A DNA stretch of 64,000 nucleotides from Nostoc sp. PCC 7107 (GTDB taxonomy: Bacteria; Cyanobacteriota; Cyanobacteriia; Cyanobacteriales; Nostocaceae): the NCBI RefSeq assembly GCF_000316625.1, contig NC_019676.1, forward strand, positions 793,001-857,000, read 5' to 3'. Below, piece by piece: positions 1-64,000 of this stretch; the first letter of the stretch is position 1; every line of letters begins with the position of its first letter. The notes beneath the pieces were generated by a model that was given only the letters and a program-made list of their open reading frames with translations, ran no database searches and had not been told where the DNA came from. Made by a program: the position numbers and the translations under genes.

Positions 1-99
1 CAATAAGGTATCCAGGATTGTATCTGAGATTTGATCGCAGATTTTATCTGGATGACCTTCAGTGACTGACTCGGAGGTAAATAAATAACGTCGAGACAA
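1..99 (-). CDS. metK: S-adenosylmethionine synthetase, N-terminal fragment (cut by window edge)
   Basis: Makes S-adenosylmethionine from methionine and ATP in the cytosol. Only the first 33 codons are in the window. They read [19 protein letters not shown] and continue with [10 protein letters not shown], which is the conserved MetK N-terminus with its ATP/methionine-binding GHPDK motif. The reading frame begins with TTG at 99-97. This start is supported by a full AGGAGG Shine-Dalgarno (complement of 108-113) eight bases upstream; no ATG lies nearby. The rest of the gene runs off the left edge. Identification is by recognition of the motif and is firm despite the short length. Confidence 0.93.
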
Positions 100-541
100 A
101 GAGATTTCCTCCTGTAATAGTATAACCACTGACTAAATATTAACTATTTAGTTCAGCTAATTATTTCTAGAATCATACCAGTCTTGACACATTCGGTAGT
201 AAGTGTAGTGCGAGATTTTAAAAACACATAATCCAGCTCAGATATTTCAATACTCTGGACAATTTTGAGTTCAGGGAGTCGACAAGAAAGCTATCGACCC
301 ATTAAGGTGCTGATTAGAACAAACAAGCACCGGATCGGTGGCTGTATGGAAATTGTACAAAGCTTACTGACAAAAATGGGGATTTTTCGCAAACCTCAGA
401 TGAAAGGATTGACTGTTTGCCAAGACCTAACGCGGATAGACTACCGCAGTTGGGTAAAACACCCTCAGTCTTTTCAATGGCGAGTGTCAAACGACGGGCA
501 TTCAATGACCATTTGCTCGACACCTTTATTTCAACATTAGT

Positions 542-632
542 AGGACTTACGCAAAACACCTCTCAAACTCTCATTTATCCGTGACCTCTGCATCTCTGTG
601 GTTCGATTTTCCGTAGCCTGTGCGTAAGTCCT
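542..632. mobile_element. MITE-like element with 12-bp terminal inverted repeats
   Basis: AGGACTTACGCA at 542-553 is repeated as its exact reverse complement TGCGTAAGTCCT at 621-632, giving a 91-bp element with perfect 12-bp ends and no coding capacity. AGGACTTACGCA-type ends are, from general knowledge, a familiar terminal repeat of small non-autonomous elements and insertion sequences in Nostocales. No clear target-site duplication was seen. Its position right after the 265-540 frame is compatible with insertion into an older gene remnant. Confidence 0.6.
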
Positions 633-775
633 GATTAGGACTCTCGTCAATTGTAATTAAATCCCATCCTCATTACCAAAACCTCCGATCTTACGGCGTT
701 ATTGCGGCTTAATTTTGTCCGAAGTATTGTTATATAGCAGGGGATAGAAGACTGATTCCTGACTTGTGTTGCCAT

Positions 776-822
776 AAAAAAAGAGTGGGAGTAGGCATAT
801 CAAGCGCCTAATTCTCCCACTC
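776..822 (-). terminator. Rho-independent terminator-like hairpin (minus strand)
   Basis: GAGTGGGAG at 783-791 pairs with CTCCCACTC at 814-822, and inner AGGC/GCCT pairs extend the stem. On the minus strand the hairpin is followed at once by seven T (A-run at 776-782). This is a textbook intrinsic terminator, yet no minus-strand gene ends within several hundred bases. The upstream stretch (about 830-1190) could therefore carry a short untranslated transcript. Confidence 0.6.
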
Positions 823-1195
823 AACATTTGCTACTGTAGAGTCCAGGAATATGTACAAACATTGCCCTTTTATTTAGGGGGCTAAGTTGTACGGAAATAG
901 CAATATTTATACATATTGAATCCCGGTTGTAGCAAATGTGAAGCCTAATTAATGAATAAATTTTTCTCCAATTAATTATTTATAACTTTGATATTAAATC
1001 TCTATGAAAATCAACAATTAATTTGATGTTTGATTTGCTCGGTAGCCCCTGATAACAAAACCCTTGAAGTCGTTTATCTTTGATAAATTTAGCTCAGTTA
1101 ATTTGTGTTGTGTTGCCATTTTGGCAGGTTTTTAACTACAGTGGGAAAAAATGCTAGAAACCCAAATTATAGTTAAGGAATTAAATCGGCTCAAT

Positions 1196-1230
1196 ATGAT
1201 AGGGGTACAGCATTGCTGTACCCCTATCAT
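1196..1230. terminator. perfect 16-bp inverted repeat downstream of the 1270-1893 gene
   Basis: ATGATAGGGGTACAGC and its exact reverse complement flank a three-base loop (ATT). The element lies 40 bp past the stop of the minus-strand gene ending at 1270 and is probably its transcription terminator. It lacks a strong T-run on the minus strand. Confidence 0.55.
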
Positions 1231-1269
1231 CAAATATTTTATTTCAAAAGCTTTTGTATTATGGCAAGA

Positions 1270-1893
1270 TTAATACTTTTGTAAAAGTGCCGGCAAAGAG
1301 TTTTCTTTGCGAATATCCATCAAGTCGGCTAGTGATTCTTTGCCTTTATCTAGGCGATATTGGTGTGCTGGTGGTAGAAATTCAACCAAAGTTTTGCTTT
1401 TTACGGAAAGTGGTTGTAAAGGCACAAACACTGGCAGATTCTGGGATACTTGTGGCTCCCATATTGTTTGTGGGAGTGATTTTAAAGCTTTTTGACGGCT
1501 GTAGACACGTTTTGGGATGTTGTGTAATGGAGTTGGGTTAAGCAACCGAAAAATGACATAGCAGCCACTACCACAACTGAATGCGATCGCCATTACCATC
1601 CATAAAGGTGTGGGATTGCTACGTTCAGGTGTAATTGGTTCTTCGATGATCACCGACATTGACTCTGTATCTGCCTGTTTTACACTGCCAACGTGACTGA
1701 GGCTGTAAAATGCCACAGTAGCTGTACCCATAATCATTGTAAAAATTCCAGTCAACAACACCAGAGGATGTTGTGCCAATAGAGCAATCAAAATGTTTGA
1801 GCGACCGTTTGAACCCAATTTAGTCTTTGTCGATTTGAGATTGGGTTCTATCAGTTGGGTTGGCTCATGGTTGACATTTTTACTATTTTCCAT
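1270..1893 (-). CDS. conserved hypothetical membrane protein, two predicted TM helices
   Basis: Function unknown. About 207 residues. Two hydrophobic segments are visible: LIALLAQHPLVLLTGIFTMI (about residues 35-65) and a second around LWMVMAIAFSCGSGCYVIF (about 97-117). A short polar loop separates them, and a basic, Pro-rich tail of about 90 residues follows. The ATG at 1893 is preferred to a TTG two codons upstream (1899). It stands alone between two intergenic stretches and ends 40 bp before a perfect hairpin. No motif suggests an enzyme; it may be a small inner-membrane anchor protein. Existence as a gene is likely because the frame is long, uninterrupted and membrane-patterned. Confidence 0.7.
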   Translation of the reverse strand: MENSKNVNHEPTQLIEPNLKSTKTKLGSNGRSNILIALLAQHPLVLLTGIFTMIMGTATVAFYSLSHVGSVKQADTESMSVIIEEPITPERSNPTPLWMVMAIAFSCGSGCYVIFRLLNPTPLHNIPKRVYSRQKALKSLPQTIWEPQVSQNLPVFVPLQPLSVKSKTLVEFLPPAHQYRLDKGKESLADLMDIRKENSLPALLQKY

Positions 1894-2160
1894 GATCAAT
1901 TTGAGATTTATAGCCGTTCAGAGACATGATTATACTTAAGAAGTAAGTTATCAAGTATCTATAGCCAGATTTTGGCATAAAGCTGCTCCTGTCTAACTTA
2001 ATTAGCAACTAAATCTCATCTTTTCTTTAAAAATCAGTACTTCTAATAAATTTATCCCCAACTAGTATTCACAATTTGCTCACTCAACTCAGTACTCAAC
2101 ACGGGCTGAACGCCCCGATACCGCTCTAAGCGCAGCCATGCCCGCAGGGCTTTACAGCAC

Positions 2161-3252
2161 TCAGCACTCAGCACTTTTTACAGAATGTCTTTCTAAAGCC
2201 AATTGTATTAATCTATCCACCAAGTCAGGAAAAGCAACACCGCTATGAGACCAAAGTTGAGGATACATACTAGTAGCAGTAAAGCCAGGTAAGGTATTAA
2301 TTTCGTTAATTAATATTTCTCCAGTCGCTTCTACATAGAAAAAATCTACTCTGGCTAATCCTGCTGCATCAACGGCGGCAAAGGCTTGTAATGCCATATC
2401 TTGAATTTGACGGCTGATATCCTCTGGAAGCGGTGAGGGAATTAGTAAATCGGCTCTACCTTCGGTATATTTAGTTTCGTAGTCGTAAAAATCGCTGTCA
2501 AAGGTAATTTCACCAACCACTGAGGCTTGGGGTTGATCATTACCTAATACGGCACATTCTACTTCTCTGGCGACCACTCCTGCTTCAACAATGATACGGC
2601 GGTCGTAGCTGGCGGCTTGGTCTAGTGCAGTTTCTAATTCTGAGCGCGATCGCACTTTGGCAATACCTACTGATGAACCTAAGTTAGCAGGTTTGACAAA
2701 ACAGGGATAGCCTAATGTTGCCTCAATTTCATCGCCCAGTTTAGGGAATACGCAGGGATTTGACCAAACTTGCGCTCTTGTTAACGCTTTATATTTAACT
2801 TGGGGTAATCCGGCTTGCTCAAATGCCATTTTCATAGCAATTTTATCCATTCCTAGTGCCGAACCTAACACCCCAGAACCCACAAAGGGGACTTGCATTA
2901 ACGTCAGCAAACCTTGAATTGTACCATCTTCCCCGTTGGGGCCGTGGAGAATGGGAAACCATACATCCACTTCTGCAACCTGGGAAGGAGATTGCCAACG
3001 TTCTAGGGTTTGAGTTTGGGAATTTGAGGAATTTTCGGACTCCAGCAAAGGTTTACCAGAAGCTAACACTTTTTGCGGTGCATCCCCAGCTAACCAACGT
3101 CCATCTTTGTGAATGTAGAAAGGCAGGATTTCGTATTTATTAGCATTTTGTTCTGCACTTAAAGCTTTAGCGATCGCTCTTGCCGAACTAATTGACACTT
3201 CATGTTCTCCAGAACGTCCGCCAAATAGCAATCCCACCCTGAGCTTAGTCAT
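2161..3252 (-). CDS. ddl: D-alanine--D-alanine ligase
   Basis: ATP-dependent ligation of two D-alanines for the peptidoglycan pentapeptide, in the cytosol. It has 363 residues, the normal length. The N-terminal motif [13 protein letters not shown] (about 8-20) is diagnostic. The ATP-grasp core contains [22 protein letters not shown] and [12 protein letters not shown], and the metal-binding end is [20 protein letters not shown]. All expected ATP-grasp landmarks are intact. An oddity lies at the C-terminus: the final codons (SVKSAEC and stop) are encoded by the intergenic heptamer repeat at 2153-2175, which also supplies the TGA. Transcribed away from the acyltransferase gene at 3504. Confidence 0.95.
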
Positions 3253-3503
3253 TTTTGGTACCTCTAGACTCCTATCGCAGATAGCGTATCACAACCTGTT
3301 GGAGTTGCTATATTTTCCTTTGCTTTACAAATATTCTCCAGTTAAGGATGAGCCAAAATTGCCGCATATTTAGGTATGTTTGTTTTATCAGGACAAACAA
3401 AGCCTATTCAACGGGAACAGGGAACAGTGAGTAAATTTTCTACCACCTATTGCCTCTGTAAAAGGCTTAGTAAGACTTTTATAAATACTGTTAAGATTTT
3501 TGA

Positions 3504-4352
3504 ATGTTAAAAAAGCAACATCCCTTGGAAAAAAAACTCGGTTGGTCTTTGGATGAACGAGATCCAAAGTTCATTAAATCCATGATGCCTCTCTTGGGCT
3601 TGTTATATCGTCACTATTTTCGGGTGCAAACTAGCGGTTGGCATCATATCTCACCTCAGCAAAAAGTATTGTTTGTGGGTTCTCATAATGGCGGACTCGC
3701 AGCCCCCGATATGGCAATGATGATGTACGACTGGTTTCAACGTTTTGGTGTGGAACAACCCATATATGGTTTGATGCACCCCAGAGTTTGGGAAGTTGCA
3801 CCACCTCTGGCACAACTGGCTGCCAAAATGGGAGCTATCATCGCTCATCCCAAAATGGCATACTCTGCTTTGTATTCTGGTGCAAGTGTCCTGGTTTACC
3901 CCGGTGGAGCAGAAGATGTGTTTCGACCCCATCATTTAAGAAATAAAATTTATTTTGCTGGCAGACAAGGATTTATTAAACTGGCACTGCGGGAAAACGT
4001 GCCGATTGTACCAGTAATTTCTGCGGGAGCGCATGACACCTTGATTGTCTTGGCGGATATCTACAAAATTCTCAACCAATTTCATGAATGGGGAATGCCT
4101 TGGCTATTAAATATTGATCCGGTGGTGTTTCCCATTTATTTAGGTTGGCCTTGGGGATTAGCCGTTGGCCCACTGCCCAATATTCCGTTCCCTGTATCTA
4201 TTCATACACAGGTTTGCCCGCCGATTGTATTTGAACGCTATGGTAGGAAAGCCGCAAGCGATCGCACTTATGTAGATGAATGCTACGAATTGGTTGTGAG
4301 TAAAATGCAGTATCAATTGGATCAGCTAGTCTTACTCGCCGAAAAACCTTGA
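3504..4352 (+). CDS. lysophospholipid acyltransferase-like (PlsC/DGAT-like) protein
   Basis: Probable acyl transfer to a lipid acceptor at the membrane. 282 residues. The segment VLFVGSHNGGLAAPD (about 55-69) resembles the His-containing acceptor motif of the LPLAT superfamily, although the spacing between H and D is longer than the classical HX4D, as in DGAT2/TMEM68-like members. A second block, YPGGAEDVFRP (about 133-143), matches the glycine/proline-rich substrate-binding motif, and FIKLALRENVPIVPV matches the following conserved block. A hydrophobic Pro/Trp-rich stretch (about 190-220) may contact the membrane. Divergent from ddl. Substrate unknown; membrane glycerolipids or storage neutral lipid are both possible. 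Confidence 0.75.
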   Translation: MLKKQHPLEKKLGWSLDERDPKFIKSMMPLLGLLYRHYFRVQTSGWHHISPQQKVLFVGSHNGGLAAPDMAMMMYDWFQRFGVEQPIYGLMHPRVWEVAPPLAQLAAKMGAIIAHPKMAYSALYSGASVLVYPGGAEDVFRPHHLRNKIYFAGRQGFIKLALRENVPIVPVISAGAHDTLIVLADIYKILNQFHEWGMPWLLNIDPVVFPIYLGWPWGLAVGPLPNIPFPVSIHTQVCPPIVFERYGRKAASDRTYVDECYELVVSKMQYQLDQLVLLAEKP

Positions 4353-4403
4353 TTTCAGTATAAGCTTGACAAATAGTCTCTCATCATAGAATGACTATTC
4401 CTA

Positions 4404-5171
4404 CTAATTGCGGCGTTTAGTATGGCGTTCGTAATCTTCAAAACGTAATTTAGCGATCGCACTCCGCGAAATGGTTCTTGCTACAATACCCTCGGATCGA
4501 CCCTTCGCACCTGCATCTAAGGCTACATTAGTTTCCGGTAAAATTGCCAGAAGCAACTCGTGTGCTTCTTTGATGCTAGTTGGTAAAGCTGGCACTTTTG
4601 CCAGTCGCGGCGTAAGTTCAAGTCCGTAATCTTTGGCTGTTTTACTCAGTTGTTCTTCATCCAAAAACAGTTGACCCCCATTGTTTCGCCACGCAGACAG
4701 TTGCTTGGTAGACTTGGCAAATAAGGTATCAATCTCTGTGAGAACAGCAATATCAAATAGCCGCCAGCCAACTCTTTGTTCGGCAGTATATTGTTTACTC
4801 GCAGAGGTAATCTTACCACCGTACAATTCAAGATAAACCACAGTGATACAATCCTGAGATGGCGGTAAAGAATTAGCAACATCTTTGAGTGAATTGACTA
4901 TTCCCAGTGCAGGATTCCCAATCAAGTCCCCTTTGGCAAATAAAAGCTCTTCTCGACTGCCTAAAACAAAGTTCCCATCAGGTAGCAAAATTATCCGCGA
5001 GTTTGTGCCATCGACTTTTTCCGTCAAAATTACTTCACTGTCAAAAATGACGGTTTCTTCCAACAATGCGCCTTTGTCTCCAAGTGAGTGATAAGTCGGA
5101 ATGCTGGGATATTTAGTCATAGAGTTGAGTTTATCTAGATCACAACTCCGTAATGAAAAATCTTCACTCAT
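4404..5171 (-). CDS. RNA ligase family protein (Rnl2-like nucleotidyltransferase)
   Basis: Likely ATP-dependent RNA end joining or repair. 255 residues. Covalent nucleotidyltransferase motifs appear in order: motif I EKVDGTNSRI (catalytic Lys, about residue 53), motif III around VVYLELYGGK (about 110), motif IV GRSEGIVAR (about 229) and motif V AIAKLRFEDY (about 240). The protein ends soon after motif V, so it is a minimal ligase core without a C-terminal specificity domain. A second Met at residue 18 (MTKYPSIPTYHSL) is an alternative start. It is convergent with the acyltransferase gene and divergent from the cupin gene. RNA rather than DNA substrate is inferred from family resemblance. Confidence 0.8.
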   Translation of the reverse strand: MSEDFSLRSCDLDKLNSMTKYPSIPTYHSLGDKGALLEETVIFDSEVILTEKVDGTNSRIILLPDGNFVLGSREELLFAKGDLIGNPALGIVNSLKDVANSLPPSQDCITVVYLELYGGKITSASKQYTAEQRVGWRLFDIAVLTEIDTLFAKSTKQLSAWRNNGGQLFLDEEQLSKTAKDYGLELTPRLAKVPALPTSIKEAHELLLAILPETNVALDAGAKGRSEGIVARTISRSAIAKLRFEDYERHTKRRN

Positions 5172-5224
5172 ACAATATTTGTATTATTTAAAATACAATT
5201 GTAATATATTAATTAGGCGATCGC

Positions 5225-5722
5225 ATGACTATTTTAGAAACGGGTGCAGCATATAGCAAAATTCGCTTTGATTTACCGCCAAAAGCTAAAGGTAGTCCGC
5301 TACACTACCACACCGAAATGAGCGAAACCTTTACTGTTCTCCAGGGTTGTCTAGAAATGGAGTTTGGACACAAGGGAAATCGGCGGACGCTGTATGCAGG
5401 AGAAAGTCTACACGTTCCCGCAGGTGTGCATCACAGTTTCCATAATCCTTCTGATGATTGGGTAGCCTTTACTAGTGAAAATAAACCTGCTGCTGGATTT
5501 GAGCAGTTTATCCGGTCAATGTATGGTTTAGCAATTGATGGCAAAGTGAATCACGAAGGAATGCCAACTAATTTGCTGTACTTTGCCTTGTTGCTGAAAA
5601 AAGCCGATATAGTTCTTGTCGGTATTCCGCGAGTGGTGCAAACCCTGTTAGTGAGTTTGTTGGTGCGCCTGGGTGATGTGATGAGCGTCGAGCGATCGCT
5701 TGTGAAATACTGGAATAAATGA
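5225..5722 (+). CDS. cupin domain protein
   Basis: Small metal-binding beta-barrel protein of unknown substrate. 165 residues. Cupin motif 1 is visible as SPLHYHTEMSETFTVLQG (about 20-38) with two His and the Glu. Motif 2 is ESLHVPAGVHHSFHNP (about 59-74). The C-terminal third (about 110-165) is helical and hydrophobic and is not part of the cupin fold. The start is the ATG at 5225, directly after a HIP1 octamer. Divergent from the RNA ligase gene with a 53-bp AT-rich spacer, so the two may share regulatory DNA. Role cannot be set from sequence. Confidence 0.8.
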   Translation: MTILETGAAYSKIRFDLPPKAKGSPLHYHTEMSETFTVLQGCLEMEFGHKGNRRTLYAGESLHVPAGVHHSFHNPSDDWVAFTSENKPAAGFEQFIRSMYGLAIDGKVNHEGMPTNLLYFALLLKKADIVLVGIPRVVQTLLVSLLVRLGDVMSVERSLVKYWNK

Positions 5723-5831
5723 AGCGTTGATTAATGGTGGGGGAATTACTGGCGATCGCTACAGCATTTTTTGTTTGAGTGCAGTACAAGTTGATAGGGA
5801 AATGCACCTCACTGGAATTAAAATTAGCAAA

Positions 5832-6227
5832 TTATGGTAATCTCTTTCTTTCTGCAATTCTTTCTTCGTTATTCATTTGCAATAAATGAACAGTAGTACG
5901 TCCTACATCCGTCAATCCCACGATAGTTAGTTCTGAAAAACTGAAGTGTTCAGACCACTGTTGAGTACGAGGGTTAAATAAAAAACTGAAAACACCTGTT
6001 TGTGGATCAAAAGAGCCTAAATCAGTACCTTTGTGACGATTACAACGCCAGCAAGTAAGTGCTAAGTTTTCTGCATCTGTTTTACCATCATGCTTTTCAG
6101 CAATAATATGGTCGATTTCATGGGGGAAGAACGCGACTTTAGTCGGTAGCAAGCAATACTCAGACTTGTGATTAGATCGTTCTTCGACTAAACGACGCAG
6201 CGCAACTGGAACATCACTTAAGCTCAC
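5832..6227 (-). CDS. HNH endonuclease domain protein
   Basis: Putative DNA nuclease. 131 residues. The HNH core reads EIDHIIAEKHDGKTDAENLA (about 44-63) followed by LTCWRCNRHKGTDLG, with the catalytic DH, the central Asn and a CxxCNxxKG zinc/His finger end. Only one CxxC pair is obvious; the usual first pair is missing, so structural zinc binding may be lost. Begins with GTG overlapping the stop of the upstream gene by four bases (GTGA), so the two genes are translationally coupled. Such small HNH proteins occur in defence loci and in ordinary cyanobacterial accessory DNA. Confidence 0.8.
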   Translation of the reverse strand: MSLSDVPVALRRLVEERSNHKSEYCLLPTKVAFFPHEIDHIIAEKHDGKTDAENLALTCWRCNRHKGTDLGSFDPQTGVFSFLFNPRTQQWSEHFSFSELTIVGLTDVGRTTVHLLQMNNEERIAERKRLP

Positions 6228-6571
6228 GATTGGCTGCCTAAATAAGCTAAATTACCCGTTTTAATCATCACTATCAAATGCTCAATCTTCTCGTACTCAT
6301 CTAGTTCTTTTAATTCAACAGGTGTGAGTTCCCCAGCTTTAGAGCGTGTTACCAAAGTACGTAATCGCTCTTGCATTTGTGGTGTCGGTTGAAATTGAGC
6401 AATTTGTTCGGCTGTGGGATTGCTGGCTAGAAAGTCGAGAATATATCGATAAATTTCTGCGGGGATTGCTGGTTGTTGCAAACTTAAAGCCAGTAATTCC
6501 GGTAAGCGATCGCCAACTTGTGCTAGTTGTTGAGATAATTCTTCTGATACTTCTAGGGTAATTTTTGGCAT
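6224..6571 (-). CDS. small conserved hypothetical protein coupled to HNH nuclease
   Basis: 115 residues, no recognised catalytic motif. The N-terminus MPKITLEVSEELSQQLAQVG is typical of the beta-strand/helix opening of small DNA-binding antitoxin-like proteins. The middle is helical (AEIYRYILDFLASNPTAEQI), and the end carries a charged helix (TPVELKELDEYEKIEHLIVM). It overlaps the HNH gene by four bases, indicating one transcript and coupled translation. The pair looks like a regulator or partner plus nuclease module; the role is inferred from arrangement only. Confidence 0.65.
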   Translation of the reverse strand: MPKITLEVSEELSQQLAQVGDRLPELLALSLQQPAIPAEIYRYILDFLASNPTAEQIAQFQPTPQMQERLRTLVTRSKAGELTPVELKELDEYEKIEHLIVMIKTGNLAYLGSQS

Positions 6572-6648
6572 ATAGCAGTTGGCTGATTAGTTTGGACTAG
6601 AATATTTAATTTTCAAAAGGTGTTCTACTCATAATCTTATGATGTTAT

Positions 6649-6897
6649 TTAAACTGAAGCCATTTCAGGGATTTGATCAGGAGATAATGGTTCAAAATAA
6701 AGCACCATCATTTTTTCTGGACGTAAACCAACAGATTCGTAAACACGTCCATCACGATCACTAAATTCAACTTCAAATGCTGCACCATCCGCCAACACTT
6801 CGACCACAGTACCAACTTGTCCCCGGCATAGGCTGTACTCTGGAAGGTCAACTATTAGGGCAACTACATCAAATAACTGAAATGAATTGTTGGTCAT
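6649..6897 (-). CDS. DUF4926 domain protein
   Basis: 82 residues forming a compact SH3-like beta fold. The motif LFDVVALIVDLPEYSLCRGQ followed by VGTVVEVLADGAAFEVEFSD matches DUF4926, which occurs widely in cyanobacteria beside small uncharacterised partners. It lies 17 bp downstream of the DUF6883-type gene on the same strand, so the two are probably co-transcribed. From general knowledge this pairing recurs, which suggests an interacting pair (possibly toxin-antitoxin-like). That is inference. Confidence 0.75.
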   Translation of the reverse strand: MTNNSFQLFDVVALIVDLPEYSLCRGQVGTVVEVLADGAAFEVEFSDRDGRVYESVGLRPEKMMVLYFEPLSPDQIPEMASV

Positions 6898-6914
6898 GAT
6901 TTTACCTCATAATA

Positions 6915-7595
6915 TTAAAGAGGATAACAGGTTGTTAGCTTGGGAATATTAGACTCATTCTCAATAATCCAGCCACTACGAATTAATGCGATTCTACCTT
7001 TCCATTCAAGTGAAAAGTCTAAAGTATATCGCTGTCCGAATTCATCACATCGTCCTAATTGGACTTCATAAGTTTTCACAACTTCTAGAAGAATTTGACG
7101 CAACTCTTCAGCATCATCAGCACTTATACCCAAAATCGAGGAAAATAGTCTAGCTTTGTGTTTTCCTGTACTATGTTCAGTATTGAGGCAGTAATCAAGA
7201 AGCTTGCGAATATCAACTACCGCATTTTCGGCATTTGGAATTGTATTCAATTTGCTAGTTTTTCTATCTTCGATTTTTTGTTTTACTTTGAATAGCGTAG
7301 CTAGAACATCAACGCTGAGATTGCGTATAACCTCTTCTTCTGCCTCATTACAGTCATAGACTACATAAGTCCATACACCTGGATTGCCAGCTTCTGCACT
7401 CTCACCTTCATAAAAGGTAGTTGTACTATCCTCTTCACATTTATAATTGGCTGAATATATGTCTTCCCAGTCTAAATTTGAACTCTTTCGTACATTTTGA
7501 ATAACATCAAGTATGCCATCAATATGATGAGATTGAGTTTCAATTTGTACTAGACGTTTTCCACTCCAAATATAGTTGTGTATCTCAAGAGACAT
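6915..7595 (-). CDS. DUF6883-type protein with N-terminal extension
   Basis: 226 residues. The C-terminal half (about 118-226) begins IPNAENAVVDIRKLLDYCLN, contains GKHKARLFSSILGISADDAE, and ends with a beta-rich FSLEWKGRIALIRSGWIIEN segment, the DUF6883 pattern. In other proteins this domain sits at the C-terminus of polymorphic or secreted toxins and beside DUF4926. The N-terminal half (1-117) is an acidic beta-rich domain I do not recognise. Co-oriented and tightly spaced with the DUF4926 gene downstream. Biochemical activity unknown. Confidence 0.65.
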   Translation of the reverse strand: MSLEIHNYIWSGKRLVQIETQSHHIDGILDVIQNVRKSSNLDWEDIYSANYKCEEDSTTTFYEGESAEAGNPGVWTYVVYDCNEAEEEVIRNLSVDVLATLFKVKQKIEDRKTSKLNTIPNAENAVVDIRKLLDYCLNTEHSTGKHKARLFSSILGISADDAEELRQILLEVVKTYEVQLGRCDEFGQRYTLDFSLEWKGRIALIRSGWIIENESNIPKLTTCYPL

Positions 7596-7634
7596 GAGCA
7601 GTTTTATCCTTGAGCTTAATTGCTAGGTTCAAAA

Positions 7635-8999
7635 TTAGACTGATATCACTTGCCGCACTTCTATTGGTTCACCAGTCAAACTAAAAGCGCGAACTTCGGT
7701 GATTTTGACTTTCACCAATTGCCCTTTGAGTTCATTAATATCGCCTGTAAAAAATGTCAGACGATTGCCGCGTGTGCGTCCCATGACTTGGGTTGGATCT
7801 TTGGAATTTTGGTCTTCGACTAATACTTCTTCGATGCGACCAAAATAACGCTGCGATCGCGCGGCTGCTTTGATGTTCACTAAATGGTTTAATCTTTGTA
7901 GGCGATCGCTTTTGACTTCTTCGCTCAGTTGATTTTCCCATAACGCGGCGGGTGTACCTGGACGGGGTGAATAGGCCGCGGTGTTCAATAGGTCAAAACC
8001 AATATCTTCAACTAGTTTCAAGGTATTTTCAAACTGTGCTTCTGTCTCACCGGGGAAACCAACAATGGCATCGCCACTAATTGAAGCATCTGGCATATAC
8101 TTGCGAATCGTATCGATAATTCGCCGATATTTTTCGTGGGTATAACCTCGTGACATCGCTTTTAAAAGTTCGTTATCCCCAGATTGAAAGGGAATATGGA
8201 AGTGTTCGCAAACTTTAGGCAATTCTGCACAAGCTTTAATTAATCTTTCTGTGAAATAACGGGGGTGACTGGTAGCAAATCGTAAGCGTTCTACTCCCGG
8301 TACATCATGGACGTAATACAGCAAATCTGTAAAGGTGTGCAGATGTCGTCCTTCTGGTGTTACTCCGGGTAAATCTCTACCGTAAGCGTCAATATTTTGA
8401 CCGAGCAAAGTTATTTCTTTATAACCTTGTCGGCCTAATTCTACCATTTCTGCACGAATGGCTTCGGGTGTGCGGGACTGTTCTACACCACGCACGTTGG
8501 GAACTACGCAATAAGTACAGCGTTCATTACAGCCATAAATTACATTCACCCACGCCGTCACTTTGCTATCTCGTCGCGGTTGGGTGATATCTTCCATAAT
8601 ATGGACTGCTTCAGTAGCGACAACTTGATTGCCTTCAAATACTGATTCCAGCAAATCTTTGAGACGGTTGGCGTGTTGTGGCCCCATAACTAAATCTAAT
8701 TCGGGGACACGGCGCAATAATGCTTCACCTTCTTGTTGAGCAACACAACCAGCCACAACTAAGGTTAAATCTGCTTTTTCGTGTTTGCGCTTGGCTTGTC
8801 TACCGAGGTAAGAATATACTTTCTGCTCTGCGTTATCTCGAATGGTGCAGGTGTTGTAGAGAATTACATCTGCATGATTCGGATCTTCGGAAAACTCAAA
8901 GCCCATGTCTTCTAAAATGCCAGCCATGCGCTCTGAGTCGGCTTTATTCATTTGACAACCGAAGGTAGTAATGTGATAGCGGCGTTTAGAAATGGTCAT
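7635..8999 (-). CDS. miaB: tRNA-2-methylthio-N6-dimethylallyladenosine synthase
   Basis: Radical-SAM methylthiotransferase that converts i6A37 to ms2i6A37 in tRNAs reading UNN codons. 454 residues, typical. The N-terminal UPF0004 domain has its three cluster-binding cysteines ([26 protein letters not shown]). The radical-SAM cluster is GCNERCTYC with Cys157, Cys161 and Cys164. A TRAM domain closes the protein (about 380-450). All six iron-sulfur ligands are present. Divergent from chlI across about 200 bp that holds copies of the ACGCGGAGGTACGCGGAG-type cyanobacterial repeat. Confidence 0.96.
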
Positions 9000-9198
9000 G
9001 GGAATTGTGCTTAATTAGCTTGGTGTTAGATATACTGTTTTTCTATTCTATAGTTTTAAACGCAGAGGTACGCGAAGGGTAACGCGGAGGTACGCGGAGT
9101 GATTTCATGGATTCCCTCTTCCCTTGTTCTCTATTCCCCCGCCCCCAACTGTGGCACAATAAAGAACTGTAATAAAAAAATATTGTTAAGGTAATTTA

Positions 9199-10323
9199 GT
9201 GACTCCAACTGCTCAATCCACGGCAAGTGCGCGTCGCGTGGTATTTCCATTTACGGCAATTGTAGGCCAGGAAGAAATGAAACTGGCGCTGCTTTTGAAC
9301 GTGATTGACCCCAAAATCGGTGGTGTCATGATTATGGGCGATCGCGGCACCGGCAAGACAACAACTATCCGGGCGTTAGCGGATTTGTTGCCAGAAATCC
9401 CTGTAGTTGCTAATGACCCCTTCAATAGTCACCCCAGCGACCCTGATCTGATGAGCGATGAAGTCCGCCAACAACTACAACAAGGTGCGGATATTCCCGT
9501 AGACCACAGGAAAGTTCAGATGGTAGACCTGCCATTGGGAGCTACAGAAGACCGGGTATGTGGCACTATCGACATTGAGAAAGCTTTGTCTGAGGGTGTG
9601 AAAGCCTTTGAACCAGGACTACTGGCTAAAGCTAACCGAGGCATTCTTTACGTGGATGAAGTCAACTTGCTTGATGATCACCTTGTAGATGTGTTACTCG
9701 ATTCCGCTGCTAGTGGCTGGAACACTGTAGAACGGGAAGGAATTTCTATCCGCCACCCAGCGCGGTTTGTCCTTGTTGGTTCGGGGAACCCGGAAGAAGG
9801 CGAATTGCGTCCCCAGTTACTCGACCGTTTTGGAATGCACGCCGAAATTCACACGGTGAAAGAACCAGCCTTGCGGGTGCAAATTGTCGAACAACGCTCG
9901 GAATTTGACCAAAATCCGCCAGTATTTCTGGAACAGCACAAAACAGAGCAAGAATCACTCCAGCAGAAAGTTGTCAATGCCCAAACTCTGTTACCAGAAG
10001 TCAAAATTGACTATGATCTGCGGGTGAAAATTTCGGAAGTTTGTTCTGAGTTAGATGTGGATGGTTTGCGGGGTGATATTGTGACCAACCGCGCCGCTAA
10101 AGCATTAGCCGCCTATGAAGGACGTACCGAAGTCACCCTTGATGATATCCGACGGGTAATTACTTTGTGCTTGCGTCACAGGTTGCGGAAAGACCCTCTT
10201 GAGTCCATTGATTCTGGCTATAAAGTGGAAAAAGTTTTTGCTCGTGTTTTTGGTGTAGAGTTGCCAGAAGAAGATTTAGCAAAGAAAAACGGCACAGGAC
10301 AAATTAAAACGGGTGTGCGCTAA
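9199..10323 (+). CDS. chlI: magnesium chelatase ATPase subunit I
   Basis: AAA+ motor subunit of the ChlI-ChlD-ChlH complex that inserts Mg2+ into protoporphyrin IX, the first committed step to chlorophyll. 374 residues. Walker A is GDRGTGKTT (about 47-55), and the signature insert contains [20 protein letters not shown]. Walker B and the arginine-finger region include [13 protein letters not shown] and [11 protein letters not shown]. The start is GTG at 9199. A GGGCGCA hairpin lies 24 bp beyond the stop. This gene alone marks the organism as a chlorophyll maker. Confidence 0.97.
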
Positions 10324-10346
10324 TTTTCTCTGAAAGTAAAAAGTAG

Positions 10347-10366
10347 GGGCGCAAGACTATGCGCCC
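10347..10366 (+). terminator. hairpin downstream of chlI
   Basis: GGGCGCA pairs with TGCGCCC around a six-base loop, 24 bp after the chlI stop codon. It lacks a long T-run, so termination may be partial and the next small gene could be read through. Confidence 0.4.
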
Positions 10367-10390
10367 TGAAATTCATCTGATTTATTGAGT

Positions 10391-10678
10391 ATGAGATTTT
10401 GGCATTTTTGGTTAAACAGTCTGTTTTTGTCTAGCCAACATCAACCCGCCCATTTTATTGAGTTTGTCATGTTAGTTCTGACAATATTACTGCTCGGTAT
10501 TTGGGGAGTTACACAAGAATTACCTTATATGCTCTTATGCCTGAGTTATGCCATTGGAGCAGCTATTTCTATGTTAGTCCGAGAAGCGATCGCACCTTCA
10601 CCCCAAGCCAAAATTTCTCGCTTTACTGCCTTATTATTACTTGTAATTAGTCTCTACGGTTTTGTGGATTTTCTGTAA
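10391..10678 (+). CDS. small membrane protein, unknown function
   Basis: About 95 residues and strongly hydrophobic. Helices are visible at FIEFVMLVLTILLLGIWGV, YMLLCLSYAIGAAISMLV and FTALLLLVISLYGFVDFL, giving three likely TM segments with a short basic loop between the second and third. The ATG at 10391 is chosen over a TTG two codons upstream. Follows chlI by 67 bp in the same direction. No family assigned; hydrophobic patterning and the uninterrupted frame support a real gene. Confidence 0.6.
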   Translation: MRFWHFWLNSLFLSSQHQPAHFIEFVMLVLTILLLGIWGVTQELPYMLLCLSYAIGAAISMLVREAIAPSPQAKISRFTALLLLVISLYGFVDFL

Positions 10679-10734
10679 GTTAGTCAATGGTCGATAGCAC
10701 AGTGCCAGACAGTTAATCAACCAATGACAAATAA

Positions 10735-11826
10735 CTAACTCCATCCTTGCATTTCTACGAGTTCTATACACAACTCATTAATTTTTTCTAAGTCAGGTTT
10801 ATGAGGCAAATATGATGTTTCATAAACGGCATCCATTTGGGCAACTAAATCTTCTGCCATCTGCATTACCTGTTCATAACTATATTTTCCCTGGAGAATG
10901 GCTTTTAAATCATCAACATCGCCAGCAATTCTTCTATCAACAATTACTTCTCCTTGCTGCAATATTTCCAAACCACTGCGGAGTAATCTAATGCAGTGCA
11001 TTCCATGTTTCAGGTCATACCCAGACTGTCTTTCCATTTCGGCTCTAGCTGGATTACGATTTTTTTGCCAAGATAAATATGCTTTCCACTCTCGTAAAGC
11101 AATTTGATAGCTTTGACTTTTTTGCAGCAACCGAATAAAGTCTTTGCGACCATGAGTTAAATTTTCGGTATATTCTAAAGTTTCAGTAGGTAAAGTATAT
11201 TGTTTCAATACACCTTTAAAATCAATATCTGCTGTGAGCAATTTATATAATTGCTCTGCTTCTTCTAAAAATTCAATTCTTCCTTTAATTAATACATAAA
11301 GATACTCTAAAAAAGCGTTTAACTCATCTTTGCTGAGTGTTTCTTCATTTTCTATACCATAATCAGCGGGTAGTGGTTTCTTTTGCGGTGGATTTAACAA
11401 CCACTTACGATGAGTTTCCATCTTTTTGATTTGAGCAAAAGCATAACCTGAATAAGTGTGCTTAACTTTCTTAGTCAAAAATAAATTTCTGTGTTTAATT
11501 AAATGTTGTCCAACTTCAGTTAATACAGGATATTTATTCAACCACAGCAATTCTAAAATATTAGGATTTGCCCCTGCTAATAATTGCAGAATTTTTCTTA
11601 ACTCATAGATAACTGTATCTTTATTCCCATCAATAAACGGAAATATCCCTGGTTCATCCCAACCAGCATCTTTTTGTTCGATATTGTCAAATCCCAAATA
11701 ATATCTTTTGGGTGCAATAAATACTCCCCGAAAATCCAAATCTGAGTCAGGACGATTTAATCCATAGCCGTGACTACCTGCTAAACCAATCAAAATACTT
11801 CTTTGTTCGACTTCTATTCTTTTCAT
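10735..11826 (-). CDS. RlaP-like DNA polymerase beta superfamily nucleotidyltransferase
   Basis: Putative nucleotidyl transfer to RNA or another acceptor. 363 residues. The nucleotidyltransferase signature is LIGLAGSHGYGLNRPDSDLDFRG (given here by its key elements: GSHG at about 17-20 and DSDLD at about 27-31). The long helical C-terminal part contains a conserved block around YDLKHGMHCIRLLRSGLEIL (about 270-290). This arrangement fits the RlaP family, so named because members are often next to RNA ligases. An RNA ligase does occur in this window at 4404-5171, but 5.5 kb away, so no operon is implied. Transcribed in the same direction as, and downstream of, secA. Confidence 0.72.
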   Translation of the reverse strand: MKRIEVEQRSILIGLAGSHGYGLNRPDSDLDFRGVFIAPKRYYLGFDNIEQKDAGWDEPGIFPFIDGNKDTVIYELRKILQLLAGANPNILELLWLNKYPVLTEVGQHLIKHRNLFLTKKVKHTYSGYAFAQIKKMETHRKWLLNPPQKKPLPADYGIENEETLSKDELNAFLEYLYVLIKGRIEFLEEAEQLYKLLTADIDFKGVLKQYTLPTETLEYTENLTHGRKDFIRLLQKSQSYQIALREWKAYLSWQKNRNPARAEMERQSGYDLKHGMHCIRLLRSGLEILQQGEVIVDRRIAGDVDDLKAILQGKYSYEQVMQMAEDLVAQMDAVYETSYLPHKPDLEKINELCIELVEMQGWS

Positions 11827-11934
11827 CTCAAATGATTAAAATAGCTATCGTAACTCATTCCATTTTAGATTTTAGATTTTGGATTTTGGATTTGGGTGGT
11901 GCGTTGCGCTACAACACACCCTACTGAAATTAAA

Positions 11935-11969
11935 ACGCAAAGACACTCAAAAAACTTTGCGTCTTTGCG
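11935..11969. repeat. CGCAAAG-type inverted repeat between secA and the nucleotidyltransferase gene
   Basis: CGCAAAGAC at 11936-11944 can pair with GTCTTTGCG at 11961-11969. An alternative pairing, ACGCAAAG with CTTTGCGT, is possible inside the same segment. This CGCAAAG family recurs in the PKS operon spacers. It may act as the secA terminator or processing site. Confidence 0.5.
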
Positions 11970-12042
11970 CGGCAGTCGCTTCAAGTCGGCAGAGCCGCCC
12001 AACGCGCTGCCTTGCCTTTGCGTGAGATATTTAATTACTCCG

Positions 12043-14838
12043 CTACACCATCTCCGATGATGTTTGCACCACTGGCTGTGGTTGCGGTTGGAACATGAAC
12101 AAGGAGTAAACTACATCTCGGCGGATGTTGACCATCATATCGAGGAATAGTTCATAACCTTCGCTCTTATATTCAATTAGCGGGTCTTTTTGACCATAAC
12201 CACGTAAACCTACAGACTCACGTAAAGCGTCCATTTGTTGCAGGTGTTCGCGCCACAGAGTATCAATCCGCTGCAAAATAAAGAAGCGTTCGGCTTGGCG
12301 CATTAACCCTGGTTGAACTTGGTCAATTTGCGCTTCTTTCATGTCGTAGGCAATTCTCACCTGTTCGTGGAGAAATGCTTTAATTTCAGTGACAGACATA
12401 TCTTCTAACTGACTCGCCTGCATATCAGATAGCAGATAAACGAATTCTTTGACTTTCTCCACCAGCTTTTCTAACTCCCACTCTTCGGAAGGTAGATCGG
12501 CGTTGATGTAATAGTCAACGATGTCGTCCATCGTTTTTTCTGCATATTTAATAACTTGTTCTTTCAAGTCTTGACCTTCTAATACCCGACGGCGTTCGGC
12601 GTAGATGGCGCGACGTTGGTTGTTCATTACCTCGTCGTATTCAAAAACCTGTTTCCGAATGTCGTAATAGTAGGTTTCAACTTTTTTCTGTGCGCCTTCT
12701 AAGCTGCGGGTTAGCATTCCCGACTCGATGGGCATATCTTCTTCAACTTGGAAGGCGTTCATTAAGCCAGCGACGCGATCGCCTCCAAAGATCCGCAATA
12801 AGTTATCCTCTAAACTGAGGAAGAATCTGGTGGAACCAGGGTCGCCTTGTCGTCCGGCGCGTCCCCGCAACTGGTTATCAATGCGGCGTGATTCGTGGCG
12901 TTCTGTGCCAATTACGTGTAAACCACCGATTTCGATCACGTTATTATGTTCGCTGTCGGTAAACTCTTCATATTCGTGTTTGACACGATTATATGCTTCC
13001 CGCAATCGCTGAATTACTGCGTCTGTGGTGGGTGCTTTTTCGGCAGCTACAGCCACTTTATCTTCTGCTTCTAATTCTGGTAAACTGCGATCGCCATATT
13101 CCCGCACAGCAAAATCTACTGCTTCTTTGAGTAGTTTTTCGGTTTCTTTTGATAGCTGGGTGGGGAAGATTTCTGGTGAAGCTTTCCAAGTTTTAACTTT
13201 TTTCCCTGGTGTAAAGCCTTGACCGCCACCATGTCCTGTGGGCATACTACCGCTGGCCCTTTGGATACCGAAGACATCTTCGTCTTCTGGTTGGACGATG
13301 CGCGGCATAAAATATTCCCGTAACTTCAACCGCGCCATGTATTCAGAGTTACCACCAAGGATGATGTCTGTACCTCTACCAGCCATGTTGGTTGCAATGG
13401 TGACAGCACCTCTGCGCCCTGCCTGAGCGACAATTTCGGCTTCTCGTTCTACGTTTTCGGGTCGAGCGTTGAGCAATTCGTGGGGAATACCAGCTTGTTT
13501 GAGCAGATTGCTGAGAAGTTCTGATTTTTCTACACTAGTGGTTCCCACTAATACAGGGCGACCAAGTTCGTGCATTTCGGCACATTCTCTGGCGATCGCC
13601 TGCCATTTACCCGCCTCTGTTTTAAACACCAGATCCGATAAATCTTGCCGTCTTCTGATTCTGTTGGTGGGAATTATACTGACTTCTAGTTTGTAAATTT
13701 TTTCAAACTCAGCTTCTTCTGTCTTAGCAGTTCCCGTCATCCCGCCTAGTTTGGGATACAGCAAGAACAGATTTTGGTAAGTAATTGTCGCTAAAGTTTG
13801 AGTTTCTGGCTGAATTTCTACGTGTTCTTTGGCTTCAATGGCTTGGTGTAGACCATCACTCCAGCGCCGTCCTGGTAACACCCGTCCGGTAAATTCATCA
13901 ACGATGACTACTTCGCCATTGCGAACAATATAGTTGACATCCTTTAAGAACAGTTCTTTGGCTTTCAGTGCATTAAAGACAAAATGCGCCCAAGGATCTT
14001 CGGGGTCAAATAAATCTGTCACGCCCAAAAGTTCTTCTGCTTCCGCAAAACCTTCATCTGTCAACAAAACGTTACGGGCTTTTTCATCTACTTCGTAATG
14101 TTCTTCTTTTTTGAGAGTGAAGGCGATTTCTTCTGCTTGTAAGTATTTTTCTGTTGGTCTTTCTACCTGACCAGAAATAATCAGCGGTGTCCGCGCCTCA
14201 TCAATCAGAATTGAGTCTACTTCGTCAATTACACAATAGTTAAAGGGGCGTTGTACAACATCAGCCATTGATGTAGCCATGTTGTCGCGCAGGTAGTCAA
14301 AGCCTACTTCACTATTGGTAACGTAGGTAATATCACATTCATAATTCTTCTGGCGTTCACTGGGATTCATGGTCGACTGAATTAGTCCCACACTCAACCC
14401 TAAGAAGCGATGCACCTGTCCCATCCACTCCGCGTCCCGGCGAGCTAGGTAATCGTTCACAGTAACGACATGTACGCCTTTACCTGAGAGCGCATTTAAA
14501 TAACTCGGTAAGGTGGCTACCAGGGTTTTACCTTCCCCAGTTTTCATTTCCGCGATTTGCCCAGTGTGTAGGATAATACCGCCTAACATCTGGACATCAA
14601 AGTGCCGCAATCCTAAGACTCGCCGTCCTGCTTCTCTCACCACGGCAAAGGCTTCAGGTAGAATGTCATCCAGAGTTTCACCTTTGGCGAGACGCTGTTG
14701 GAATTCTCCTGTTTTACCTTTTAAATCATCATCAGAGAGAGCTTTAATTTCTTCCTCTAAGAGATTAATTTCCGTGATATAAGGTTGGTATTTTTTTAGC
14801 TTACGAGCGTTGGGATCGCCCAACAAGAGTTTTAACAT
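12043..14838 (-). CDS. secA: preprotein translocase ATPase SecA
   Basis: ATPase motor that drives unfolded proteins through SecYEG at the plasma and thylakoid membranes. 931 residues. Walker [10 protein letters not shown] (about 98-106), GMTGTA, the DEAD-box-like [15 protein letters not shown] (about 205-219), NMAGRGTDI and the [11 protein letters not shown] motif are all present. An Asp/Glu-rich variable insertion (about 520-620) is longer than in E. coli, as is usual for cyanobacteria. The C-terminus ([11 protein letters not shown]) lacks the zinc-binding Cys tail that docks SecB, consistent with cyanobacterial SecA. Single long frame, no anomalies. Confidence 0.97.
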
Positions 14839-15240
14839 GGCGGTTATGGAACTAAATCAAGGGGGATGGGAAATATGACTTTGGTATTGATTATAAGAAT
14901 TTAACCTAACCCAGCCTTTTTGGTTGCAGATGGGTAGGAAATGAAAATTCACTCAAAAACGTAGATCAAATAAATCTACTAAAAGATTTGCTTTTATTGT
15001 ACGTTTGATTTTGAAACTCTATTAATACTATCATTTCGCCCGAAACTGAAGCAGTGAACCCCGACCATAGTATATTAGCGATCGCCCCCATGATATCGTG
15101 TCTGGTAATCAGCTTGCTGGGTGTAAGGGTATAAGGGTGTAGGTGAAGATAAATTTTACACCTAGTCAATAACCGCAGAAAATAGTAGGTTGCTTGGAGC
15201 GACAGCGCAACCCAACATCCACAGATTTTTGTATTTAGTC
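14839..15240. other. intergenic upstream of secA
   Basis: About 400 bp without a gene I can support. It should contain the secA promoter. A repeat-like GTTGCTTGGAGCGACAGCGC segment near 15190 and one HIP1-containing stretch near 15080 are visible. No RNA gene was recognised. Confidence 0.4.
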
Positions 15241-15243
15241 AAA

Positions 15244-15527
15244 TGTTCGAGTTTTGAAAGTAATGTTTCAGCCTTTTTGCTCGAACGTTGAAGTTCAAAG
15301 AGTGAAGGTTGAGCCTCTGAGGGTGAAGTTTCAGCCTTTTTACTCGAACGTTGAGGTTCAAAGAGTAAACGTTCGAGTTCTGAAGGTGAAGTTTCAGGCT
15401 TTTTGCTCGAACGTTGAGGTTCAAAGGGTGAAGGTTGAGCCTCTGAGGGTGAAATTTCAGCCTTTTTGCTTGAACGTTGAAGTTCAAAGGGTGAATGTTG
15501 AGCCTTTGAGGTGGAAGTGTCAGGAAA
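15244..15527. repeat. 63-bp tandem repeat, about 4.5 copies, built of 21-bp and 7-bp subunits
   Basis: The landmark GTTTCA recurs at 15265, 15328, 15391 and, with one change each, at 15454 and 15517, exactly 63 bp apart. Each 63-bp unit divides into three diverged 21-bp parts (for example CGTTGAAGTTCAAAGAGTGAA, stated as its pattern GTT..AG....G.GTGAA). Each of these divides into heptads such as GTTGAAG, TTCAAAG and AGTGAAG. Because 63 is a multiple of three, frames stay open on both strands, which explains the apparent ORFs here. I consider the locus non-coding. Confidence 0.85.
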
Positions 15528-15819
15528 TTTTCTGCGTTGGGTGTTGTGGGATGTGGTTTTGTCTCACGCAAAGGCGCAAAGACGCAAAGGGTAAGAGGGG
15601 AGTTTTTGAGTTTTTTCACAAGTGCTTTGCGGAAAGTGCTGAGTCCGGCATGATTTACTTAACAGTCATCAGTGAACAGTCAACAGTAATCAGCAATATA
15701 TTTTGAAGTCCCTCACTTCTAAAAAGTGGTAGTCAACAAGAGTCAAATCCCCAACTAAAACCCTGATAACTGTTCCCTGATAACTGATAACTGACTTAAT
15801 ACAAGCTTGTGAGTTGAGT

Positions 15820-18501
15820 GTGAAAAAATTACTCAGTGCGATTAATGCTGCGGGTATGTGTCTTGCACCTTGGATGGTAGCGGGTGCAATGACAACAGGG
15901 TTAGTTTTAAGTATGCCAATTGAGGGGATAGCGCAACAACAAACCCCCGCATATTCAGCCGAGCAACAAGCAGCTTTAAAAGAAGCGGAGGAACTAAATC
16001 AGCAAGCATTCAAGTTATATCAAGAAGGTAAATACAGTAGCGCCATCTCCTTAGCAGAACGCGCTTTAGCTATCCGAGAGAAACTGTTGGGGAAAGTTCA
16101 TCCTGATGTCGCTACTAGCTTGAATAATTTGGCTCTACTGTACTATACACAGGGAAATTATCAACAAGCAGAACCATTGTATCTTCGTTCTCTGGCTATC
16201 TATGAGAAAGTGCTGGGGACAGAAAATCCCGATTTCGCCACTAGCTTGAATAATTTGGCTGAACTGTACAATGCACAGGGAAATTATCAACAAGCAGAAC
16301 CATTGTATCTTCGTTCTCTGGCTATCTTAGAGAAGGTGCTGGGGAAAGAACATCCCTCGGTCGCCACTAGCTTGAATAATTTGGCTGAACTGTACAATGC
16401 ACAGGGAAATTATCAACAAGCAGAACCATTGTATCTTCGTTCTCTGGCTATCTTAGAGAAGGTGCTGGGGAAAGAACATCCCTCGGTCGCCACTAGCTTG
16501 AATAATTTGGCTGAACTGTACAATGCACAGGGAAATTATCAACAAGCAGAACCATTGTATCTTCGTTCTCTGGCTATCTTAGAGAAGGTGCTGGGGAAAG
16601 AACATCCCTCGGTCGCCACTAGCTTGAATAATTTGGCTGGACTGTACTATACACAGGGAAATTATCAACAAGCAGAACCATTGTCTCTTCGTTCTCTGGC
16701 TATCCGAGAGAAGGTGTTGGGGAAAGAACATCCCGATGTCGCCCAAAGCTTGAATAATTTGGCTCTACTGTATTTGGCAAAGGGTGATATTACCAGTACT
16801 ACCGATTTCTTACGCCGTGGGCTAGAAGTTGAAGGGCAAAATCTTAATCTGATTTTTGCTGTTGGCTCTGAACAAAGAAAACAGAGTTACCTTAGAACTT
16901 TTGCAGGTGCAACTTATCGTAGTATTTCACTGTCCTTGCAGGAAGCTCGCAATAATTCATCTGCCGCATCTCTGGCTCTGACTACTGTACTCCGTCGCAA
17001 AGGTTTGGTATTAGATGCCGTAGCCGACAGCATCCAAATCTTACGCGCTCAACTTGACAAAAACCCAGAAACTCAAAAATTATTCACTCAATGGCTGCAA
17101 GTACAACAGCAACTCTCAGCATTAATATATTCTCAACCAGAAAAACAAACTGCTAACCCAAAAACTCAGTTAGAACAACTGGAAGCAGAAAAAGAAAAAA
17201 TAGAAGCAGCTATCAGTTCTAAAAGTGCTGAATTCCGTCAGCAAACACAACCAATAGAGTTAGCAACCATTCAAGCCAAAGTCCCCAAAGATGCAGCATT
17301 AGTAGAGATTGTCCAATATGAATCATTCAACGTCAAAGCCAAAACGGATGCTCAAAAGTTAGGTAAACCACGTTATGCGGTGGCGGTGTTGCGCTCATCT
17401 GGCGAACCTAAATGGCTTGATTTGGGTGAAGCCGCAGAAATTGATAAGTTAGCTATTGATTTCCGAGCAAATTTAGCCACAGAAAGAACATTCAAAAAAC
17501 TCGCCCGCAGTTTAGATGAAAAATTAATTGCACCCATCCGCCCTTTATTGGGTGATGCAAATCATATTTTAATTTCACCCGATGGGCAATTAACATTAAT
17601 TCCTTTTGAAGCATTAAAAGATGAGCAAGATAAGTTTCTGATTCAGCGTTACGCTTTTTCTTACCTCACAAGTGGACGGGATTTATTACGCTTTGGGTCA
17701 AATAATAACAACGGTTCCGCACCTGTGGTGTTGGCAGATATTGACTACGATAACCAAAAACAAACTGTTGCTTCTGCAAAAACATCTGGTTCACGCAGTT
17801 CCCAAAATCGGCGTTCTGGTGATTTAGCAACCTTGATATTTGAGCCGTTAGCTAATACTGAAGAGGAAGCTGAAGCAATTAAAAAGGTTTTACCTAATGC
17901 CAAATTACTGTTAGGTAAAGATGCCACAGAAACCGCAGTCAAACAACTACAAAGCCCCAGTATTTTACACCTGGCGACTCACGGTTTCTTCATCGCTGAT
18001 AAAGAACAAAATCTCAACGCCTCACGAGATTTAGAATTAACACCACGCCAACCGAAGATTTTAGAAGTGGAAAATCCTTTGTTGCGTTCTGGTTTAGCGT
18101 TGGCTGGGTTTAATAAACGTAAACAAGCAACAAATAATAATGATGATGGTGTGTTGACGGCATTGGAAATTGCTGGTTTAGATTTGAATTCTAATCAATT
18201 AGTTGTGTTGTCAGCTTGTGACACTGGTAAGGGTGATATCAAGGTTGGCGATGGTGTTTATGGTTTGCGTCGGGCTTTGGTAATTGCTGGTTCGCAAAGT
18301 CAAGTTTTAAGTCTATGGCAAGTTGATGATGCGGCGACGAAGGATTTAATGGTGAAGTATTACCAGAATTTGCAAGCAGGTAAAGGGAGACATGAAGCGT
18401 TGCGTTCTGCACAGCTAGATTTGCTGAAGGAACATGAGCATCCCTATTTTTGGGCGGCGTTTGTTCCTTCTGGTAATTGGACTCCGTTGCATAATAAGTA
18501 G
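15820..18501 (+). CDS. exported TPR-CHAT protein (caspase-like protease domain)
   Basis: Predicted envelope or periplasmic protein with a C-terminal CHAT peptidase domain, the caspase-related fold. About 893 residues. An N-terminal signal segment (ILCLAPWMVAGAMTTGLVLS-like, about 10-38, ending near AQQQ) is followed by six TPR-type 42-residue repeats (about 80-330, pattern VATSLNNLAELYNAQGNYQQ). A helical linker follows, then the CHAT domain (about 560-893). The catalytic pair is intact: His in LHLATHGFF (about residue 721) and Cys in VVLSACDTGKGD (about residue 800). GTG at 15820 is used; TTG two codons upstream is possible. From family knowledge the TPRs sense a partner and CHAT cleaves a substrate; no partner is identified. 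It is convergent with the cytochrome gene across a perfect palindrome. Confidence 0.88.
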   Translation: MKKLLSAINAAGMCLAPWMVAGAMTTGLVLSMPIEGIAQQQTPAYSAEQQAALKEAEELNQQAFKLYQEGKYSSAISLAERALAIREKLLGKVHPDVATSLNNLALLYYTQGNYQQAEPLYLRSLAIYEKVLGTENPDFATSLNNLAELYNAQGNYQQAEPLYLRSLAILEKVLGKEHPSVATSLNNLAELYNAQGNYQQAEPLYLRSLAILEKVLGKEHPSVATSLNNLAELYNAQGNYQQAEPLYLRSLAILEKVLGKEHPSVATSLNNLAGLYYTQGNYQQAEPLSLRSLAIREKVLGKEHPDVAQSLNNLALLYLAKGDITSTTDFLRRGLEVEGQNLNLIFAVGSEQRKQSYLRTFAGATYRSISLSLQEARNNSSAASLALTTVLRRKGLVLDAVADSIQILRAQLDKNPETQKLFTQWLQVQQQLSALIYSQPEKQTANPKTQLEQLEAEKEKIEAAISSKSAEFRQQTQPIELATIQAKVPKDAALVEIVQYESFNVKAKTDAQKLGKPRYAVAVLRSSGEPKWLDLGEAAEIDKLAIDFRANLATERTFKKLARSLDEKLIAPIRPLLGDANHILISPDGQLTLIPFEALKDEQDKFLIQRYAFSYLTSGRDLLRFGSNNNNGSAPVVLADIDYDNQKQTVASAKTSGSRSSQNRRSGDLATLIFEPLANTEEEAEAIKKVLPNAKLLLGKDATETAVKQLQSPSILHLATHGFFIADKEQNLNASRDLELTPRQPKILEVENPLLRSGLALAGFNKRKQATNNNDDGVLTALEIAGLDLNSNQLVVLSACDTGKGDIKVGDGVYGLRRALVIAGSQSQVLSLWQVDDAATKDLMVKYYQNLQAGKGRHEALRSAQLDLLKEHEHPYFWAAFVPSGNWTPLHNK
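16045..16800 (+). repeat. 126-bp coding tandem repeats inside the TPR-CHAT gene
   Basis: The marker CTTGAATAATTT recurs at 16119, 16245, 16371, 16497, 16623 and about 16749, exactly 126 bp (42 codons) apart. The central units are identical or nearly so at the DNA level, including silent positions. The array has therefore been recently amplified or homogenised, and its copy number probably varies between strains. Confidence 0.9.
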
Positions 18502-18509
18502 GAAATTTA

Positions 18510-18540
18510 GATCCCCGACTTCTTAAAGAAGTCGGGGATC
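18510..18540. terminator. perfect 15-bp palindrome between convergent genes
   Basis: GATCCCCGACTTCTT and its exact reverse complement are separated by one base. The element sits between the ends of the TPR-CHAT gene (+) and the cytochrome gene (-) and can terminate both. A decayed copy of the same sequence occurs at about 62765-62792, so this is also a dispersed repeat. Confidence 0.7.
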
Positions 18541-18554
18541 TGAGCCTCACATAA

Positions 18555-19097
18555 TTACTGAGAATTTTCCGCTTCTGGAGAAAGGCGACGAAAATTATAT
18601 TGTTCTGCGCCAGGATGACAGCTAACACAGCTATTAATTTGTACTGGGCGCGGTAAATCAACTTTTGGGTGCAAGGCTTTGAATAAACGAGATTTATCAA
18701 CGCGATAGGGTGTTTCTTCGTCTTGGCGTTGGGTACGGGAGAAATTAACAAGATACCGCCACACAAGAATCCGGGGTGGATCGATTAATGGCTGGAGTTG
18801 CACACCATAGTGCTGGGTGTCTTCTAAGAGATTTTTCCAGGTTTGGGTGGGTAAAACTTGTGGTGGGATGGGAATATGACACTTAGCACAATTTTCTATA
18901 TATAATTCTTGTCCTAGCTCATACTGAGCCGGGATAACATCAACTGTTCCTATTTCTGAGGTTGGAGTAGCACTGTAAACGCTAGTTGCAGAAGTAAATA
19001 GCCAACCCATAACCAGACTCCAAGCCACAATTACCAACACTAAACCGAAAGATTGGCGTTTGAGTTGGCGAGTTTTGCGCTTTACAAGATTTGACAT
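18555..19097 (-). CDS. diheme cytochrome c, membrane-anchored or exported
   Basis: Probable electron carrier on the lumenal or periplasmic side. 180 residues. A basic N-terminus is followed by a hydrophobic signal/anchor (FGLVLVIVAWSLVMGWLF, about 17-34). Two c-type heme motifs are present: CAKCH (about 70-74), preceded by GQELYIENC, and CVSCH (about 157-161). The spacing of roughly 87 residues with a PRILVWRYLVNFSRTQR segment between them fits the cyanobacterial DHC-like small diheme cytochromes. No oxidase or dehydrogenase gene is next to it. Electron donor and acceptor are unknown. Confidence 0.85.
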   Translation of the reverse strand: MSNLVKRKTRQLKRQSFGLVLVIVAWSLVMGWLFTSATSVYSATPTSEIGTVDVIPAQYELGQELYIENCAKCHIPIPPQVLPTQTWKNLLEDTQHYGVQLQPLIDPPRILVWRYLVNFSRTQRQDEETPYRVDKSRLFKALHPKVDLPRPVQINSCVSCHPGAEQYNFRRLSPEAENSQ

Positions 19098-19295
19098 TCC
19101 TCACATTCCCAGATACTTAGTTGCGGAGCTTGTAGCTAATAATTTAGACTTGTGCAGCATTATCTATGTTGCGAGTTTGGGTAGGTATTTTAATTATTCA
19201 GCATTGCGATCGCATCTCTCATATCATCATCCTAAATCCAAAAACCCCAGCAATGAACCGGAGTATACTAGAAAAGTGTGAAGTATTTAGATTTC

Positions 19296-19333
19296 AATTT
19301 CATACTTCATACTTCACACTTCATACTTCAGCC
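19296..19333. repeat. heptamer tandem repeat (TCATACT type) upstream of the Rrf2 gene
   Basis: TCATACT, TCATACT, TCACACT and TCATACT follow each other in 7-bp register, and AAGTGTGAAGTA at about 19275 can pair with the array to form a hairpin. This is STRR-type DNA. It lies immediately before the GTG start at 19347 and therefore within the probable leader of that gene. Confidence 0.75.
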
Positions 19334-19346
19334 TTAATTAACACCT

Positions 19347-19784
19347 GTGGAACTATCGTGTAAATCAGAGTACGCAATTCTAGCCCTAATAGAAATGGCA
19401 ACTCATTACGAAAACGGCGAACCGATGCAAATTCGGCAAATCGCGGCTACACAAAACATACCCGATCGCTATTTAGAACAACTACTAGCAACTTTGAGAC
19501 GTGGGGGTATCATCAAAAGTCAACGCGGCTCTAAAGGTGGCTATTTATTGTCGAAAGAACCGTGGAAAATTACAATATATGAAGTTTTAGAATGTTTAGA
19601 AGGCCTAGATGTGCGGGTGAGTGAAGAAACAAACAGTCTCAAAAGCGTAGATAGTGCGGTTGTCGATGAAATCTGGCAAGAAGCTTGTCTCGCAGCAAAT
19701 TCTGTTTTGCAAAATTACACAATACAGAATCTTTGCGAAAAAAGAGATGCCCGCAAGCAGTTAGACATTATGTATTACATTTAG
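19347..19784 (+). CDS. Rrf2-family transcriptional regulator (CymR-like)
   Basis: Winged-helix DNA-binding regulator, 145 residues. The Rrf2 core is clear: SCKSEYAILALIEMATHY (1-20), recognition region QIAATQNIPDRYLEQLLATL (about 33-52) and wing GGIIKSQRGSKGGYLL. The three-Cys iron-sulfur motif of IscR/NsrR is absent: the cysteines present (about 5, 86, 114 and 129) are not in that spacing. It is therefore more like CymR, the cysteine-metabolism repressor that binds cysteine synthase. cysK begins 68 bp downstream on the same strand, which supports a role in sulfur assimilation. GTG start. Confidence 0.85.
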   Translation: MELSCKSEYAILALIEMATHYENGEPMQIRQIAATQNIPDRYLEQLLATLRRGGIIKSQRGSKGGYLLSKEPWKITIYEVLECLEGLDVRVSEETNSLKSVDSAVVDEIWQEACLAANSVLQNYTIQNLCEKRDARKQLDIMYYI

Positions 19785-19810
19785 TTATTAGTCAGTGGTC
19801 AATGGTTTGG

Positions 19811-19840
19811 ACTATTGACTATTGACTATTGACTAATAAC
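19811..19840. repeat. heptamer tandem repeat (TATTGAC type) between Rrf2 gene and cysK
   Basis: ACTATTG repeats three times in direct 7-bp register and then degenerates into TAATAAC. It forms most of the 67-bp spacer in front of cysK and belongs to the same heptad family class as other spacers here, with a different heptamer. Confidence 0.75.
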
Positions 19841-19851
19841 CAAGAAATATT

Positions 19852-20814
19852 ATGCGAATTGCTCGTAACATCACAGAAATTATTGGTCGTACACCCTTAG
19901 TACAATTAAACCGTATTCCCCAAGCAGAAGGATGTGTGGCGCAAATATTAGTGAAGTTGGAAAGTATGAACCCATCGGCATCAGTGAAAGACCGAATTGG
20001 GATTAGTATGATTAATGCTGCGGAAGCGGAGGGGTTGATTGCTCCGGGAAAGACAGTATTAGTAGAACCAACATCGGGAAATACAGGCATTGCCTTAGCA
20101 ATGGTAGCAGCCGCTAAGGGTTATCGATTAATTTTGACTATGCCCGATACCATGAGTGGCGAACGACGGGCAATGTTACGAGCTTATGGGGCAGAATTAG
20201 AACTCACCCCCGGAATTGAAGGTATGGGTGGCGCAATTCGCCGCGCTCAAGAGATAGTTAATACTACACCATACTCATATATGTTGCAGCAGTTTCGCAA
20301 CCCAGCGAATGCGAAAATCCATCGAGAAACTACCGCCGAGGAAATCTGGGAAGATACTGATGGTCAAGTAGATATGATTGTGGCCGGAGTGGGTACAGGT
20401 GGTACGATTAGTGGTGTAGCAGAAGTTCTCAAAGCACGTAAACCAAGTTTTCAGGCGATCGCCGTTGAACCAGCCAATAGCCCAGTCTTATCGGGCGGAC
20501 AACCAGGAGCGCACAAAATCCAAGGGATTGGTGCAGGGTTTATTCCGCAAGTTTTGAAGATGAAGTTTATTGATGAAGTAATTACCGTCAGCGATGAAGA
20601 AGCGATCGACTATGGACGACGTTTAGCCAGAGAGGAAGGGCTATTATCTGGAATTTCCAGCGGTGCGGCTTTATGTGCTGCTATTAAAATTGCCCAACGT
20701 CCAGAAAACGAGGGACGCTTAATTGTGATGATTCAGCCCAGTTTTGGCGAAAGGTATTTAAGTACACCGTTGTTCCAAGACCTGGAAGCAAAAATTCCTA
20801 CCAGCGTCAGCTAA
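19852..20814 (+). CDS. cysK: cysteine synthase A (O-acetylserine sulfhydrylase)
   Basis: PLP enzyme forming cysteine from O-acetylserine and sulfide in the cytosol. 320 residues. The PLP lysine lies in [11 protein letters not shown] (about 41-51). The substrate/phosphate loop is [12 protein letters not shown], the PLP-phosphate glycine loop is [12 protein letters not shown] (about 179-190), and the C-terminal [11 protein letters not shown] is present. All catalytic elements are intact. Preceded by the Rrf2 regulator and followed 15 bp later by a J-domain gene on the same strand, so a short operon is likely. Confidence 0.95.
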
Positions 20815-20829
20815 CAATTACTTAGACTA

Positions 20830-21522
20830 ATGGTTAACTCCAAGCACACTGATAACCACTACGAAACTCTCAAAATTAATCGTGATGCCAGCCAAGCGGA
20901 GATTAAACAAGCTTATCGCCGCTTGGTAAAATTATTTCATCCTGACAGCAATCAAAAAACAGCAAATAAGGATGAAATTATCCGCATTAACGCGGCTTAT
21001 GAAGTCTTGGGTGACTCTCAAAATCGCCTTGACTATGACCAAAAATTGTATGATGAATCGCAAAATCGCCAACAACGGGCAGCATCAGCACAAAAACATT
21101 ACCAAGCCAATCGCAAATCCGGTAAAAATGTTGATGAACAAATTGAAGAATGGCTACGTTTAATTTATCAACCAGTTAACCGCATAGTTGAAGAAATTCT
21201 TAATTCTCTCGAAGAGCAAATTGAGCAATTAGCCGCCGATCCTTTTGATGATCAATTATTAGAAGCATTTCAAGAATATTTAGATATTTGTCGAGACGAG
21301 ATTAAACAAGCTCAAGTTATCTTTCGTTCACTGCCCAATCCCCCTAGTTTAGCGAGAACTGCTGCGCATATCTATTACAGCATTAATCAAGTAGCAGATG
21401 GTATAGAAGAATTTGCCTACTTTCCTATGAGCTATGACGATCGCTATCTGCACACAGGGCAAGAAATGTTTCGCATAGCAACAAGCTTACACTACGAAGC
21501 CCAAGTGGCAGTAAATCAGTAA
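20830..21522 (+). CDS. J-domain (DnaJ-like) protein
   Basis: Hsp70 co-chaperone type protein, 230 residues. The J domain occupies about 8-72: NHYETLKINRDASQAEIKQA, then YRRLVKLFHPDSNQ with the essential HPD, then INAAYEVLGDSQNRLDYDQ. It lacks the Gly/Phe and zinc-finger regions of DnaJ, so it is a class III J-protein. The remainder (about 95-230) is an acidic helical domain of unknown function, probably a client or location domain. It follows cysK by 15 bp and is likely co-transcribed with it. Confidence 0.88.
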   Translation: MVNSKHTDNHYETLKINRDASQAEIKQAYRRLVKLFHPDSNQKTANKDEIIRINAAYEVLGDSQNRLDYDQKLYDESQNRQQRAASAQKHYQANRKSGKNVDEQIEEWLRLIYQPVNRIVEEILNSLEEQIEQLAADPFDDQLLEAFQEYLDICRDEIKQAQVIFRSLPNPPSLARTAAHIYYSINQVADGIEEFAYFPMSYDDRYLHTGQEMFRIATSLHYEAQVAVNQ

Positions 21523-21552
21523 ATTTTATATTTATAGCTCAAGGAGAAAAGG

Positions 21553-21696
21553 ATGAATATTGCGATCGCTGCTAATACAACTTTAGCTGAAACATTACCT
21601 CAAAATAAAACTATACTGCACGGTGAAACTAGTTTAATTCTTTATGTGCGCCAATGGGTAAGAGAACAATTAGCAAAATCATCAACCACCGATTAG
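21553..21696 (+). CDS. small hypothetical protein, 47 residues
   Basis: ATG at 21553 is preceded by a good AAGGAG ribosome site (21541-21546, spacing about 7). It encodes MNIAIAANTTLAETLPQNKT and then a C-terminal helix containing LILYVRQWVREQLAK, ending at TAG 21696. A HIP1 octamer lies in the coding start. It sits 30 bp after the J-domain gene and 41 bp before the antitoxin gene. The strong ribosome site is the main support; function unknown. Confidence 0.5.
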   Translation: MNIAIAANTTLAETLPQNKTILHGETSLILYVRQWVREQLAKSSTTD

Positions 21697-21737
21697 TGTT
21701 AGCGTAAAATCAAAGCATTGCATAAAAACCATACATT

Positions 21738-21968
21738 ATGTCATCAACAGCAATTACTACTGTAGTCAAAATGATGGAATCTTTACCGATTGAGGTACAA
21801 GACCGCATTGCAGAACATCTGCGAGAGTACATTGATGAATTGCAAGATGAAATTAGATGGAATAGAGCTTTTAAAGGAACTCAATCAAAATTAATCGCTG
21901 CTGCTAAACAAGCTAAACAAGAAATTGCCGAGGGAAAAGCAAGTGTGATGGACTATGACCAGTTATGA
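21738..21968 (+). CDS. antitoxin component of a type II toxin-antitoxin pair
   Basis: 76 residues, helical and acidic, with the pattern MMESLPIEVQDRIAEHLREY followed by a WNRAFKGTQSKLIAAAKQAK helix. This is the usual cyanobacterial small antitoxin form (about 70-80 residues ending in a charged tail). Its stop overlaps the start of the downstream toxin by four bases (ATGA), showing translational coupling. Expected to bind and neutralise the toxin and repress the operon; that part is inferred from family behaviour. Confidence 0.75.
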   Translation: MSSTAITTVVKMMESLPIEVQDRIAEHLREYIDELQDEIRWNRAFKGTQSKLIAAAKQAKQEIAEGKASVMDYDQL

Positions 21969-22228
21969 GGTCAGCAGTTCTTCCCTCTTTTTGGACAAGA
22001 TATCGAGAGTTGACCAAAGAAATTAGACAGAGTGCGAGAAAAGCATACAAGCTTTGGGCAGAAAATCCATTCCATCCTTCTTTACATTTCAAGTGCATCA
22101 ATAATGAAGAGGCGATTTGGTCTGTCAGAATAACGCGAGGGTATCGCGCACTTGGGATTTTGGAAAAAGACACAGTGACATGGTTTTGGATTGGTAGCCA
22201 TGATGACTATGAGCATTTTTTTGGATGA
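21965..22228 (+). CDS. RelE/ParE-superfamily toxin
   Basis: 87 residues with the RelE/ParE fold pattern: helices FWTRYRELTKEIRQSARKAY, then beta strands with HFKCINNEEAIWSVRITRGY and RALGILEKDTVTWFWIGSHD. The terminal HDDYEHFF motif is typical of the YoeB/ParE-like subgroup in cyanobacteria. Arg in ITRGYRAL and the terminal His/Tyr are candidate catalytic or contact residues. Overlaps the antitoxin gene by four bases. Whether it is an mRNA nuclease (RelE) or a gyrase inhibitor (ParE) cannot be decided here. Confidence 0.8.
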   Translation: MRSAVLPSFWTRYRELTKEIRQSARKAYKLWAENPFHPSLHFKCINNEEAIWSVRITRGYRALGILEKDTVTWFWIGSHDDYEHFFG

Positions 22229-22350
22229 AGTGGTATTGAGAGATACTTATACGAGTAATATATTCTTCCTCTCACCACAGACAAAGAAATTAGTTTATGC
22301 TGAAAAGAGCAAAAGATTAAGAAAGTTTAAATTTTTCTCCCAGTGTACTC

Positions 22351-23223
22351 ATGCAATGTATCGTAAATCGCCGCGCTCAATTTTCGGCTAGTCATCGCTA
22401 TTGGCTACCTGAACTGAGTGAAGCTGAGAATTTTGAGAAATTTGGTGCTGGCTCAAAATTTCCTGGACATGGACATAACTATGTTTTATTTATTTCTCTG
22501 GCTGGGGAATTAGATAAGTATGGTATGGTGCTGAATTTGTCTGATGTCAAACAAGTAATTAAACGCGAAGTTACCAGCGTTCTAGATTTTTCTTATCTCA
22601 ATGATGTCTGGGCAGAATTTCAAGAAACTCTCCCCACCACAGAAAATATTGCACGGGTTATCTGGCGGCGGTTAGCACCCCACTTGCCTGTAGTCCGCGT
22701 ACAGTTATTTGAACATCCTGAACTTTGGGCAGATTATATGGGAAACTCAATGGAAGCTTACCTCAGTATCAGTACTCACTTCAGCGCCGCGCACCGTTTG
22801 GCACATCCTGATCTCAGCTTAGAAGATAATACTGAGATTTATGGTAAATGCGCTCGGACTAACGGCCACGGACATAACTATCATTTAGAAGTGACGGTGA
22901 AAGGTGAAATTGATCAGCGCACTGGGATGATTGTTGATTTAGGTGCATTGCATCAAGCGATCGCAGATTATGTGGTAGAACCATTTGATCACACCTTTTT
23001 AAATAAAGATGTGCCTTATTTTGCCAACGTTGTACCGACTGCGGAAAATATCGCTCTATATATTAGTAATTTACTGCGATCTCCTATCCAAAACTTAGGA
23101 GCCAAGCTCTACAAAATCAAACTAATCGAAAGTCCCAATAACTCCTGCGAAATCTACTGCACAGATACAGACTCAAATCCTATTAGTGCGGCAGATAGTC
23201 AACCAGTTTTAGCTAGGTTGTAA
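22351..23223 (+). CDS. tandem 6-pyruvoyltetrahydropterin synthase / QueD-like protein with decayed first domain
   Basis: 290 residues made of two PTPS/QueD domains (about 1-130 and 134-285). QueD makes 6-carboxytetrahydropterin for queuosine. Domain 2 is complete: zinc His in FSAAHRL and HGHNY, catalytic Cys167 in YGKCARTNGHGHNY, DHTFLN and a late Glu (LIESP). Domain 1 keeps the zinc histidines (FSASHRY, HGHNY), but the catalytic Cys is Gly34 (FGAGSK) and the Asp-His pair is Asp-Phe (DFSYLN). Only domain 2 should therefore be catalytic; domain 1 may be structural. Followed by a perfect palindrome acting as terminator. Confidence 0.85.
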   Translation: MQCIVNRRAQFSASHRYWLPELSEAENFEKFGAGSKFPGHGHNYVLFISLAGELDKYGMVLNLSDVKQVIKREVTSVLDFSYLNDVWAEFQETLPTTENIARVIWRRLAPHLPVVRVQLFEHPELWADYMGNSMEAYLSISTHFSAAHRLAHPDLSLEDNTEIYGKCARTNGHGHNYHLEVTVKGEIDQRTGMIVDLGALHQAIADYVVEPFDHTFLNKDVPYFANVVPTAENIALYISNLLRSPIQNLGAKLYKIKLIESPNNSCEIYCTDTDSNPISAADSQPVLARL

Positions 23224-23230
23224 TTTGTGT

Positions 23231-23254
23231 AGAGACGCGAAATTTCGCGTCTCT
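23231..23254 (+). terminator. 24-bp perfect palindrome after the QueD-like gene
   Basis: AGAGACGCGAAA followed directly by its reverse complement, then a T-rich AATTTTTCC run, eight bases past the stop codon. A good intrinsic terminator on the plus strand. AGAGACG-type palindromes are a dispersed cyanobacterial repeat; a related one follows at 23546-23573. Confidence 0.7.
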
Positions 23255-23545
23255 AATTTTTCCAGGGTGGTGAAAGAAACAGAAACATACAGTCATGCTT
23301 TACGCAATTCCTTCACTGAGCAAATTATGGCATATTCATGATAGAAACAGCGATGTATTGCCAACGTTTAGACACTTGTCTATGTCGGGATCAAGGCAAA
23401 ACTTATTGCTTGCTAAATGCTCTAACTCAGTCCGCCTGTAGAGATGTAGAACATGGTTAAATTAAGTTTTTTCAGGTGCTAACATTTAGTCATCCTGAAC
23501 GTATCATACCTGTATTTAATTATGAAGCTGCACCCAATAAACCAT

Positions 23546-23573
23546 GTAGAGACGTTGTATACAACGTCTCTAC
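23546..23573. repeat. 28-bp perfect palindrome (GTAGAGACGTTGTA type)
   Basis: GTAGAGACGTTGTA is followed by its exact reverse complement with no loop. It shares the AGAGACG ends with the palindrome 300 bp upstream. It lies in a 450-bp gene-free interval (23224-23674) in which I see no other feature except heptad repeats (ACTCAGC type) near 23645-23670, at the end of the sigma factor gene. Confidence 0.75.
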
Positions 23574-23674
23574 AATAACTGATAAATATAGCCGTAGTTA
23601 CTGAGCTTAGGACAGTGTTGATTACTCAAAGCCTTATATTTATAACACTCAGCACTCGGAACTCAGCACTCATA

Positions 23675-24625
23675 TCAAGAAGATAAATATTGTCCCATTT
23701 CTGGTTGTTGACGACGCAAAATATTCATAGCTTGCTGCTGAATTTGACGAACTCGTTCTCGGCTGACATTGAGCTTTTCGCCAATCTGAGCCAAACTGCG
23801 TTCTTGATTATCTAACAGTCCAAAACGCAAAATTAAAACTTCACGTTGCACTGGTTTGAGTGAAGCTAACAAATTATCCAAGTCCTGGCGGAGCATTTCT
23901 TGGGTAATTTGTTCATTTGGTGAGATGCCATCATCACTCAAAAGTTCACTGAGTTCTGTGTCTTGGTTATCGCCAACTTTTAAATCTAAAGAAATTGTCG
24001 CACTAGCAGCACTGAGATATTCTCGAATTTGGCTGGCTTGTATATCCAATTTTTGAGCAATCTCTGTAACTGTGGCACGACGACCAAGGGTTTGAAACAA
24101 TTCTCGCTGGACTTTTTTAATTTGATTGAGTTTTTCGTTCACATGAATTGGTAGCCTGACAGCACGGGATTTTTCGGCGATCGCTCTGGTGATAGCTTGA
24201 CTAATCCACCAGTAGGCGTAAGTTGATAACTTATAACCGCGGTTGGGATCAAACTTTTCTATACCTCGTTGTAAACCGATCGCGCCTTCTTGAATCAAAT
24301 CTAATAATTCCAGATTGCGACGCTGATATTTTTTGGCGATGGAAACCACCAGCCGGAGGTTTGCTGTCACCATTTTTTGTTTAGCTCTCTGACCAAGCTG
24401 AAGTATTTGAGTAACTTCAGTTTCGCTTTTGTTGACAAAATCTGCTAATTCTGCTAACTTCGGTTCCCGATGTAATTGTTGACTAAGCTGCTTTTTCTGC
24501 CCCTCAATGGCAATCATTTGCTGTACTTGCCTGCCATAAGTTATTTCTTGGTCTGAGGTGAGTAAAGGGAACTGGCCAATCTCTCGTAAATAAACGCGTA
24601 CCATGTCAGGACTTAGGCTGGACAT
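23675..24625 (-). CDS. group 2 RNA polymerase sigma factor (RpoD/SigA-like)
   Basis: Alternative sigma-70 factor, 316 residues. Region 1.2 is DMVRVYLREIGQFPLL (about 7-22). Region 2 contains NLRLVVSIAKKYQRRNLELL, DLIQEGAIGLQRGIEKFDPN and YKLSTYAYWWISQAITRAIA. Regions 3 and 4 follow with LKPVQREVLILRFGLLDN and the helix-turn-helix LAQIGEKLNVSRERVRQIQQ. No region 1.1, hence group 2 (the SigB/C/D/E set of cyanobacteria). Which paralogue it is cannot be fixed without alignment. Such factors serve nutrient and stress responses, including nitrogen stress. Stands alone. Confidence 0.9.
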   Translation of the reverse strand: MSSLSPDMVRVYLREIGQFPLLTSDQEITYGRQVQQMIAIEGQKKQLSQQLHREPKLAELADFVNKSETEVTQILQLGQRAKQKMVTANLRLVVSIAKKYQRRNLELLDLIQEGAIGLQRGIEKFDPNRGYKLSTYAYWWISQAITRAIAEKSRAVRLPIHVNEKLNQIKKVQRELFQTLGRRATVTEIAQKLDIQASQIREYLSAASATISLDLKVGDNQDTELSELLSDDGISPNEQITQEMLRQDLDNLLASLKPVQREVLILRFGLLDNQERSLAQIGEKLNVSRERVRQIQQQAMNILRRQQPEMGQYLSS

Positions 24626-24835
24626 ACAACTTTCAAACTGCTCTTTTCGATAATTTCAGACGAATCTAAAAGTATAAATCAAATAGACTCAGAAAAAATG
24701 CCAATTAGGACAAGCCATTTTGTGCCGCGATCGCAGCTACACCCTAATCGTACTGAAAAATTATTCGCCAATTGAGTTCATACACTAGATGATGGGTTTA
24801 ACGATAGACTGGGAAAAATTCTTGAGGAAACATTC

Positions 24836-25213
24836 ATGGCAAAATCCAACGGGGCGAAAGGTGAAACTTCCACTCAAGAACCAGCTGTAGTTTCAAATAC
24901 CGAAGATACAGACAAGGTTCAAGATGCGCCGAAACCAGTGGAAGATGTCCAAGATATTGATGACATCCTGAACTCGCTGAAATCTTTACTTAGTAGCGTC
25001 GAAAAACTGCAAAAAGTTCGCCAGGAAGTCGGCGATATTAAACCTTTAGTTCAAAGAATGCTGGATGGAGAACTATTGGCTGGTGAGGAGTTGGAATTAC
25101 TCAAGGCTGGGGTAAGTGGTCTAGTACGTCTAGTTAAGGCTTACAGTGACCATCAAGCCGCACTAACAAAAGCCCAACCTGCAAGAAACTTGCTAGACGA
25201 AATCCTCAAATAG
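24836..25213 (+). CDS. conserved hypothetical cyanobacterial protein
   Basis: 125 residues. The first 40 are disordered and acidic (KGETSTQEPAVVSNTEDTDK). The rest is a helical bundle: DDILNSLKSLLSSVEKLQKV, QEVGDIKPLVQRMLDGELLA and a third helix ending RNLLDEILK. No enzyme motif. Co-directional with the kinase-like gene 35 bp downstream, so the two are probably co-transcribed. The helical repeats suggest a scaffold or adaptor; nothing more can be said. Confidence 0.7.
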   Translation: MAKSNGAKGETSTQEPAVVSNTEDTDKVQDAPKPVEDVQDIDDILNSLKSLLSSVEKLQKVRQEVGDIKPLVQRMLDGELLAGEELELLKAGVSGLVRLVKAYSDHQAALTKAQPARNLLDEILK

Positions 25214-25248
25214 CATTCAGCTAACAGAAGTTTTCTGCTTTCGCTATT

Positions 25249-26151
25249 ATGACTAGTACACCTGAAAGGTCTCGTCTAGAAAATGCGATCAATGCCGCTT
25301 GTGCAGTCGCTAAACAACAAGGGCTGAATTTTGCTGAGGCTGTGATTCTGCAAGACAGAAGCAATTTGGTAATTCATTTACAGCCTGTCCCTGTAGTTGC
25401 ACGCATAGCAACTACAACGGGTACAGTGCGCTTTGGTGATGCTTGGTTTGCCAAAGAAGTTGCTGTAGCCAGTTATTTAGCCGCAGCAGGCGCACCTGTT
25501 GTTAGTCCAAGCAACCTGATTCAACCAGGCCCGCATCAACACAATGGATTCGTTCTAAGTTTTTGGGAATTTGTCGAAGAAATAGATGAACTACCAGACG
25601 CAACTATTGTTGGACAGACTTTACGAGATTGTCATAAAGCTTTAGTAGACTTTGCCAGTGAATTGACAGTTTTAGATCCTTTAAATGAGTCTGAAAGTTT
25701 GCTGTGTACTCTCATTTCTCAAGCAGCATTCAGCCTCAGTGATTCCAAAATGTTGCAAGCAGTAAATCATCGTCTCAAAAGTCGATTTCAGCAACTTCAG
25801 TTATCGATGCAGCCACTTCATGGGGACTCCAATTTTTCTAATGTGCTTAACACCACACGGGGAGTACTATGGACAGATTGGGAAGATACATTTATTGGTC
25901 ACATTGCTTGGGATATTGCCTGTTTAATCGCGGCTAGTCATGTTTTTGGCACTGACAGAGAATATGCGGCGGTCGCTTTGAATGGTTATGGTCTAGAGAT
26001 AGATCAAGAAATATTAGATTTGTTTATTGAAGCACGAACTTTTCAAACCGCGATGTGGAATTTCATTATTGGGCAACAACGTCCTGAAAGTCTAGAGCGG
26101 TTAGAAGGGCGGTTAAACTGGTTGCGCGATCGCTATCGCACAGTGTCTTAA
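25249..26151 (+). CDS. aminoglycoside-phosphotransferase-like (APH family) kinase
   Basis: 300 residues with the protein-kinase-like APH fold. The catalytic loop is PLHGDSNFSNVL (about 191-202, the HGDxxxxN motif). The metal-binding position is TDWEDTFIGHIAWDIACLI (about 211-229), where DWED stands for the DFG-type Asp. The N-terminal lobe has an ATP-site-like YLAAAGAPVVSP segment. Acceptor unknown: members phosphorylate small alcohols, sugars or antibiotics, and in this genomic setting a metabolite is more likely than drug resistance. Probably one operon with the upstream small gene. Confidence 0.8.
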   Translation: MTSTPERSRLENAINAACAVAKQQGLNFAEAVILQDRSNLVIHLQPVPVVARIATTTGTVRFGDAWFAKEVAVASYLAAAGAPVVSPSNLIQPGPHQHNGFVLSFWEFVEEIDELPDATIVGQTLRDCHKALVDFASELTVLDPLNESESLLCTLISQAAFSLSDSKMLQAVNHRLKSRFQQLQLSMQPLHGDSNFSNVLNTTRGVLWTDWEDTFIGHIAWDIACLIAASHVFGTDREYAAVALNGYGLEIDQEILDLFIEARTFQTAMWNFIIGQQRPESLERLEGRLNWLRDRYRTVS

Positions 26152-26285
26152 TTTGTTAAATCTTTGATGAATAACCGATAGAATTATAACTGGTACTGAA
26201 ATGTAAATACTAGGACTAGAGGCTTTAGTCTTGAGTCTGTAGGGAATGAGATATGAAATAATTGCATTACTTACTCAAGAACATA

Positions 26286-28619
26286 ATGAAATACGAAGTA
26301 GTCGAGCAGATTTTTAATAAATATTCGACTTTACGTAAATTTGAATATTTAGAACTAGATGTTCATTTCTGTATTGTAGATAAATCTGAGCAAGTACAGC
26401 GCTTTGCCTTTCAGCCAGAAGAGGTGATTTTAGGTAAAGATATTCGTTTAGGATTTCCTGAATTTATTGGCAAAGAAGAGATATTAAAATCTATCATCCA
26501 AGGTCAACAAGCTAGTTTTGAATTAGTAGCAATTAAAAGAAATGGTGAGAATCAACTGGATATTTATATAAATATATATGTTATTGGTGAAATTACAGAA
26601 AAATCATCTAACAGAAAGTTAATCATTTTCATTGAAGATGTTACTGAAAAAATTCAATCAAAACAAGATTTATCAAAATTAACTAATGCTACTAGTCTGC
26701 TGTCAATGACACTGGTAACATATAAAAATTACATGGATACAGTTATCACTTCAATGGCAGATGCCTTATTGATAACTACCAATACAGGAAAAATTAAAAA
26801 AGTTAATCCGGCAGCGCAAAAGTTGTTTGATTTTTCTGAAGAAGAATTAATCAATAAACCAATATCTTTGATATTTGATGACAATTTTTTATTGCTCAGA
26901 ATTATTAATCACTACAGTAAAATCAACCGAGATTTACAGCATTTTGAAGTTGTTTGTCGTAAAAAAACGCGAGAAAAAGTGCGAGTAGCTTTTTCTTGCA
27001 CAGTAATGCAGAAAAAAAATGAAGTTTTAGAAGATATTATCTATATTGGTCGAGATATTACGAGTCGCCAGCGTCGAGAACAACGTAATGTTGCCCAGTA
27101 CGCTATTACCCGCATTCTCTCAGAATCACAAAGTATTAAACAGGCAATGCCGGAAATTTTACAGGCAATCTGTCAAAATTTAGAGTGGGATGTAGGGGAA
27201 TTATGGACAACAAATGAATACCTTAGTACGAATGTATTAAAAGAAAGTGATCATACTGTATTAAGATGCGTAGAAATTTGGTCAAGCCGACTCATAGCCG
27301 CGCGTGAATTTAAAGCTGTGACATGGCAAACTACATATCTACCGAGTGTGGGATTACCTGGCCAAATTTGGGAAAGACGTTCTGCTTTATGGATTAAAAA
27401 TATTTTAGACTATGGAGACTTACAGCGATCGCCAACTGCTGTAACCGCCGGATTACGTTCAGCATTTGGTTTTCCTATCCTCGACGACAATAAAATTTTA
27501 GGAGTGATGACTTTTTTTAGCCGCGATGTGCAACCTAAAGATGCAGATTTGTTACAAATGATGGTTTCTGTGGGTAGTCAAATCGCGCAATTTATGAAAC
27601 GCAAACAAGCAGAAGATGATTTGTTAGAAAGTGAATCTCGATATCGAGATATCTGTGAAAATGCTAATGATTTAATTCAGTCTGTTAATGCGTATGGGCG
27701 GTTTTTATATGTTAACCGGACATGGTGTCAAACATTAGGATATAGTGCCACAGAAGTTGAGGAAATGAATGTATTTGAAATTATACATCCTGATTCTCAA
27801 GAACATTGTCGGCAAATGTTTTATCGTTTAATGTCAGGAGAAAAATTAGATCAAGTTAAAGCAGCTTTCATTGCCAAAAATGGGCAAACAGTTTTTTTAG
27901 AAGGTAACATAAACTGTAAATTTGCTCATGGAATACCAGTTGCAACTCGTGGGATTTTTCGCAATATTACACGCCGAGTAGCATTAGAAGCAGCATTACA
28001 GCAGCAGCAAGCAGAAACAGAACAACTTTGGCAAACAAGAATACCAGCATCGGCATCTAATAATCTACAAGCACTAATAGAGGATAAAGCAGCAGATGTC
28101 ATGAATGTGACTGTCTTATGTGCAGATATCGTCGGTTTAAACGAAATTGCGGCTTTGGGAAGTGCGATGCAACTAGTTAATTTACTCTGTCCAATTTTTG
28201 CAAATTTCGATCGCCTCTGTAATCGCTACGGTTTAGAAAAAATCAAAACCATTAATGAAGCGTATATAGTAATTGGGGGATTACCAGCAAAACGCTCTGA
28301 TCATGCCCAAGCCATAGCGCAAATGGCGCTAGATATGCAAACTGCGATCGCCACATTTAACCAAGAAAATCAACAAAACCTGAAACTTTGCATTGGTATC
28401 CATACAGGAGTCGTCACAACCGCAGCACTCGGTTTAATGGACACAATCAATATTGCTAAATCTATCGAGTCTCAAACTTTAGCCGATACTATCCAAGTTA
28501 GCGCTACTGCTTACGAATATATACGTGATGAATTTGTTCTAAAACTACAGCATGAAATAAAAATTCCCCATCAACAGCAAATGACAACTTATCTTTTATT
28601 AGGAAAAACTAAAAAGTAA
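26286..28619 (+). CDS. PAS-PAS-GAF-PAS sensor with decayed class III nucleotide cyclase domain
   Basis: Cytosolic multi-sensor protein, about 777 residues (ATG at 26286; TTG at 26262 is an alternative). Order: N-terminal PAS-like (about 1-125), PAS (about 145-265, ITNTGKIKKVNPAAQKLF-like), GAF (about 270-430), PAS (about 440-565, NANDLIQSVNAYGRFLYVNR) and a cyclase homology domain (about 600-777). The cyclase domain keeps the first metal Asp (CADIVGLNEIA) and the substrate Lys region (EKIKTI). However, the second metal position reads Asn657-Glu658 instead of Gly-Asp, the segment before DTINIA is shortened, and the transition-state Arg (N-x3-R) is Ser. It is probably catalytically dead and acts as a regulatory or dimerisation domain. 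No HTH or kinase output. Confidence 0.8.
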   Translation: MKYEVVEQIFNKYSTLRKFEYLELDVHFCIVDKSEQVQRFAFQPEEVILGKDIRLGFPEFIGKEEILKSIIQGQQASFELVAIKRNGENQLDIYINIYVIGEITEKSSNRKLIIFIEDVTEKIQSKQDLSKLTNATSLLSMTLVTYKNYMDTVITSMADALLITTNTGKIKKVNPAAQKLFDFSEEELINKPISLIFDDNFLLLRIINHYSKINRDLQHFEVVCRKKTREKVRVAFSCTVMQKKNEVLEDIIYIGRDITSRQRREQRNVAQYAITRILSESQSIKQAMPEILQAICQNLEWDVGELWTTNEYLSTNVLKESDHTVLRCVEIWSSRLIAAREFKAVTWQTTYLPSVGLPGQIWERRSALWIKNILDYGDLQRSPTAVTAGLRSAFGFPILDDNKILGVMTFFSRDVQPKDADLLQMMVSVGSQIAQFMKRKQAEDDLLESESRYRDICENANDLIQSVNAYGRFLYVNRTWCQTLGYSATEVEEMNVFEIIHPDSQEHCRQMFYRLMSGEKLDQVKAAFIAKNGQTVFLEGNINCKFAHGIPVATRGIFRNITRRVALEAALQQQQAETEQLWQTRIPASASNNLQALIEDKAADVMNVTVLCADIVGLNEIAALGSAMQLVNLLCPIFANFDRLCNRYGLEKIKTINEAYIVIGGLPAKRSDHAQAIAQMALDMQTAIATFNQENQQNLKLCIGIHTGVVTTAALGLMDTINIAKSIESQTLADTIQVSATAYEYIRDEFVLKLQHEIKIPHQQQMTTYLLLGKTKK

Positions 28620-28676
28620 AAAGGCAAAAGGCAAAAGGCAAAAGATTTATAGTTTTACCTTTTACCTTTTACCTTT
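28617..28676. repeat. two facing heptamer arrays between convergent genes
   Basis: AAAAGGC is repeated about three times, followed after a short spacer by TTTTACC repeated three times. The two arrays are close to inverted repeats of each other and can form a long hairpin, so they may act as a bidirectional terminator between the sensor gene (+) and speY (-). Another STRR-type heptad locus. Confidence 0.75.
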
Positions 28677-28680
28677 GTAA

Positions 28681-29856
28681 TTATGGACTATTCGGAATTA
28701 ATCTACCGCAAGGATAAGTTGCGATACCTTGGGCTGCATCTTCAGCCATTGCAGCAGGTACTTTATCCGATGATTGGGTTTTTGCGGCAAGATAATCTTT
28801 TTGCAGGGTGCTTAACATTGCTTCCCGCTGATCGTACAACCGCTTTAAGGGACGAGGCGAACATTGATTCATTACATAAGCTGTAACTAACGGTAAAGCG
28901 ATCGTGCTATCGGTGTAACAAACAATTGTGCTGGGTAACTCTTCTGGGTCAATTTTACCCCAGCTGACCGCCTCAGATGGAGTCGCCCCAGACAAACCGC
29001 CAGTATCAGGACGCGCATCTGTAAACTGGACAAAGAAATCATGTCCCCGTTCTTCTAATCCCAATACTTCATGAATTTGCGGTTGAGTTTGCAGTAAGAA
29101 GTTTTTGGGACTACCACCACCTAGAATTACCGCCGCACTTTTACCATCAGCAACTCTTGCATTGTAGGCGATCGCAGCTGTCTCGTTCACATCAATGGCA
29201 GGATCTAAAATTAATTGCGAACCTTCTAACGCCAAAGCTGCAACGTTCATCCCAATAGAACTATCTCCAGGGGAGGAAGTGTAAATTGGTACGCCATATT
29301 CATAAGCTGTCGCCAGTAAGCAAGAATGCTGTACTCCTAATTGCTTTTCTACTTCCCGGACATACTTACCCAAAAGATAATGAAATTCCGCTGTTCCCAT
29401 TCGCTTTTGGAAAGGTTCTGCTTGCAAAATTTTACGGATGAAAGCATCGGTTTCTAACAACACATCGTAGCCAAAGATAATGTCATAAATGCGGATAGTC
29501 CCTTCTTCCCGCAGTTTCACATCATCCACAAATGGATTACCCGCGAATAGCTCAAAACCTAACCCATAGTGCATATCATGGTAAAGATTCGCCCCGGTGC
29601 TAATCATCCAGTCAATGAAACCGTTACGAATGAGGGGTGCTAGTGCGGAAACCCCAAATCCGGCTGGTGTCATCGCCCCAGAAAGGCTAACTCCTACCGT
29701 CACGCCTTCTTGAAATACATCTTTACTCAGTAGTTGGCAAGCTTCCCGCAAGCGTGCTGAGTTATAGGCAGTGAAGTAATTATTGATTAAATCTACTACC
29801 CCAATATTGGTTGGTATGGGTGTAGGTGCGATTTTTTGACCACGCTGTTTTGACAT
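28681..29856 (-). CDS. speY: deoxyhypusine synthase-like protein, probable homospermidine synthase
   Basis: Bacteria lack deoxyhypusine, and the cyanobacterial DHS homologue in Anabaena (SpeY) makes homospermidine from spermidine or putrescine and NAD; I rely on recalled literature for that. About 391 residues. DHS blocks are visible: [14 protein letters not shown] (about 55-68), [18 protein letters not shown] (about 84-101), [15 protein letters not shown] and [14 protein letters not shown]. The active-site lysine lies in [18 protein letters not shown] (about 302-319). The catalytic Lys is present. ATG at 29856 is chosen because a GGGAG ribosome site sits five bases upstream; a GTG lies two codons earlier. 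Confidence 0.85.
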
Positions 29857-29896
29857 TTGCACTCCCGAACAGTAAACACGCCGAATCTAATGTTAA

Positions 29897-30148
29897 CTAT
29901 GTTTCAGCAAATTCTTGCATTGTCTTGGTGTATAAATCGAATGCAGTTTGACCAAAACAGACGAAAATCACTTGTTCTAGGGAGCTTGTTTGCTGAAAAA
30001 ACTTTTTAACTTCCGCGATCGCAATTTTACAAACGCGTTCCATCGGGAAATTATCACCTTTTGTTATTTTCGCTTCCCCAGTTGCACAGCCTCGTAAATG
30101 GCGACATTCGGCGGGTTGTTTCATTCGCTCAGATGAAGATTTTGTCAA
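29897..30148 (-). pseudogene. macro-domain protein remnant
   Basis: An 83-codon frame keeps two pieces of a macro domain (ADP-ribose binding or O-acetyl-ADP-ribose deacetylase). One is CRHLRGCATGEAKITKGDNF, which matches the conserved GCxTGEAxxTxGYxLP segment. The other is a C-terminal helix-strand piece, AIAEVKKFF...EQVIFVCFGQTAFDLY. The roughly 50-60 residues that should lie between them (the HTVGP region) and the N-terminal nucleotide-binding half (NAAN, GGGGVDGAIH) are missing. Upstream minus-strand DNA to about 30240 shows no recoverable N-terminal part. Read as a deletion-decayed gene. Confidence 0.7.
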
Positions 30149-30455
30149 GAGTATCAGCCAGAAATTCTAGTGAGTTGGCAATTGAAAAATTACTGTTTCT
30201 AGCAGGAAATTTAAGTGCGATCGCTCTTCTCATAGGCAGATAAAATTTTTGAACTGCCTGATTTTTTGGTTGATCCGCTTGTAAATTAAGCCCTTTTAGG
30301 GAAGGAAACAGCCCTGGGGGGGGTTAGGGGGGATCGAATTATATGCAGCCTCATCAAAAATTGGTATAACGTCTTCCTCTAGGCTAATTGTGCATATATA
30401 AAAAGGAAGGTGAATATTGATCACCTTCGTGAATTTGTTATCTAATTGCGGAACT
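30149..30455. other. intergenic between macro remnant and aldolase gene
   Basis: 307 bp. It holds a G-rich repeat-like stretch (CCCTGGGGGGGGTTAGGGGG at about 30313-30332) of the kind found scattered in cyanobacterial genomes, and a short inverted segment (GAAGGTGAATATTGATCACC near 30404-30424) that may terminate the aldolase transcript. No gene seen. Confidence 0.4.
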
Positions 30456-31538
30456 TTAAGCGATAGTTACATCTGGTGATAAATAAACATCTTGAATTGT
30501 GTGAAATAGTTTCACTCCTTCTGCGAATGGACGCTGAAAAGCTTTACGCCCAGAAATTAATCCTGTACCACCAGCCCGTTTATTAATAACAGCAGTGCGT
30601 ACTGCTTCAGCAAAGTCACTTTTGCCAGATGCGCCACCAGAATTAATTAATCCTGCTCTACCAGCGTAGCAATTTAGCACTTGATAACGAGCTAAATCTA
30701 TGGGGTGATCAGTAGTTAATTCTGTATAAACTCGCTCATCTGTTTTGCCATAACTTTTACCTGTGGCTTTAACAACTGCACCGTAACCATTGTTACATTC
30801 AGGTAATTTCTGTTTAATGATGTCGGCTTCAATGGTTACGCCTAAATGATTTGCTTGTCCAGTTAAGTCAGCAGCAAGATGATAATCTTTATCTTGTTTG
30901 AAAGCATTATTACGTAGATAGCACCAAAGAATTGTCACCATTCCTAATTCATGGGCGCGTGTAAAAGCATGACTAATTTCTTGAATTTGTCTGGTTGATT
31001 GATCAGAACCAAAGTAAATTGTTGCGCCTACGGCTACTGCACCTAAATTCCAAGCTTGCTCAACACTAGCAAATAATACTTGATCAAATTGATTGGGAAA
31101 GGTTAAGAGTTCGTTATGGTTAATTTTGGCAATAAACGGAATTTTGTGAGCATATTTGCGTGAGACAATACCCAATACTCCCAAAGTTGTCGCAACGGCA
31201 TTACATTCACCGGCGATCGCTAATTTAATAATATTGTCTGGGTCAAAGTATATGGGATTTGGCGCAAAAGATGCACCAGCCGAGTGTTCAATACCTTGAT
31301 CAACAGGCAGAATTGAGAGATAGCCCGTATTTGCCAGACGACCAGTAGAATAAAGTTGTTGCAGATTACGCAAAACTTGAGGATTGCGATCGCTATTAAG
31401 CCAGATTCGATCTACAAAGTCTGGACCTGGTAAATGCAATAAATCTTGAGAAACTTTGGCTTTGTAATTCAGCAAGTCTTCTGCTTCTTTTCCTAACAAT
31501 GACTCGATAGAATTAGCCTCTACCAATGTAGTTGTCAT
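30456..31538 (-). CDS. fbaB: class I fructose-bisphosphate aldolase (FbaB/DhnA family)
   Basis: Reversible cleavage of fructose-1,6-bisphosphate through a Schiff base, in glycolysis and the Calvin cycle. 360 residues. The DhnA/FbaB-type barrel is indicated by [15 protein letters not shown] (about 75-89), [15 protein letters not shown] (about 135-149), [11 protein letters not shown] and [13 protein letters not shown]. The phosphate-binding end is [18 protein letters not shown] (about 303-320). The Schiff-base lysine is most likely in the VVKATGK segment. It is a monocistronic unit with a long AT-rich upstream stretch. This archaeal-type class I enzyme coexists with class II aldolase in many cyanobacteria. 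Confidence 0.9.
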
Positions 31539-32047
31539 AGCACTTTCCTCAAACTTGAGAAAATAAATTTGCCTTTACGATAGCATTCTGACATTTTATC
31601 TCTCAGATGATTGACTATCTCAGCAAAAACTTATTTTGGATACTGAATACAATATTGTTTATATTTCTTAGAAGAAAATTTTTTAGAAAAAGGCAGATAA
31701 ACACTGATAATGTATCTGTGCTTATCCATGGATAATAGTAAGTTAAGTAGGATTCTAGCCGATAATTTAATCTTATACTTACTTTTGCTAACTAGCTATA
31801 TATCAAAAGAAACAAACATTTATAATTATAAGTTTTATTAGTTCAGAAATTAAGCTCATTAGCATCTATCAAAAGTTATATTTACTAGTAATAAATCCAC
31901 GATAAAAGTCAAAATAAAGATTAATTAGCTAAATTTAAATGCTGTGCCTGAATTTGGCAAATTAGTTTTATGCAGAGTAATCATACAGGACTTAGACACA
32001 AATATTGTCTGGGGAACGGTTCCCCTAACTTTAGGCATGGGGTCAAT
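31539..32047. other. AT-rich intergenic upstream of aldolase gene
   Basis: 509 bp, strongly AT-rich, with no open frame or RNA gene that I can support. It should contain the aldolase promoter and, at its other end, the 3' end of the TPR gene transcript. Confidence 0.4.
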
Positions 32048-33841
32048 CTAAAATCTAGAATCCAAAATCGTGTGACGCATTGTAGTGCTATCTGGCATTA
32101 CTGGTGACTTGAGTTTTTGTTCTTGTTGTGCTTTTAATTTTTGTTGAGCAATTGTTTGATTAGCTAATGCTAATGCGTTTTTAGGATCAAGTTCTAATGT
32201 AGCCATAAAAGTTTTTACAGCATCTTCTAATTTGCCCAATTTCAATAAGGCAACTCCTTTACCAGCTAAAATATTCGCATCCATTGGAGCCAGAGTACTA
32301 GCTTGGTTGTAAGCATTAATCGCCTCATCATATCTAGCTAAATTAAATAGTACGATGCCTCTGTTGTACCATCCTTGCGATAAATTAGGGTTAATGCCGA
32401 TCGCTTTATCTACAGACACTAAGGCTTCTTGATTGCGAGATAAATGCCATAAGACAACGCTTCGGTTAGCCCAAATATTAGCTAAGAGTGATTTATCTGC
32501 AAATTTGCCCACATTTTCTAATGCTTTATTATATGCTGTGAGTGATGCTGAATAGCGGTCTAAGGTTTTGAGAATTCTGCCTTTATTAAACCATGCTTGA
32601 GCATATTTCGGATTAATTTCGGTGGCGCGATCGCTACTAGCAATTGCATCAGTATATCTGCCTAAATACCATTGGGTAGCTGCACGATTATTCCACGCTT
32701 CTGCATAGTTGGGATTGAGAGCGATCGCTCTTTCGATTGATGCTAATCCTTCTTCGTAATTTCCTAATCCAGCTAAGGCGATTCCTCTCTGTTCCCAAGC
32801 TAAGGCGGGACTGATATCACCCCAGCGGCTATCACCTTGGAGTGCAAGTTCTGCGGCTGCTTGTGCTTCGGAAAATTTACCTATTTTGTTCAAACTAGCA
32901 CTTTGACTAGCTAAGACTAAGGCATAATTAGGACTGAGTTTGATGGCAAATTGGTATGAAACTACGGCTTGTTCTGGTTTGCCGATCGCTGCTAATGATC
33001 TACCATGTTCTAACCAAATATCTGCATCTTTCGGATTCATCGCCACTGCTTGATCAAAGGAGGCGATCGCTTCTTCTAATTGTCCGTTTTTTTTCTGTGC
33101 CAAACCCTTAGTGTACCAAGCAATTGCTGGTGTGGTATCACCCCAATTTTGATTTACTTTAATGGCTGAGTCACAAGCGGCGATCGCTTCGCTCAACCTG
33201 TTTAAATTTGCTAAGGCTTGACAATTACCGACTAACGCTAAAGAATTCTCAGGCGTAATTTCTAAGGCGCGACTAAATGAGGCGATCGCTGCGTCTAGTT
33301 GTCCTAATTTACTTTCTCCTAGACCACGATTGTACCATGCTACCACTGCTGTAGTACTGCCCCAGTTGCCATCAGAACGCAGTGCTAAATCACAGGCAGC
33401 GATCGCTTCGGCATATTTATTTAAACTTAATAATGCTTCACATCTTTGAGCCAAGGCTAAAGAATATTTTGGCTGGAGACGTAAGGTGCGATCAGCTGAT
33501 ACTAACGCTTCACTATACTTGACTTGCTTGAGCAAAATTGCTGTGCGTGTTACCCAAATTTCTATTTCATCGGGTTTAATGGCAATTCCTTGATTACAAG
33601 CGGCGATCGCTTCATCATATTTCTTTTCCTCTGCCAACAACTGACAAAAATTTGCCCAATAGTCAAAGTCTTTAATCTCTAATTTCTCTTGAGCAAATAA
33701 AGTTGTTGGCACTAACGAATTTGCTAATAAAAAAATTGCTGTTAGTCCCCCAACAATACTGCTGGATTTGCCTGATTTTCTCAACCAGTTATTAATAGCT
33801 TGTTTTACTCTTGACTTAGCAGTAGTATGGAAAAATCTCAT
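32048..33841 (-). CDS. exported TPR-repeat protein
   Basis: 597 residues. A basic N-terminus and hydrophobic segment (SSIVGGLTAIFLLANSLVPT, about 27-46, then TTLFAQ) form a signal peptide or anchor. About 13-14 TPR units follow to residue 575. Many contain the pattern AIASFDQAVAMNPKDADIW or NRGIVLFNLARYDEAINAYN, and three units carry an insertion with an NWGDTTPAIAWY-like segment. It lies divergent from the glycosyltransferase-haemagglutinin-CHAT gene across 227 bp, suggesting shared regulation and perhaps partnership at the cell envelope. The TPR array implies a protein-binding scaffold; no enzymatic domain. Confidence 0.85.
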   Translation of the reverse strand: MRFFHTTAKSRVKQAINNWLRKSGKSSSIVGGLTAIFLLANSLVPTTLFAQEKLEIKDFDYWANFCQLLAEEKKYDEAIAACNQGIAIKPDEIEIWVTRTAILLKQVKYSEALVSADRTLRLQPKYSLALAQRCEALLSLNKYAEAIAACDLALRSDGNWGSTTAVVAWYNRGLGESKLGQLDAAIASFSRALEITPENSLALVGNCQALANLNRLSEAIAACDSAIKVNQNWGDTTPAIAWYTKGLAQKKNGQLEEAIASFDQAVAMNPKDADIWLEHGRSLAAIGKPEQAVVSYQFAIKLSPNYALVLASQSASLNKIGKFSEAQAAAELALQGDSRWGDISPALAWEQRGIALAGLGNYEEGLASIERAIALNPNYAEAWNNRAATQWYLGRYTDAIASSDRATEINPKYAQAWFNKGRILKTLDRYSASLTAYNKALENVGKFADKSLLANIWANRSVVLWHLSRNQEALVSVDKAIGINPNLSQGWYNRGIVLFNLARYDEAINAYNQASTLAPMDANILAGKGVALLKLGKLEDAVKTFMATLELDPKNALALANQTIAQQKLKAQQEQKLKSPVMPDSTTMRHTILDSRF

Positions 33842-34068
33842 ATTTTTTTAAATTTGTTAATAATATTTAACTTGGCATCTACTCTAGCAAACACATATCT
33901 CATGAATTAATTTTGCCAACATTCGCAAAAATTAACATCATGAACTTAGAGAAAATTCAAATTTGTTTAATTATAAGCAACTTAATAAGTTAATGTATAT
34001 TCTATAGATCCAAAAGATAACTGAAAACTTTAAACTCTCTATAAATAAATTAAAAAAATCTAATTTTT

Positions 34069-37000
34069 ATGCCGCCAGTAATTTCCTTAATCATCACAGT
34101 TTACAATCGGGAGAATTATCTCAGATTAGCTATAGAAAGTGTTTTATCGCAAACCCGACAAGACTTTGAACTGCTGATTTGGGATGATGGTTCTACAGAT
34201 AATAGCCTAGAAATTGCCCGTGAGTATGAAAAGTGCGATCGCCGTGTGCGGGTAATATCATGCCAAGATAATATTGGAGCAACCAGAGCCTTAAAAGCTG
34301 CGATCGCTCAAACTAGTGGTAGATATATCGGTTGGGTAGATAGTGATGATTTACTAGCACCCACAGCCCTAGCCGAAACAGCCGCAGTTTTAGATGTCAA
34401 ACCCAATATTGGCTGGGTTTACACCGACTATTTAGATATTGACGAAAACAATACAATCCTCAGCTATGGTTATCGTTGTCTCGTACCCTATAGCCGTGAA
34501 GCACTGTTAAATCGGTTTATGACATTTCACTTTCGGCTAATTCGTCGAGAAGTGTTGGATTTAGTGGGAGGAATTGATGAGTCACTTGCAGTGGTAGAAG
34601 ATTACGATTTATGTCTAAGACTTTCTGAAGTTGCAGAAGTAGAGCATATATACAAACCTTTATACTACTATCGCACTCATCCCGAAACTATATCGCGGCA
34701 ACGACAACAAGAACAAATCAAAAACTCCCAACTAGCAATTCTCAAAGCAAGACAACGCAGACAGCATCACAAACCAGACTTACAACACAAAGCCCTCATT
34801 CCTGACAGCAAAATAAATTTTACTGCTATTTCCCAAGCTAAGAAACAAACTTTTCCAAAATCTATCAAAACATTAGCAGTAAGCAACATAGCATTGCTAT
34901 TATGCCTCCTACCCACAACAGCCATAGCCCAGAACATCACCCCCACCAACGATGGTACAGGCACAATTATTAACCACCAAGGCAACAATATTAATATTAG
35001 TGGCGGTAGTCTCAGTAGTGACAAAGCCAATTTGTTTCACAGCTTCAGCAAATTTGGACTTGATGCCAACCAAACAGCCAACTTCTTATCGCAACCATCA
35101 ATTCAAAACATCTTAGGTAGAGTCACAGGTGGCGAAGCATCAATAATTAACGGCTTAATTCGCGTTAGTGGGGGAAATTCCAACTTATATTTAATCAATC
35201 CAGCCGGTATAATCTTTGGTGCTAATTCTAGTTTAAATGTCCCAGCATTATTTACAGCTACCACAGCCACACGCCTCGGTTTTGGTAATAATAACTGGTT
35301 AAATGCGGTTGGAACAAACGACTACAACCAACTTATCGGCACACCTAATAGTTTCGCCTTTGATAGCAGCGTTGCTAGTGCGATATTCAATCAAGGTAAT
35401 TTGGCAGTGCCATCAGGGAATAATTTAAGTTTATTTGGCGGCACAGTAGTAAGTACAGGAACTTTGTCAGCGCCTGGTGGTAACGTCACAATTGCTGCTG
35501 TACCTGGGAGTAGCTTACTCAAATTGAGTATGGCGGGGAATCCTTTGAGCTTAGAAATTCAACCGCTGAATGCAACTAATAATAATTTGCCGGGGAATTC
35601 TTTACCAGCATTGTTGACTGGTGGTGGTGTTAGTAATGTCTCCGGGTTGCAGCTTGAAAATGGTGAGGTGCAGTTAACTGGTTCTGGCTTGAAGATTGAG
35701 AATGGCGATGTTGTGGTAACTCAAGCCAATGGGAAAAACATTACCCTCGCCGCTAACCACAATTTAACGTTGCCAGAAAGTCAACTTTCCGTCACTAACA
35801 ACTTAAATTTACTTGCTAAAGATACCGTGAGAGTTCGTGATAGTGTTGCTAAAAATTTCTCGGCTATTGCTGGCAATAAACTCACTATTCAAGGTAATCA
35901 AGGCATTGATATTTTTGCGATTAATCACTTAGACACAACACCTTTTATCAGCGGTGGTAATTTCACCTTAATTAGTGATGGCAAGATTTCTTTAGACGCG
36001 CACTTTGCCAGCGGTGGTAAATTTTCTATTCTTAACGCTCTAGGAAAAGGTGCTGATTTTATCAGTTTAGTTGACCCAATTGTTAGTTCTACCCAAGATG
36101 TTACCTTTGGCAACTACACTGGCCCATCTTTAAAAGTAGAATCTCTTGGTACTATCACCACTGGCAATATTGTTATTACCAACCAAGATATTGCTCTCGC
36201 TACTTTTTGCAGCACTAATACTTGTACCACAGATGCTCAACTTTTAGCCAGTCAGCCATCTTTGATTTTAAGAGCAGGTTTGAGTAGCTTAATAGAACAG
36301 AATTTTGGTACTGCACCAGTCGGACTCAACACAACCACCGGGCCATCTTTACCAGGCAATGTAGTCACAGGTAACATTTCATTTAGTCTGTATGGTGGGC
36401 CTGTAATTATTAGCGCCACAGGTAATATTACCACTAGTGATATTGATACTTCTAACACTAACGGTGCGATAGGCAACGTAGATTTAACTGCTGGTGGTAA
36501 CATTACCACTGGTAATATTGATACCACTGATTTCGCTCAATCTGGTGATGTAAATTTAACTGCCGGCAGTAGCATTATTACTGGTGACATTGATACTTCT
36601 AGTTTTACTACAGCAGGTTCAGTCATACTCAGAGCAGGTACTAGTGGAACGTTTGGCAGAAATATTACTTTTAATAGTATTAATACACAAGGTACTGATG
36701 ATGACGGTGTTTCTACAGGCGGGAATGTTAACATTTTAGCCTATGGCTTAGTCAGAGGCACAGGTGTTATTTCTGATGGTGAAGGCGGTTTTACTACTGA
36801 TACAATTAACACTACTAGTCTAAATAGTGGTGTTTCAGGCTCAATTACGATTCAACATGATGGTGGGCCAAATAACGTCCCATTTATTGTTGGTAATTCT
36901 GCTACTAATGGTACAGCAGGAAGAATTGTGAGGAATGATACGCCAACAACTGGTACTTCATTTCCGGTTTTACCCAATGGTGGCACAGTTACAGATGCAG

Positions 37001-38661
37001 GTAACAGCGCTAATTTTACTTCCATCAACACGCCACCCACTATCACCGCAAATTCACTGTTTTCTGGTGCAGTCAATCAATCGATAACTTTTACATTTGG
37101 GTCTTTAAATCCCATTACTAGTGATATTAATAACGATAACCTGACTATAATTTTTGATGCCATTTCATCAGGTACTTTAACTTTTCAAGATGGCACACCA
37201 GTTACTGTCGGCAGTGTGCTAACTTCTAGTACAGTATTAGTATATACGCCACCTGCAAATACTAGAGGTGTCATTCCGGCTTTCACAGTTAGATCTAGCG
37301 ATGGCGTTTCTCAGTCAAATCCGCAACAAGTTAATGTAACTGTTGTTTCAGAACCAAATGTTGATGATCCAATCCCTGAAAAACCACCTACAATAGTAGA
37401 TCCACCACCAAAAGTAATCAAAGATCCCTCTTCGCAAATTGATGAAAAATTTACAGATCAGGTGGGAACATACTTAGGAGAAGGTAAACAGCCAATTAAG
37501 GGTATCAAGGAAGCGCAAGAGATTCTCACTAACATTGAATCTTCGACAGGTGCTAAACCTGCCCTAATTTATGTTTCCTTTGTACCTGCAACTATCAAAC
37601 CTACTGCCCAATTACCGATTATTAGTCAAGATAACGACGTTCTGGAATTGGTAGTGGTGACAGCTAAAGGTGAACCAATTCGGCAAGTATTAACAAATGT
37701 GACGCGATCGCAAGTTATTACAGCTAGTCGTCAATTAACCAGTGCAGTAACAGACCCAGCACTACGTCGCACCTATATCAAACCTGCTCAACAACTACAC
37801 AATTGGCTAATTGCACCCATTGAATCTAACCTCAAAGCACGAGAAATCAATAATTTAGTGTTTCTCATGGATACAGGATTACGCGCTATGCCCGTAGCCG
37901 CACTTTATGATGGTCAACAATATTTGGTAGAACGTTATAGCGTTGGTTTAATGCCGAGTCTCAGCCTGACAGACACAAAATATGTCGATATTAAAAAAGC
38001 TAAAGTTTTGGGTATGGGTGCATCTCAATTCATGAATCTAGACCCATTACCAGCAGTCCCCACAGAATTGAAAACCATTGAGCAGCTTTGGCCTGGTAAA
38101 GCCTTCTTAAATGAAGCCTTCACCTTGAAAAATCTCAAAGCGCAACGACAAGACATCCCGTACGGAATTGTTCACCTCGCCACCCACGGCGAATTTAGAA
38201 AAGGTGCGCCCAGTAACTCTTATATTCAATTGTGGGATAGCCAACTAAGAATGGATCAAATGCGCCAACTAGGTTGGAATAACCCATCTGTAGAGCTAGT
38301 TGTACTAAGTGCTTGTCGTACAGCCTTGGGTGATGAAGACGCAGAACTAGGTTTTGCTGGCTTTGCTGTCCAAGCTGGTGCTAAGTCTGCATTGGCGAGT
38401 TTATGGTATGTCTCCGATGAAGGTACATTTAGCTTAATGACCGAGTTTTACGAAAAGTTGAAACAAGCCCCCATTAAAGCCGAAGCCCTCCGCCAAGCAC
38501 AAATAGCCATGCTCAAAGGAGAAGTCCGCCTAGAAAACGGTAAACTAAAAACTTCTCATGGTGATTTATCTCTACCACCTGTCTTGCTAGAACTCGGAGA
38601 CAAAAACCTAACTCATCCCTATTTCTGGTCCGCTTTTACCATGATTGGTAATCCTTGGTAA
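34069..38661 (+). CDS. fusion protein: family 2 glycosyltransferase, haemagglutinin-type secretion domain, CHAT protease
   Basis: 1530 residues in one uninterrupted frame. Residues 1-225 are a GT-A glycosyltransferase (ISLIITVYNRENYLRLAIES, WDDGSTDNS, metal-binding DSDD at 91-94, ED in VEDYDLCLRL). Residues about 267-287 form a signal-like hydrophobic stretch ending AIAQN. Residues about 288-425 are a filamentous-haemagglutinin/TPS domain (NITPTNDGTGTII, FSQPSIQNILGRV-like, YLINPAGIIFGANSSLNVPA). A beta-helical region follows to about 985, then a cadherin/Ig-like segment (about 985-1095), a Pro-rich linker and a CHAT domain (about 1160-1530). The CHAT pair is intact: His1373 in LATHGEF and Cys1416 in VLSACRTALG. 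No ATG, GTG or TTG lies between the two halves before the hydrophobic core, so separate translation is unlikely. The 3' end overlaps the convergent kinase gene by 43 bp. No TpsB-type pore gene is nearby. Confidence 0.85.
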   Translation: MPPVISLIITVYNRENYLRLAIESVLSQTRQDFELLIWDDGSTDNSLEIAREYEKCDRRVRVISCQDNIGATRALKAAIAQTSGRYIGWVDSDDLLAPTALAETAAVLDVKPNIGWVYTDYLDIDENNTILSYGYRCLVPYSREALLNRFMTFHFRLIRREVLDLVGGIDESLAVVEDYDLCLRLSEVAEVEHIYKPLYYYRTHPETISRQRQQEQIKNSQLAILKARQRRQHHKPDLQHKALIPDSKINFTAISQAKKQTFPKSIKTLAVSNIALLLCLLPTTAIAQNITPTNDGTGTIINHQGNNINISGGSLSSDKANLFHSFSKFGLDANQTANFLSQPSIQNILGRVTGGEASIINGLIRVSGGNSNLYLINPAGIIFGANSSLNVPALFTATTATRLGFGNNNWLNAVGTNDYNQLIGTPNSFAFDSSVASAIFNQGNLAVPSGNNLSLFGGTVVSTGTLSAPGGNVTIAAVPGSSLLKLSMAGNPLSLEIQPLNATNNNLPGNSLPALLTGGGVSNVSGLQLENGEVQLTGSGLKIENGDVVVTQANGKNITLAANHNLTLPESQLSVTNNLNLLAKDTVRVRDSVAKNFSAIAGNKLTIQGNQGIDIFAINHLDTTPFISGGNFTLISDGKISLDAHFASGGKFSILNALGKGADFISLVDPIVSSTQDVTFGNYTGPSLKVESLGTITTGNIVITNQDIALATFCSTNTCTTDAQLLASQPSLILRAGLSSLIEQNFGTAPVGLNTTTGPSLPGNVVTGNISFSLYGGPVIISATGNITTSDIDTSNTNGAIGNVDLTAGGNITTGNIDTTDFAQSGDVNLTAGSSIITGDIDTSSFTTAGSVILRAGTSGTFGRNITFNSINTQGTDDDGVSTGGNVNILAYGLVRGTGVISDGEGGFTTDTINTTSLNSGVSGSITIQHDGGPNNVPFIVGNSATNGTAGRIVRNDTPTTGTSFPVLPNGGTVTDAGNSANFTSINTPPTITANSLFSGAVNQSITFTFGSLNPITSDINNDNLTIIFDAISSGTLTFQDGTPVTVGSVLTSSTVLVYTPPANTRGVIPAFTVRSSDGVSQSNPQQVNVTVVSEPNVDDPIPEKPPTIVDPPPKVIKDPSSQIDEKFTDQVGTYLGEGKQPIKGIKEAQEILTNIESSTGAKPALIYVSFVPATIKPTAQLPIISQDNDVLELVVVTAKGEPIRQVLTNVTRSQVITASRQLTSAVTDPALRRTYIKPAQQLHNWLIAPIESNLKAREINNLVFLMDTGLRAMPVAALYDGQQYLVERYSVGLMPSLSLTDTKYVDIKKAKVLGMGASQFMNLDPLPAVPTELKTIEQLWPGKAFLNEAFTLKNLKAQRQDIPYGIVHLATHGEFRKGAPSNSYIQLWDSQLRMDQMRQLGWNNPSVELVVLSACRTALGDEDAELGFAGFAVQAGAKSALASLWYVSDEGTFSLMTEFYEKLKQAPIKAEALRQAQIAMLKGEVRLENGKLKTSHGDLSLPPVLLELGDKNLTHPYFWSAFTMIGNPW

Positions 38662-40103
38662 GCCGGTTTACGGTCAAGTTGCGTTGGAGAACTTAAAAAT
38701 TTTTGCTTGACTACGCCTGTGTGACAAAGCTGTGGCTGCTGAATAGGGATTTCAACTACGAATTCTGCTCCTTTCCCCGGCTGAGAAATGCACTGCAAAC
38801 TACCGCAATGTAGTTCAGTGATAATCTGATGACTGATTGACATTCCTAACCCTGTACCTTTACCAGCAGGTTTCGTTGTAAAGAAAGGATCGAAAATTCG
38901 TTTTTGAATATTTTCTGGTATTCCCAGTCCATTGTCAGCAATTCTAATGGCAATGCGATCGCTTCCCAGCACCTCAGTCATAATCCGAATCATGGGCGAT
39001 CGCACATAACTAGGATAATTGTCCATAGCCTCTGTTAAAGCATCAATGGCATTACTCAAAACATTCATAAACACCTGATTCATTTTTCCTGGATAACACT
39101 CCACCTTCGGTAAGTTGCCATATTCTTTGAATACCTGAATTTTCGGCTGACCTGGTTTTGCCTCAAGATGTCGGCGGAGAATCATCAGTGTACTTTCTAT
39201 ACCTTCATGGACATCTACAACTTTTACTTCCGCTTCATCATGACGCGAGAAGCTACGCAAAGACTTAATAATGTCACAAATTCTCTCAGTTCCAACTTCC
39301 ATTGAAGAGAGAATTTTAGGTAAGTCTTCGAGCAAATATTGCAAATCTATTTCCTTGGATTTAGCGAGAATTTCTGGAGTAGCTTTGGGTAACTGGTTTT
39401 GATAAAGCTTTAATAGTTCTAGCAAGTTCTGGGTATAGCGACTGACATAATAAAGATTGGCGTGGATAAAGTTCACAGGATTATTAATTTCGTGGGCTAT
39501 ACCCGCCACTAGTTGACCTAGTGTAGCTAGTTTTTCTGATTGCACAAGCTGAATTTGAGCTTTTTCCAAGGTGCAAAGCGCATCCGCAAGTTTTTGAGTA
39601 CGTTCCAAAACCCTTTGTTCTAAGTTATGCGTTAACTGTTGTAAAGCTGCTTCAGCGATCGCCCGTTCTTTGATTTCTTGTTCAAGACGCAGATTTTTTT
39701 CTGCTAGTGCTAGATTCAAATTTCGCAAATTCACATGAATTTGCACACGAGCTAATACCTCGGCTTGCTGAAACGGCTTGGTAATATAATCTACAGCACC
39801 TAAAGAAAGACCTTTAACCTTATCGACTGTATCACTCAAAGCCGTCATAAAAATGACGGGAATATCTTTTGTCTGTGGATTTTGCTTCAGTCGGTAGCAG
39901 GTTTCAAATCCGTCAATTCCGGGCATCATAATATCTAACAAGATGAGGTATGGTGGATCGTATTCAATTTGTTCGATCGCACTTTCTCCGCTAGTTGCGA
40001 CTGCAACTTCAAAACCAGCATCAGTCAGAGCTTCTGAAAGTACCTCTAAGTTAGTGGGGGTATCATCTACAATCAAGATTAAATTTGTTTCTGGAGTCTG
40101 CAC
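38619..40103 (-). CDS. response regulator-histidine kinase hybrid (REC-HisKA-HATPase)
   Basis: Cytosolic two-component protein, 494 residues, no TM segment. N-terminal receiver (about 7-122) with acidic pair VDD (12-14), phospho-acceptor Asp57 in LILLDIMMPGIDG and Lys in DYITKPF. A coiled coil (about 130-190) leads to HisKA with His204 in GIAHEINNPVNF. The ATPase has VFMNVLSNAIDAL (N box), ADNGLGIPE, FDPFFTTKPAGKGTGLGMSI (F and G boxes). All catalytic residues are present. Receiver first, kinase second, is the arrangement of many cyanobacterial phosphorelay middle components. It follows the other kinase gene by 47 bp on the same strand and is probably co-transcribed with it. Confidence 0.9.
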   Translation of the reverse strand: MQTPETNLILIVDDTPTNLEVLSEALTDAGFEVAVATSGESAIEQIEYDPPYLILLDIMMPGIDGFETCYRLKQNPQTKDIPVIFMTALSDTVDKVKGLSLGAVDYITKPFQQAEVLARVQIHVNLRNLNLALAEKNLRLEQEIKERAIAEAALQQLTHNLEQRVLERTQKLADALCTLEKAQIQLVQSEKLATLGQLVAGIAHEINNPVNFIHANLYYVSRYTQNLLELLKLYQNQLPKATPEILAKSKEIDLQYLLEDLPKILSSMEVGTERICDIIKSLRSFSRHDEAEVKVVDVHEGIESTLMILRRHLEAKPGQPKIQVFKEYGNLPKVECYPGKMNQVFMNVLSNAIDALTEAMDNYPSYVRSPMIRIMTEVLGSDRIAIRIADNGLGIPENIQKRIFDPFFTTKPAGKGTGLGMSISHQIITELHCGSLQCISQPGKGAEFVVEIPIQQPQLCHTGVVKQKFLSSPTQLDRKPAYQGLPIMVKADQK

Positions 40104-40150
40104 AAATCGTTACCTGATAATTATTTAAATTTTGATTGATTAATTAATAT

Positions 40151-42988
40151 TTATCTATGATCCATATCACAAATTTTTTCTAGAAAATTTCTAATTTCTT
40201 TCATTTGGAATCCTTGAGCTAAGTGATTAACATATTGCACAAATAAAACATAGCTTTCGTCCATTTTTTCTATATTTTCTAAATGTTTATGAATAGCTTT
40301 TATTCGACCTTTTAAAGCTAATTCTTTTAAATGATTCAATTCCTCAATTGGTGGAAGAATAATTTCGGCTTTATCTAGTTTGTTATTTCCTATTATATGA
40401 GCAGAGGCTATCGCATCTAAATTATTTTCTTCATAAATCCATTCCAACTCTAAATGTTTTTGTAAAGTTTCTAATAATTCACATAATTGAACAGGTTTGG
40501 ACAAAAAGTCATCTGCACCTGCGGCAAAACTTTTTTGTTTATCATCATCAAATACACTAGCGGAGGAAACTACAACCTTAATATTTTGAAGTGCTGTAGA
40601 TTTTCGCAAATGATATAACATCTCATATCCATCCATTACAGGCATACAAACACCAGTAATAATTAAATCAGGTTGAAATTCAACAATTTTTGCTAACGCA
40701 TTTTGTCCATTTCCTATCTCTGCTACTTCAAAACTAAATGCCTCCAATAGACTAACAAACACAGAGCGATTTTCCACAACATTATCTACTATTAATATTT
40801 TTTGTCTTCTTCCTTGATAACCAATAATCTTACTTGTTGGTGAGTTTTTAGATATGTTTATCCATTCCTGGGATTTTGCTATGTCTAACTCAAACCAAAA
40901 GATACTACCCTTGCCTATTTCGCTTTCTACTGCCAAATTCCCACCCATGATAGTTAATATCTTATGGCTGATTGACAAACCTAAGCCAGTGCCTTCCGAT
41001 TGCTTTTTAATGCTACCAGCTTGCTCAAATGGTAAAAATATTTTTTCTAATTCTTCACTTTTTATACCAATACCAGTATCTTCTATTTGAAAGCGAATTT
41101 TATAAGTGTTTACATCAGATCGTGTATCTACATCATTTGTGATTAAATTATTTTCAGACCTTACTAATTGAACTTTAAAAATTACTTTACCTGCATCTGT
41201 AAACTTAATAGCATTACTTAACAAATTAATCAAAACTTGCCGCAGACGTTTTTCGTCGGCTTCGATAGCCATTGGCAGATTTTGATCATATTGATGGATA
41301 AACTCTACACCTTTTTGTTCTGCTTTAATGAGACAAATTTCAGCAACAGCCTGAAGAAAAGAAAGAAAATGAAATTGCGTAGGATGTAGTTCTAATTTTC
41401 GTGCCTCAATTTTAGAAAGGTCAAGAATATCATTAATCAGAGTTAGTAAATGAGATGCACACTGGTTAATAACATTGATACCTTTGCGCTCTTTCTCTGT
41501 GAGAGTTTTTGATCCTTGGAGAATTTGAGCGTAACCTAAAATCCCATTGAGTGGTGTACGTAGCTCATGGCTCATATTGGCGAGAAATTCGCTTTTAGCT
41601 TTATTGGCACTATCAGCATTTTCCTTGGCTTTTCTGAGTTCTTTTGTGCGGTCTTCAACGCGAATTTCTAATTCTTCATTAGTTTTAGATAATTCAGTAA
41701 AAGATTCTCGTAATTGTGTGGCCATCATATTAAATGATTGTGCTAAAATCCTCAGTTCTTTAACCTGAAATTCTTGTACTTTTTGGTCTAGTTTACCATT
41801 GGCGATCGCTTCGGAAGCTTGACTCAATTGTAGAATTGGTTGCGTGATCCATTCAGATGTATAAAATCCTAAGATAATTGCCAGTCCTAAAGCTAACAAA
41901 CACAGCAGAATTGTTGTATGAGTATTAGCATTAATTTGAGCCATGAAGTCTTCTTCAGGAATCACAACAACCATCAGCCAATCAAGTCCCCAATCATCCC
42001 GCCAAGGAGTAATCTGGACAAATTGACGTTTACCCTGAAGTAAAAAATAAATTTGTTGAGAATCATGAATTTCCTCGAAATTTTTAAAATGTTCATTCAA
42101 ATATTTTGCCGTTGCTTTAATTAGAGGATCTTTGCTATCTGATACTGAAAGACGTTGAGGCTTTTGGTTTTTGATTGTGAAGGGTTCTTCATAACTCGAA
42201 CTAGCAATTAATAGACCATTATGTTCAACAATAAAAGTTCTCCCTGTTTGGCTAACTTTCAACTGTCTCAAAAAATCACTAATCTGTGAAAGTCGTTGTT
42301 CAGCAGCAATAACACCAAGCAGTTTTTGATTAGAGTCATAAATAGGATGACTAGCAGCAATAGATAAGTTAAACGGCGGTACTAACCAGTTATAAACCGG
42401 ACTCCAAACAGATTTACCTTGTTTTGCTGCTTCTGAATACCACCCCTCATTTTTAGCAATAAATCCTCCATTATCTTGAATAATCTTAGTCCGTTGACCC
42501 TGATTGTCGGTTGCCCAACTATATAAATGATTACTGCTATGATTATTTTTAAAAGATAGTTCATCAATAGTAATGCGATGATCACCAAAGAGATATCCAG
42601 CAGCAATGTAATCACCTGTTTGAAAACCCAAAAGAATATAACCAATATCAAATGATTTCAGTCGCCGCAAAAAAAAATTTCCCAATTGTTGTTTATTTTC
42701 TAAATCTAACAAGCCCATGTCAATCACATCTGAGGTAAGGAGAACAACCTTTTGGGGAACGTGCATATAACTATCCAAGTGTTGGTCTATGCGTCCACTT
42801 ACTTCTGTCAGTAATCGACTGGCTAATTCATTAACAGCTTTTTGTCCATTACGTAATGATAGATATCCTGTCAGACCTACGGCCGTCACAACTTGTAGTA
42901 CAAAAGGAACAACAAGAATTAAACGTAATGAGATTTTTTGCGCTTTGCTGTCGTGATAAATCTGTTTAGTGAGCAGCTTGAATGACAT
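40151..42988 (-). CDS. membrane hybrid histidine kinase (Cache-HAMP-HisKA-HATPase-degenerate REC)
   Basis: 945 residues. TM1 ([20 protein letters not shown], about 22-41), a large extracytoplasmic dCache-type sensor (about 45-355, with [20 protein letters not shown] and [20 protein letters not shown]), TM2 ([20 protein letters not shown], about 358-377) and HAMP. HisKA carries His474 in [14 protein letters not shown]; the ATPase boxes are [17 protein letters not shown] and [14 protein letters not shown]. The receiver (about 730-850) is defective: the phospho-acceptor position is Gly779 ([12 protein letters not shown]) and the acidic pair is reduced to DN. A helical Hpt-like tail of about 80 residues lacks an obvious phospho-His motif. 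Likely upstream partner of the kinase at 38619-40103. Confidence 0.88.
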
Positions 42989-43364
42989 ATAAAAATATAG
43001 TTTGACTACTGAAGATATTTATGTGAGGCAATAGGCAATAAAGAAGATATGAGACCTAGTTTCGTAAAAATAAAATATGAACTACATAGCTGATTTTATG
43101 GGTTTATAAAAATATTCATACTTTGCCAGCTATAAGAAATAATTTATAAAGTAAGGCTTAAATTATCGTATTGTGCCAATGCTTAATACAGCATATCTCT
43201 CGGTGCATTATGGCTAATTTAGTTCTTTTAAACTACTAAATCTTGATATAGCCGTAACACGCCCTACTTAATATTTACTTGATCAATAAATATGATCTAA
43301 GGTTAATAAATTAAGTTTGAAGTTGAGAATACTAGAGTTTTTATTAACTACCTGCAATGAGTGA
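42989..43364. other. AT-rich intergenic
   Basis: 376 bp upstream of the Cache kinase and downstream of the PQ-loop-like gene. No gene, clear hairpin or regulatory box is recognised. Confidence 0.4.
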
Positions 43365-44003
43365 TTAAAACAAAAAAGTCTTGTTTTTATTAATTTTTTT
43401 GCTTCTACTTTGTTTGGATGATGTCATTTGGCTGTGGATTTTAGGAAGCATAAGAAAGATACAGATGGTAGCAGTTGAGCAAAATAAGTATAATGGATAA
43501 GCTGAAAGAGCAAAAGACCAGTTTTTGAGAGCAAAAAGGTTAAGTGTATGTGCTAATAGAAATATTATCCATGTAGAAAAATCTTCTGTGTGTGGCTGAT
43601 AGTAGGATTTTCTCATTGTGGGTAACGCACCTAAAAAATCAATGCCGATATTAATGACAAGGGCAATGATAGGAGAGCTAAACTGCCACCAGAGTACAAG
43701 ACTAATACCAGCAGTTAATAAACACCATCGATCAAAACTATTCCAACCACCTTCACCATATTTAATAGCAAGTATGGCAATAATTAGATGACCAATTGCT
43801 GAACAAACTGGAACCCATATCGTATTAATAGCACCAGATGAATAATAGCTCCAGCAAAGAATGAAACCGACAATTGCCCAAATCCACCAAGTTACTCTAT
43901 TCGGACGAGTTTTTCTGTGATAGATACTGACTACGTAGGGTAGAAAGCCTAAGAACGAGAGAAATCCTGCGACTACACCAATGACCTCTTGCCAATGAAA
44001 CAT
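43365..44003 (-). CDS. PQ-loop/SWEET-like membrane protein of unknown substrate
   Basis: 212 residues with about seven hydrophobic helices. Two internally similar segments each contain a Leu-Pro kink followed by a Trp-rich helix: SFLGFLPYVVSIYHRKTRPN with VTWWIWAIVGF near the N-terminus, and FLGALPTMRKSYYQPHTEDF with STWIIFLLAHTLN in the second half. This internal duplication with conserved Pro is the pattern of PQ-loop/SWEET-like carriers, but the strict PQ pair is not present, so assignment is tentative. A very basic C-terminal tail (SRSKKINKNK) follows. It is on the same strand as the diiron-type gene and PKS operon. Confidence 0.55.
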   Translation of the reverse strand: MFHWQEVIGVVAGFLSFLGFLPYVVSIYHRKTRPNRVTWWIWAIVGFILCWSYYSSGAINTIWVPVCSAIGHLIIAILAIKYGEGGWNSFDRWCLLTAGISLVLWWQFSSPIIALVINIGIDFLGALPTMRKSYYQPHTEDFSTWIIFLLAHTLNLFALKNWSFALSAYPLYLFCSTATICIFLMLPKIHSQMTSSKQSRSKKINKNKTFLF

Positions 44004-44120
44004 GATTTATGATTAGTTTCTATTCAGTTGATGAATAAGTAGTAGATGCAATTTGAGGAAATGTCCACATCAACATAAAGAAAAAATTATTTGGTATCTG
44101 CACCCTGGAGCGATCGCTAG

Positions 44121-44999
44121 TTATGCAGAAACTAAGTTACCTGTCTGTGAATCCTCCAACAATTGCAGACATTCACGATAAATTTCTCTGAATAAAGACT
44201 GTTGTATGTCTACAAATGCTTGATAACCTTCAAGTACCCACTCCAAAATTTGTTGTTCTGATTCAGGGCGATAACGTACTACCATATTCAGAGCTTCTAA
44301 AACATGGTCAAAGTGTCTCGCTTCTGCACCGGAACCTTCATGTTTACCGTGGATGACGACATAACACCAGGGATCGTAGCGATGTCCGCGGATGGAGACA
44401 GGAGTAGTTTGTTCTTTGAGGTAGCGGTCAAATCCGACTCCTTGATTTTCATAACGGACAATCATATCCAATAGTGCATACTCGCGATCGCCCAACATTT
44501 CCGAAGCCGCATGAAATCCGATGGCGCGAATTAAAGAAATCGCATCCCCAGGTGTTCCTTGGTAGCCAGCCACTACAGCTTTTACAATCTCATCCAACCA
44601 AGTTGGAACCCCAGAAAATTGGTTGCGTTCTTCAGGGGAAAGTTTTGCATAGTCTCCTGCTGTTCTCAGCATCAATTGAGCTAATTCCCGATGTGTAATA
44701 CTGTAAGCTCCTTCATCAGATGCAGCAATCATAATCTCAGCCGAAATTTGGAATCCTCGATCAGCTTCTTCAACTACCAACATTTCAGGATCGGTAAATG
44801 AATAGCGAGACATCGCAACAGAACTTGCCAGTCTAGAAATTACCGAAGATGCGTAGCCATTGAAGTAGATATAATATTGCAGGAACAGATACCATGTAGT
44901 TGGGTTACGTATAGCCAAGCGAATTGTAGAAGCTATTGTCTGCTCTAGTTCCGAAAAGTCAAATGCTTGTTGAAATAAAGTCTCAGAGAAGATTTTCAT
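44121..44999 (-). CDS. heme-oxygenase-fold (diiron-type, iron-containing redox enzyme) protein
   Basis: 292 residues, all helical, no signal or membrane segment. The pattern fits the heme-oxygenase-like diiron oxidase/oxygenase family, whose best-known members (UndA, BesC, SznF) act on fatty or amino acids. Candidate ligands are Glu and His in DEGAYSITHRELAQLM (about 109-124), FHAASEM (about 172-178), and the HGKHEGSGAEARHFDHVLEA region (about 216-235). The exact ligand set cannot be fixed by eye. It lies downstream of the six-gene lipid PKS operon on the same strand, separated by a terminator, with its own perfect inverted repeat 20 bp upstream of the start. A role in modifying the PKS lipid is attractive but unproven. 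Confidence 0.6.
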   Translation of the reverse strand: MKIFSETLFQQAFDFSELEQTIASTIRLAIRNPTTWYLFLQYYIYFNGYASSVISRLASSVAMSRYSFTDPEMLVVEEADRGFQISAEIMIAASDEGAYSITHRELAQLMLRTAGDYAKLSPEERNQFSGVPTWLDEIVKAVVAGYQGTPGDAISLIRAIGFHAASEMLGDREYALLDMIVRYENQGVGFDRYLKEQTTPVSIRGHRYDPWCYVVIHGKHEGSGAEARHFDHVLEALNMVVRYRPESEQQILEWVLEGYQAFVDIQQSLFREIYRECLQLLEDSQTGNLVSA

Positions 45000-45018
45000 A
45001 AACTAAATCACTTTAGGA

Positions 45019-45052
45019 TCAATATCAAAAATTGTGCCAACTTTGATATTGA
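45019..45052 (-). promoter_or_regulatory. perfect 11-bp inverted repeat before the diiron-type gene
   Basis: TCAATATCAAA (45019-45029) and TTTGATATTGA (45042-45052) are exact reverse complements with a 12-base spacer, starting 20 bp upstream of the ATG at 44999. The size and spacing suit a repressor/activator operator or a leader hairpin that could mask the ribosome site. There is no T-run, so it is not a terminator. Confidence 0.5.
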
Positions 45053-45740
45053 CACTAATGTAATTTTTGACTAATTTGATTTACATCAGTGATCTAACGG
45101 CTTTTGATACAAATACTCAATTTCAGTATTTGCAACTTCAAGAATCAAACTTATTTCAAATAAATTCATCTAAAGATTACCAAGACTAAATTTAATTACT
45201 CAATTTTTATTCAATCTTTATATAAAAATATTCAATATACTGCCGTGTTCCTGATATCTGAAAATTAACATGGAGTTTTTATGATTATTTCTAAATCAGA
45301 ACCATACCTATAAATGAAAACTAAAAACATATAAATTTTATGTGAGCAAAAATATTAAGAATTGATATCCTTAACATTAAGATTTAACGTAAATCAATTT
45401 GATAATAGACAGCAGTATTATTGATATAGTATTAGGTACAAAAAAACCAGTCTGGAGGACAAACTGGGTTTTGTATTTTTCACTAATTATTCAGCCATTA
45501 TGTGATTAATTATTACATTTATTCATGAATTTAATTGACTGTTAAAATATATTTCTAACTGTAAATATCCAACATAAACTGATGTAATGCTACGATACAT
45601 AACAGCCAAAATATGTAAGTATTCAGGAGTCAGAAGGGTTAAAGAATAAAGAGAAATATTTGATGAATTAATTTGCTAATCCTGTAGATACTTCTAAATT
45701 CTGACTTCTGACTACTGGGTGCTGAATTCTTAGCAAAATG
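45053..45740. other. intergenic between diiron-type gene and PKS operon end
   Basis: About 690 bp, very AT-rich. Apart from the terminator-like hairpin at 45444-45474 I see no gene, tRNA or repeat array. The 45053-45430 part must carry the promoter of the diiron-type gene if that gene is transcribed independently. Confidence 0.45.
45444..45474 (-). terminator. terminator-like hairpin downstream of the PKS operon
   Basis: AAACCAGT and ACTGGGTTT pair (one G bulge or G-U pair) around a GGAGGACAA loop. On the minus strand the stem is followed by a run of seven T, so it can end transcription about 270 bp after the thioester reductase stop codon. A shorter T-rich tract follows on the plus strand as well. 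Confidence 0.6.
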
Positions 45741-47255
45741 TTACAAAGCAATACTCAAAAAACCGCTTTCGATTAAATAAGCTGTGTAAGTTATAAACAA
45801 CTTAGAATCGATTGGCGGACAGGAAATAGAACTACCTGCTAGTGCTTTCACCGTCGCTTCACAGCTAATTGTTGGTCTTCTCGCTTGCAGATACAAATCT
45901 GGAATTGTTAATTGTTCTTCCGACCAGCGTTCTAACAAAAATGGTCGCAAAGTATACAAAGGATTATCTGGAGAGGCAGCATTTTTAATTAACTCTGCTT
46001 GCCATTCATCGTAGGGTAGCATTTGCACTGGATAACCAAAAGAACTTACCCAATCAACTAATACTTTTAAAGTCACAGGGTGGGGATGTTGTAAGTGGAA
46101 AGCTTTACCGATTGACTCTGGCTGCATCGACAGATAAACAATCGCTTTACTTACATAGTCTACAGGCGACATATCCAACATATATTCTACATCGGGGAAG
46201 CTACCCATTTGTAGACAACCCTTGACCATCAAATTGATGAAGTCGTGGGTGTTACCGATACCTGTTTGACTATCGCCGGCAATTAATGGGGGTCTGTGGA
46301 TGGTCACAGGTAAACCGCGATCGCTGGCTATTTTCACCAATTTCTCAGCTACCCATTTTGTTTGGGAATAACCGAGGAAAATACCTTCCCAGTGACTAAA
46401 GTCATTATCTTCTTTGACCACCTTCCCAGCGTAATAGGGTGATTCAAAGACAGCCACACTGGAAACATAATGTACAGGCTTGACTTTGATTTGACAAGCC
46501 AAGCGCAATATTTCTTGTGTACCTAAAACGTTAGCGGTTTTCAGTGCGGAGTAAGGATAAACGTAGTTTAATAAAGCAGCACTGTGATAAATAGTGTCAA
46601 TGTTGGTGGCTAAAGCTTGGAATAATTCTCCTCCAAGCCCTAACAGTGGTTGAGATAAATCACCAATGACGGGAATAATGCGGGGATTTAACTCAGTTTC
46701 TCCAATTGCATACTGTTCTAGGTTCTTTTGCAGCTTGTTTTTACCATCTTCGAGGCTGCTGGCGCGTACTAAACAGTAAAGTTCTGCATCGGTTTGTTCT
46801 AGCAGTTCCCGGATGATGAAAGCGCCTAAAAAGCCTGTGGAACCTGTTAAGAAGATTTTCTTGGGTTTGTCTACAGGGGTGTAAACAGCGCCACCAGGAT
46901 TAATTGTCGGGTCGAGGACTACTTCGGCTTGTAAATCGAGAGTGGGAATTTCGGCGATCGCATTTCCACTTGTTTGCTTGACACTCCCTGTATCTTGCAC
47001 ATCCGATTGTTCTTCTAATTCTTCAGCTAAACGCTGAGACAAAGATGCAATATTGGGATAATGCCACAACAACAAAGGAGATGGTTGAAAACCTAGCAAT
47101 TCCTCTAATTTACTAACTAGAGTCATGGCTTGTGCTGAGTCTAAACCATAGTTTTCTAGATTTTCATTGATATCAATTTCGTCGGTTTCTACACCCACTA
47201 ACTCAGCCAAGTGAGACACCATCCATACTTGAATATCTGCTGCACTATAAGACAT
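45741..47255 (-). CDS. ACP-thioester reductase protein (HglB/HetM-like)
   Basis: Terminal releasing enzyme of the PKS operon: reduces the ACP-bound chain with NADPH to an aldehyde or alcohol. About 504 residues. N-terminal acyl-carrier domain (about 1-80) with phosphopantetheine Ser40 in [10 protein letters not shown]. The thioester-reductase/SDR domain starts at [20 protein letters not shown] (about 130-150) and has catalytic [13 protein letters not shown] and [12 protein letters not shown]. Length and architecture match HetM/HglB of Anabaena, required for heterocyst glycolipids (recalled). ATG at 47255 is preferred: GAGG lies nine bases upstream, whereas the frame's TTG at 47270 abuts the previous stop codon. 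Confidence 0.88.
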
Positions 47256-47270
47256 TGTTACCTCTTTCAA

Positions 47271-48932
47271 TTATTGACAAACTTCAGGACGATATTGAGT
47301 GTAGTAATCGGGTATTTGCAAACCTTGAATTTTTAAATTTTGGATGCGATAGGAAAACGCCGCGCCCTGCATAATATGGTCAGCAACATCGACAACTCGG
47401 CGGTTTTCTGGTTCAGCTAAATAAGAACCACGCACCCAGTCATTAAAACCACCCATCGCCGGGCCGCACCAAATTTGATAATCAACTTCTCGACCTTTTT
47501 CACCAGCAGTAGACCAGCGAGAAGATAAGCCTAAATACCAACGGAAAATTAAAGCCATTTTCAGCTTAGGATTATTTACAGCTTTGCCCAATTTTTCCGG
47601 GTTTTTCTGTGATAAATAAGCAGCCGTTCCTTCCCAAGCCTCAGCAATAGTTTTCCGAAAAACTTGTTTTTCTAACTTCTCCCTTTCTGCCGCAGGGATT
47701 TCTTCAATTGAGTTATAAGTGCGGTACAATTCATACAATTTTTGCGCCCGCATGGGGAACATCGTACCCCGTTTTAGCACTTGAACTTTCACACCCATTT
47801 CAAACATATCGCCAGCAGGAGCCATAGTTACATCAGCCATTTCTGCTTGTGCTAATAGTTTTTTGGTATGCTCACAAGCACCAGATTCAACACAAGCTTG
47901 ATTGATAGAACCAGTAACTACATAAGCCGCACCCATCATCAAAGCTGCTAAGGTTGATTCTGGGGTAGCAATTCCCCCGGCTGCACCGATTCTAATTGGT
48001 TGAGAATAATGATATTGAGCTTGAATTTCATTCCTTAACGCAATCAGTGAAGGGAGCAAACAAACTAAAGGACGATTATCAGTATGTCCGCCAGAATCAG
48101 CTTCTACAGTAATATCATCAGCCATTGGCACTTTCTCAGCCAATTTAGCTTGTAACTCAGTAATTAATCCTTGCTCAAGTAATTCTTGAATAATTTTCGC
48201 TGGTGCTGGCTGCATAAATTTACTCGCAACTTCCCGGCGAGAAATTTTAGCGATGACTTTATTTTTAATGATGATTTGATTGGCATCATTTAAACTTAAC
48301 CCAGCAAGTCGATAATAAACAATATTGGGTGTTAAATCTAAAAATGCCGAAGCTTCTACAACCTTCACCCCATATTTCAGATATAAATCCACAGCCCGGC
48401 GTTCAATTGCCATATCGTTAGGACTGTGAATTAAATTGAAAGCATAGGGGCCATTAGGTAAAGCTTGCTGAATTTTTTGAATTGCGGCTTCTATTCTTTC
48501 TGGAGGTAAACCACCTGCACCAAAAGAACCTAAAATTCTTTCTTTTCCTAAAGCAATCACCATTTCTTCGGAAGCAATACCACCAGCCATTGCGCCAGTC
48601 ATGTAGGCATATTTGACACCATAAGCAGAGAGAAAACTGGGGTCGCCTAACTGTTGAAGAGAAAGTGGTGCAATGGAAGTTAGTAATTCTACCTGTGAAG
48701 TTGTACCATTTTCAACAGGATATAAATACCCTTCATTAGTAACACCAACTTTCCCGGCAATTCTCACAATGTAGCAAGGTTTATCTAATACAAGTAATTT
48801 ATCTTTGATAGCTTGCTGCTCAAAAGATATACTTTCTAAGTTACCTTTCCAAACAAGATTTTGATTGTAGTTGTAGGTAGAAAATCTCAAGCCATTATCT
48901 TGGGTGCTGAGTGGCATATCGAAGGTCGTCAC
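47271..48932 (-). CDS. PfaD-family trans-acting enoyl reductase
   Basis: FMN-dependent enoyl reductase of PUFA-synthase-like systems, acting in trans on ACP-bound enoyl intermediates. 553 residues. The nitropropane-dioxygenase-like FMN barrel shows AYMTGAMAGGIASEEMVIAL (about 109-128), FGAGGLPPERIEAAI, VVEASAFLDLTP, DDITVEADSGGHTDNRPL and RIGAAGGIATPESTLAALMM. The C-terminal PfaD extension includes GPAMGGFNDWVRGSYL (about 490-505). GTG start. Lies 15 bp upstream of the thioester reductase start, so these two are tightly coupled. Its presence shows the product chain can be fully saturated. Equivalent in position to the hglA-type gene of the heterocyst glycolipid island. Confidence 0.88.
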   Translation of the reverse strand: MTTFDMPLSTQDNGLRFSTYNYNQNLVWKGNLESISFEQQAIKDKLLVLDKPCYIVRIAGKVGVTNEGYLYPVENGTTSQVELLTSIAPLSLQQLGDPSFLSAYGVKYAYMTGAMAGGIASEEMVIALGKERILGSFGAGGLPPERIEAAIQKIQQALPNGPYAFNLIHSPNDMAIERRAVDLYLKYGVKVVEASAFLDLTPNIVYYRLAGLSLNDANQIIIKNKVIAKISRREVASKFMQPAPAKIIQELLEQGLITELQAKLAEKVPMADDITVEADSGGHTDNRPLVCLLPSLIALRNEIQAQYHYSQPIRIGAAGGIATPESTLAALMMGAAYVVTGSINQACVESGACEHTKKLLAQAEMADVTMAPAGDMFEMGVKVQVLKRGTMFPMRAQKLYELYRTYNSIEEIPAAEREKLEKQVFRKTIAEAWEGTAAYLSQKNPEKLGKAVNNPKLKMALIFRWYLGLSSRWSTAGEKGREVDYQIWCGPAMGGFNDWVRGSYLAEPENRRVVDVADHIMQGAAFSYRIQNLKIQGLQIPDYYTQYRPEVCQ

Positions 48933-49198
48933 AGTAGTTATCCCTCGGATTGTTCAGTATCAGATTTTTTATCTCACGCAGAGAGAAGTTGCGTGCGGGG
49001 GTTCCCCCGTTGAGGAAACTTCGGTGGACGCGGAGGTGCGGAGTTTGAGAGATATTTCGAGTTATATATGTTGCATTTAATTCTCTTTACCTCTGTGTCT
49101 CTGCGCCTCTGCGTGAATTTTTAAAAGTTTAGGAAAGGTCTAAGAATAAAGCATTAACACGCCTTATCCTTAAACCATGAGGTAACGTGCATTCAAAC
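48933..49198. repeat. 266-bp operon spacer filled with CGCAGAG/GCGCCTCTGCG-type repeats
   Basis: Contains TCTCACGCAGAGAGAAGTTG, ACGCGGAGGTGCGGAG and, facing them, CTCTGTGTCTCTGCGCCTCT followed by GCGTGA. The two sides are roughly complementary and could fold. No open frame. Largest spacer of the operon. Confidence 0.7.
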
Positions 49199-52100
49199 TC
49201 ATTCTTTAAGCAAATCTTCGGCGCAAACTAATTGCAATTGAATAATTTCACCCATTTGCTTACTAAAATCTTGACGAGCTTGTAAAAAAGCTGTATGTGC
49301 TTGCGTTATCCGAGCATTATTAGCATTCAGCTTTTGACAATGAGATGTATTTAACTCCAGCATTCTAATTAATATATCTAAATCATGATTGATAGCAGAT
49401 GCTTGGTTAGGCGTGGCGATTAACTCAGAAGATTCTAATTTTTCTGCTGCTGTAAAACCGTGTTCAATGATATCTTTCCTGGAAACTTCGGCATTTTGAG
49501 TCAGAATTTCACCGCCTAAGATTTTATGAGTATCTTGCAGTGATTTGATGATGTCAACTTCATCAGGAAATGGTATATTTGAATGCAGATTTTCTGCTTG
49601 AATATCTTTTGCTTTCGTAGCTAAATCTTGGAAAAGTTGGCGATTTTCTTCAGTCAAAATACTCGCTGTAATCGATTTACCACCGACTGTAATAGTGCGT
49701 AAGGTGGCTTTATTTTGTTTAGTTGTTGGTGCGAGATTGTAGAGTGGTGATAAATCTACAGCTACGCGATGGCTGAGAAGTTTTGCTAGTGCTTTGACAA
49801 TGTTAGTATGGTCATCCATCCCCCGGCGATTGAGGGATACAGTGATGTGGTCTTTGTCTTCGAGGATTTTATCAATCCAGCGGGAACAGACACCACCCGC
49901 ACCAGCTTCGATGAAAATTCTTGCGCCGTCGTCGTGGAGGCGGTTGACTAGGCGGGGGAAATCTAATTGTTGACAAAGTCCGGTGGCGATGTGGTCAGCG
50001 ATCGCACCACTCTCAATTACAATAGGTTGATATTCCGCCGCCGAGTAGAAGGTAACACCTGATAGATTCTGGGATGGCAAAGTATTTAATTTAACTAACT
50101 CTCCATGCTCCGAGCGCATCGTTTCACAGTGGATAACGTGATCGAAAGGAGCCACGAAAGAATTACAACCCAAGGCGGCGATAACTCGCTTACAAGCGGC
50201 TGGTTCACCAGCAATTAACACTTCTTCCGGTGTATTAATTTGTGTTAGATAAACTTGTGGCTCGTTCTTGATGGCTGCCTGAACTTGTTCGGGACTGGTC
50301 ATCAAGACGAAGTTACCCCAAAAGGTTTTATCTGAATTATCTGTGTTTGGTAAGCCCCAAAACTCGCGGACAGCATTTTTCGGGCCAGATAACCTACTCC
50401 CAAACAACGCTGAGGAATTAAAGGAACTACTACCTTGAAAGAAATCGCTCCAAACCCCTTGAGCGACCATCATACTAGTTTCACCCAAACTGTAGCCAAA
50501 TACATACTTCGGCTTGAGTTGAAAGTCATCCCGAATAATTGTGGTGAGGAGCCTGGTAAAGAACATTTCCGCTTCAAACATTGCTAAAGAGTCATCTAGC
50601 AATTGCTTTTCTAGAGTTTCTAGCTGTCTGAGGGATAATTTACTCAAACTTCTCGGAAACACTCGTAGTTCTACATCCGCTACCCGCTTATGTATACTCT
50701 TCACCATGTGGTCGTTGAAGATTCTAGGGAACAGGCGGAAAAGATTCCGACCCATGCCCACATAAGAGTTCACCGCCGCTGGATACACATAAGCAATTTC
50801 AGCACTTTGTCCCAAAGGTTTAGGTGTGAAGTAACTACCTACAGGTGTTTGCCAGTCTGTACCTTTATCAAAAGCCGTTTTGACACCTTTACGGGCTGAT
50901 TCGATTTCTTTGAGAAGTTCTTTTTTGTTCCGTCCGTTGATAGCTATGGCGTACTGTGCCTGAGTATTAGCTTTATATGCAGCAAAGGCTTGACTAGCAC
51001 TCTCTGATAAAGAAGAACTAGTTTCAATGCTTTTTTGCAAACTATTTAGCGCCGCAAAGATACTGTCTTTGTCGTCAGCTGCAATGGGGAACAGATGATA
51101 TGGCATTTGTTCCAAATATCGGCTAGGGCGTTCTTCTTGGGTGGGGTCTTCCGAGATAATCAGATGAGCGTAAGTGCCATCACAACCCACACCATTAATT
51201 GCTGCTATCCGAAGGTCAGAATCTTTACCCAAGAACCAAGGGCGAGATTCTGTCGCCACATAAAAAGGACTTCCTTCCCATTGTTGAGGTGTTTTTACGC
51301 CAGACCAGTTGGGAGTACCAGGAATGTAGCGGTAGTAAAGACACAATGCTGTTTTAATTAAGCTGGCAATTCCCGAAGCTACTTGAGTGTGTCCGATATT
51401 GGCTTTGACGCTACCGATAGCACAGTGCAAACCATTCCCTACAGATGGATATGCTTGCAATAAACTAGTGATTTCGGTTTCGTCTTCTTGGGGGATACCG
51501 CTGGCGCAAACTTCTACATACTTCACCTGAGAAGGTTGTACACCTGCGCTATGAAAGGCTTCGTTAGCTGAATTAACAAGAGATTGTCCGATACTAACAG
51601 CATCAATAGTGGCATAAATGCGATCGCCATTCTCTTGTGCCACATCATAGCGTTTGAGAACAACTGCACCAGCACCTTCACCCACAGTCCAACCGTCGGC
51701 TTTTTGGTCATAACTCAGGGTATTCACACCACTGTTTATCTTGGCTGTTTGATGGCGTAACAAAACATTTTCTACACCACCAGCTAAGTCAACAGCACCA
51801 ACAACGACTGCATCAGCTTCACCAGTCATCAATAGCATTTGAGCAACTTCTAACGCTTTGAAAGCAGAAGTCTCTACAGATGTGAGAGTGAAAGCAGGCC
51901 CGGTAAAGTCCCACAGCGAAGATATGCGACTCGCCATGATGTTGGTGATATAGCTTAAGTACTCACCAATTTCTACTTGTTGGTGAACGCTATCTTTAAC
52001 GATGGTTTCTAGTTGAGCAATCTTTTCTGCTGGTAAGGTAATTTCTGCTGCATTCAAACCATCTTTGATTTGCCAAGACAAATCCCATCTTTGCTGTAGC

Positions 52101-52495
52101 TGATGAACAGATAATTCTGCTTCAGCCGCAATAATTACCGCGACATTTCCACCTTCCGGTAGTTTCGCATCTTTAATGGCGCGTTCTGCAACCTTCAAGA
52201 TTAAGAGTTGTTGGGGGTTGAGTTGTTCGACTTCGTTGGGAGGAATTTTATAGGCCAAAGTATCAATTTCAAAGTCTTTGATATATGCCCCAACAGGTGG
52301 TTTACCATCAATTAGACCGTATTCTTGCAGTAAATCTTTTTGTTCATTTATGCCATACCATCTTTTTTCAGGTAGGGGTATAAAATGCTGTTTGCCATCA
52401 TAAATACTGCGTTCAAAAGTATCTAAGGTATTACATTCGCCGAAGAAGGCATCCATGCCAATAATCGCAATTTTGTTTTTATTATCTTGTGTCAT
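49199..52495 (-). CDS. PfaB/HglC-like protein: inactive ketosynthase plus acyltransferase
   Basis: About 1098 residues. N-terminal KS-fold domain (about 1-450) in which the catalytic Cys position reads Glu (TLTSVETSAFKAL against the usual xVDxACSSSLxAL) and the first His motif is VEVCASGIP. Only the last His remains (KANIGHTQVASG). It cannot condense and resembles a chain-length factor. The acyltransferase domain (about 570-890) has GxS motif FGYSLGETSMM. The C-terminal tail (about 980-1098) is helical (AHTAFLQARQDFSKQMGEII), like the linker of the first PKS in this operon, perhaps for docking. Start: ATG at 52495 (TTG at 52513 possible). Analogue of HglC/PfaB. Confidence 0.85.
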   Translation of the reverse strand: MTQDNKNKIAIIGMDAFFGECNTLDTFERSIYDGKQHFIPLPEKRWYGINEQKDLLQEYGLIDGKPPVGAYIKDFEIDTLAYKIPPNEVEQLNPQQLLILKVAERAIKDAKLPEGGNVAVIIAAEAELSVHQLQQRWDLSWQIKDGLNAAEITLPAEKIAQLETIVKDSVHQQVEIGEYLSYITNIMASRISSLWDFTGPAFTLTSVETSAFKALEVAQMLLMTGEADAVVVGAVDLAGGVENVLLRHQTAKINSGVNTLSYDQKADGWTVGEGAGAVVLKRYDVAQENGDRIYATIDAVSIGQSLVNSANEAFHSAGVQPSQVKYVEVCASGIPQEDETEITSLLQAYPSVGNGLHCAIGSVKANIGHTQVASGIASLIKTALCLYYRYIPGTPNWSGVKTPQQWEGSPFYVATESRPWFLGKDSDLRIAAINGVGCDGTYAHLIISEDPTQEERPSRYLEQMPYHLFPIAADDKDSIFAALNSLQKSIETSSSLSESASQAFAAYKANTQAQYAIAINGRNKKELLKEIESARKGVKTAFDKGTDWQTPVGSYFTPKPLGQSAEIAYVYPAAVNSYVGMGRNLFRLFPRIFNDHMVKSIHKRVADVELRVFPRSLSKLSLRQLETLEKQLLDDSLAMFEAEMFFTRLLTTIIRDDFQLKPKYVFGYSLGETSMMVAQGVWSDFFQGSSSFNSSALFGSRLSGPKNAVREFWGLPNTDNSDKTFWGNFVLMTSPEQVQAAIKNEPQVYLTQINTPEEVLIAGEPAACKRVIAALGCNSFVAPFDHVIHCETMRSEHGELVKLNTLPSQNLSGVTFYSAAEYQPIVIESGAIADHIATGLCQQLDFPRLVNRLHDDGARIFIEAGAGGVCSRWIDKILEDKDHITVSLNRRGMDDHTNIVKALAKLLSHRVAVDLSPLYNLAPTTKQNKATLRTITVGGKSITASILTEENRQLFQDLATKAKDIQAENLHSNIPFPDEVDIIKSLQDTHKILGGEILTQNAEVSRKDIIEHGFTAAEKLESSELIATPNQASAINHDLDILIRMLELNTSHCQKLNANNARITQAHTAFLQARQDFSKQMGEIIQLQLVCAEDLLKE

Positions 52496-52513
52496 TATTG
52501 AGTACCTAAACAA

Positions 52514-52639
52514 ATTTTTTTTGCCTCACGCAAAGGTGCAAAAACGCAAAGGGAAGAGGGAATAACGAACCACAGAGGCGCAGAGAACACAGAGTTAGAG
52601 AGAAGAGAGATAACTTTGTAGACTCACGCAAAAATCTCT
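52514..52639. repeat. operon spacer with CGCAAAGG repeats
   Basis: 126 bp containing CCTCACGCAAAGGTGCAAAAACGC, described by its units ACGCAAAGG and GCAAAAACG, and AACCACAGAGGCGCAGAGAAC. Same repeat family as the other PKS operon spacers. Confidence 0.65.
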
Positions 52640-54007
52640 TTACTTTGTGTCCTTCGCGGTTTTTTCCAAAATAATGTGTGAGTTAGTTCCACCAAAACCA
52701 AAGGCACTTAAGGCTACGCGTTTAGTTGAATTATTGTTAGGCCACGGTGTTGTTGTTTTGACAATATTTTTAGGAGAAATAACTGTATTTTCTGCACCGA
52801 TGGGTTCATCAACATTAATCGTGGGCGGAATTACACCATGATTCATGCTGTAAATTGCTTTAGTTAAGCCGACCATGCCAGCACCTACTAACAAATGTCC
52901 GACGTTGGATTTAGCAGAACCTACTAAAGGCGATGCTTGATGTTGTCCAAAAAAGCTTTCTACAGAATTACATTCGGTGGTATCGCCTAAGAGTGTGCCT
53001 GTAGCGTGACACTCTAGATAATCAATTTCTTTCGGATTGATTTGCGCTTCTTGATAAGCTCGTTTGTAAGCTAGTGTTTGTCCTTTAACATTGGGACTTA
53101 ATAAATGTTTGCCTCTACCATCATTAGATAGTCCATTACCGCAAACAGTGGCGAGGATATTATCACCATCTCTGACAGCATCACTATAACGTTTAAGAAT
53201 TACCATCCCGATACCTTCAGAGGTAATTAAGCCGCGTGATGCTTTATCTAAGGGGCGGCTAATACCGTTTTCTGGATATCCTTGAATACCAGAAAAAAGC
53301 ATTCTCAAAAATAGAGGATCAGAACAACTAATTGCCCCAGCCAGCATTAAATCTGCTTTGCCTGTTTGTAGGTAATGAGATGCTAGTTTGATGGAGTAAA
53401 AGGCAGAGGAACAAGCGGCATCTATACAAAAGTGAGTACCTGATAAAGAGAGAGATTGAGCTATTAGGGCGGCGGGTAAGCCGGAGATCATCGCGTTTTG
53501 TGGCGATGGTTTGGTGGTTGGGGAGATGGCAGCTAAATGGAAATCTTGGTCTTGCAGAAGTTCGGCGATCGCACCATCAATTGTGCGCCGATAAATGGGG
53601 GATAATAATTGATTGGAAAGTTTTGTCGGTAGGGAGAGTGTTCCTAAAATTACGCCGCATTTGGCGAGGGCTTGTTGATTACCTAAATAGCCACTATTTT
53701 GCACTGCTTGTTTTGCTGCATACAGTGACCATTTAAAGGTGTTATCTAAGCTATTTACTAAGTTTGAGGGTAAATTGTATTCGCTGGGGTCGAATTGAAA
53801 ATTGCGAATAAATCCACCTTGGAGGAAGTAAATTTTTTCCGGTTTGCCTTTAGCTGGGTCGTAAAATATTGTGGGATCTACGCCAATTTCAGCGACGGTA
53901 ACTTCTGAGGTTGAGCTTTTTTGTTCGGTGATATTCTGCCAAAATTGTTCAGGATTATTAGCGTCGGGAAAAAGGCAAGATATACCGATGATGGCGATTT
54001 TTTCCAC
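52640..54007 (-). CDS. stand-alone beta-ketoacyl synthase (HglD-like)
   Basis: Condensing enzyme of the lipid PKS. 455 residues, a single KS domain. Catalytic triad intact: Cys199 in CIDAACSSAFYS, His in LECHATGTLLGD (about 337) and His in KSNVGHLLVGAG (about 371). The typical closing motif FGFGGTNSHIILE is present near the C-terminus. Start GTG at 54007, with AGGA about 12 bases upstream. Being separate from an AT and ACP, it must work in trans with the neighbouring proteins, as in the hgl island. With the inactive KS of the downstream gene it may form a KS/chain-length-factor-like pair. Confidence 0.88.
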   Translation of the reverse strand: MEKIAIIGISCLFPDANNPEQFWQNITEQKSSTSEVTVAEIGVDPTIFYDPAKGKPEKIYFLQGGFIRNFQFDPSEYNLPSNLVNSLDNTFKWSLYAAKQAVQNSGYLGNQQALAKCGVILGTLSLPTKLSNQLLSPIYRRTIDGAIAELLQDQDFHLAAISPTTKPSPQNAMISGLPAALIAQSLSLSGTHFCIDAACSSAFYSIKLASHYLQTGKADLMLAGAISCSDPLFLRMLFSGIQGYPENGISRPLDKASRGLITSEGIGMVILKRYSDAVRDGDNILATVCGNGLSNDGRGKHLLSPNVKGQTLAYKRAYQEAQINPKEIDYLECHATGTLLGDTTECNSVESFFGQHQASPLVGSAKSNVGHLLVGAGMVGLTKAIYSMNHGVIPPTINVDEPIGAENTVISPKNIVKTTTPWPNNNSTKRVALSAFGFGGTNSHIILEKTAKDTK

Positions 54008-54183
54008 TGTTGTTGTCCTTGTTGGGGTATATTTTTAGGATTTACGGTGTTCCCCGGAGTGGAAATTAAGAGTTTATTTCACGCAAAGGCGCGGAGAAAG
54101 AGATTACTATTGCTATTTTAAACGCAGAGTTACGCTGAGGTAAGCGCAAAGGTGTGAGGAGGGTTATCTGCGTTTATGGGCGG
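54008..54183. repeat. operon spacer with ACGCAAAGGCGCGGAG-type repeats
   Basis: 176 bp with TTTCACGCAAAGGCGCGGAG and, further along, AAACGCAGAGTTACGCTGAG followed by GTAAGCGCAAAGG. No gene. Same family as the other spacers of this operon. Confidence 0.65.
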
Positions 54184-55914
54184 TTATTTATTCATCATTC
54201 TCATGGGCCAAATGACTGCTTTGGCTCCGAGGATGCGAGAGTATATTTTACCTTCGCGGTCATGGATGTAATAGTCGGAGGTTACGCCTGTGGCTGTTTT
54301 GGCTTTGATTTCACAGGAAACGTAGAAGATTTCATCGCAAGGTAAGGCGAGGAATTGTTCGGAGTGGGTTAGTTGTCCTGGTAAGCAAATTTCTTGATGG
54401 AAATGGTTGAGCCATAACCATAAAGGTTGTGTGCTTAAATCGTTGCAGTATGGGTTGTGCCAATTGATCGGAAATTGCCCTTGTGTTTGAGCAGAAATTG
54501 AAGCCCAATAGCATTCGGCAGTGATTTTTTCGGGGGTAATGTTGATGACTCTGGTGATTTTTTGAAATGCTGGGCCGTGGAATAATGAGGAGCTATCTTT
54601 TTGATAAAAGTCTGTACCTGTGGCGGTGATAATGTTATCTTCGCTGAGGTTTATTGATTCGTAAATCGGGGCTTCTGGCATTGTCCGCACGATTTTAATA
54701 TTGGCGCGGAAGTGATAATGAGTTTTGCCTTCTGGTGTTTTGCTTAAGATTGTGGTTTGTAATTCGACAAATTCAGATTCACTTTTGGCGAGTTCTTGGA
54801 TTTCGAGAATGTGTTCGCTGACGTTAGAATTTGCGAAGGTAATTCCTTTGAGGACTTTGAATTCTTTACAACTTAAATAGCGATAACCTGGATGCAATTC
54901 TTCACAAGCATTAATCATCCAAGACATGGCGCAGGTTGCTGGTAATACGGGGGAACCAGCGATGACATGATCATATAAGAAGGGGTTTGCTTCTAATACG
55001 ATGCGGCGACGAATACGGTAGCTTTTGAGTTCTGCATCTAAGGGTGCAGGTGGGCGAATTGTGGGGCTACCGATAACTACTTGTGTGGAGTCATGGTGGG
55101 CGGGATGCAGTTCATTGACTAGCATTTGTGCGCCGATATCTACGGGGATGATATCAATTCCGCGTTCAGCGAAGGCTTTTTTGAGTTCTGGTGTCACCAT
55201 ACCGCTATCCCAACCACCCCAGTTGATTGCAACTACGTGACAATTGGGATGGTTTTGTTTGAATAGATGGGCTGATTTGTTGAGTATTTCGTTAGCGATC
55301 GCATAATCTGATTGCCCAATGTTGCCGTAAAATCCAGTTACGGAGGAGAACAATACTAACTGTTCTAGTTGGTTGGGGTTAACGCAATTAAGTAGATTTT
55401 CTAAGCCTTGAACTTTAGCTGTATAAACTTTTTCAAAGTCTTGGTCGGTTTTCTTTTCGATTAATTTATCGGCTAAGTTACCAGCACCGTGAATAATGCC
55501 AGTTATTGCGCCAGTACGTGCAACTGTGGCTGCTAATTTTTGTTGTAATTCAGCAACATTTGTGACATCAGCACTCAGATATTCAACTTTTGCGCCTGTG
55601 GCTTGGATTTCTGCTAGTGTCTGTTTAATTTCGCGGCTGGAAGCAATTTTGTTATATATTTTCTGCACACTCATGGGTGTAGGCTTCTCACCTTGAGCGA
55701 GGAGATTTTCCATGATGCGTTTTTTTAATGCAGCATCTTCAAAACAATCTTTGGCGAAGTCTGGTTCGTTTTCTAATATTTCGGAACGACCGAGGAGTAT
55801 AAATGTGCAAGGTTGTTGTTGTGCGAGTTTTTTAACACAGAGGGAGGTGATTCCTTTTGCACCGCCACTGACGAGAAATACTGAGGAAGAACGAACCTGA
55901 GTTGCTGTGGTCAT
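54184..55914 (-). CDS. ketoreductase-dehydratase protein (KR-DH) of the PKS
   Basis: Reduces and dehydrates the growing chain. 576 residues. KR catalytic half (about 10-265): NADPH loop VSGGAKGIT, a PUFA-type insertion, SADVT, IHGAGNLADKL, then catalytic Ser in VLFSSVTGFYGN and Tyr/Asn in QSDYAIANEIL. The DH hot-dog domain (about 305-570) has the His motif YDHVIAGSPVLPATC (HxxxGxxxxP) and the HGPAF motif. The structural, non-catalytic half of the KR is not here but at the C-terminus of the preceding 1793-residue PKS, so one KR domain is split between two genes. Equivalent by position to hglG in the glycolipid island (recalled). Confidence 0.85.
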   Translation of the reverse strand: MTTATQVRSSSVFLVSGGAKGITSLCVKKLAQQQPCTFILLGRSEILENEPDFAKDCFEDAALKKRIMENLLAQGEKPTPMSVQKIYNKIASSREIKQTLAEIQATGAKVEYLSADVTNVAELQQKLAATVARTGAITGIIHGAGNLADKLIEKKTDQDFEKVYTAKVQGLENLLNCVNPNQLEQLVLFSSVTGFYGNIGQSDYAIANEILNKSAHLFKQNHPNCHVVAINWGGWDSGMVTPELKKAFAERGIDIIPVDIGAQMLVNELHPAHHDSTQVVIGSPTIRPPAPLDAELKSYRIRRRIVLEANPFLYDHVIAGSPVLPATCAMSWMINACEELHPGYRYLSCKEFKVLKGITFANSNVSEHILEIQELAKSESEFVELQTTILSKTPEGKTHYHFRANIKIVRTMPEAPIYESINLSEDNIITATGTDFYQKDSSSLFHGPAFQKITRVINITPEKITAECYWASISAQTQGQFPINWHNPYCNDLSTQPLWLWLNHFHQEICLPGQLTHSEQFLALPCDEIFYVSCEIKAKTATGVTSDYYIHDREGKIYSRILGAKAVIWPMRMMNK

Positions 55915-56048
55915 ATTTATTTTGAAGTTGAGAATTTATTTAAACGTAGACGCGAAGCGGCTTCCCGAAGGGTACCGCCAAGGCGCAGAGGACGCAAAGT
56001 AAAAAGAGTTTTTCTGTGCGCTCTTCTTTGCGCCTTTGCGTGAGACTT
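55915..56048. repeat. operon spacer with facing CGCAAAG repeats
   Basis: 134 bp. GGCGCAGAGGACGCAAAG faces CTTTGCGCCTTTGCGTGAG, giving a potential long imperfect hairpin directly after the first PKS gene. It also contains a TAGACGCGAAGCGGCTTCCC-type palindromic module seen across Nostoc genomes. Confidence 0.7.
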
Positions 56049-59000
56049 TTACTTAACTACGGAAGCCTTCAACGTAACCCGTCCTTGAGAACCATAAGCG
56101 ACTTCATTGATATAAAGATTCGAGTCGCACAGTTCGGCAATAATATGTTCAGCCGACTTTTGCGGATCTATTGCTGGACTCAAATCAATTGAGCGAGCAA
56201 ATACTTTTGGCCATTCCCATTTCAGGGTTTTGGTGAGTCCGAATAAACCACCTGCGATCGCTCCATAATTGGTGTTATGCTCTAAGCCAAAGGCTCCATC
56301 TAAGCGCACTACTGTTAGAAAAGAACTGCGGGTGTAGTTGGCGGTTTCGGTGAGGGGTTTTTTCAGGTGTTTCGCTACAAAGAAGATGTGCTTAACTATC
56401 GCTTTGTCCTGTTCTACACCCTGTGGATGGATGTGAATGAAACTGCCAATTGTACCAATATTAGTTGCGATCGCAGATAATTTGTGTTGGAGTAATTCTT
56501 CACTCATATCTGCGAGAGTGATGCGTTCTACACCAGCCGTTAAGGGTGCTTGTTGGGCGATGATGGCTTGGGGGAAGCTTAATACTACTACTTTCCAACC
56601 GCGTTCAGTCAAAGATTGCGCTACTTGAGAGGTGGTGAGGGAGCCATCATCTGTAATTAAACAAATGTGTCCCTCTGGTAAACTGAACTCTAAGCTGTCA
56701 GGTAGGGAGAGGATTTTTAGTTGCGCGGGACGACGCGCAACGTTTTCGATTACTTGGACTGGCTGGAAGCCCCAGTTAGAATCAGGCTTTTTTTTTTCCC
56801 CCGCAACTAGGCGTTGCAGATACTCAACTATTTGACCGATGGTTCGCAAGTCACCCAAGTCTTCGACGTTGGGTTTGGGTAGGTTGGGGTACGTTTCTTG
56901 CATTGTTCCCAAAATTTCTACCCGTTTGATGGAGTCGATACCTAAGTCGGCTTCCATGTCCATTTCGAGTTCCAGCATCTCGACTGGATAGCCAGTTTTA
57001 TCGCTGGTAATATTTAGTAGAGTTTGGGCGATGTCTGCGTATTCTGTAGTATCTTCTACTGTTTCTGCAACTGGAGTCTCAGCAATTACTACTGGTTCAG
57101 GTGCAGGTGCTACAGGAACTATAGGAACTACGGGTAAGGTAGTAACTGGCATTTCTGGTGCGACTGGTGCGGGTAACACTGCAACTCCGACACTAGGATT
57201 TCCCGAAGCATTAGATTGTAGATATGTAATGATGTCGCCGATGCTGCGTTTTTCTGCTAGTTCTTCTAAGTTGGGCTTGGGTAAGTTAGGATACATTTCT
57301 TGTAACCCACCCAAGATTTCCACTCGTTTGATGGAGTCAATACCCAAGTCGGCTTCCATGTCCATCTCTAATTCGAGCATTTCCACTGGGTAGCCAGTTT
57401 TATCACTGATAATTGCCAGCAGGTTTTTGTCTAAGTCGGAGATATCAACCGCAGGTGTAGCTACGATGGGGGCGCTAATTACCGCTACAGGTTGGGGTGT
57501 GGGAATTTGGACTACTGGTGCGGGTGCAACTACTACAGGTTGGGGTGCTGGTGCGACTGGTGTTTCAATTACAGGCGCAGGAGTGAAAGCAACAGGCTGA
57601 GGTACGAGTGCAATTGGTGTTTCAATTACAGGTGTAGGTGCAACTGCTACAGGTTGAGGTGCTGGTGCAGCTGGCATTTCAACAGGTTTAGCAGCATAAC
57701 CGTTACCATTGCCATTTTTCGCTACAGGCTCAACTACTGGAGTTGGTGCAACAATTTTAGTGGTGGGAGGTACTGGTGCATCGCTGACAGGGGTATTGCT
57801 TGGTTCAACTGCAACACCACCAGCAATCAACTGTGAATATTGTTGCTGAATAAGATTGAAGAAGTTTTTGGCGTATTCTACCTGTTCCAGAAGATATTGT
57901 TCATGGATGCGGAGGGTTTCACCTTGTTGAGAATGAAACTGCATCATGCTGCGTTCGACACCTTCCATCACCACTAGCTTCAGTTGCGCTACCTCTTGGG
58001 AAGACTTGGCGTTAGCGAACAAAGCGTTTTGCTGCTGCATCAGTTGGAAGAATGCTTTAGTGTATTCCATCTGATGATTAAGGTACTGACCGTGAGTTTG
58101 TAAATTATCAGATTGATTCTTTTGGAATTGGGTCAGCAGGTACTCTAAACTTTCTAGCATTCGCTGGTTGTTCACCAAGTTTTCAGGTGTTGGCATATCA
58201 GTTTCCTGGGCTAGTTGATTAGAAAGGATCGCCGGATTCATTTCTGGTTGTGGTTCAGTAATACTTGTTGTGGAAGTAACTTCAGGTGCTGGTTCCGGTT
58301 TGATTATTTCTTGAAAATTTACACCTGAATTCTCTAAAACTCTTATCTCTTGGCGGTTCGTTTCAGAAAATTCTGGGGTAGCACTAACAACTGGTGCAGG
58401 TGCAGCAGGTAAAGAAACCTTATGTCCACTCTCCAAAGCTTCCTTGAACCCGTTTCTAGTTTTCTCCGAAACGTAGTTGATACCGTTGAGACGCACACTC
58501 AAGGTTTTCTTCTTCTCCGCCGGAGGTAGTGCAGGTTGAACTTGATAGGGGTCAAGGTTCTTCAACTGCATCCCGATGACGCGCATTTGTACTGCTGCTT
58601 CCCGCAGAGAACGATCGCTATTCTTCTGAGTGCTAGGATTCAAGGCGATGGTAATATGAGGGCGATCGCCTAAAATATCTTTAACTAAGTTAGTCAGAAT
58701 TCGTTTCGGCCCGAATTCCACAAAGCAAGCACCACCAGCGGCGTAGATATTTTCAATTTCCTGTTTAAACAGCACCGAACTTGCCAGGTGAGTTTCCAGG
58801 ATGCGCTGCATTCCGGTGGAGTCTTGGGGATAAGGCTTGCCAGTAACATTACTGAAAACTGGAATTTGAGCAGTATTGAATTTAACTGACTTAGTGGCGA
58901 TCGCAAAAGACTTCTGAGCGAAAGCTATCAGCGAAGTGTGGAAGGCTGCGGAAACTGGTAGCTGTACAGCCGTGTATCCCTGTTCTTGCAAAGCTTGGCG

Positions 59001-61430
59001 GACTTTGGCGATTTCTGCGGTCGGCCCTGCCAACACTACCTGCGTCGGTGAATTGAAGTTAGCAATGGATACTTGTGGGAACTGCTTCAGTATCGGCTCG
59101 ATTTTGTTGATGTCTTCTTTGACAGCCAACATTGTACCTGCATCGTGGTCTGGGTCTTCTGGCGCTGCCATTGCTTGACCACGAGATTTCACTAAGAACA
59201 AGTAATCTGCTTCACTCAATACACCCGCAGCCCACAATGCTGTTAGTTCGCCAAAGCTGTGTCCGGCAACAAAATCAGATTTGAAACCCGCTTTTTGCAG
59301 GATAGAATACAACCCAGCACTGAATACACCAATTGCAGGTTGAGCGTATTCTGTACGTTGCAGTGCGGCAACTTGCGCGTTTTTCTCTGCTTCTTCAAAG
59401 GTTGGGCGGGGGAAGACAATTTCTGAGAGTGGTTGCAAGTTGTCTTTGAGTAACAAGCTATCCATGTAACCATGTAACCGCTGCATCTCAGGGAAGTTCA
59501 TCACCAATTCCCGACCCATTTCTAGGTATTGGGAACCTTGACCAGAGAATAGCGCGACAACTTTACCGCCTAACTCCATCCCGGAAGCGCGGTAGTAAAT
59601 ACCTTGAGGATGTTCCCAAGATGCGGCTGCACCTTTGAGTTTTAGCCAGTCGATGCTAATTTGCAATAACTTGCAAGTTTCTTGTAAATTCTCAGCAACA
59701 AACCCAACTCTCGCCGCAGTTTGGGGAATTTCTACTGATTGACTATCTTGTAACAACTGTGCAAAGTGTCTCTCAGCGCCTTCTGATTGCAACTTCCATA
59801 AATCTGCTTCGCACTTGCTGAGTAATTGCGCTGGGTTCTCAGCAAACAGCAGAATTTCTTGGGGCGTGCCGTGTATGCGGTAAGGTTGATTTTGTCCGGC
59901 CTCGTATTCTTCTAAAACGACGTGGTAGTTTGTCCCACCAAAACCGAAGGAACTCACACCCGCACGTCTTGGCGCGTCGCCTTCCGCACGTATCCAAGGT
60001 CTGGTTTCGGTATTCAGATAAAATGCCGAGTTGTTAATGTCGAGTTTGGGGTTCGGCTCAGTAATATTAATAGTTGGCGGTAAAATTTTGTGATGTAGTG
60101 CCAAGGCAGTTTTAATTAAACTTGCCGCACCCGCAGCCGCTTTGGTGTGTCCAATTTGGGATTTCACACTACCTAAAGCGATGTGCTGTTTTTTCTGGTC
60201 GTGTACCCCAAAAAAGTCTCTTAAAGAACCGAATTCTGTGGGGTCGCCAGCCATTGTACCCGTACCGTGGGCTTCCATCAGACCAACGGTAGCCGGAGAG
60301 AAACCAGCATCTTCATAAGCGCGGCGCAAGGCGGTTACTTGACCTTCTTTGCGAGGTGCATAAATACTCTTGTAGCGACCATCGCTAGAAGTACCAATAC
60401 CTTTAATTACGGCATAGATTTTATCGTTGTCTCGTTCAGCATCTTCTAGACGCTTGAGAACAATCATCCCAATACCTTCACCCAACATCATCCCATCAGA
60501 CTTAGCATCAAAGGGTTTAACGCTTTCGCTAGGAGAAACCGCCGGGGTTTTGCTGAAGGAGATGTAAGCCATGATGGTGTTGTCGGTATCCACACCACCA
60601 GTCAGCATCATGTCGGCGCGATGTTCGATGAGTTCGCTAATAGCGAGTTTTAAAGCACCAAAGGAACTAGCGCAAGCCGCATCAACTACACAGTTGATTC
60701 CGCCAAAGTTCAAGCGGTTAGCAATGCGTCCAGCCACGACGTTAGCCAGCATACCGGGGAAGGCGTTTTCATCCCACTTAACGTAAGCACTTTTGATTTT
60801 GTCAACGATTTTTTTGGTGTCTTCGTCAGAAAGACCACTGCTTTTAAGAACCTTTTCCCAAATAGGATATTCCAACCGTGCAGCTAGTGGCATTCCCAAT
60901 TGTTTAGCCATCGCCACACCGAGAACTACGCCGATAGTTTCGCGGCTAAACTCACGAGATTCACCATAACCAGCATCTTCCATTGCTTCTTTAGCAATGA
61001 CCAAACTTAATAGCTGGGAAACATCAGTTACTTCTAAAATGCTGGGCGGAATCCCAAATTCCATTGGGTTAAAATCAACTTCTGGAATAAAGCCGCCGCG
61101 TTTACAGTATGTTTTATCTTCTGGGGTTCTGGGGTTAGGGTCGTAGTAATCTTCTACGCTCCAGTGAGAGGAAGGTACATCAGTAATACAATCGATTTTG
61201 TTAATGATATTTTGCCAATATTCCCGCAAGTTTCTGGCTTTAGCAAATAGCGAAGCCATACCAACAATGGCTATAGGGTTTTGTTGCAGTTGTCTGTTAA
61301 TTTTGTTAATCGACATTGGTTTATCTGTCGTCATTTTTTTTTCCTCTATAAACCTAATCAAAGTCTTTTCACAACTGTTGATCTGGGCTTCTAACTCCGC
61401 CAAGGCAGTATCAATTGAATAAGCAGACAT
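56049..61430 (-). CDS. type I PKS, HglE/PfaA-like (KS-AT-ACP-ACP-partial KR)
   Basis: Core synthase of the operon, 1793 residues. KS (about 45-510) with Cys253 in VVDAACASSFGAL, EAHGTGT and QIGHTKAAAG. AT (about 640-960) with Ser725 in VAGHSFGE. A Pro/Ala-rich linker (about 1035-1330) encloses two similar amphipathic helices (YLNHQMEYTKAFFQLMQQQ and YLLEQVEYAKNFFNLIQQQ). ACP1 and ACP2 carry Ser1366 and Ser1500, both in LGIDSIKRVEIL. The last 230 residues are the structural half of a KR whose catalytic half is the next gene. The KS-AT-tandem-ACP-KR order is PUFA-synthase-like and matches antiSMASH hglE-type clusters. ATG at 61430 starts only about 18 bases after the TAATTT; ATG at 61334, with AGAGG eight bases upstream, is a serious alternative start. 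Confidence 0.9.
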   Translation of the reverse strand: MSAYSIDTALAELEAQINSCEKTLIRFIEEKKMTTDKPMSINKINRQLQQNPIAIVGMASLFAKARNLREYWQNIINKIDCITDVPSSHWSVEDYYDPNPRTPEDKTYCKRGGFIPEVDFNPMEFGIPPSILEVTDVSQLLSLVIAKEAMEDAGYGESREFSRETIGVVLGVAMAKQLGMPLAARLEYPIWEKVLKSSGLSDEDTKKIVDKIKSAYVKWDENAFPGMLANVVAGRIANRLNFGGINCVVDAACASSFGALKLAISELIEHRADMMLTGGVDTDNTIMAYISFSKTPAVSPSESVKPFDAKSDGMMLGEGIGMIVLKRLEDAERDNDKIYAVIKGIGTSSDGRYKSIYAPRKEGQVTALRRAYEDAGFSPATVGLMEAHGTGTMAGDPTEFGSLRDFFGVHDQKKQHIALGSVKSQIGHTKAAAGAASLIKTALALHHKILPPTINITEPNPKLDINNSAFYLNTETRPWIRAEGDAPRRAGVSSFGFGGTNYHVVLEEYEAGQNQPYRIHGTPQEILLFAENPAQLLSKCEADLWKLQSEGAERHFAQLLQDSQSVEIPQTAARVGFVAENLQETCKLLQISIDWLKLKGAAASWEHPQGIYYRASGMELGGKVVALFSGQGSQYLEMGRELVMNFPEMQRLHGYMDSLLLKDNLQPLSEIVFPRPTFEEAEKNAQVAALQRTEYAQPAIGVFSAGLYSILQKAGFKSDFVAGHSFGELTALWAAGVLSEADYLFLVKSRGQAMAAPEDPDHDAGTMLAVKEDINKIEPILKQFPQVSIANFNSPTQVVLAGPTAEIAKVRQALQEQGYTAVQLPVSAAFHTSLIAFAQKSFAIATKSVKFNTAQIPVFSNVTGKPYPQDSTGMQRILETHLASSVLFKQEIENIYAAGGACFVEFGPKRILTNLVKDILGDRPHITIALNPSTQKNSDRSLREAAVQMRVIGMQLKNLDPYQVQPALPPAEKKKTLSVRLNGINYVSEKTRNGFKEALESGHKVSLPAAPAPVVSATPEFSETNRQEIRVLENSGVNFQEIIKPEPAPEVTSTTSITEPQPEMNPAILSNQLAQETDMPTPENLVNNQRMLESLEYLLTQFQKNQSDNLQTHGQYLNHQMEYTKAFFQLMQQQNALFANAKSSQEVAQLKLVVMEGVERSMMQFHSQQGETLRIHEQYLLEQVEYAKNFFNLIQQQYSQLIAGGVAVEPSNTPVSDAPVPPTTKIVAPTPVVEPVAKNGNGNGYAAKPVEMPAAPAPQPVAVAPTPVIETPIALVPQPVAFTPAPVIETPVAPAPQPVVVAPAPVVQIPTPQPVAVISAPIVATPAVDISDLDKNLLAIISDKTGYPVEMLELEMDMEADLGIDSIKRVEILGGLQEMYPNLPKPNLEELAEKRSIGDIITYLQSNASGNPSVGVAVLPAPVAPEMPVTTLPVVPIVPVAPAPEPVVIAETPVAETVEDTTEYADIAQTLLNITSDKTGYPVEMLELEMDMEADLGIDSIKRVEILGTMQETYPNLPKPNVEDLGDLRTIGQIVEYLQRLVAGEKKKPDSNWGFQPVQVIENVARRPAQLKILSLPDSLEFSLPEGHICLITDDGSLTTSQVAQSLTERGWKVVVLSFPQAIIAQQAPLTAGVERITLADMSEELLQHKLSAIATNIGTIGSFIHIHPQGVEQDKAIVKHIFFVAKHLKKPLTETANYTRSSFLTVVRLDGAFGLEHNTNYGAIAGGLFGLTKTLKWEWPKVFARSIDLSPAIDPQKSAEHIIAELCDSNLYINEVAYGSQGRVTLKASVVK

Positions 61431-61447
61431 AGGACATAGACAGTTTT

Positions 61448-61487
61448 AAATTACTGTGGATGCTGAAGCTACAGTAGTCTTTGTTAC
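61448..61487 (-). promoter_or_regulatory. putative NtcA-activated promoter of the PKS operon
   Basis: On the minus strand GTAACAAAGACTAC (61487-61474) is an exact GTA-N8-TAC NtcA box. Twenty bases downstream TAATTT (61453-61448) fits the TAN3T -10 element. NtcA-activated promoters have GTAN8TAC about 20-24 bases before TAN3T, so both sequence and spacing agree. The predicted transcript start is near 61441, about 10 bases before the first ATG and 107 before the second. NtcA is the global nitrogen regulator and is needed for heterocyst development; its use here is inferred from sequence alone. Confidence 0.65.
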
Positions 61488-61775
61488 CCATCAAAAAAAT
61501 CTGTCTGTTGTGATCAGCAACTAGCTATCCTATGTGTGAAGGCTAAATGCTTTTTTCCTAACAAACACTACACAATACAAATGAAGGTGAAGAATCATAG
61601 CAGCAGGCAGAAGGCAGGAGGTAAAAGTTTGATTATTCCTGGTATTCAAGCTTTCAAAATTTCCTAACATATCTGACTGCCGCTAGAAGTAGGTGAGTAG
61701 AAATGTCATTTGTCCTTTGTAAAGTTTATAGACATAACCTAGTGACATTTATTCGCACCACCAGAATGAAGCCTT

Positions 61776-61811
61776 TCATACTTCATAATTCATACTTCAC
61801 ACTTCACACTT
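61776..61811. repeat. heptamer tandem repeat (TCATACT/TCACACT type) at a gene 3' end
   Basis: TCATACT, TCATAAT, TCATACT, TCACACT, TCACACT in 7-bp register. Read on the minus strand as AGTGTGA, it provides the last codons (Cys-Glu-Val) and TGA stop of the gene at 61797. Nearly the same heptamers occur at 19296-19333. Confidence 0.75.
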
Positions 61812-62075
61812 TTCTTGATATTGTGGTAGCAAGTCAATAACGTTGTTGAAACTGGTAAAATAATCTTGAAGCGCATTAGCGGCTTGACCAGTGAATTCAA
61901 GCCATTCGTAATGGTAGAAGTTTTGTGTGATTGTATCTAACTGGAACACTGGAAACTTAGGAGTAGCTATGAGGACAGAAACGCTTTTTTCTCCCAAGCT
62001 CGTTTGATTATCTAGCTTAACAGCAGCAACGTAGCTGGTATTAATGACAACGTTCTGTATCTTGATAAATGCCAT
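61797..62075 (-). CDS. conserved hypothetical protein of Nostoc-type cyanobacteria
   Basis: Function unknown. From the ATG at 62075 it has 92 residues: MAFIKIQNVVINTSYVAAVK, a middle SVSVLIATPKFPVFQLDTIT, and an end with NFYHYEWLEFTGQAANALQD and YFTSFNNVIDLLP. The strand-helix pattern looks like a small compact domain. The frame continues upstream to 62189, but the 38 extra residues are low quality (Cys-free, basic, no conserved pattern), so the internal Met is preferred. The last residues and the stop come from a heptamer repeat. It stands between two intergenic stretches upstream of the PKS promoter, same strand. Confidence 0.6.
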   Translation of the reverse strand: MAFIKIQNVVINTSYVAAVKLDNQTSLGEKSVSVLIATPKFPVFQLDTITQNFYHYEWLEFTGQAANALQDYFTSFNNVIDLLPQYQEKCEV

Positions 62076-62189
62076 AGCCAGTTTCAACGTCCAGGATAAT
62101 ATATTGTACGAAATTCGACCCAGAAAAGCTGACAAGTTCGTTACCGAAAGAACATCACCTCTACTTTGAATTTCATAGCGACTTGACAA

Positions 62190-62824
62190 AAATACTCAAT
62201 ATTTACAAGTGATGGTGATGCGACTTTGTATAGTAGGTTTCTCATCTTCAAGGGCGATAAATGTGTTCTGTTTCCGTTCCGCTTTGAAGAGGTGAATTAA
62301 TAAAAAGAATAGCACACTTCACACAAACTAAATCATTTCTTCAAGGGATTTTAAGAAAAAAATCTGGCTTTTGGCTGATGTCAATGTTAAACAAAATGTG
62401 GCATACAAGTATATTTAGTAACTCACATTTAGTAATTGATAATTTGTGCGATCGCACTGCCTATTCCAGTCACAGCTTAATTTATCAGCCATTCTTCACA
62501 TCAAGGTACTCAGTGGAAAATAATTGCATAAATACATCAGCATATATCTTGTTATTTCAACAGAACATCATAATCTGAGCTAACTTTTTGATGAATTTTA
62601 AAAATACGGCATAAACTAACACCAAAAAGTTATTAATCAAGCAAAGATTAAATCTTTGAAAAGTACAGAATAAACAATCTTTTGATGACATTTCATCGAT
62701 TGTCAACATTTAAAGGCTTGCAATGAATATCTGCCAAAAATGTTACATAAAAAGAGGCATTCATATTCCCGACTTCTTTAAGAGGTTGGGGTATAACTGC
62801 TCATAAATAATGTGATTGATGAGA
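62190..62824. other. intergenic with decayed palindromic repeat copy
   Basis: 635 bp, AT-rich, no gene supported (a 66-codon plus-strand frame at 62378-62578 has no recognisable features). At 62765-62792 TTCCCGACTTCTTTAAGAGG followed by TTGGGG is a decayed copy of the perfect palindrome at 18510-18540. It lies just downstream of the ParB-like gene and may still act as its terminator. Confidence 0.5.
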
Positions 62825-64000
62825 TTAAACACTCAGCATTTTTTTCGCTGGCTTGCTAGTCCATTGCTGCCAACGCATTACGCCCCGACTAACTAATTGT
62901 GGAGTTTCATCACCAATAAAACAGATGCGTCCCAATCTTTCGCACGCAATCAATATTTCACCATGCCCCATAAACGGAGCAATGACAAAATTATTTGGAC
63001 TGGTGTAGAAATTGATTAAGTAATTCACAATACCTTCAACACCTTCAATGTGAATTGGTGATTGTGGTTTAGCAATTAAATGATGAGAAAAAATGCCTAT
63101 GTAAAGGTTATTTACTAACAACTCATATTGAAACGGCATTTTGTTATTTTTGTAAAAATCATAAATTTGCCCTTCAGAACGGAGGACAGCCACAACTCTA
63201 GCTTCGTCTACTAAATAATTATGTTGCCATGTAGAGGAGACAGTAGCGATCGCCAGTGCTGCATCTGAAGGTAACAGATTGCGAAACTGTGAAGTGTAAG
63301 TATCGCCACAATAGACCAAATGTCTCCCCAGCATCCATTCTTCTCCAAGTTTGATCACAGGTTCTAAATTAGCTTTTGGTTGTTCAATTACTTGTTCTAC
63401 TTGGCGTTGCACTTTTTTTAGTGCCAATTTTGCTTCTCTCTCCGCCATAGCACTTTTAAAAGCTAATATCTGTAACTCTTTTTGCTTTCTTGTGGCTTCT
63501 GCAATTAATTGATTTTGCTGGGCTGTAGTTTGTTTATCTCCCTGCTGTTGGGCTAACTCCAAAGCCTTCTGTGCAGTTTCGGCTAAGGCACGCTCTTCAC
63601 TTCCAGCCCTGGCGATTTTTAGTAGTATTGTGGGGCTATCCGCCAGGGGTGTACCCTTTATTATCTGTTTGACATCTGGATGAATACTTTTAGCAATTTG
63701 TTTCCCATGCTGAAAAGTCCGTTCAGAGTAACCCACTTCCTTCGCTAACTCGATAGTTCTTTTAGGAGGTGGTGAAATCATTTCACCAGCTTTGAAAGTA
63801 TGCTGGTTATCTCCCGGTTTCGCCCGCAGTCCCATACGTTCTAAAATCTGGTCGCGTTCTAACCACAGTTCCGAACGTTCTAAGGGTTCTAGCTCATTGC
63901 GAATCAAGTTTTCGTCAATTTCCGCCAACCGCGCTTGATCAGAGTCTTGATAGGTGACAACATTGCATTCAATGGCTTCCAATCCCAAAAGCTTACAGGC
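62825..64000 (-). CDS. ParB-like nuclease/partition domain fused to a decayed DNA methyltransferase (5' end outside window)
   Basis: 392 codons in the window; the frame is open to the right edge (ACKLLGLEAIECNVV), so the N-terminus is missing. ParB-type motifs: IDENLIRNELEPLERSEL (about 26-43 of the visible part) and a helix-turn-helix AKEVGYSERTFQHGKQIA (about 83-100). A coiled, Gln/Ala-rich region follows (about 130-210). The C-terminal 170 residues follow the layout of ParB-linked N6-adenine methyltransferases (GEEWMLGRHLVYCGDTYT, NFVIAPFMGHGEILIACERLG). However, SAM motif I is APFMGHGEI rather than DPFxGSGTT, and no DPPY motif is present. Methylation is therefore unlikely; it probably acts as a DNA-binding protein. 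Could be of plasmid or prophage ancestry. Confidence 0.75.
   Translation of the reverse strand, partial: ACKLLGLEAIECNVVTYQDSDQARLAEIDENLIRNELEPLERSELWLERDQILERMGLRAKPGDNQHTFKAGEMISPPPKRTIELAKEVGYSERTFQHGKQIAKSIHPDVKQIIKGTPLADSPTILLKIARAGSEERALAETAQKALELAQQQGDKQTTAQQNQLIAEATRKQKELQILAFKSAMAEREAKLALKKVQRQVEQVIEQPKANLEPVIKLGEEWMLGRHLVYCGDTYTSQFRNLLPSDAALAIATVSSTWQHNYLVDEARVVAVLRSEGQIYDFYKNNKMPFQYELLVNNLYIGIFSHHLIAKPQSPIHIEGVEGIVNYLINFYTSPNNFVIAPFMGHGEILIACERLGRICFIGDETPQLVSRGVMRWQQWTSKPAKKMLSV

Follow-up and report, generated by a model that had tools for sequence, protein, structure and literature searches.

In the window, the 64,000-nucleotide stretch of DNA that was analysed, positions 34069–38661 of the forward strand form a single open reading frame (ORF) running from ATG to TAA and coding for 1530 aa, as read from the ORF list and the codons. 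Its product joins an intact GT2 glycosyltransferase domain to a TPS secretion domain and a CHAT protease domain, with a signal-peptide-like segment between the enzyme and the TPS part (Table 1). GT2 domain, linker, signal-like stretch and TPS domain share one frame in 41 distinct fusions, a set in which one or two rows differ between the motif alignment and the hydropathy and linker scans. The preliminary description had placed a GT2 domain, a signal-like stretch at residues 267–287, a TPS domain and an intact CHAT domain in one frame, and this layout was borne out by the Pfam matches, the ORF and the catalytic dyad. Its further claim, that the parts are not divided by a start codon, is correct where the common starts are concerned, as ATG, GTG and TTG are all absent from residue 225 to the hydrophobic core. 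The end of the gene overlaps that of a convergent response-regulator/histidine-kinase gene by 43 bases (window 38619–38661).

Table 1. Parts of the fusion gene and its divergent neighbour, with positions in the window
Feature	Position	Strand	Details
Divergent TPR protein, companion in the window's clade	32048..33841	-	Signal-like N-terminus judged by eye; TpsB occupies the same place in the second clade
GT2 glycosyltransferase domain	34069..34764	+	Residues 1–232; Pfam PF00535 Glycos_transf_2 at 6–164, E 3e-31
Linker	34765..34866	+	Residues 233–266; without ATG/GTG/TTG; length differs among orthologues
Internal signal-peptide-like segment	34867..34929	+	Residues 267–287, KTLAVSNIALLLCLLPTTAIA, then Q; hydropathy and motif rules
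TPS secretion domain (PF05860)	34936..35538	+	Residues 290–490; Pfam TPS E 7e-40
Passenger middle region	35539..37782	+	Residues 491–1238; repeat-like by eye
CHAT protease domain (PF12770)	37783..38652	+	Residues 1239–1528; Pfam E 7e-74; dyad H1373/C1416

The reading that we favour, tentatively, is that of a TpsA-type exoprotein carrying its own glycosyltransferase as an N-terminal extension, which would act on the passenger in cis. One polypeptide would be translated from the ATG at 34069, the GT2 domain would fold in the cytosol, and the internal segment 267–287 would send the remainder through Sec. Signal peptidase would cut after A287 and leave the GT2 domain with a hydrophobic tail on the cytosolic side, while a TpsB transporter would carry the TPS–CHAT passenger to the cell surface. 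Before or during export, the GT2 domain would glycosylate the passenger to which it is joined, a cis version of the action of HMW1C on HMW1A in trans, and the sugar may stabilise the passenger, help to retain it at the surface or shield it from the CHAT protease. A broader proposal, held more loosely still, is that of a self-glycosylating preprotein with one cleavable enzyme per exported substrate, in which signal peptidase would free a membrane-tailed GT2 and the wider GT2 subfamily would serve giant cyanobacterial surface proteins, fused for TPS passengers and unfused for routes like type I secretion.

The GT2 domain, its unfused relatives and the passenger

The fused domain is assigned to GT2 by its significant PF00535 match with conserved Asp motifs. 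Among the 41 aligned fusions, D91, D93, D94, D178, R202 and H204 are invariant and D39 and D40 are kept in at least 90%; we take D39–D40, D91/D93/D94, E177–D178 and R202/H204 to fill the catalytic motif roles. The domain is intact and is a predicted glycosyltransferase. In comparisons with six orthologues, dN/dS was 0.14–0.22 for the GT2 domain, 0.05–0.10 for the TPS domain and 0.29–0.66 for the linker. The AlphaFold pLDDT, taken in 10-residue blocks, was at least 90 up to residue 110 and 72–90 over residues 111–230, but 46 and 35 over residues 131–150. Past residue 240, the blocks lay between 29 and 69, which was too low for a structural claim about the TPS part, and such a claim is therefore withheld.

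The nearest solved relative of the domain, ranked at the top by both Foldseek and phmmer, was the chondroitin synthase K4CP (2Z86/2Z87), which we take to be a polysaccharide synthase with two GT2 domains and no exported passenger. Identity to K4CP was 34–36% in the Foldseek alignments, and the best phmmer stretch was the second GT2 domain of K4CP. The Pfam class of the fused domain, GT2, is not that of HMW1C-type glycosyltransferases, presumably GT41. GalT1 (5HEA) was considered as an adhesin-glycan enzyme and dropped, as the literature search gave no support.

The same GT2 subfamily also occurs outside the fusion, where its single-domain members occupy frames of 227–302 aa. An ORF of at least 1200 aa was found within 4 kb of the GT2 gene in 14 of 34 distinct loci (15 of 35 with a duplicate contig) versus 1 of 21 control GT2s (Fisher p 0.004), the controls all coming from the window's genome and ORFs cut by locus ends being counted at their visible length. 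No giant gene lay within 4 kb in the other 20 of the 34 loci. The sole control with a large ORF was one of two GT2s at L204, with a 1368-aa frame within 4 kb; the second L204 GT2 had none. The count of 35 leaves aside short contigs (L052, L057, L062, L074 and L081), loci that are second copies of a contig (L054, L059, L164 and L167), two composite loci (L080 and L082) and loci whose flank was limited to 1.5 kb. In 8 of the 35 scored loci, the GT2 domain is part of a longer protein.

Pfam scans of all 14 large ORFs gave CARDB, Calx-beta, PKD, cadherin, RTX or RHS domains in 11 of them, and the remaining ones have TIG and beta-helix domains (L183), a subtilase domain (L053) or a weak DUF3466 match only (L060); the large ORF of NIES-22 was scanned through the part present in L164. 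To judge by domain type, these neighbours may well be exported. The most extreme cases were found on plasmids: in Aulosira laxa NIES-50 and Calothrix sp. NIES-4105, the GT2 gene adjoins a gene of more than 10,000 codons, and in Calothrix brevissima NIES-22 it lies one gene away from a gene of that size. An annotated toxin secretion ABC transporter (type I-like) is close by in the NIES-50 and NIES-4105 loci, and a PpiC isomerase gene is also close by in the former. Neighbours of a non-adhesin kind were LytR-CpsA-Psr (L056), AAA_31 (L172) and another GT2 (L186), these three being of a polysaccharide type, and DUF6519 (L168). In L080 (8339–16773) and L082 (8159–16854), the GT2 domain belongs to a DUF4915-GNAT-GT2-TPR-GT41 protein, and a cadherin/FG-GAP/RTX gene follows 38 bases past its stop (distance by eye). 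GT41 is presumably a protein-glycosylating class, and the arrangement is possibly a glycosylated-adhesin operon.

Three stand-alone GT2s of 252–256 aa (L164 8001–8759, L166 12001–12759 and L167 12001–12771) are annotated as 'filamentous hemagglutinin outer membrane protein', a label probably inherited from the fusion. In L071 (9899–11734) and L074 (1112–2341), a subfamily GT2 stands N-terminal to a sulfotransferase domain (PF13469), beside another subfamily GT2.

The passenger ends in a CHAT protease domain recognised by profile and dyad; all 53 aligned relatives have both the His and the Cys. Residues 501–1100 showed 66–77% identity to six orthologues, with a dN/dS of 0.22–0.28. Composition and sequon counts revealed no acceptor signature for glycosylation in the passenger. 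Passengers with and without GT2 showed no difference in Ser plus Thr content (p 0.21), and Asn was scarcer in fused (10.7%) than in GT2-less passengers (12.2%; p 4e-5). The motif Asn-X-Ser/Thr stood at chance in fused passengers, with an observed/expected ratio of 1.04 (1.21 in GT2-less ones). Related TPS–CHAT proteins without a GT2 domain make up 19 of the 55 rows of the TPS–CHAT tree, and in three further loci (L141, L142 and L143) the GT2 domain is largely decayed, its remnant still in frame with the signal, TPS and CHAT parts. The passenger can thus exist without GT2.

The case for glycosylation in cis is weakened by the missing acceptor signature, by the decay or absence of GT2 in relatives and by the nature of the nearest solved relative; the association with adhesin-like neighbours, though above control, covers under half of the loci. 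In an alternative with the same topology and cleavage, the GT2 domain would be a membrane-tethered builder of a separate glycan, an exopolysaccharide or a lipid-linked sugar, made one to one with the surface protein. We regard it as unlikely, yet worth serious attention. K4CP and the passenger composition speak for it, as do subfamily members located near other GT2s or polysaccharide-type genes or joined to a sulfotransferase domain. Against it stand the unfused members, whose neighbourhoods include giant adhesin-like genes more frequently than those of other GT2s, and the union of GT2 with TPR-GT41 in L080 and L082.

Another explanation is that the main task of the GT2 domain is that of an extended signal peptide region: folded in the cytosol, it would hold back export or cleavage of the signal, and its catalysis would be incidental. 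Such a role in timing is suggested by the extended signal peptide of FhaB, which slows export and delays cleavage (PMC5422565), and the decayed GT2 retained in frame in L141, L142 and L143 would suit it. The invariance of D91, D93, D94 and D178 in 41 of 41 aligned fusions, the GT2 dN/dS of 0.14–0.22 and the existence of GT2-less relatives make this explanation improbable.

Internal signal-like segment, candidate transport partner and translation start

Signal peptides are normally found at the start of exported proteins. In the fusion, the segment lies at residues 267–287, behind the GT2 domain and not at the extreme N-terminus expected of a TpsA protein; the TPS domain PF05860 follows directly behind it, as in TpsA proteins (simple hydropathy rules). 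The NCBIfam model TIGR01901 adhes_NPXG (filamentous-haemagglutinin N-terminal domain) matched residues 323–401. A motif rule places the putative signal peptidase site, AIA/Q, at 287/288. In all 41 fusions, a 12-residue stretch after the GT2 domain exceeded every stretch within it in hydrophobicity, and 40 of the 41 had an AxA-like motif (broad pattern) after the core, the same number having a net positive charge before it. Linker hydropathy was above 95% of its own shuffles in only 16 of the 41, and in L107 the strongest hydrophobic stretch lay 197 residues ahead of the TPS domain. Judging from the sequence, the GT2 domain probably stays in the cytosol and the remainder is exported through the internal signal.

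The gene neighbourhood was compared between the two main groups of the TPS–CHAT tree, the counts by clade using the rows of that tree. In the second main clade, 15 of 16 fusions (exception L058), all three decayed-GT2 forms and L163 have a divergently transcribed TpsB gene as their next neighbour. Two of these TpsB proteins matched ShlB and POTRA_2 with E values of 4e-31 and 6e-15 (L063) and of 6e-31 and 6e-20 (L158). No TpsB neighbour was found at L050, L051, L058, L069 and L070, of which L069 and L070 are outside the tree. In the window's clade, a TPR protein is the divergent neighbour in 15 of 16 cases, the window and the frameshifted L126 included (exception L146), and no such neighbour was found at L046, outside the tree. 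TpsB is not adjacent to the fusion in this clade, the window gene included; the window's genome has five ShlB matches, four of full length and one partial, among them a protein 61% identical to the L063 TpsB, encoded away from the fusion. A TpsB gene of this genome was matched at G000:C1:4324453–4325403. The same genome also has an array of eight TPS-domain proteins (G000:C1:5511532–5530441; frames of 826–898 aa) with a ShlB match at 5530755. The near-constant TpsB neighbour of the second-clade fusions gives the passenger the look of a TPS exoprotein, and the exported passenger of the preliminary description gains support from it.

The hydrophobic segment might instead be an uncleaved signal anchor, in which case the GT2 domain would be cytosolic, the TPS–CHAT part periplasmic and the whole a single inner-membrane protein. 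Cleavage is itself predicted from sequence motifs, which leaves some room for this possibility, but the AxA-like motif in 40 of 41 fusions, broad as the pattern is, and the TpsB neighbour in the second clade, which implies outer-membrane passage of the passenger, make it very doubtful.

Equally doubtful is the production of two proteins, the passenger being started within the linker, by an unusual start codon or by reinitiation. In the interval from the GT2 domain to the hydrophobic core, ATG is absent in 41 of 41 fusions, ATG and GTG in 36 and all three of ATG, GTG and TTG in 19. By contrast, among TPS frames without GT2, ATG precedes the core in 14 of 23 and some start in 21 of 23; with the frameshifted L030 and the unrelated TPS frames L120 and L123 removed, the figures are 12 of 20 and 19 of 20. 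An internal start is disfavoured by this difference, and the shortest linkers leave just 6–7 residues between the GT2 domain and the hydrophobic core. On the other side, the window gene has a lone TTG (residue 276), within the hydrophobic core, as well as ATT, ATA and ATC codons, and GTG or TTG occurs in 22 of the 41 linkers, in one of them (L025) with a weak Shine–Dalgarno-like match. The in-frame GT2 remnants of L141, L142 and L143 are expected if the GT2 start codon is used; L141 and L142 carry later in-frame Met codons, and the retained remnant is therefore no proof of such use.

Selection against Met in the linkers was also considered, given that their 1698 residues include no Met. When a single fusion stood for each cluster (16 rows, 613 codons), the probability of this by chance was 0.005 if Met were as frequent as in GT2 and 0.08 if as frequent as in the passenger, and no claim is made. 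In L041, L042, L048, L079 and L126, the fusion is immediately followed by a GT2-less TPS–CHAT copy; in the first three of these, the signal of the copy is preceded by GTG or TTG only, with no ATG.

Distribution and origin of the fusion

Of 145 family genomes searched with residues 1–444, at least 34 have GT2 and TPS in the same frame, a lower bound tallied by hand among the matches listed, with 11 candidates scored per genome. Near-whole matches in one frame, from residue 1–4 to 444, were obtained in 21 of these genomes, and in the other 13 the GT2 and TPS parts matched with an unmatched linker between them. Within the window's genus, seven of eight genomes have the single-frame fusion. The exception, G125 (locus L126, 2986–7648), has one extra A in an A-run at the junction of the GT2 end and the TPS part, with frames open on both sides, which is either a recent mutation or a sequencing slip. 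The preliminary description had taken the fusion to be real and had named orthologues consistently encoded as two genes as the finding that would overturn it; the search in related genomes that it called for found the single frame instead, with the counts given above for genus and family.

Many filamentous cyanobacteria carry the fusion. Among the carriers are Nostoc spongiaeforme, several Nostoc sp., Fortiea, Desmonostoc, Mojavia, Calothrix membranacea and Tolypothrix and, at a greater distance, Phormidium sp. LEGE 05292, one Xenococcaceae genome and UBA11370. In a phylum draw of 386 genomes searched with GT2 alone (E 1e-60, seven candidates scored per genome), 22 matched, fused and unfused forms combined, among them G197 (locus L163), a fusion carrier outside the window's order. 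L047, L067 and L070 have an interrupted passenger or CHAT part, or one divided between frames. Two TPS domains stand behind the GT2 domain in one frame in L069 (9998–20683) and L140 (2239–8469). A sequencing or assembly artefact that lost a stop between two genes, to which only the junction frameshift of the congener G125 lends colour, is scarcely credible and is refuted by conservation, because 41 distinct fusions keep the same frame and so exclude chance, a lost stop or an assembly error.

One clade for all 45 fused GT2s was not rejected in the AU test (p 0.82), the constrained tree surpassing the quick free tree by 18.5 log units, and the result was similar without L051 (44 rows, p 0.785). 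The distances of GT2 and passenger correlate (Mantel r 0.88, a value reached in none of 2000 permutations) among 11 of the 33 fused rows, those with locus ids in both sets. On the TPS–CHAT tree, built by a quick method with the window's own row left out, eight changes are needed among the fused, decayed and GT2-less states. Eighteen of the 19 GT2-less rows fall on the window's side, one of the 19 counted so being the frameshifted locus L126. This tree alone cannot separate GT2 gain from loss because it is unrooted; with that rooting caveat, an old fusion followed by several later losses of GT2 fits best.

Relation to known systems

The TpsB partner, the link of the GT2 subfamily to giant adhesin-like genes and the decayed-GT2 forms are additions to the preliminary description. 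No description of the GT2-TPS-CHAT architecture was found among the papers listed by searches of one open full-text library, which largely lacks subscription journals, and adhesin glycosylation in cyanobacteria is, to our knowledge, little studied. An enzyme domain that is conserved, evolves under purifying selection and precedes a signal would constitute a natural split-compartment preprotein, in which the handling of a folded N-domain by Sec and signal peptidase could be tested directly. If the GT2 domain acts on the passenger fused to it, the wider GT2 subfamily would mark glycosylated giant surface proteins of cyanobacteria.

K4CP resembles the fused enzyme in its GT2 fold and differs as presumably a polysaccharide synthase with two GT2 domains and no exported passenger. 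The GT2-less cyanobacterial TPS–CHAT proteins, such as the one encoded in the window's genome at G000:C1:1430634–1434170 (L124), have TPS and CHAT domains and a similar signal segment and belong to the same tree, but lack the GT2 domain. FhaB/FHA and other extended-signal TpsA proteins share a TPS domain behind a signal peptide with an N-terminal extension; whereas their extension is short and semi-conserved (PMC5422565), here an entire enzyme domain, some 232 residues long, takes its place.

In Haemophilus influenzae, the cytosolic enzyme HMW1C is encoded together with the TPS adhesin HMW1, stabilises it and opposes its release, and the HMW1A/HMW1B/HMW1C system combines a TPS exoprotein, a TpsB of the ShlB/FhaC kind and a co-encoded cytosolic glycosyltransferase (PMC5422565), like the system proposed here. 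In the cyanobacterial fusion, by our analysis, the enzyme is instead a GT2, joined in cis ahead of the signal, the passenger ends in CHAT, and glycosylation is a proposal. If the GT2 domain modifies its own passenger, it would be a cis-acting counterpart of HMW1C.
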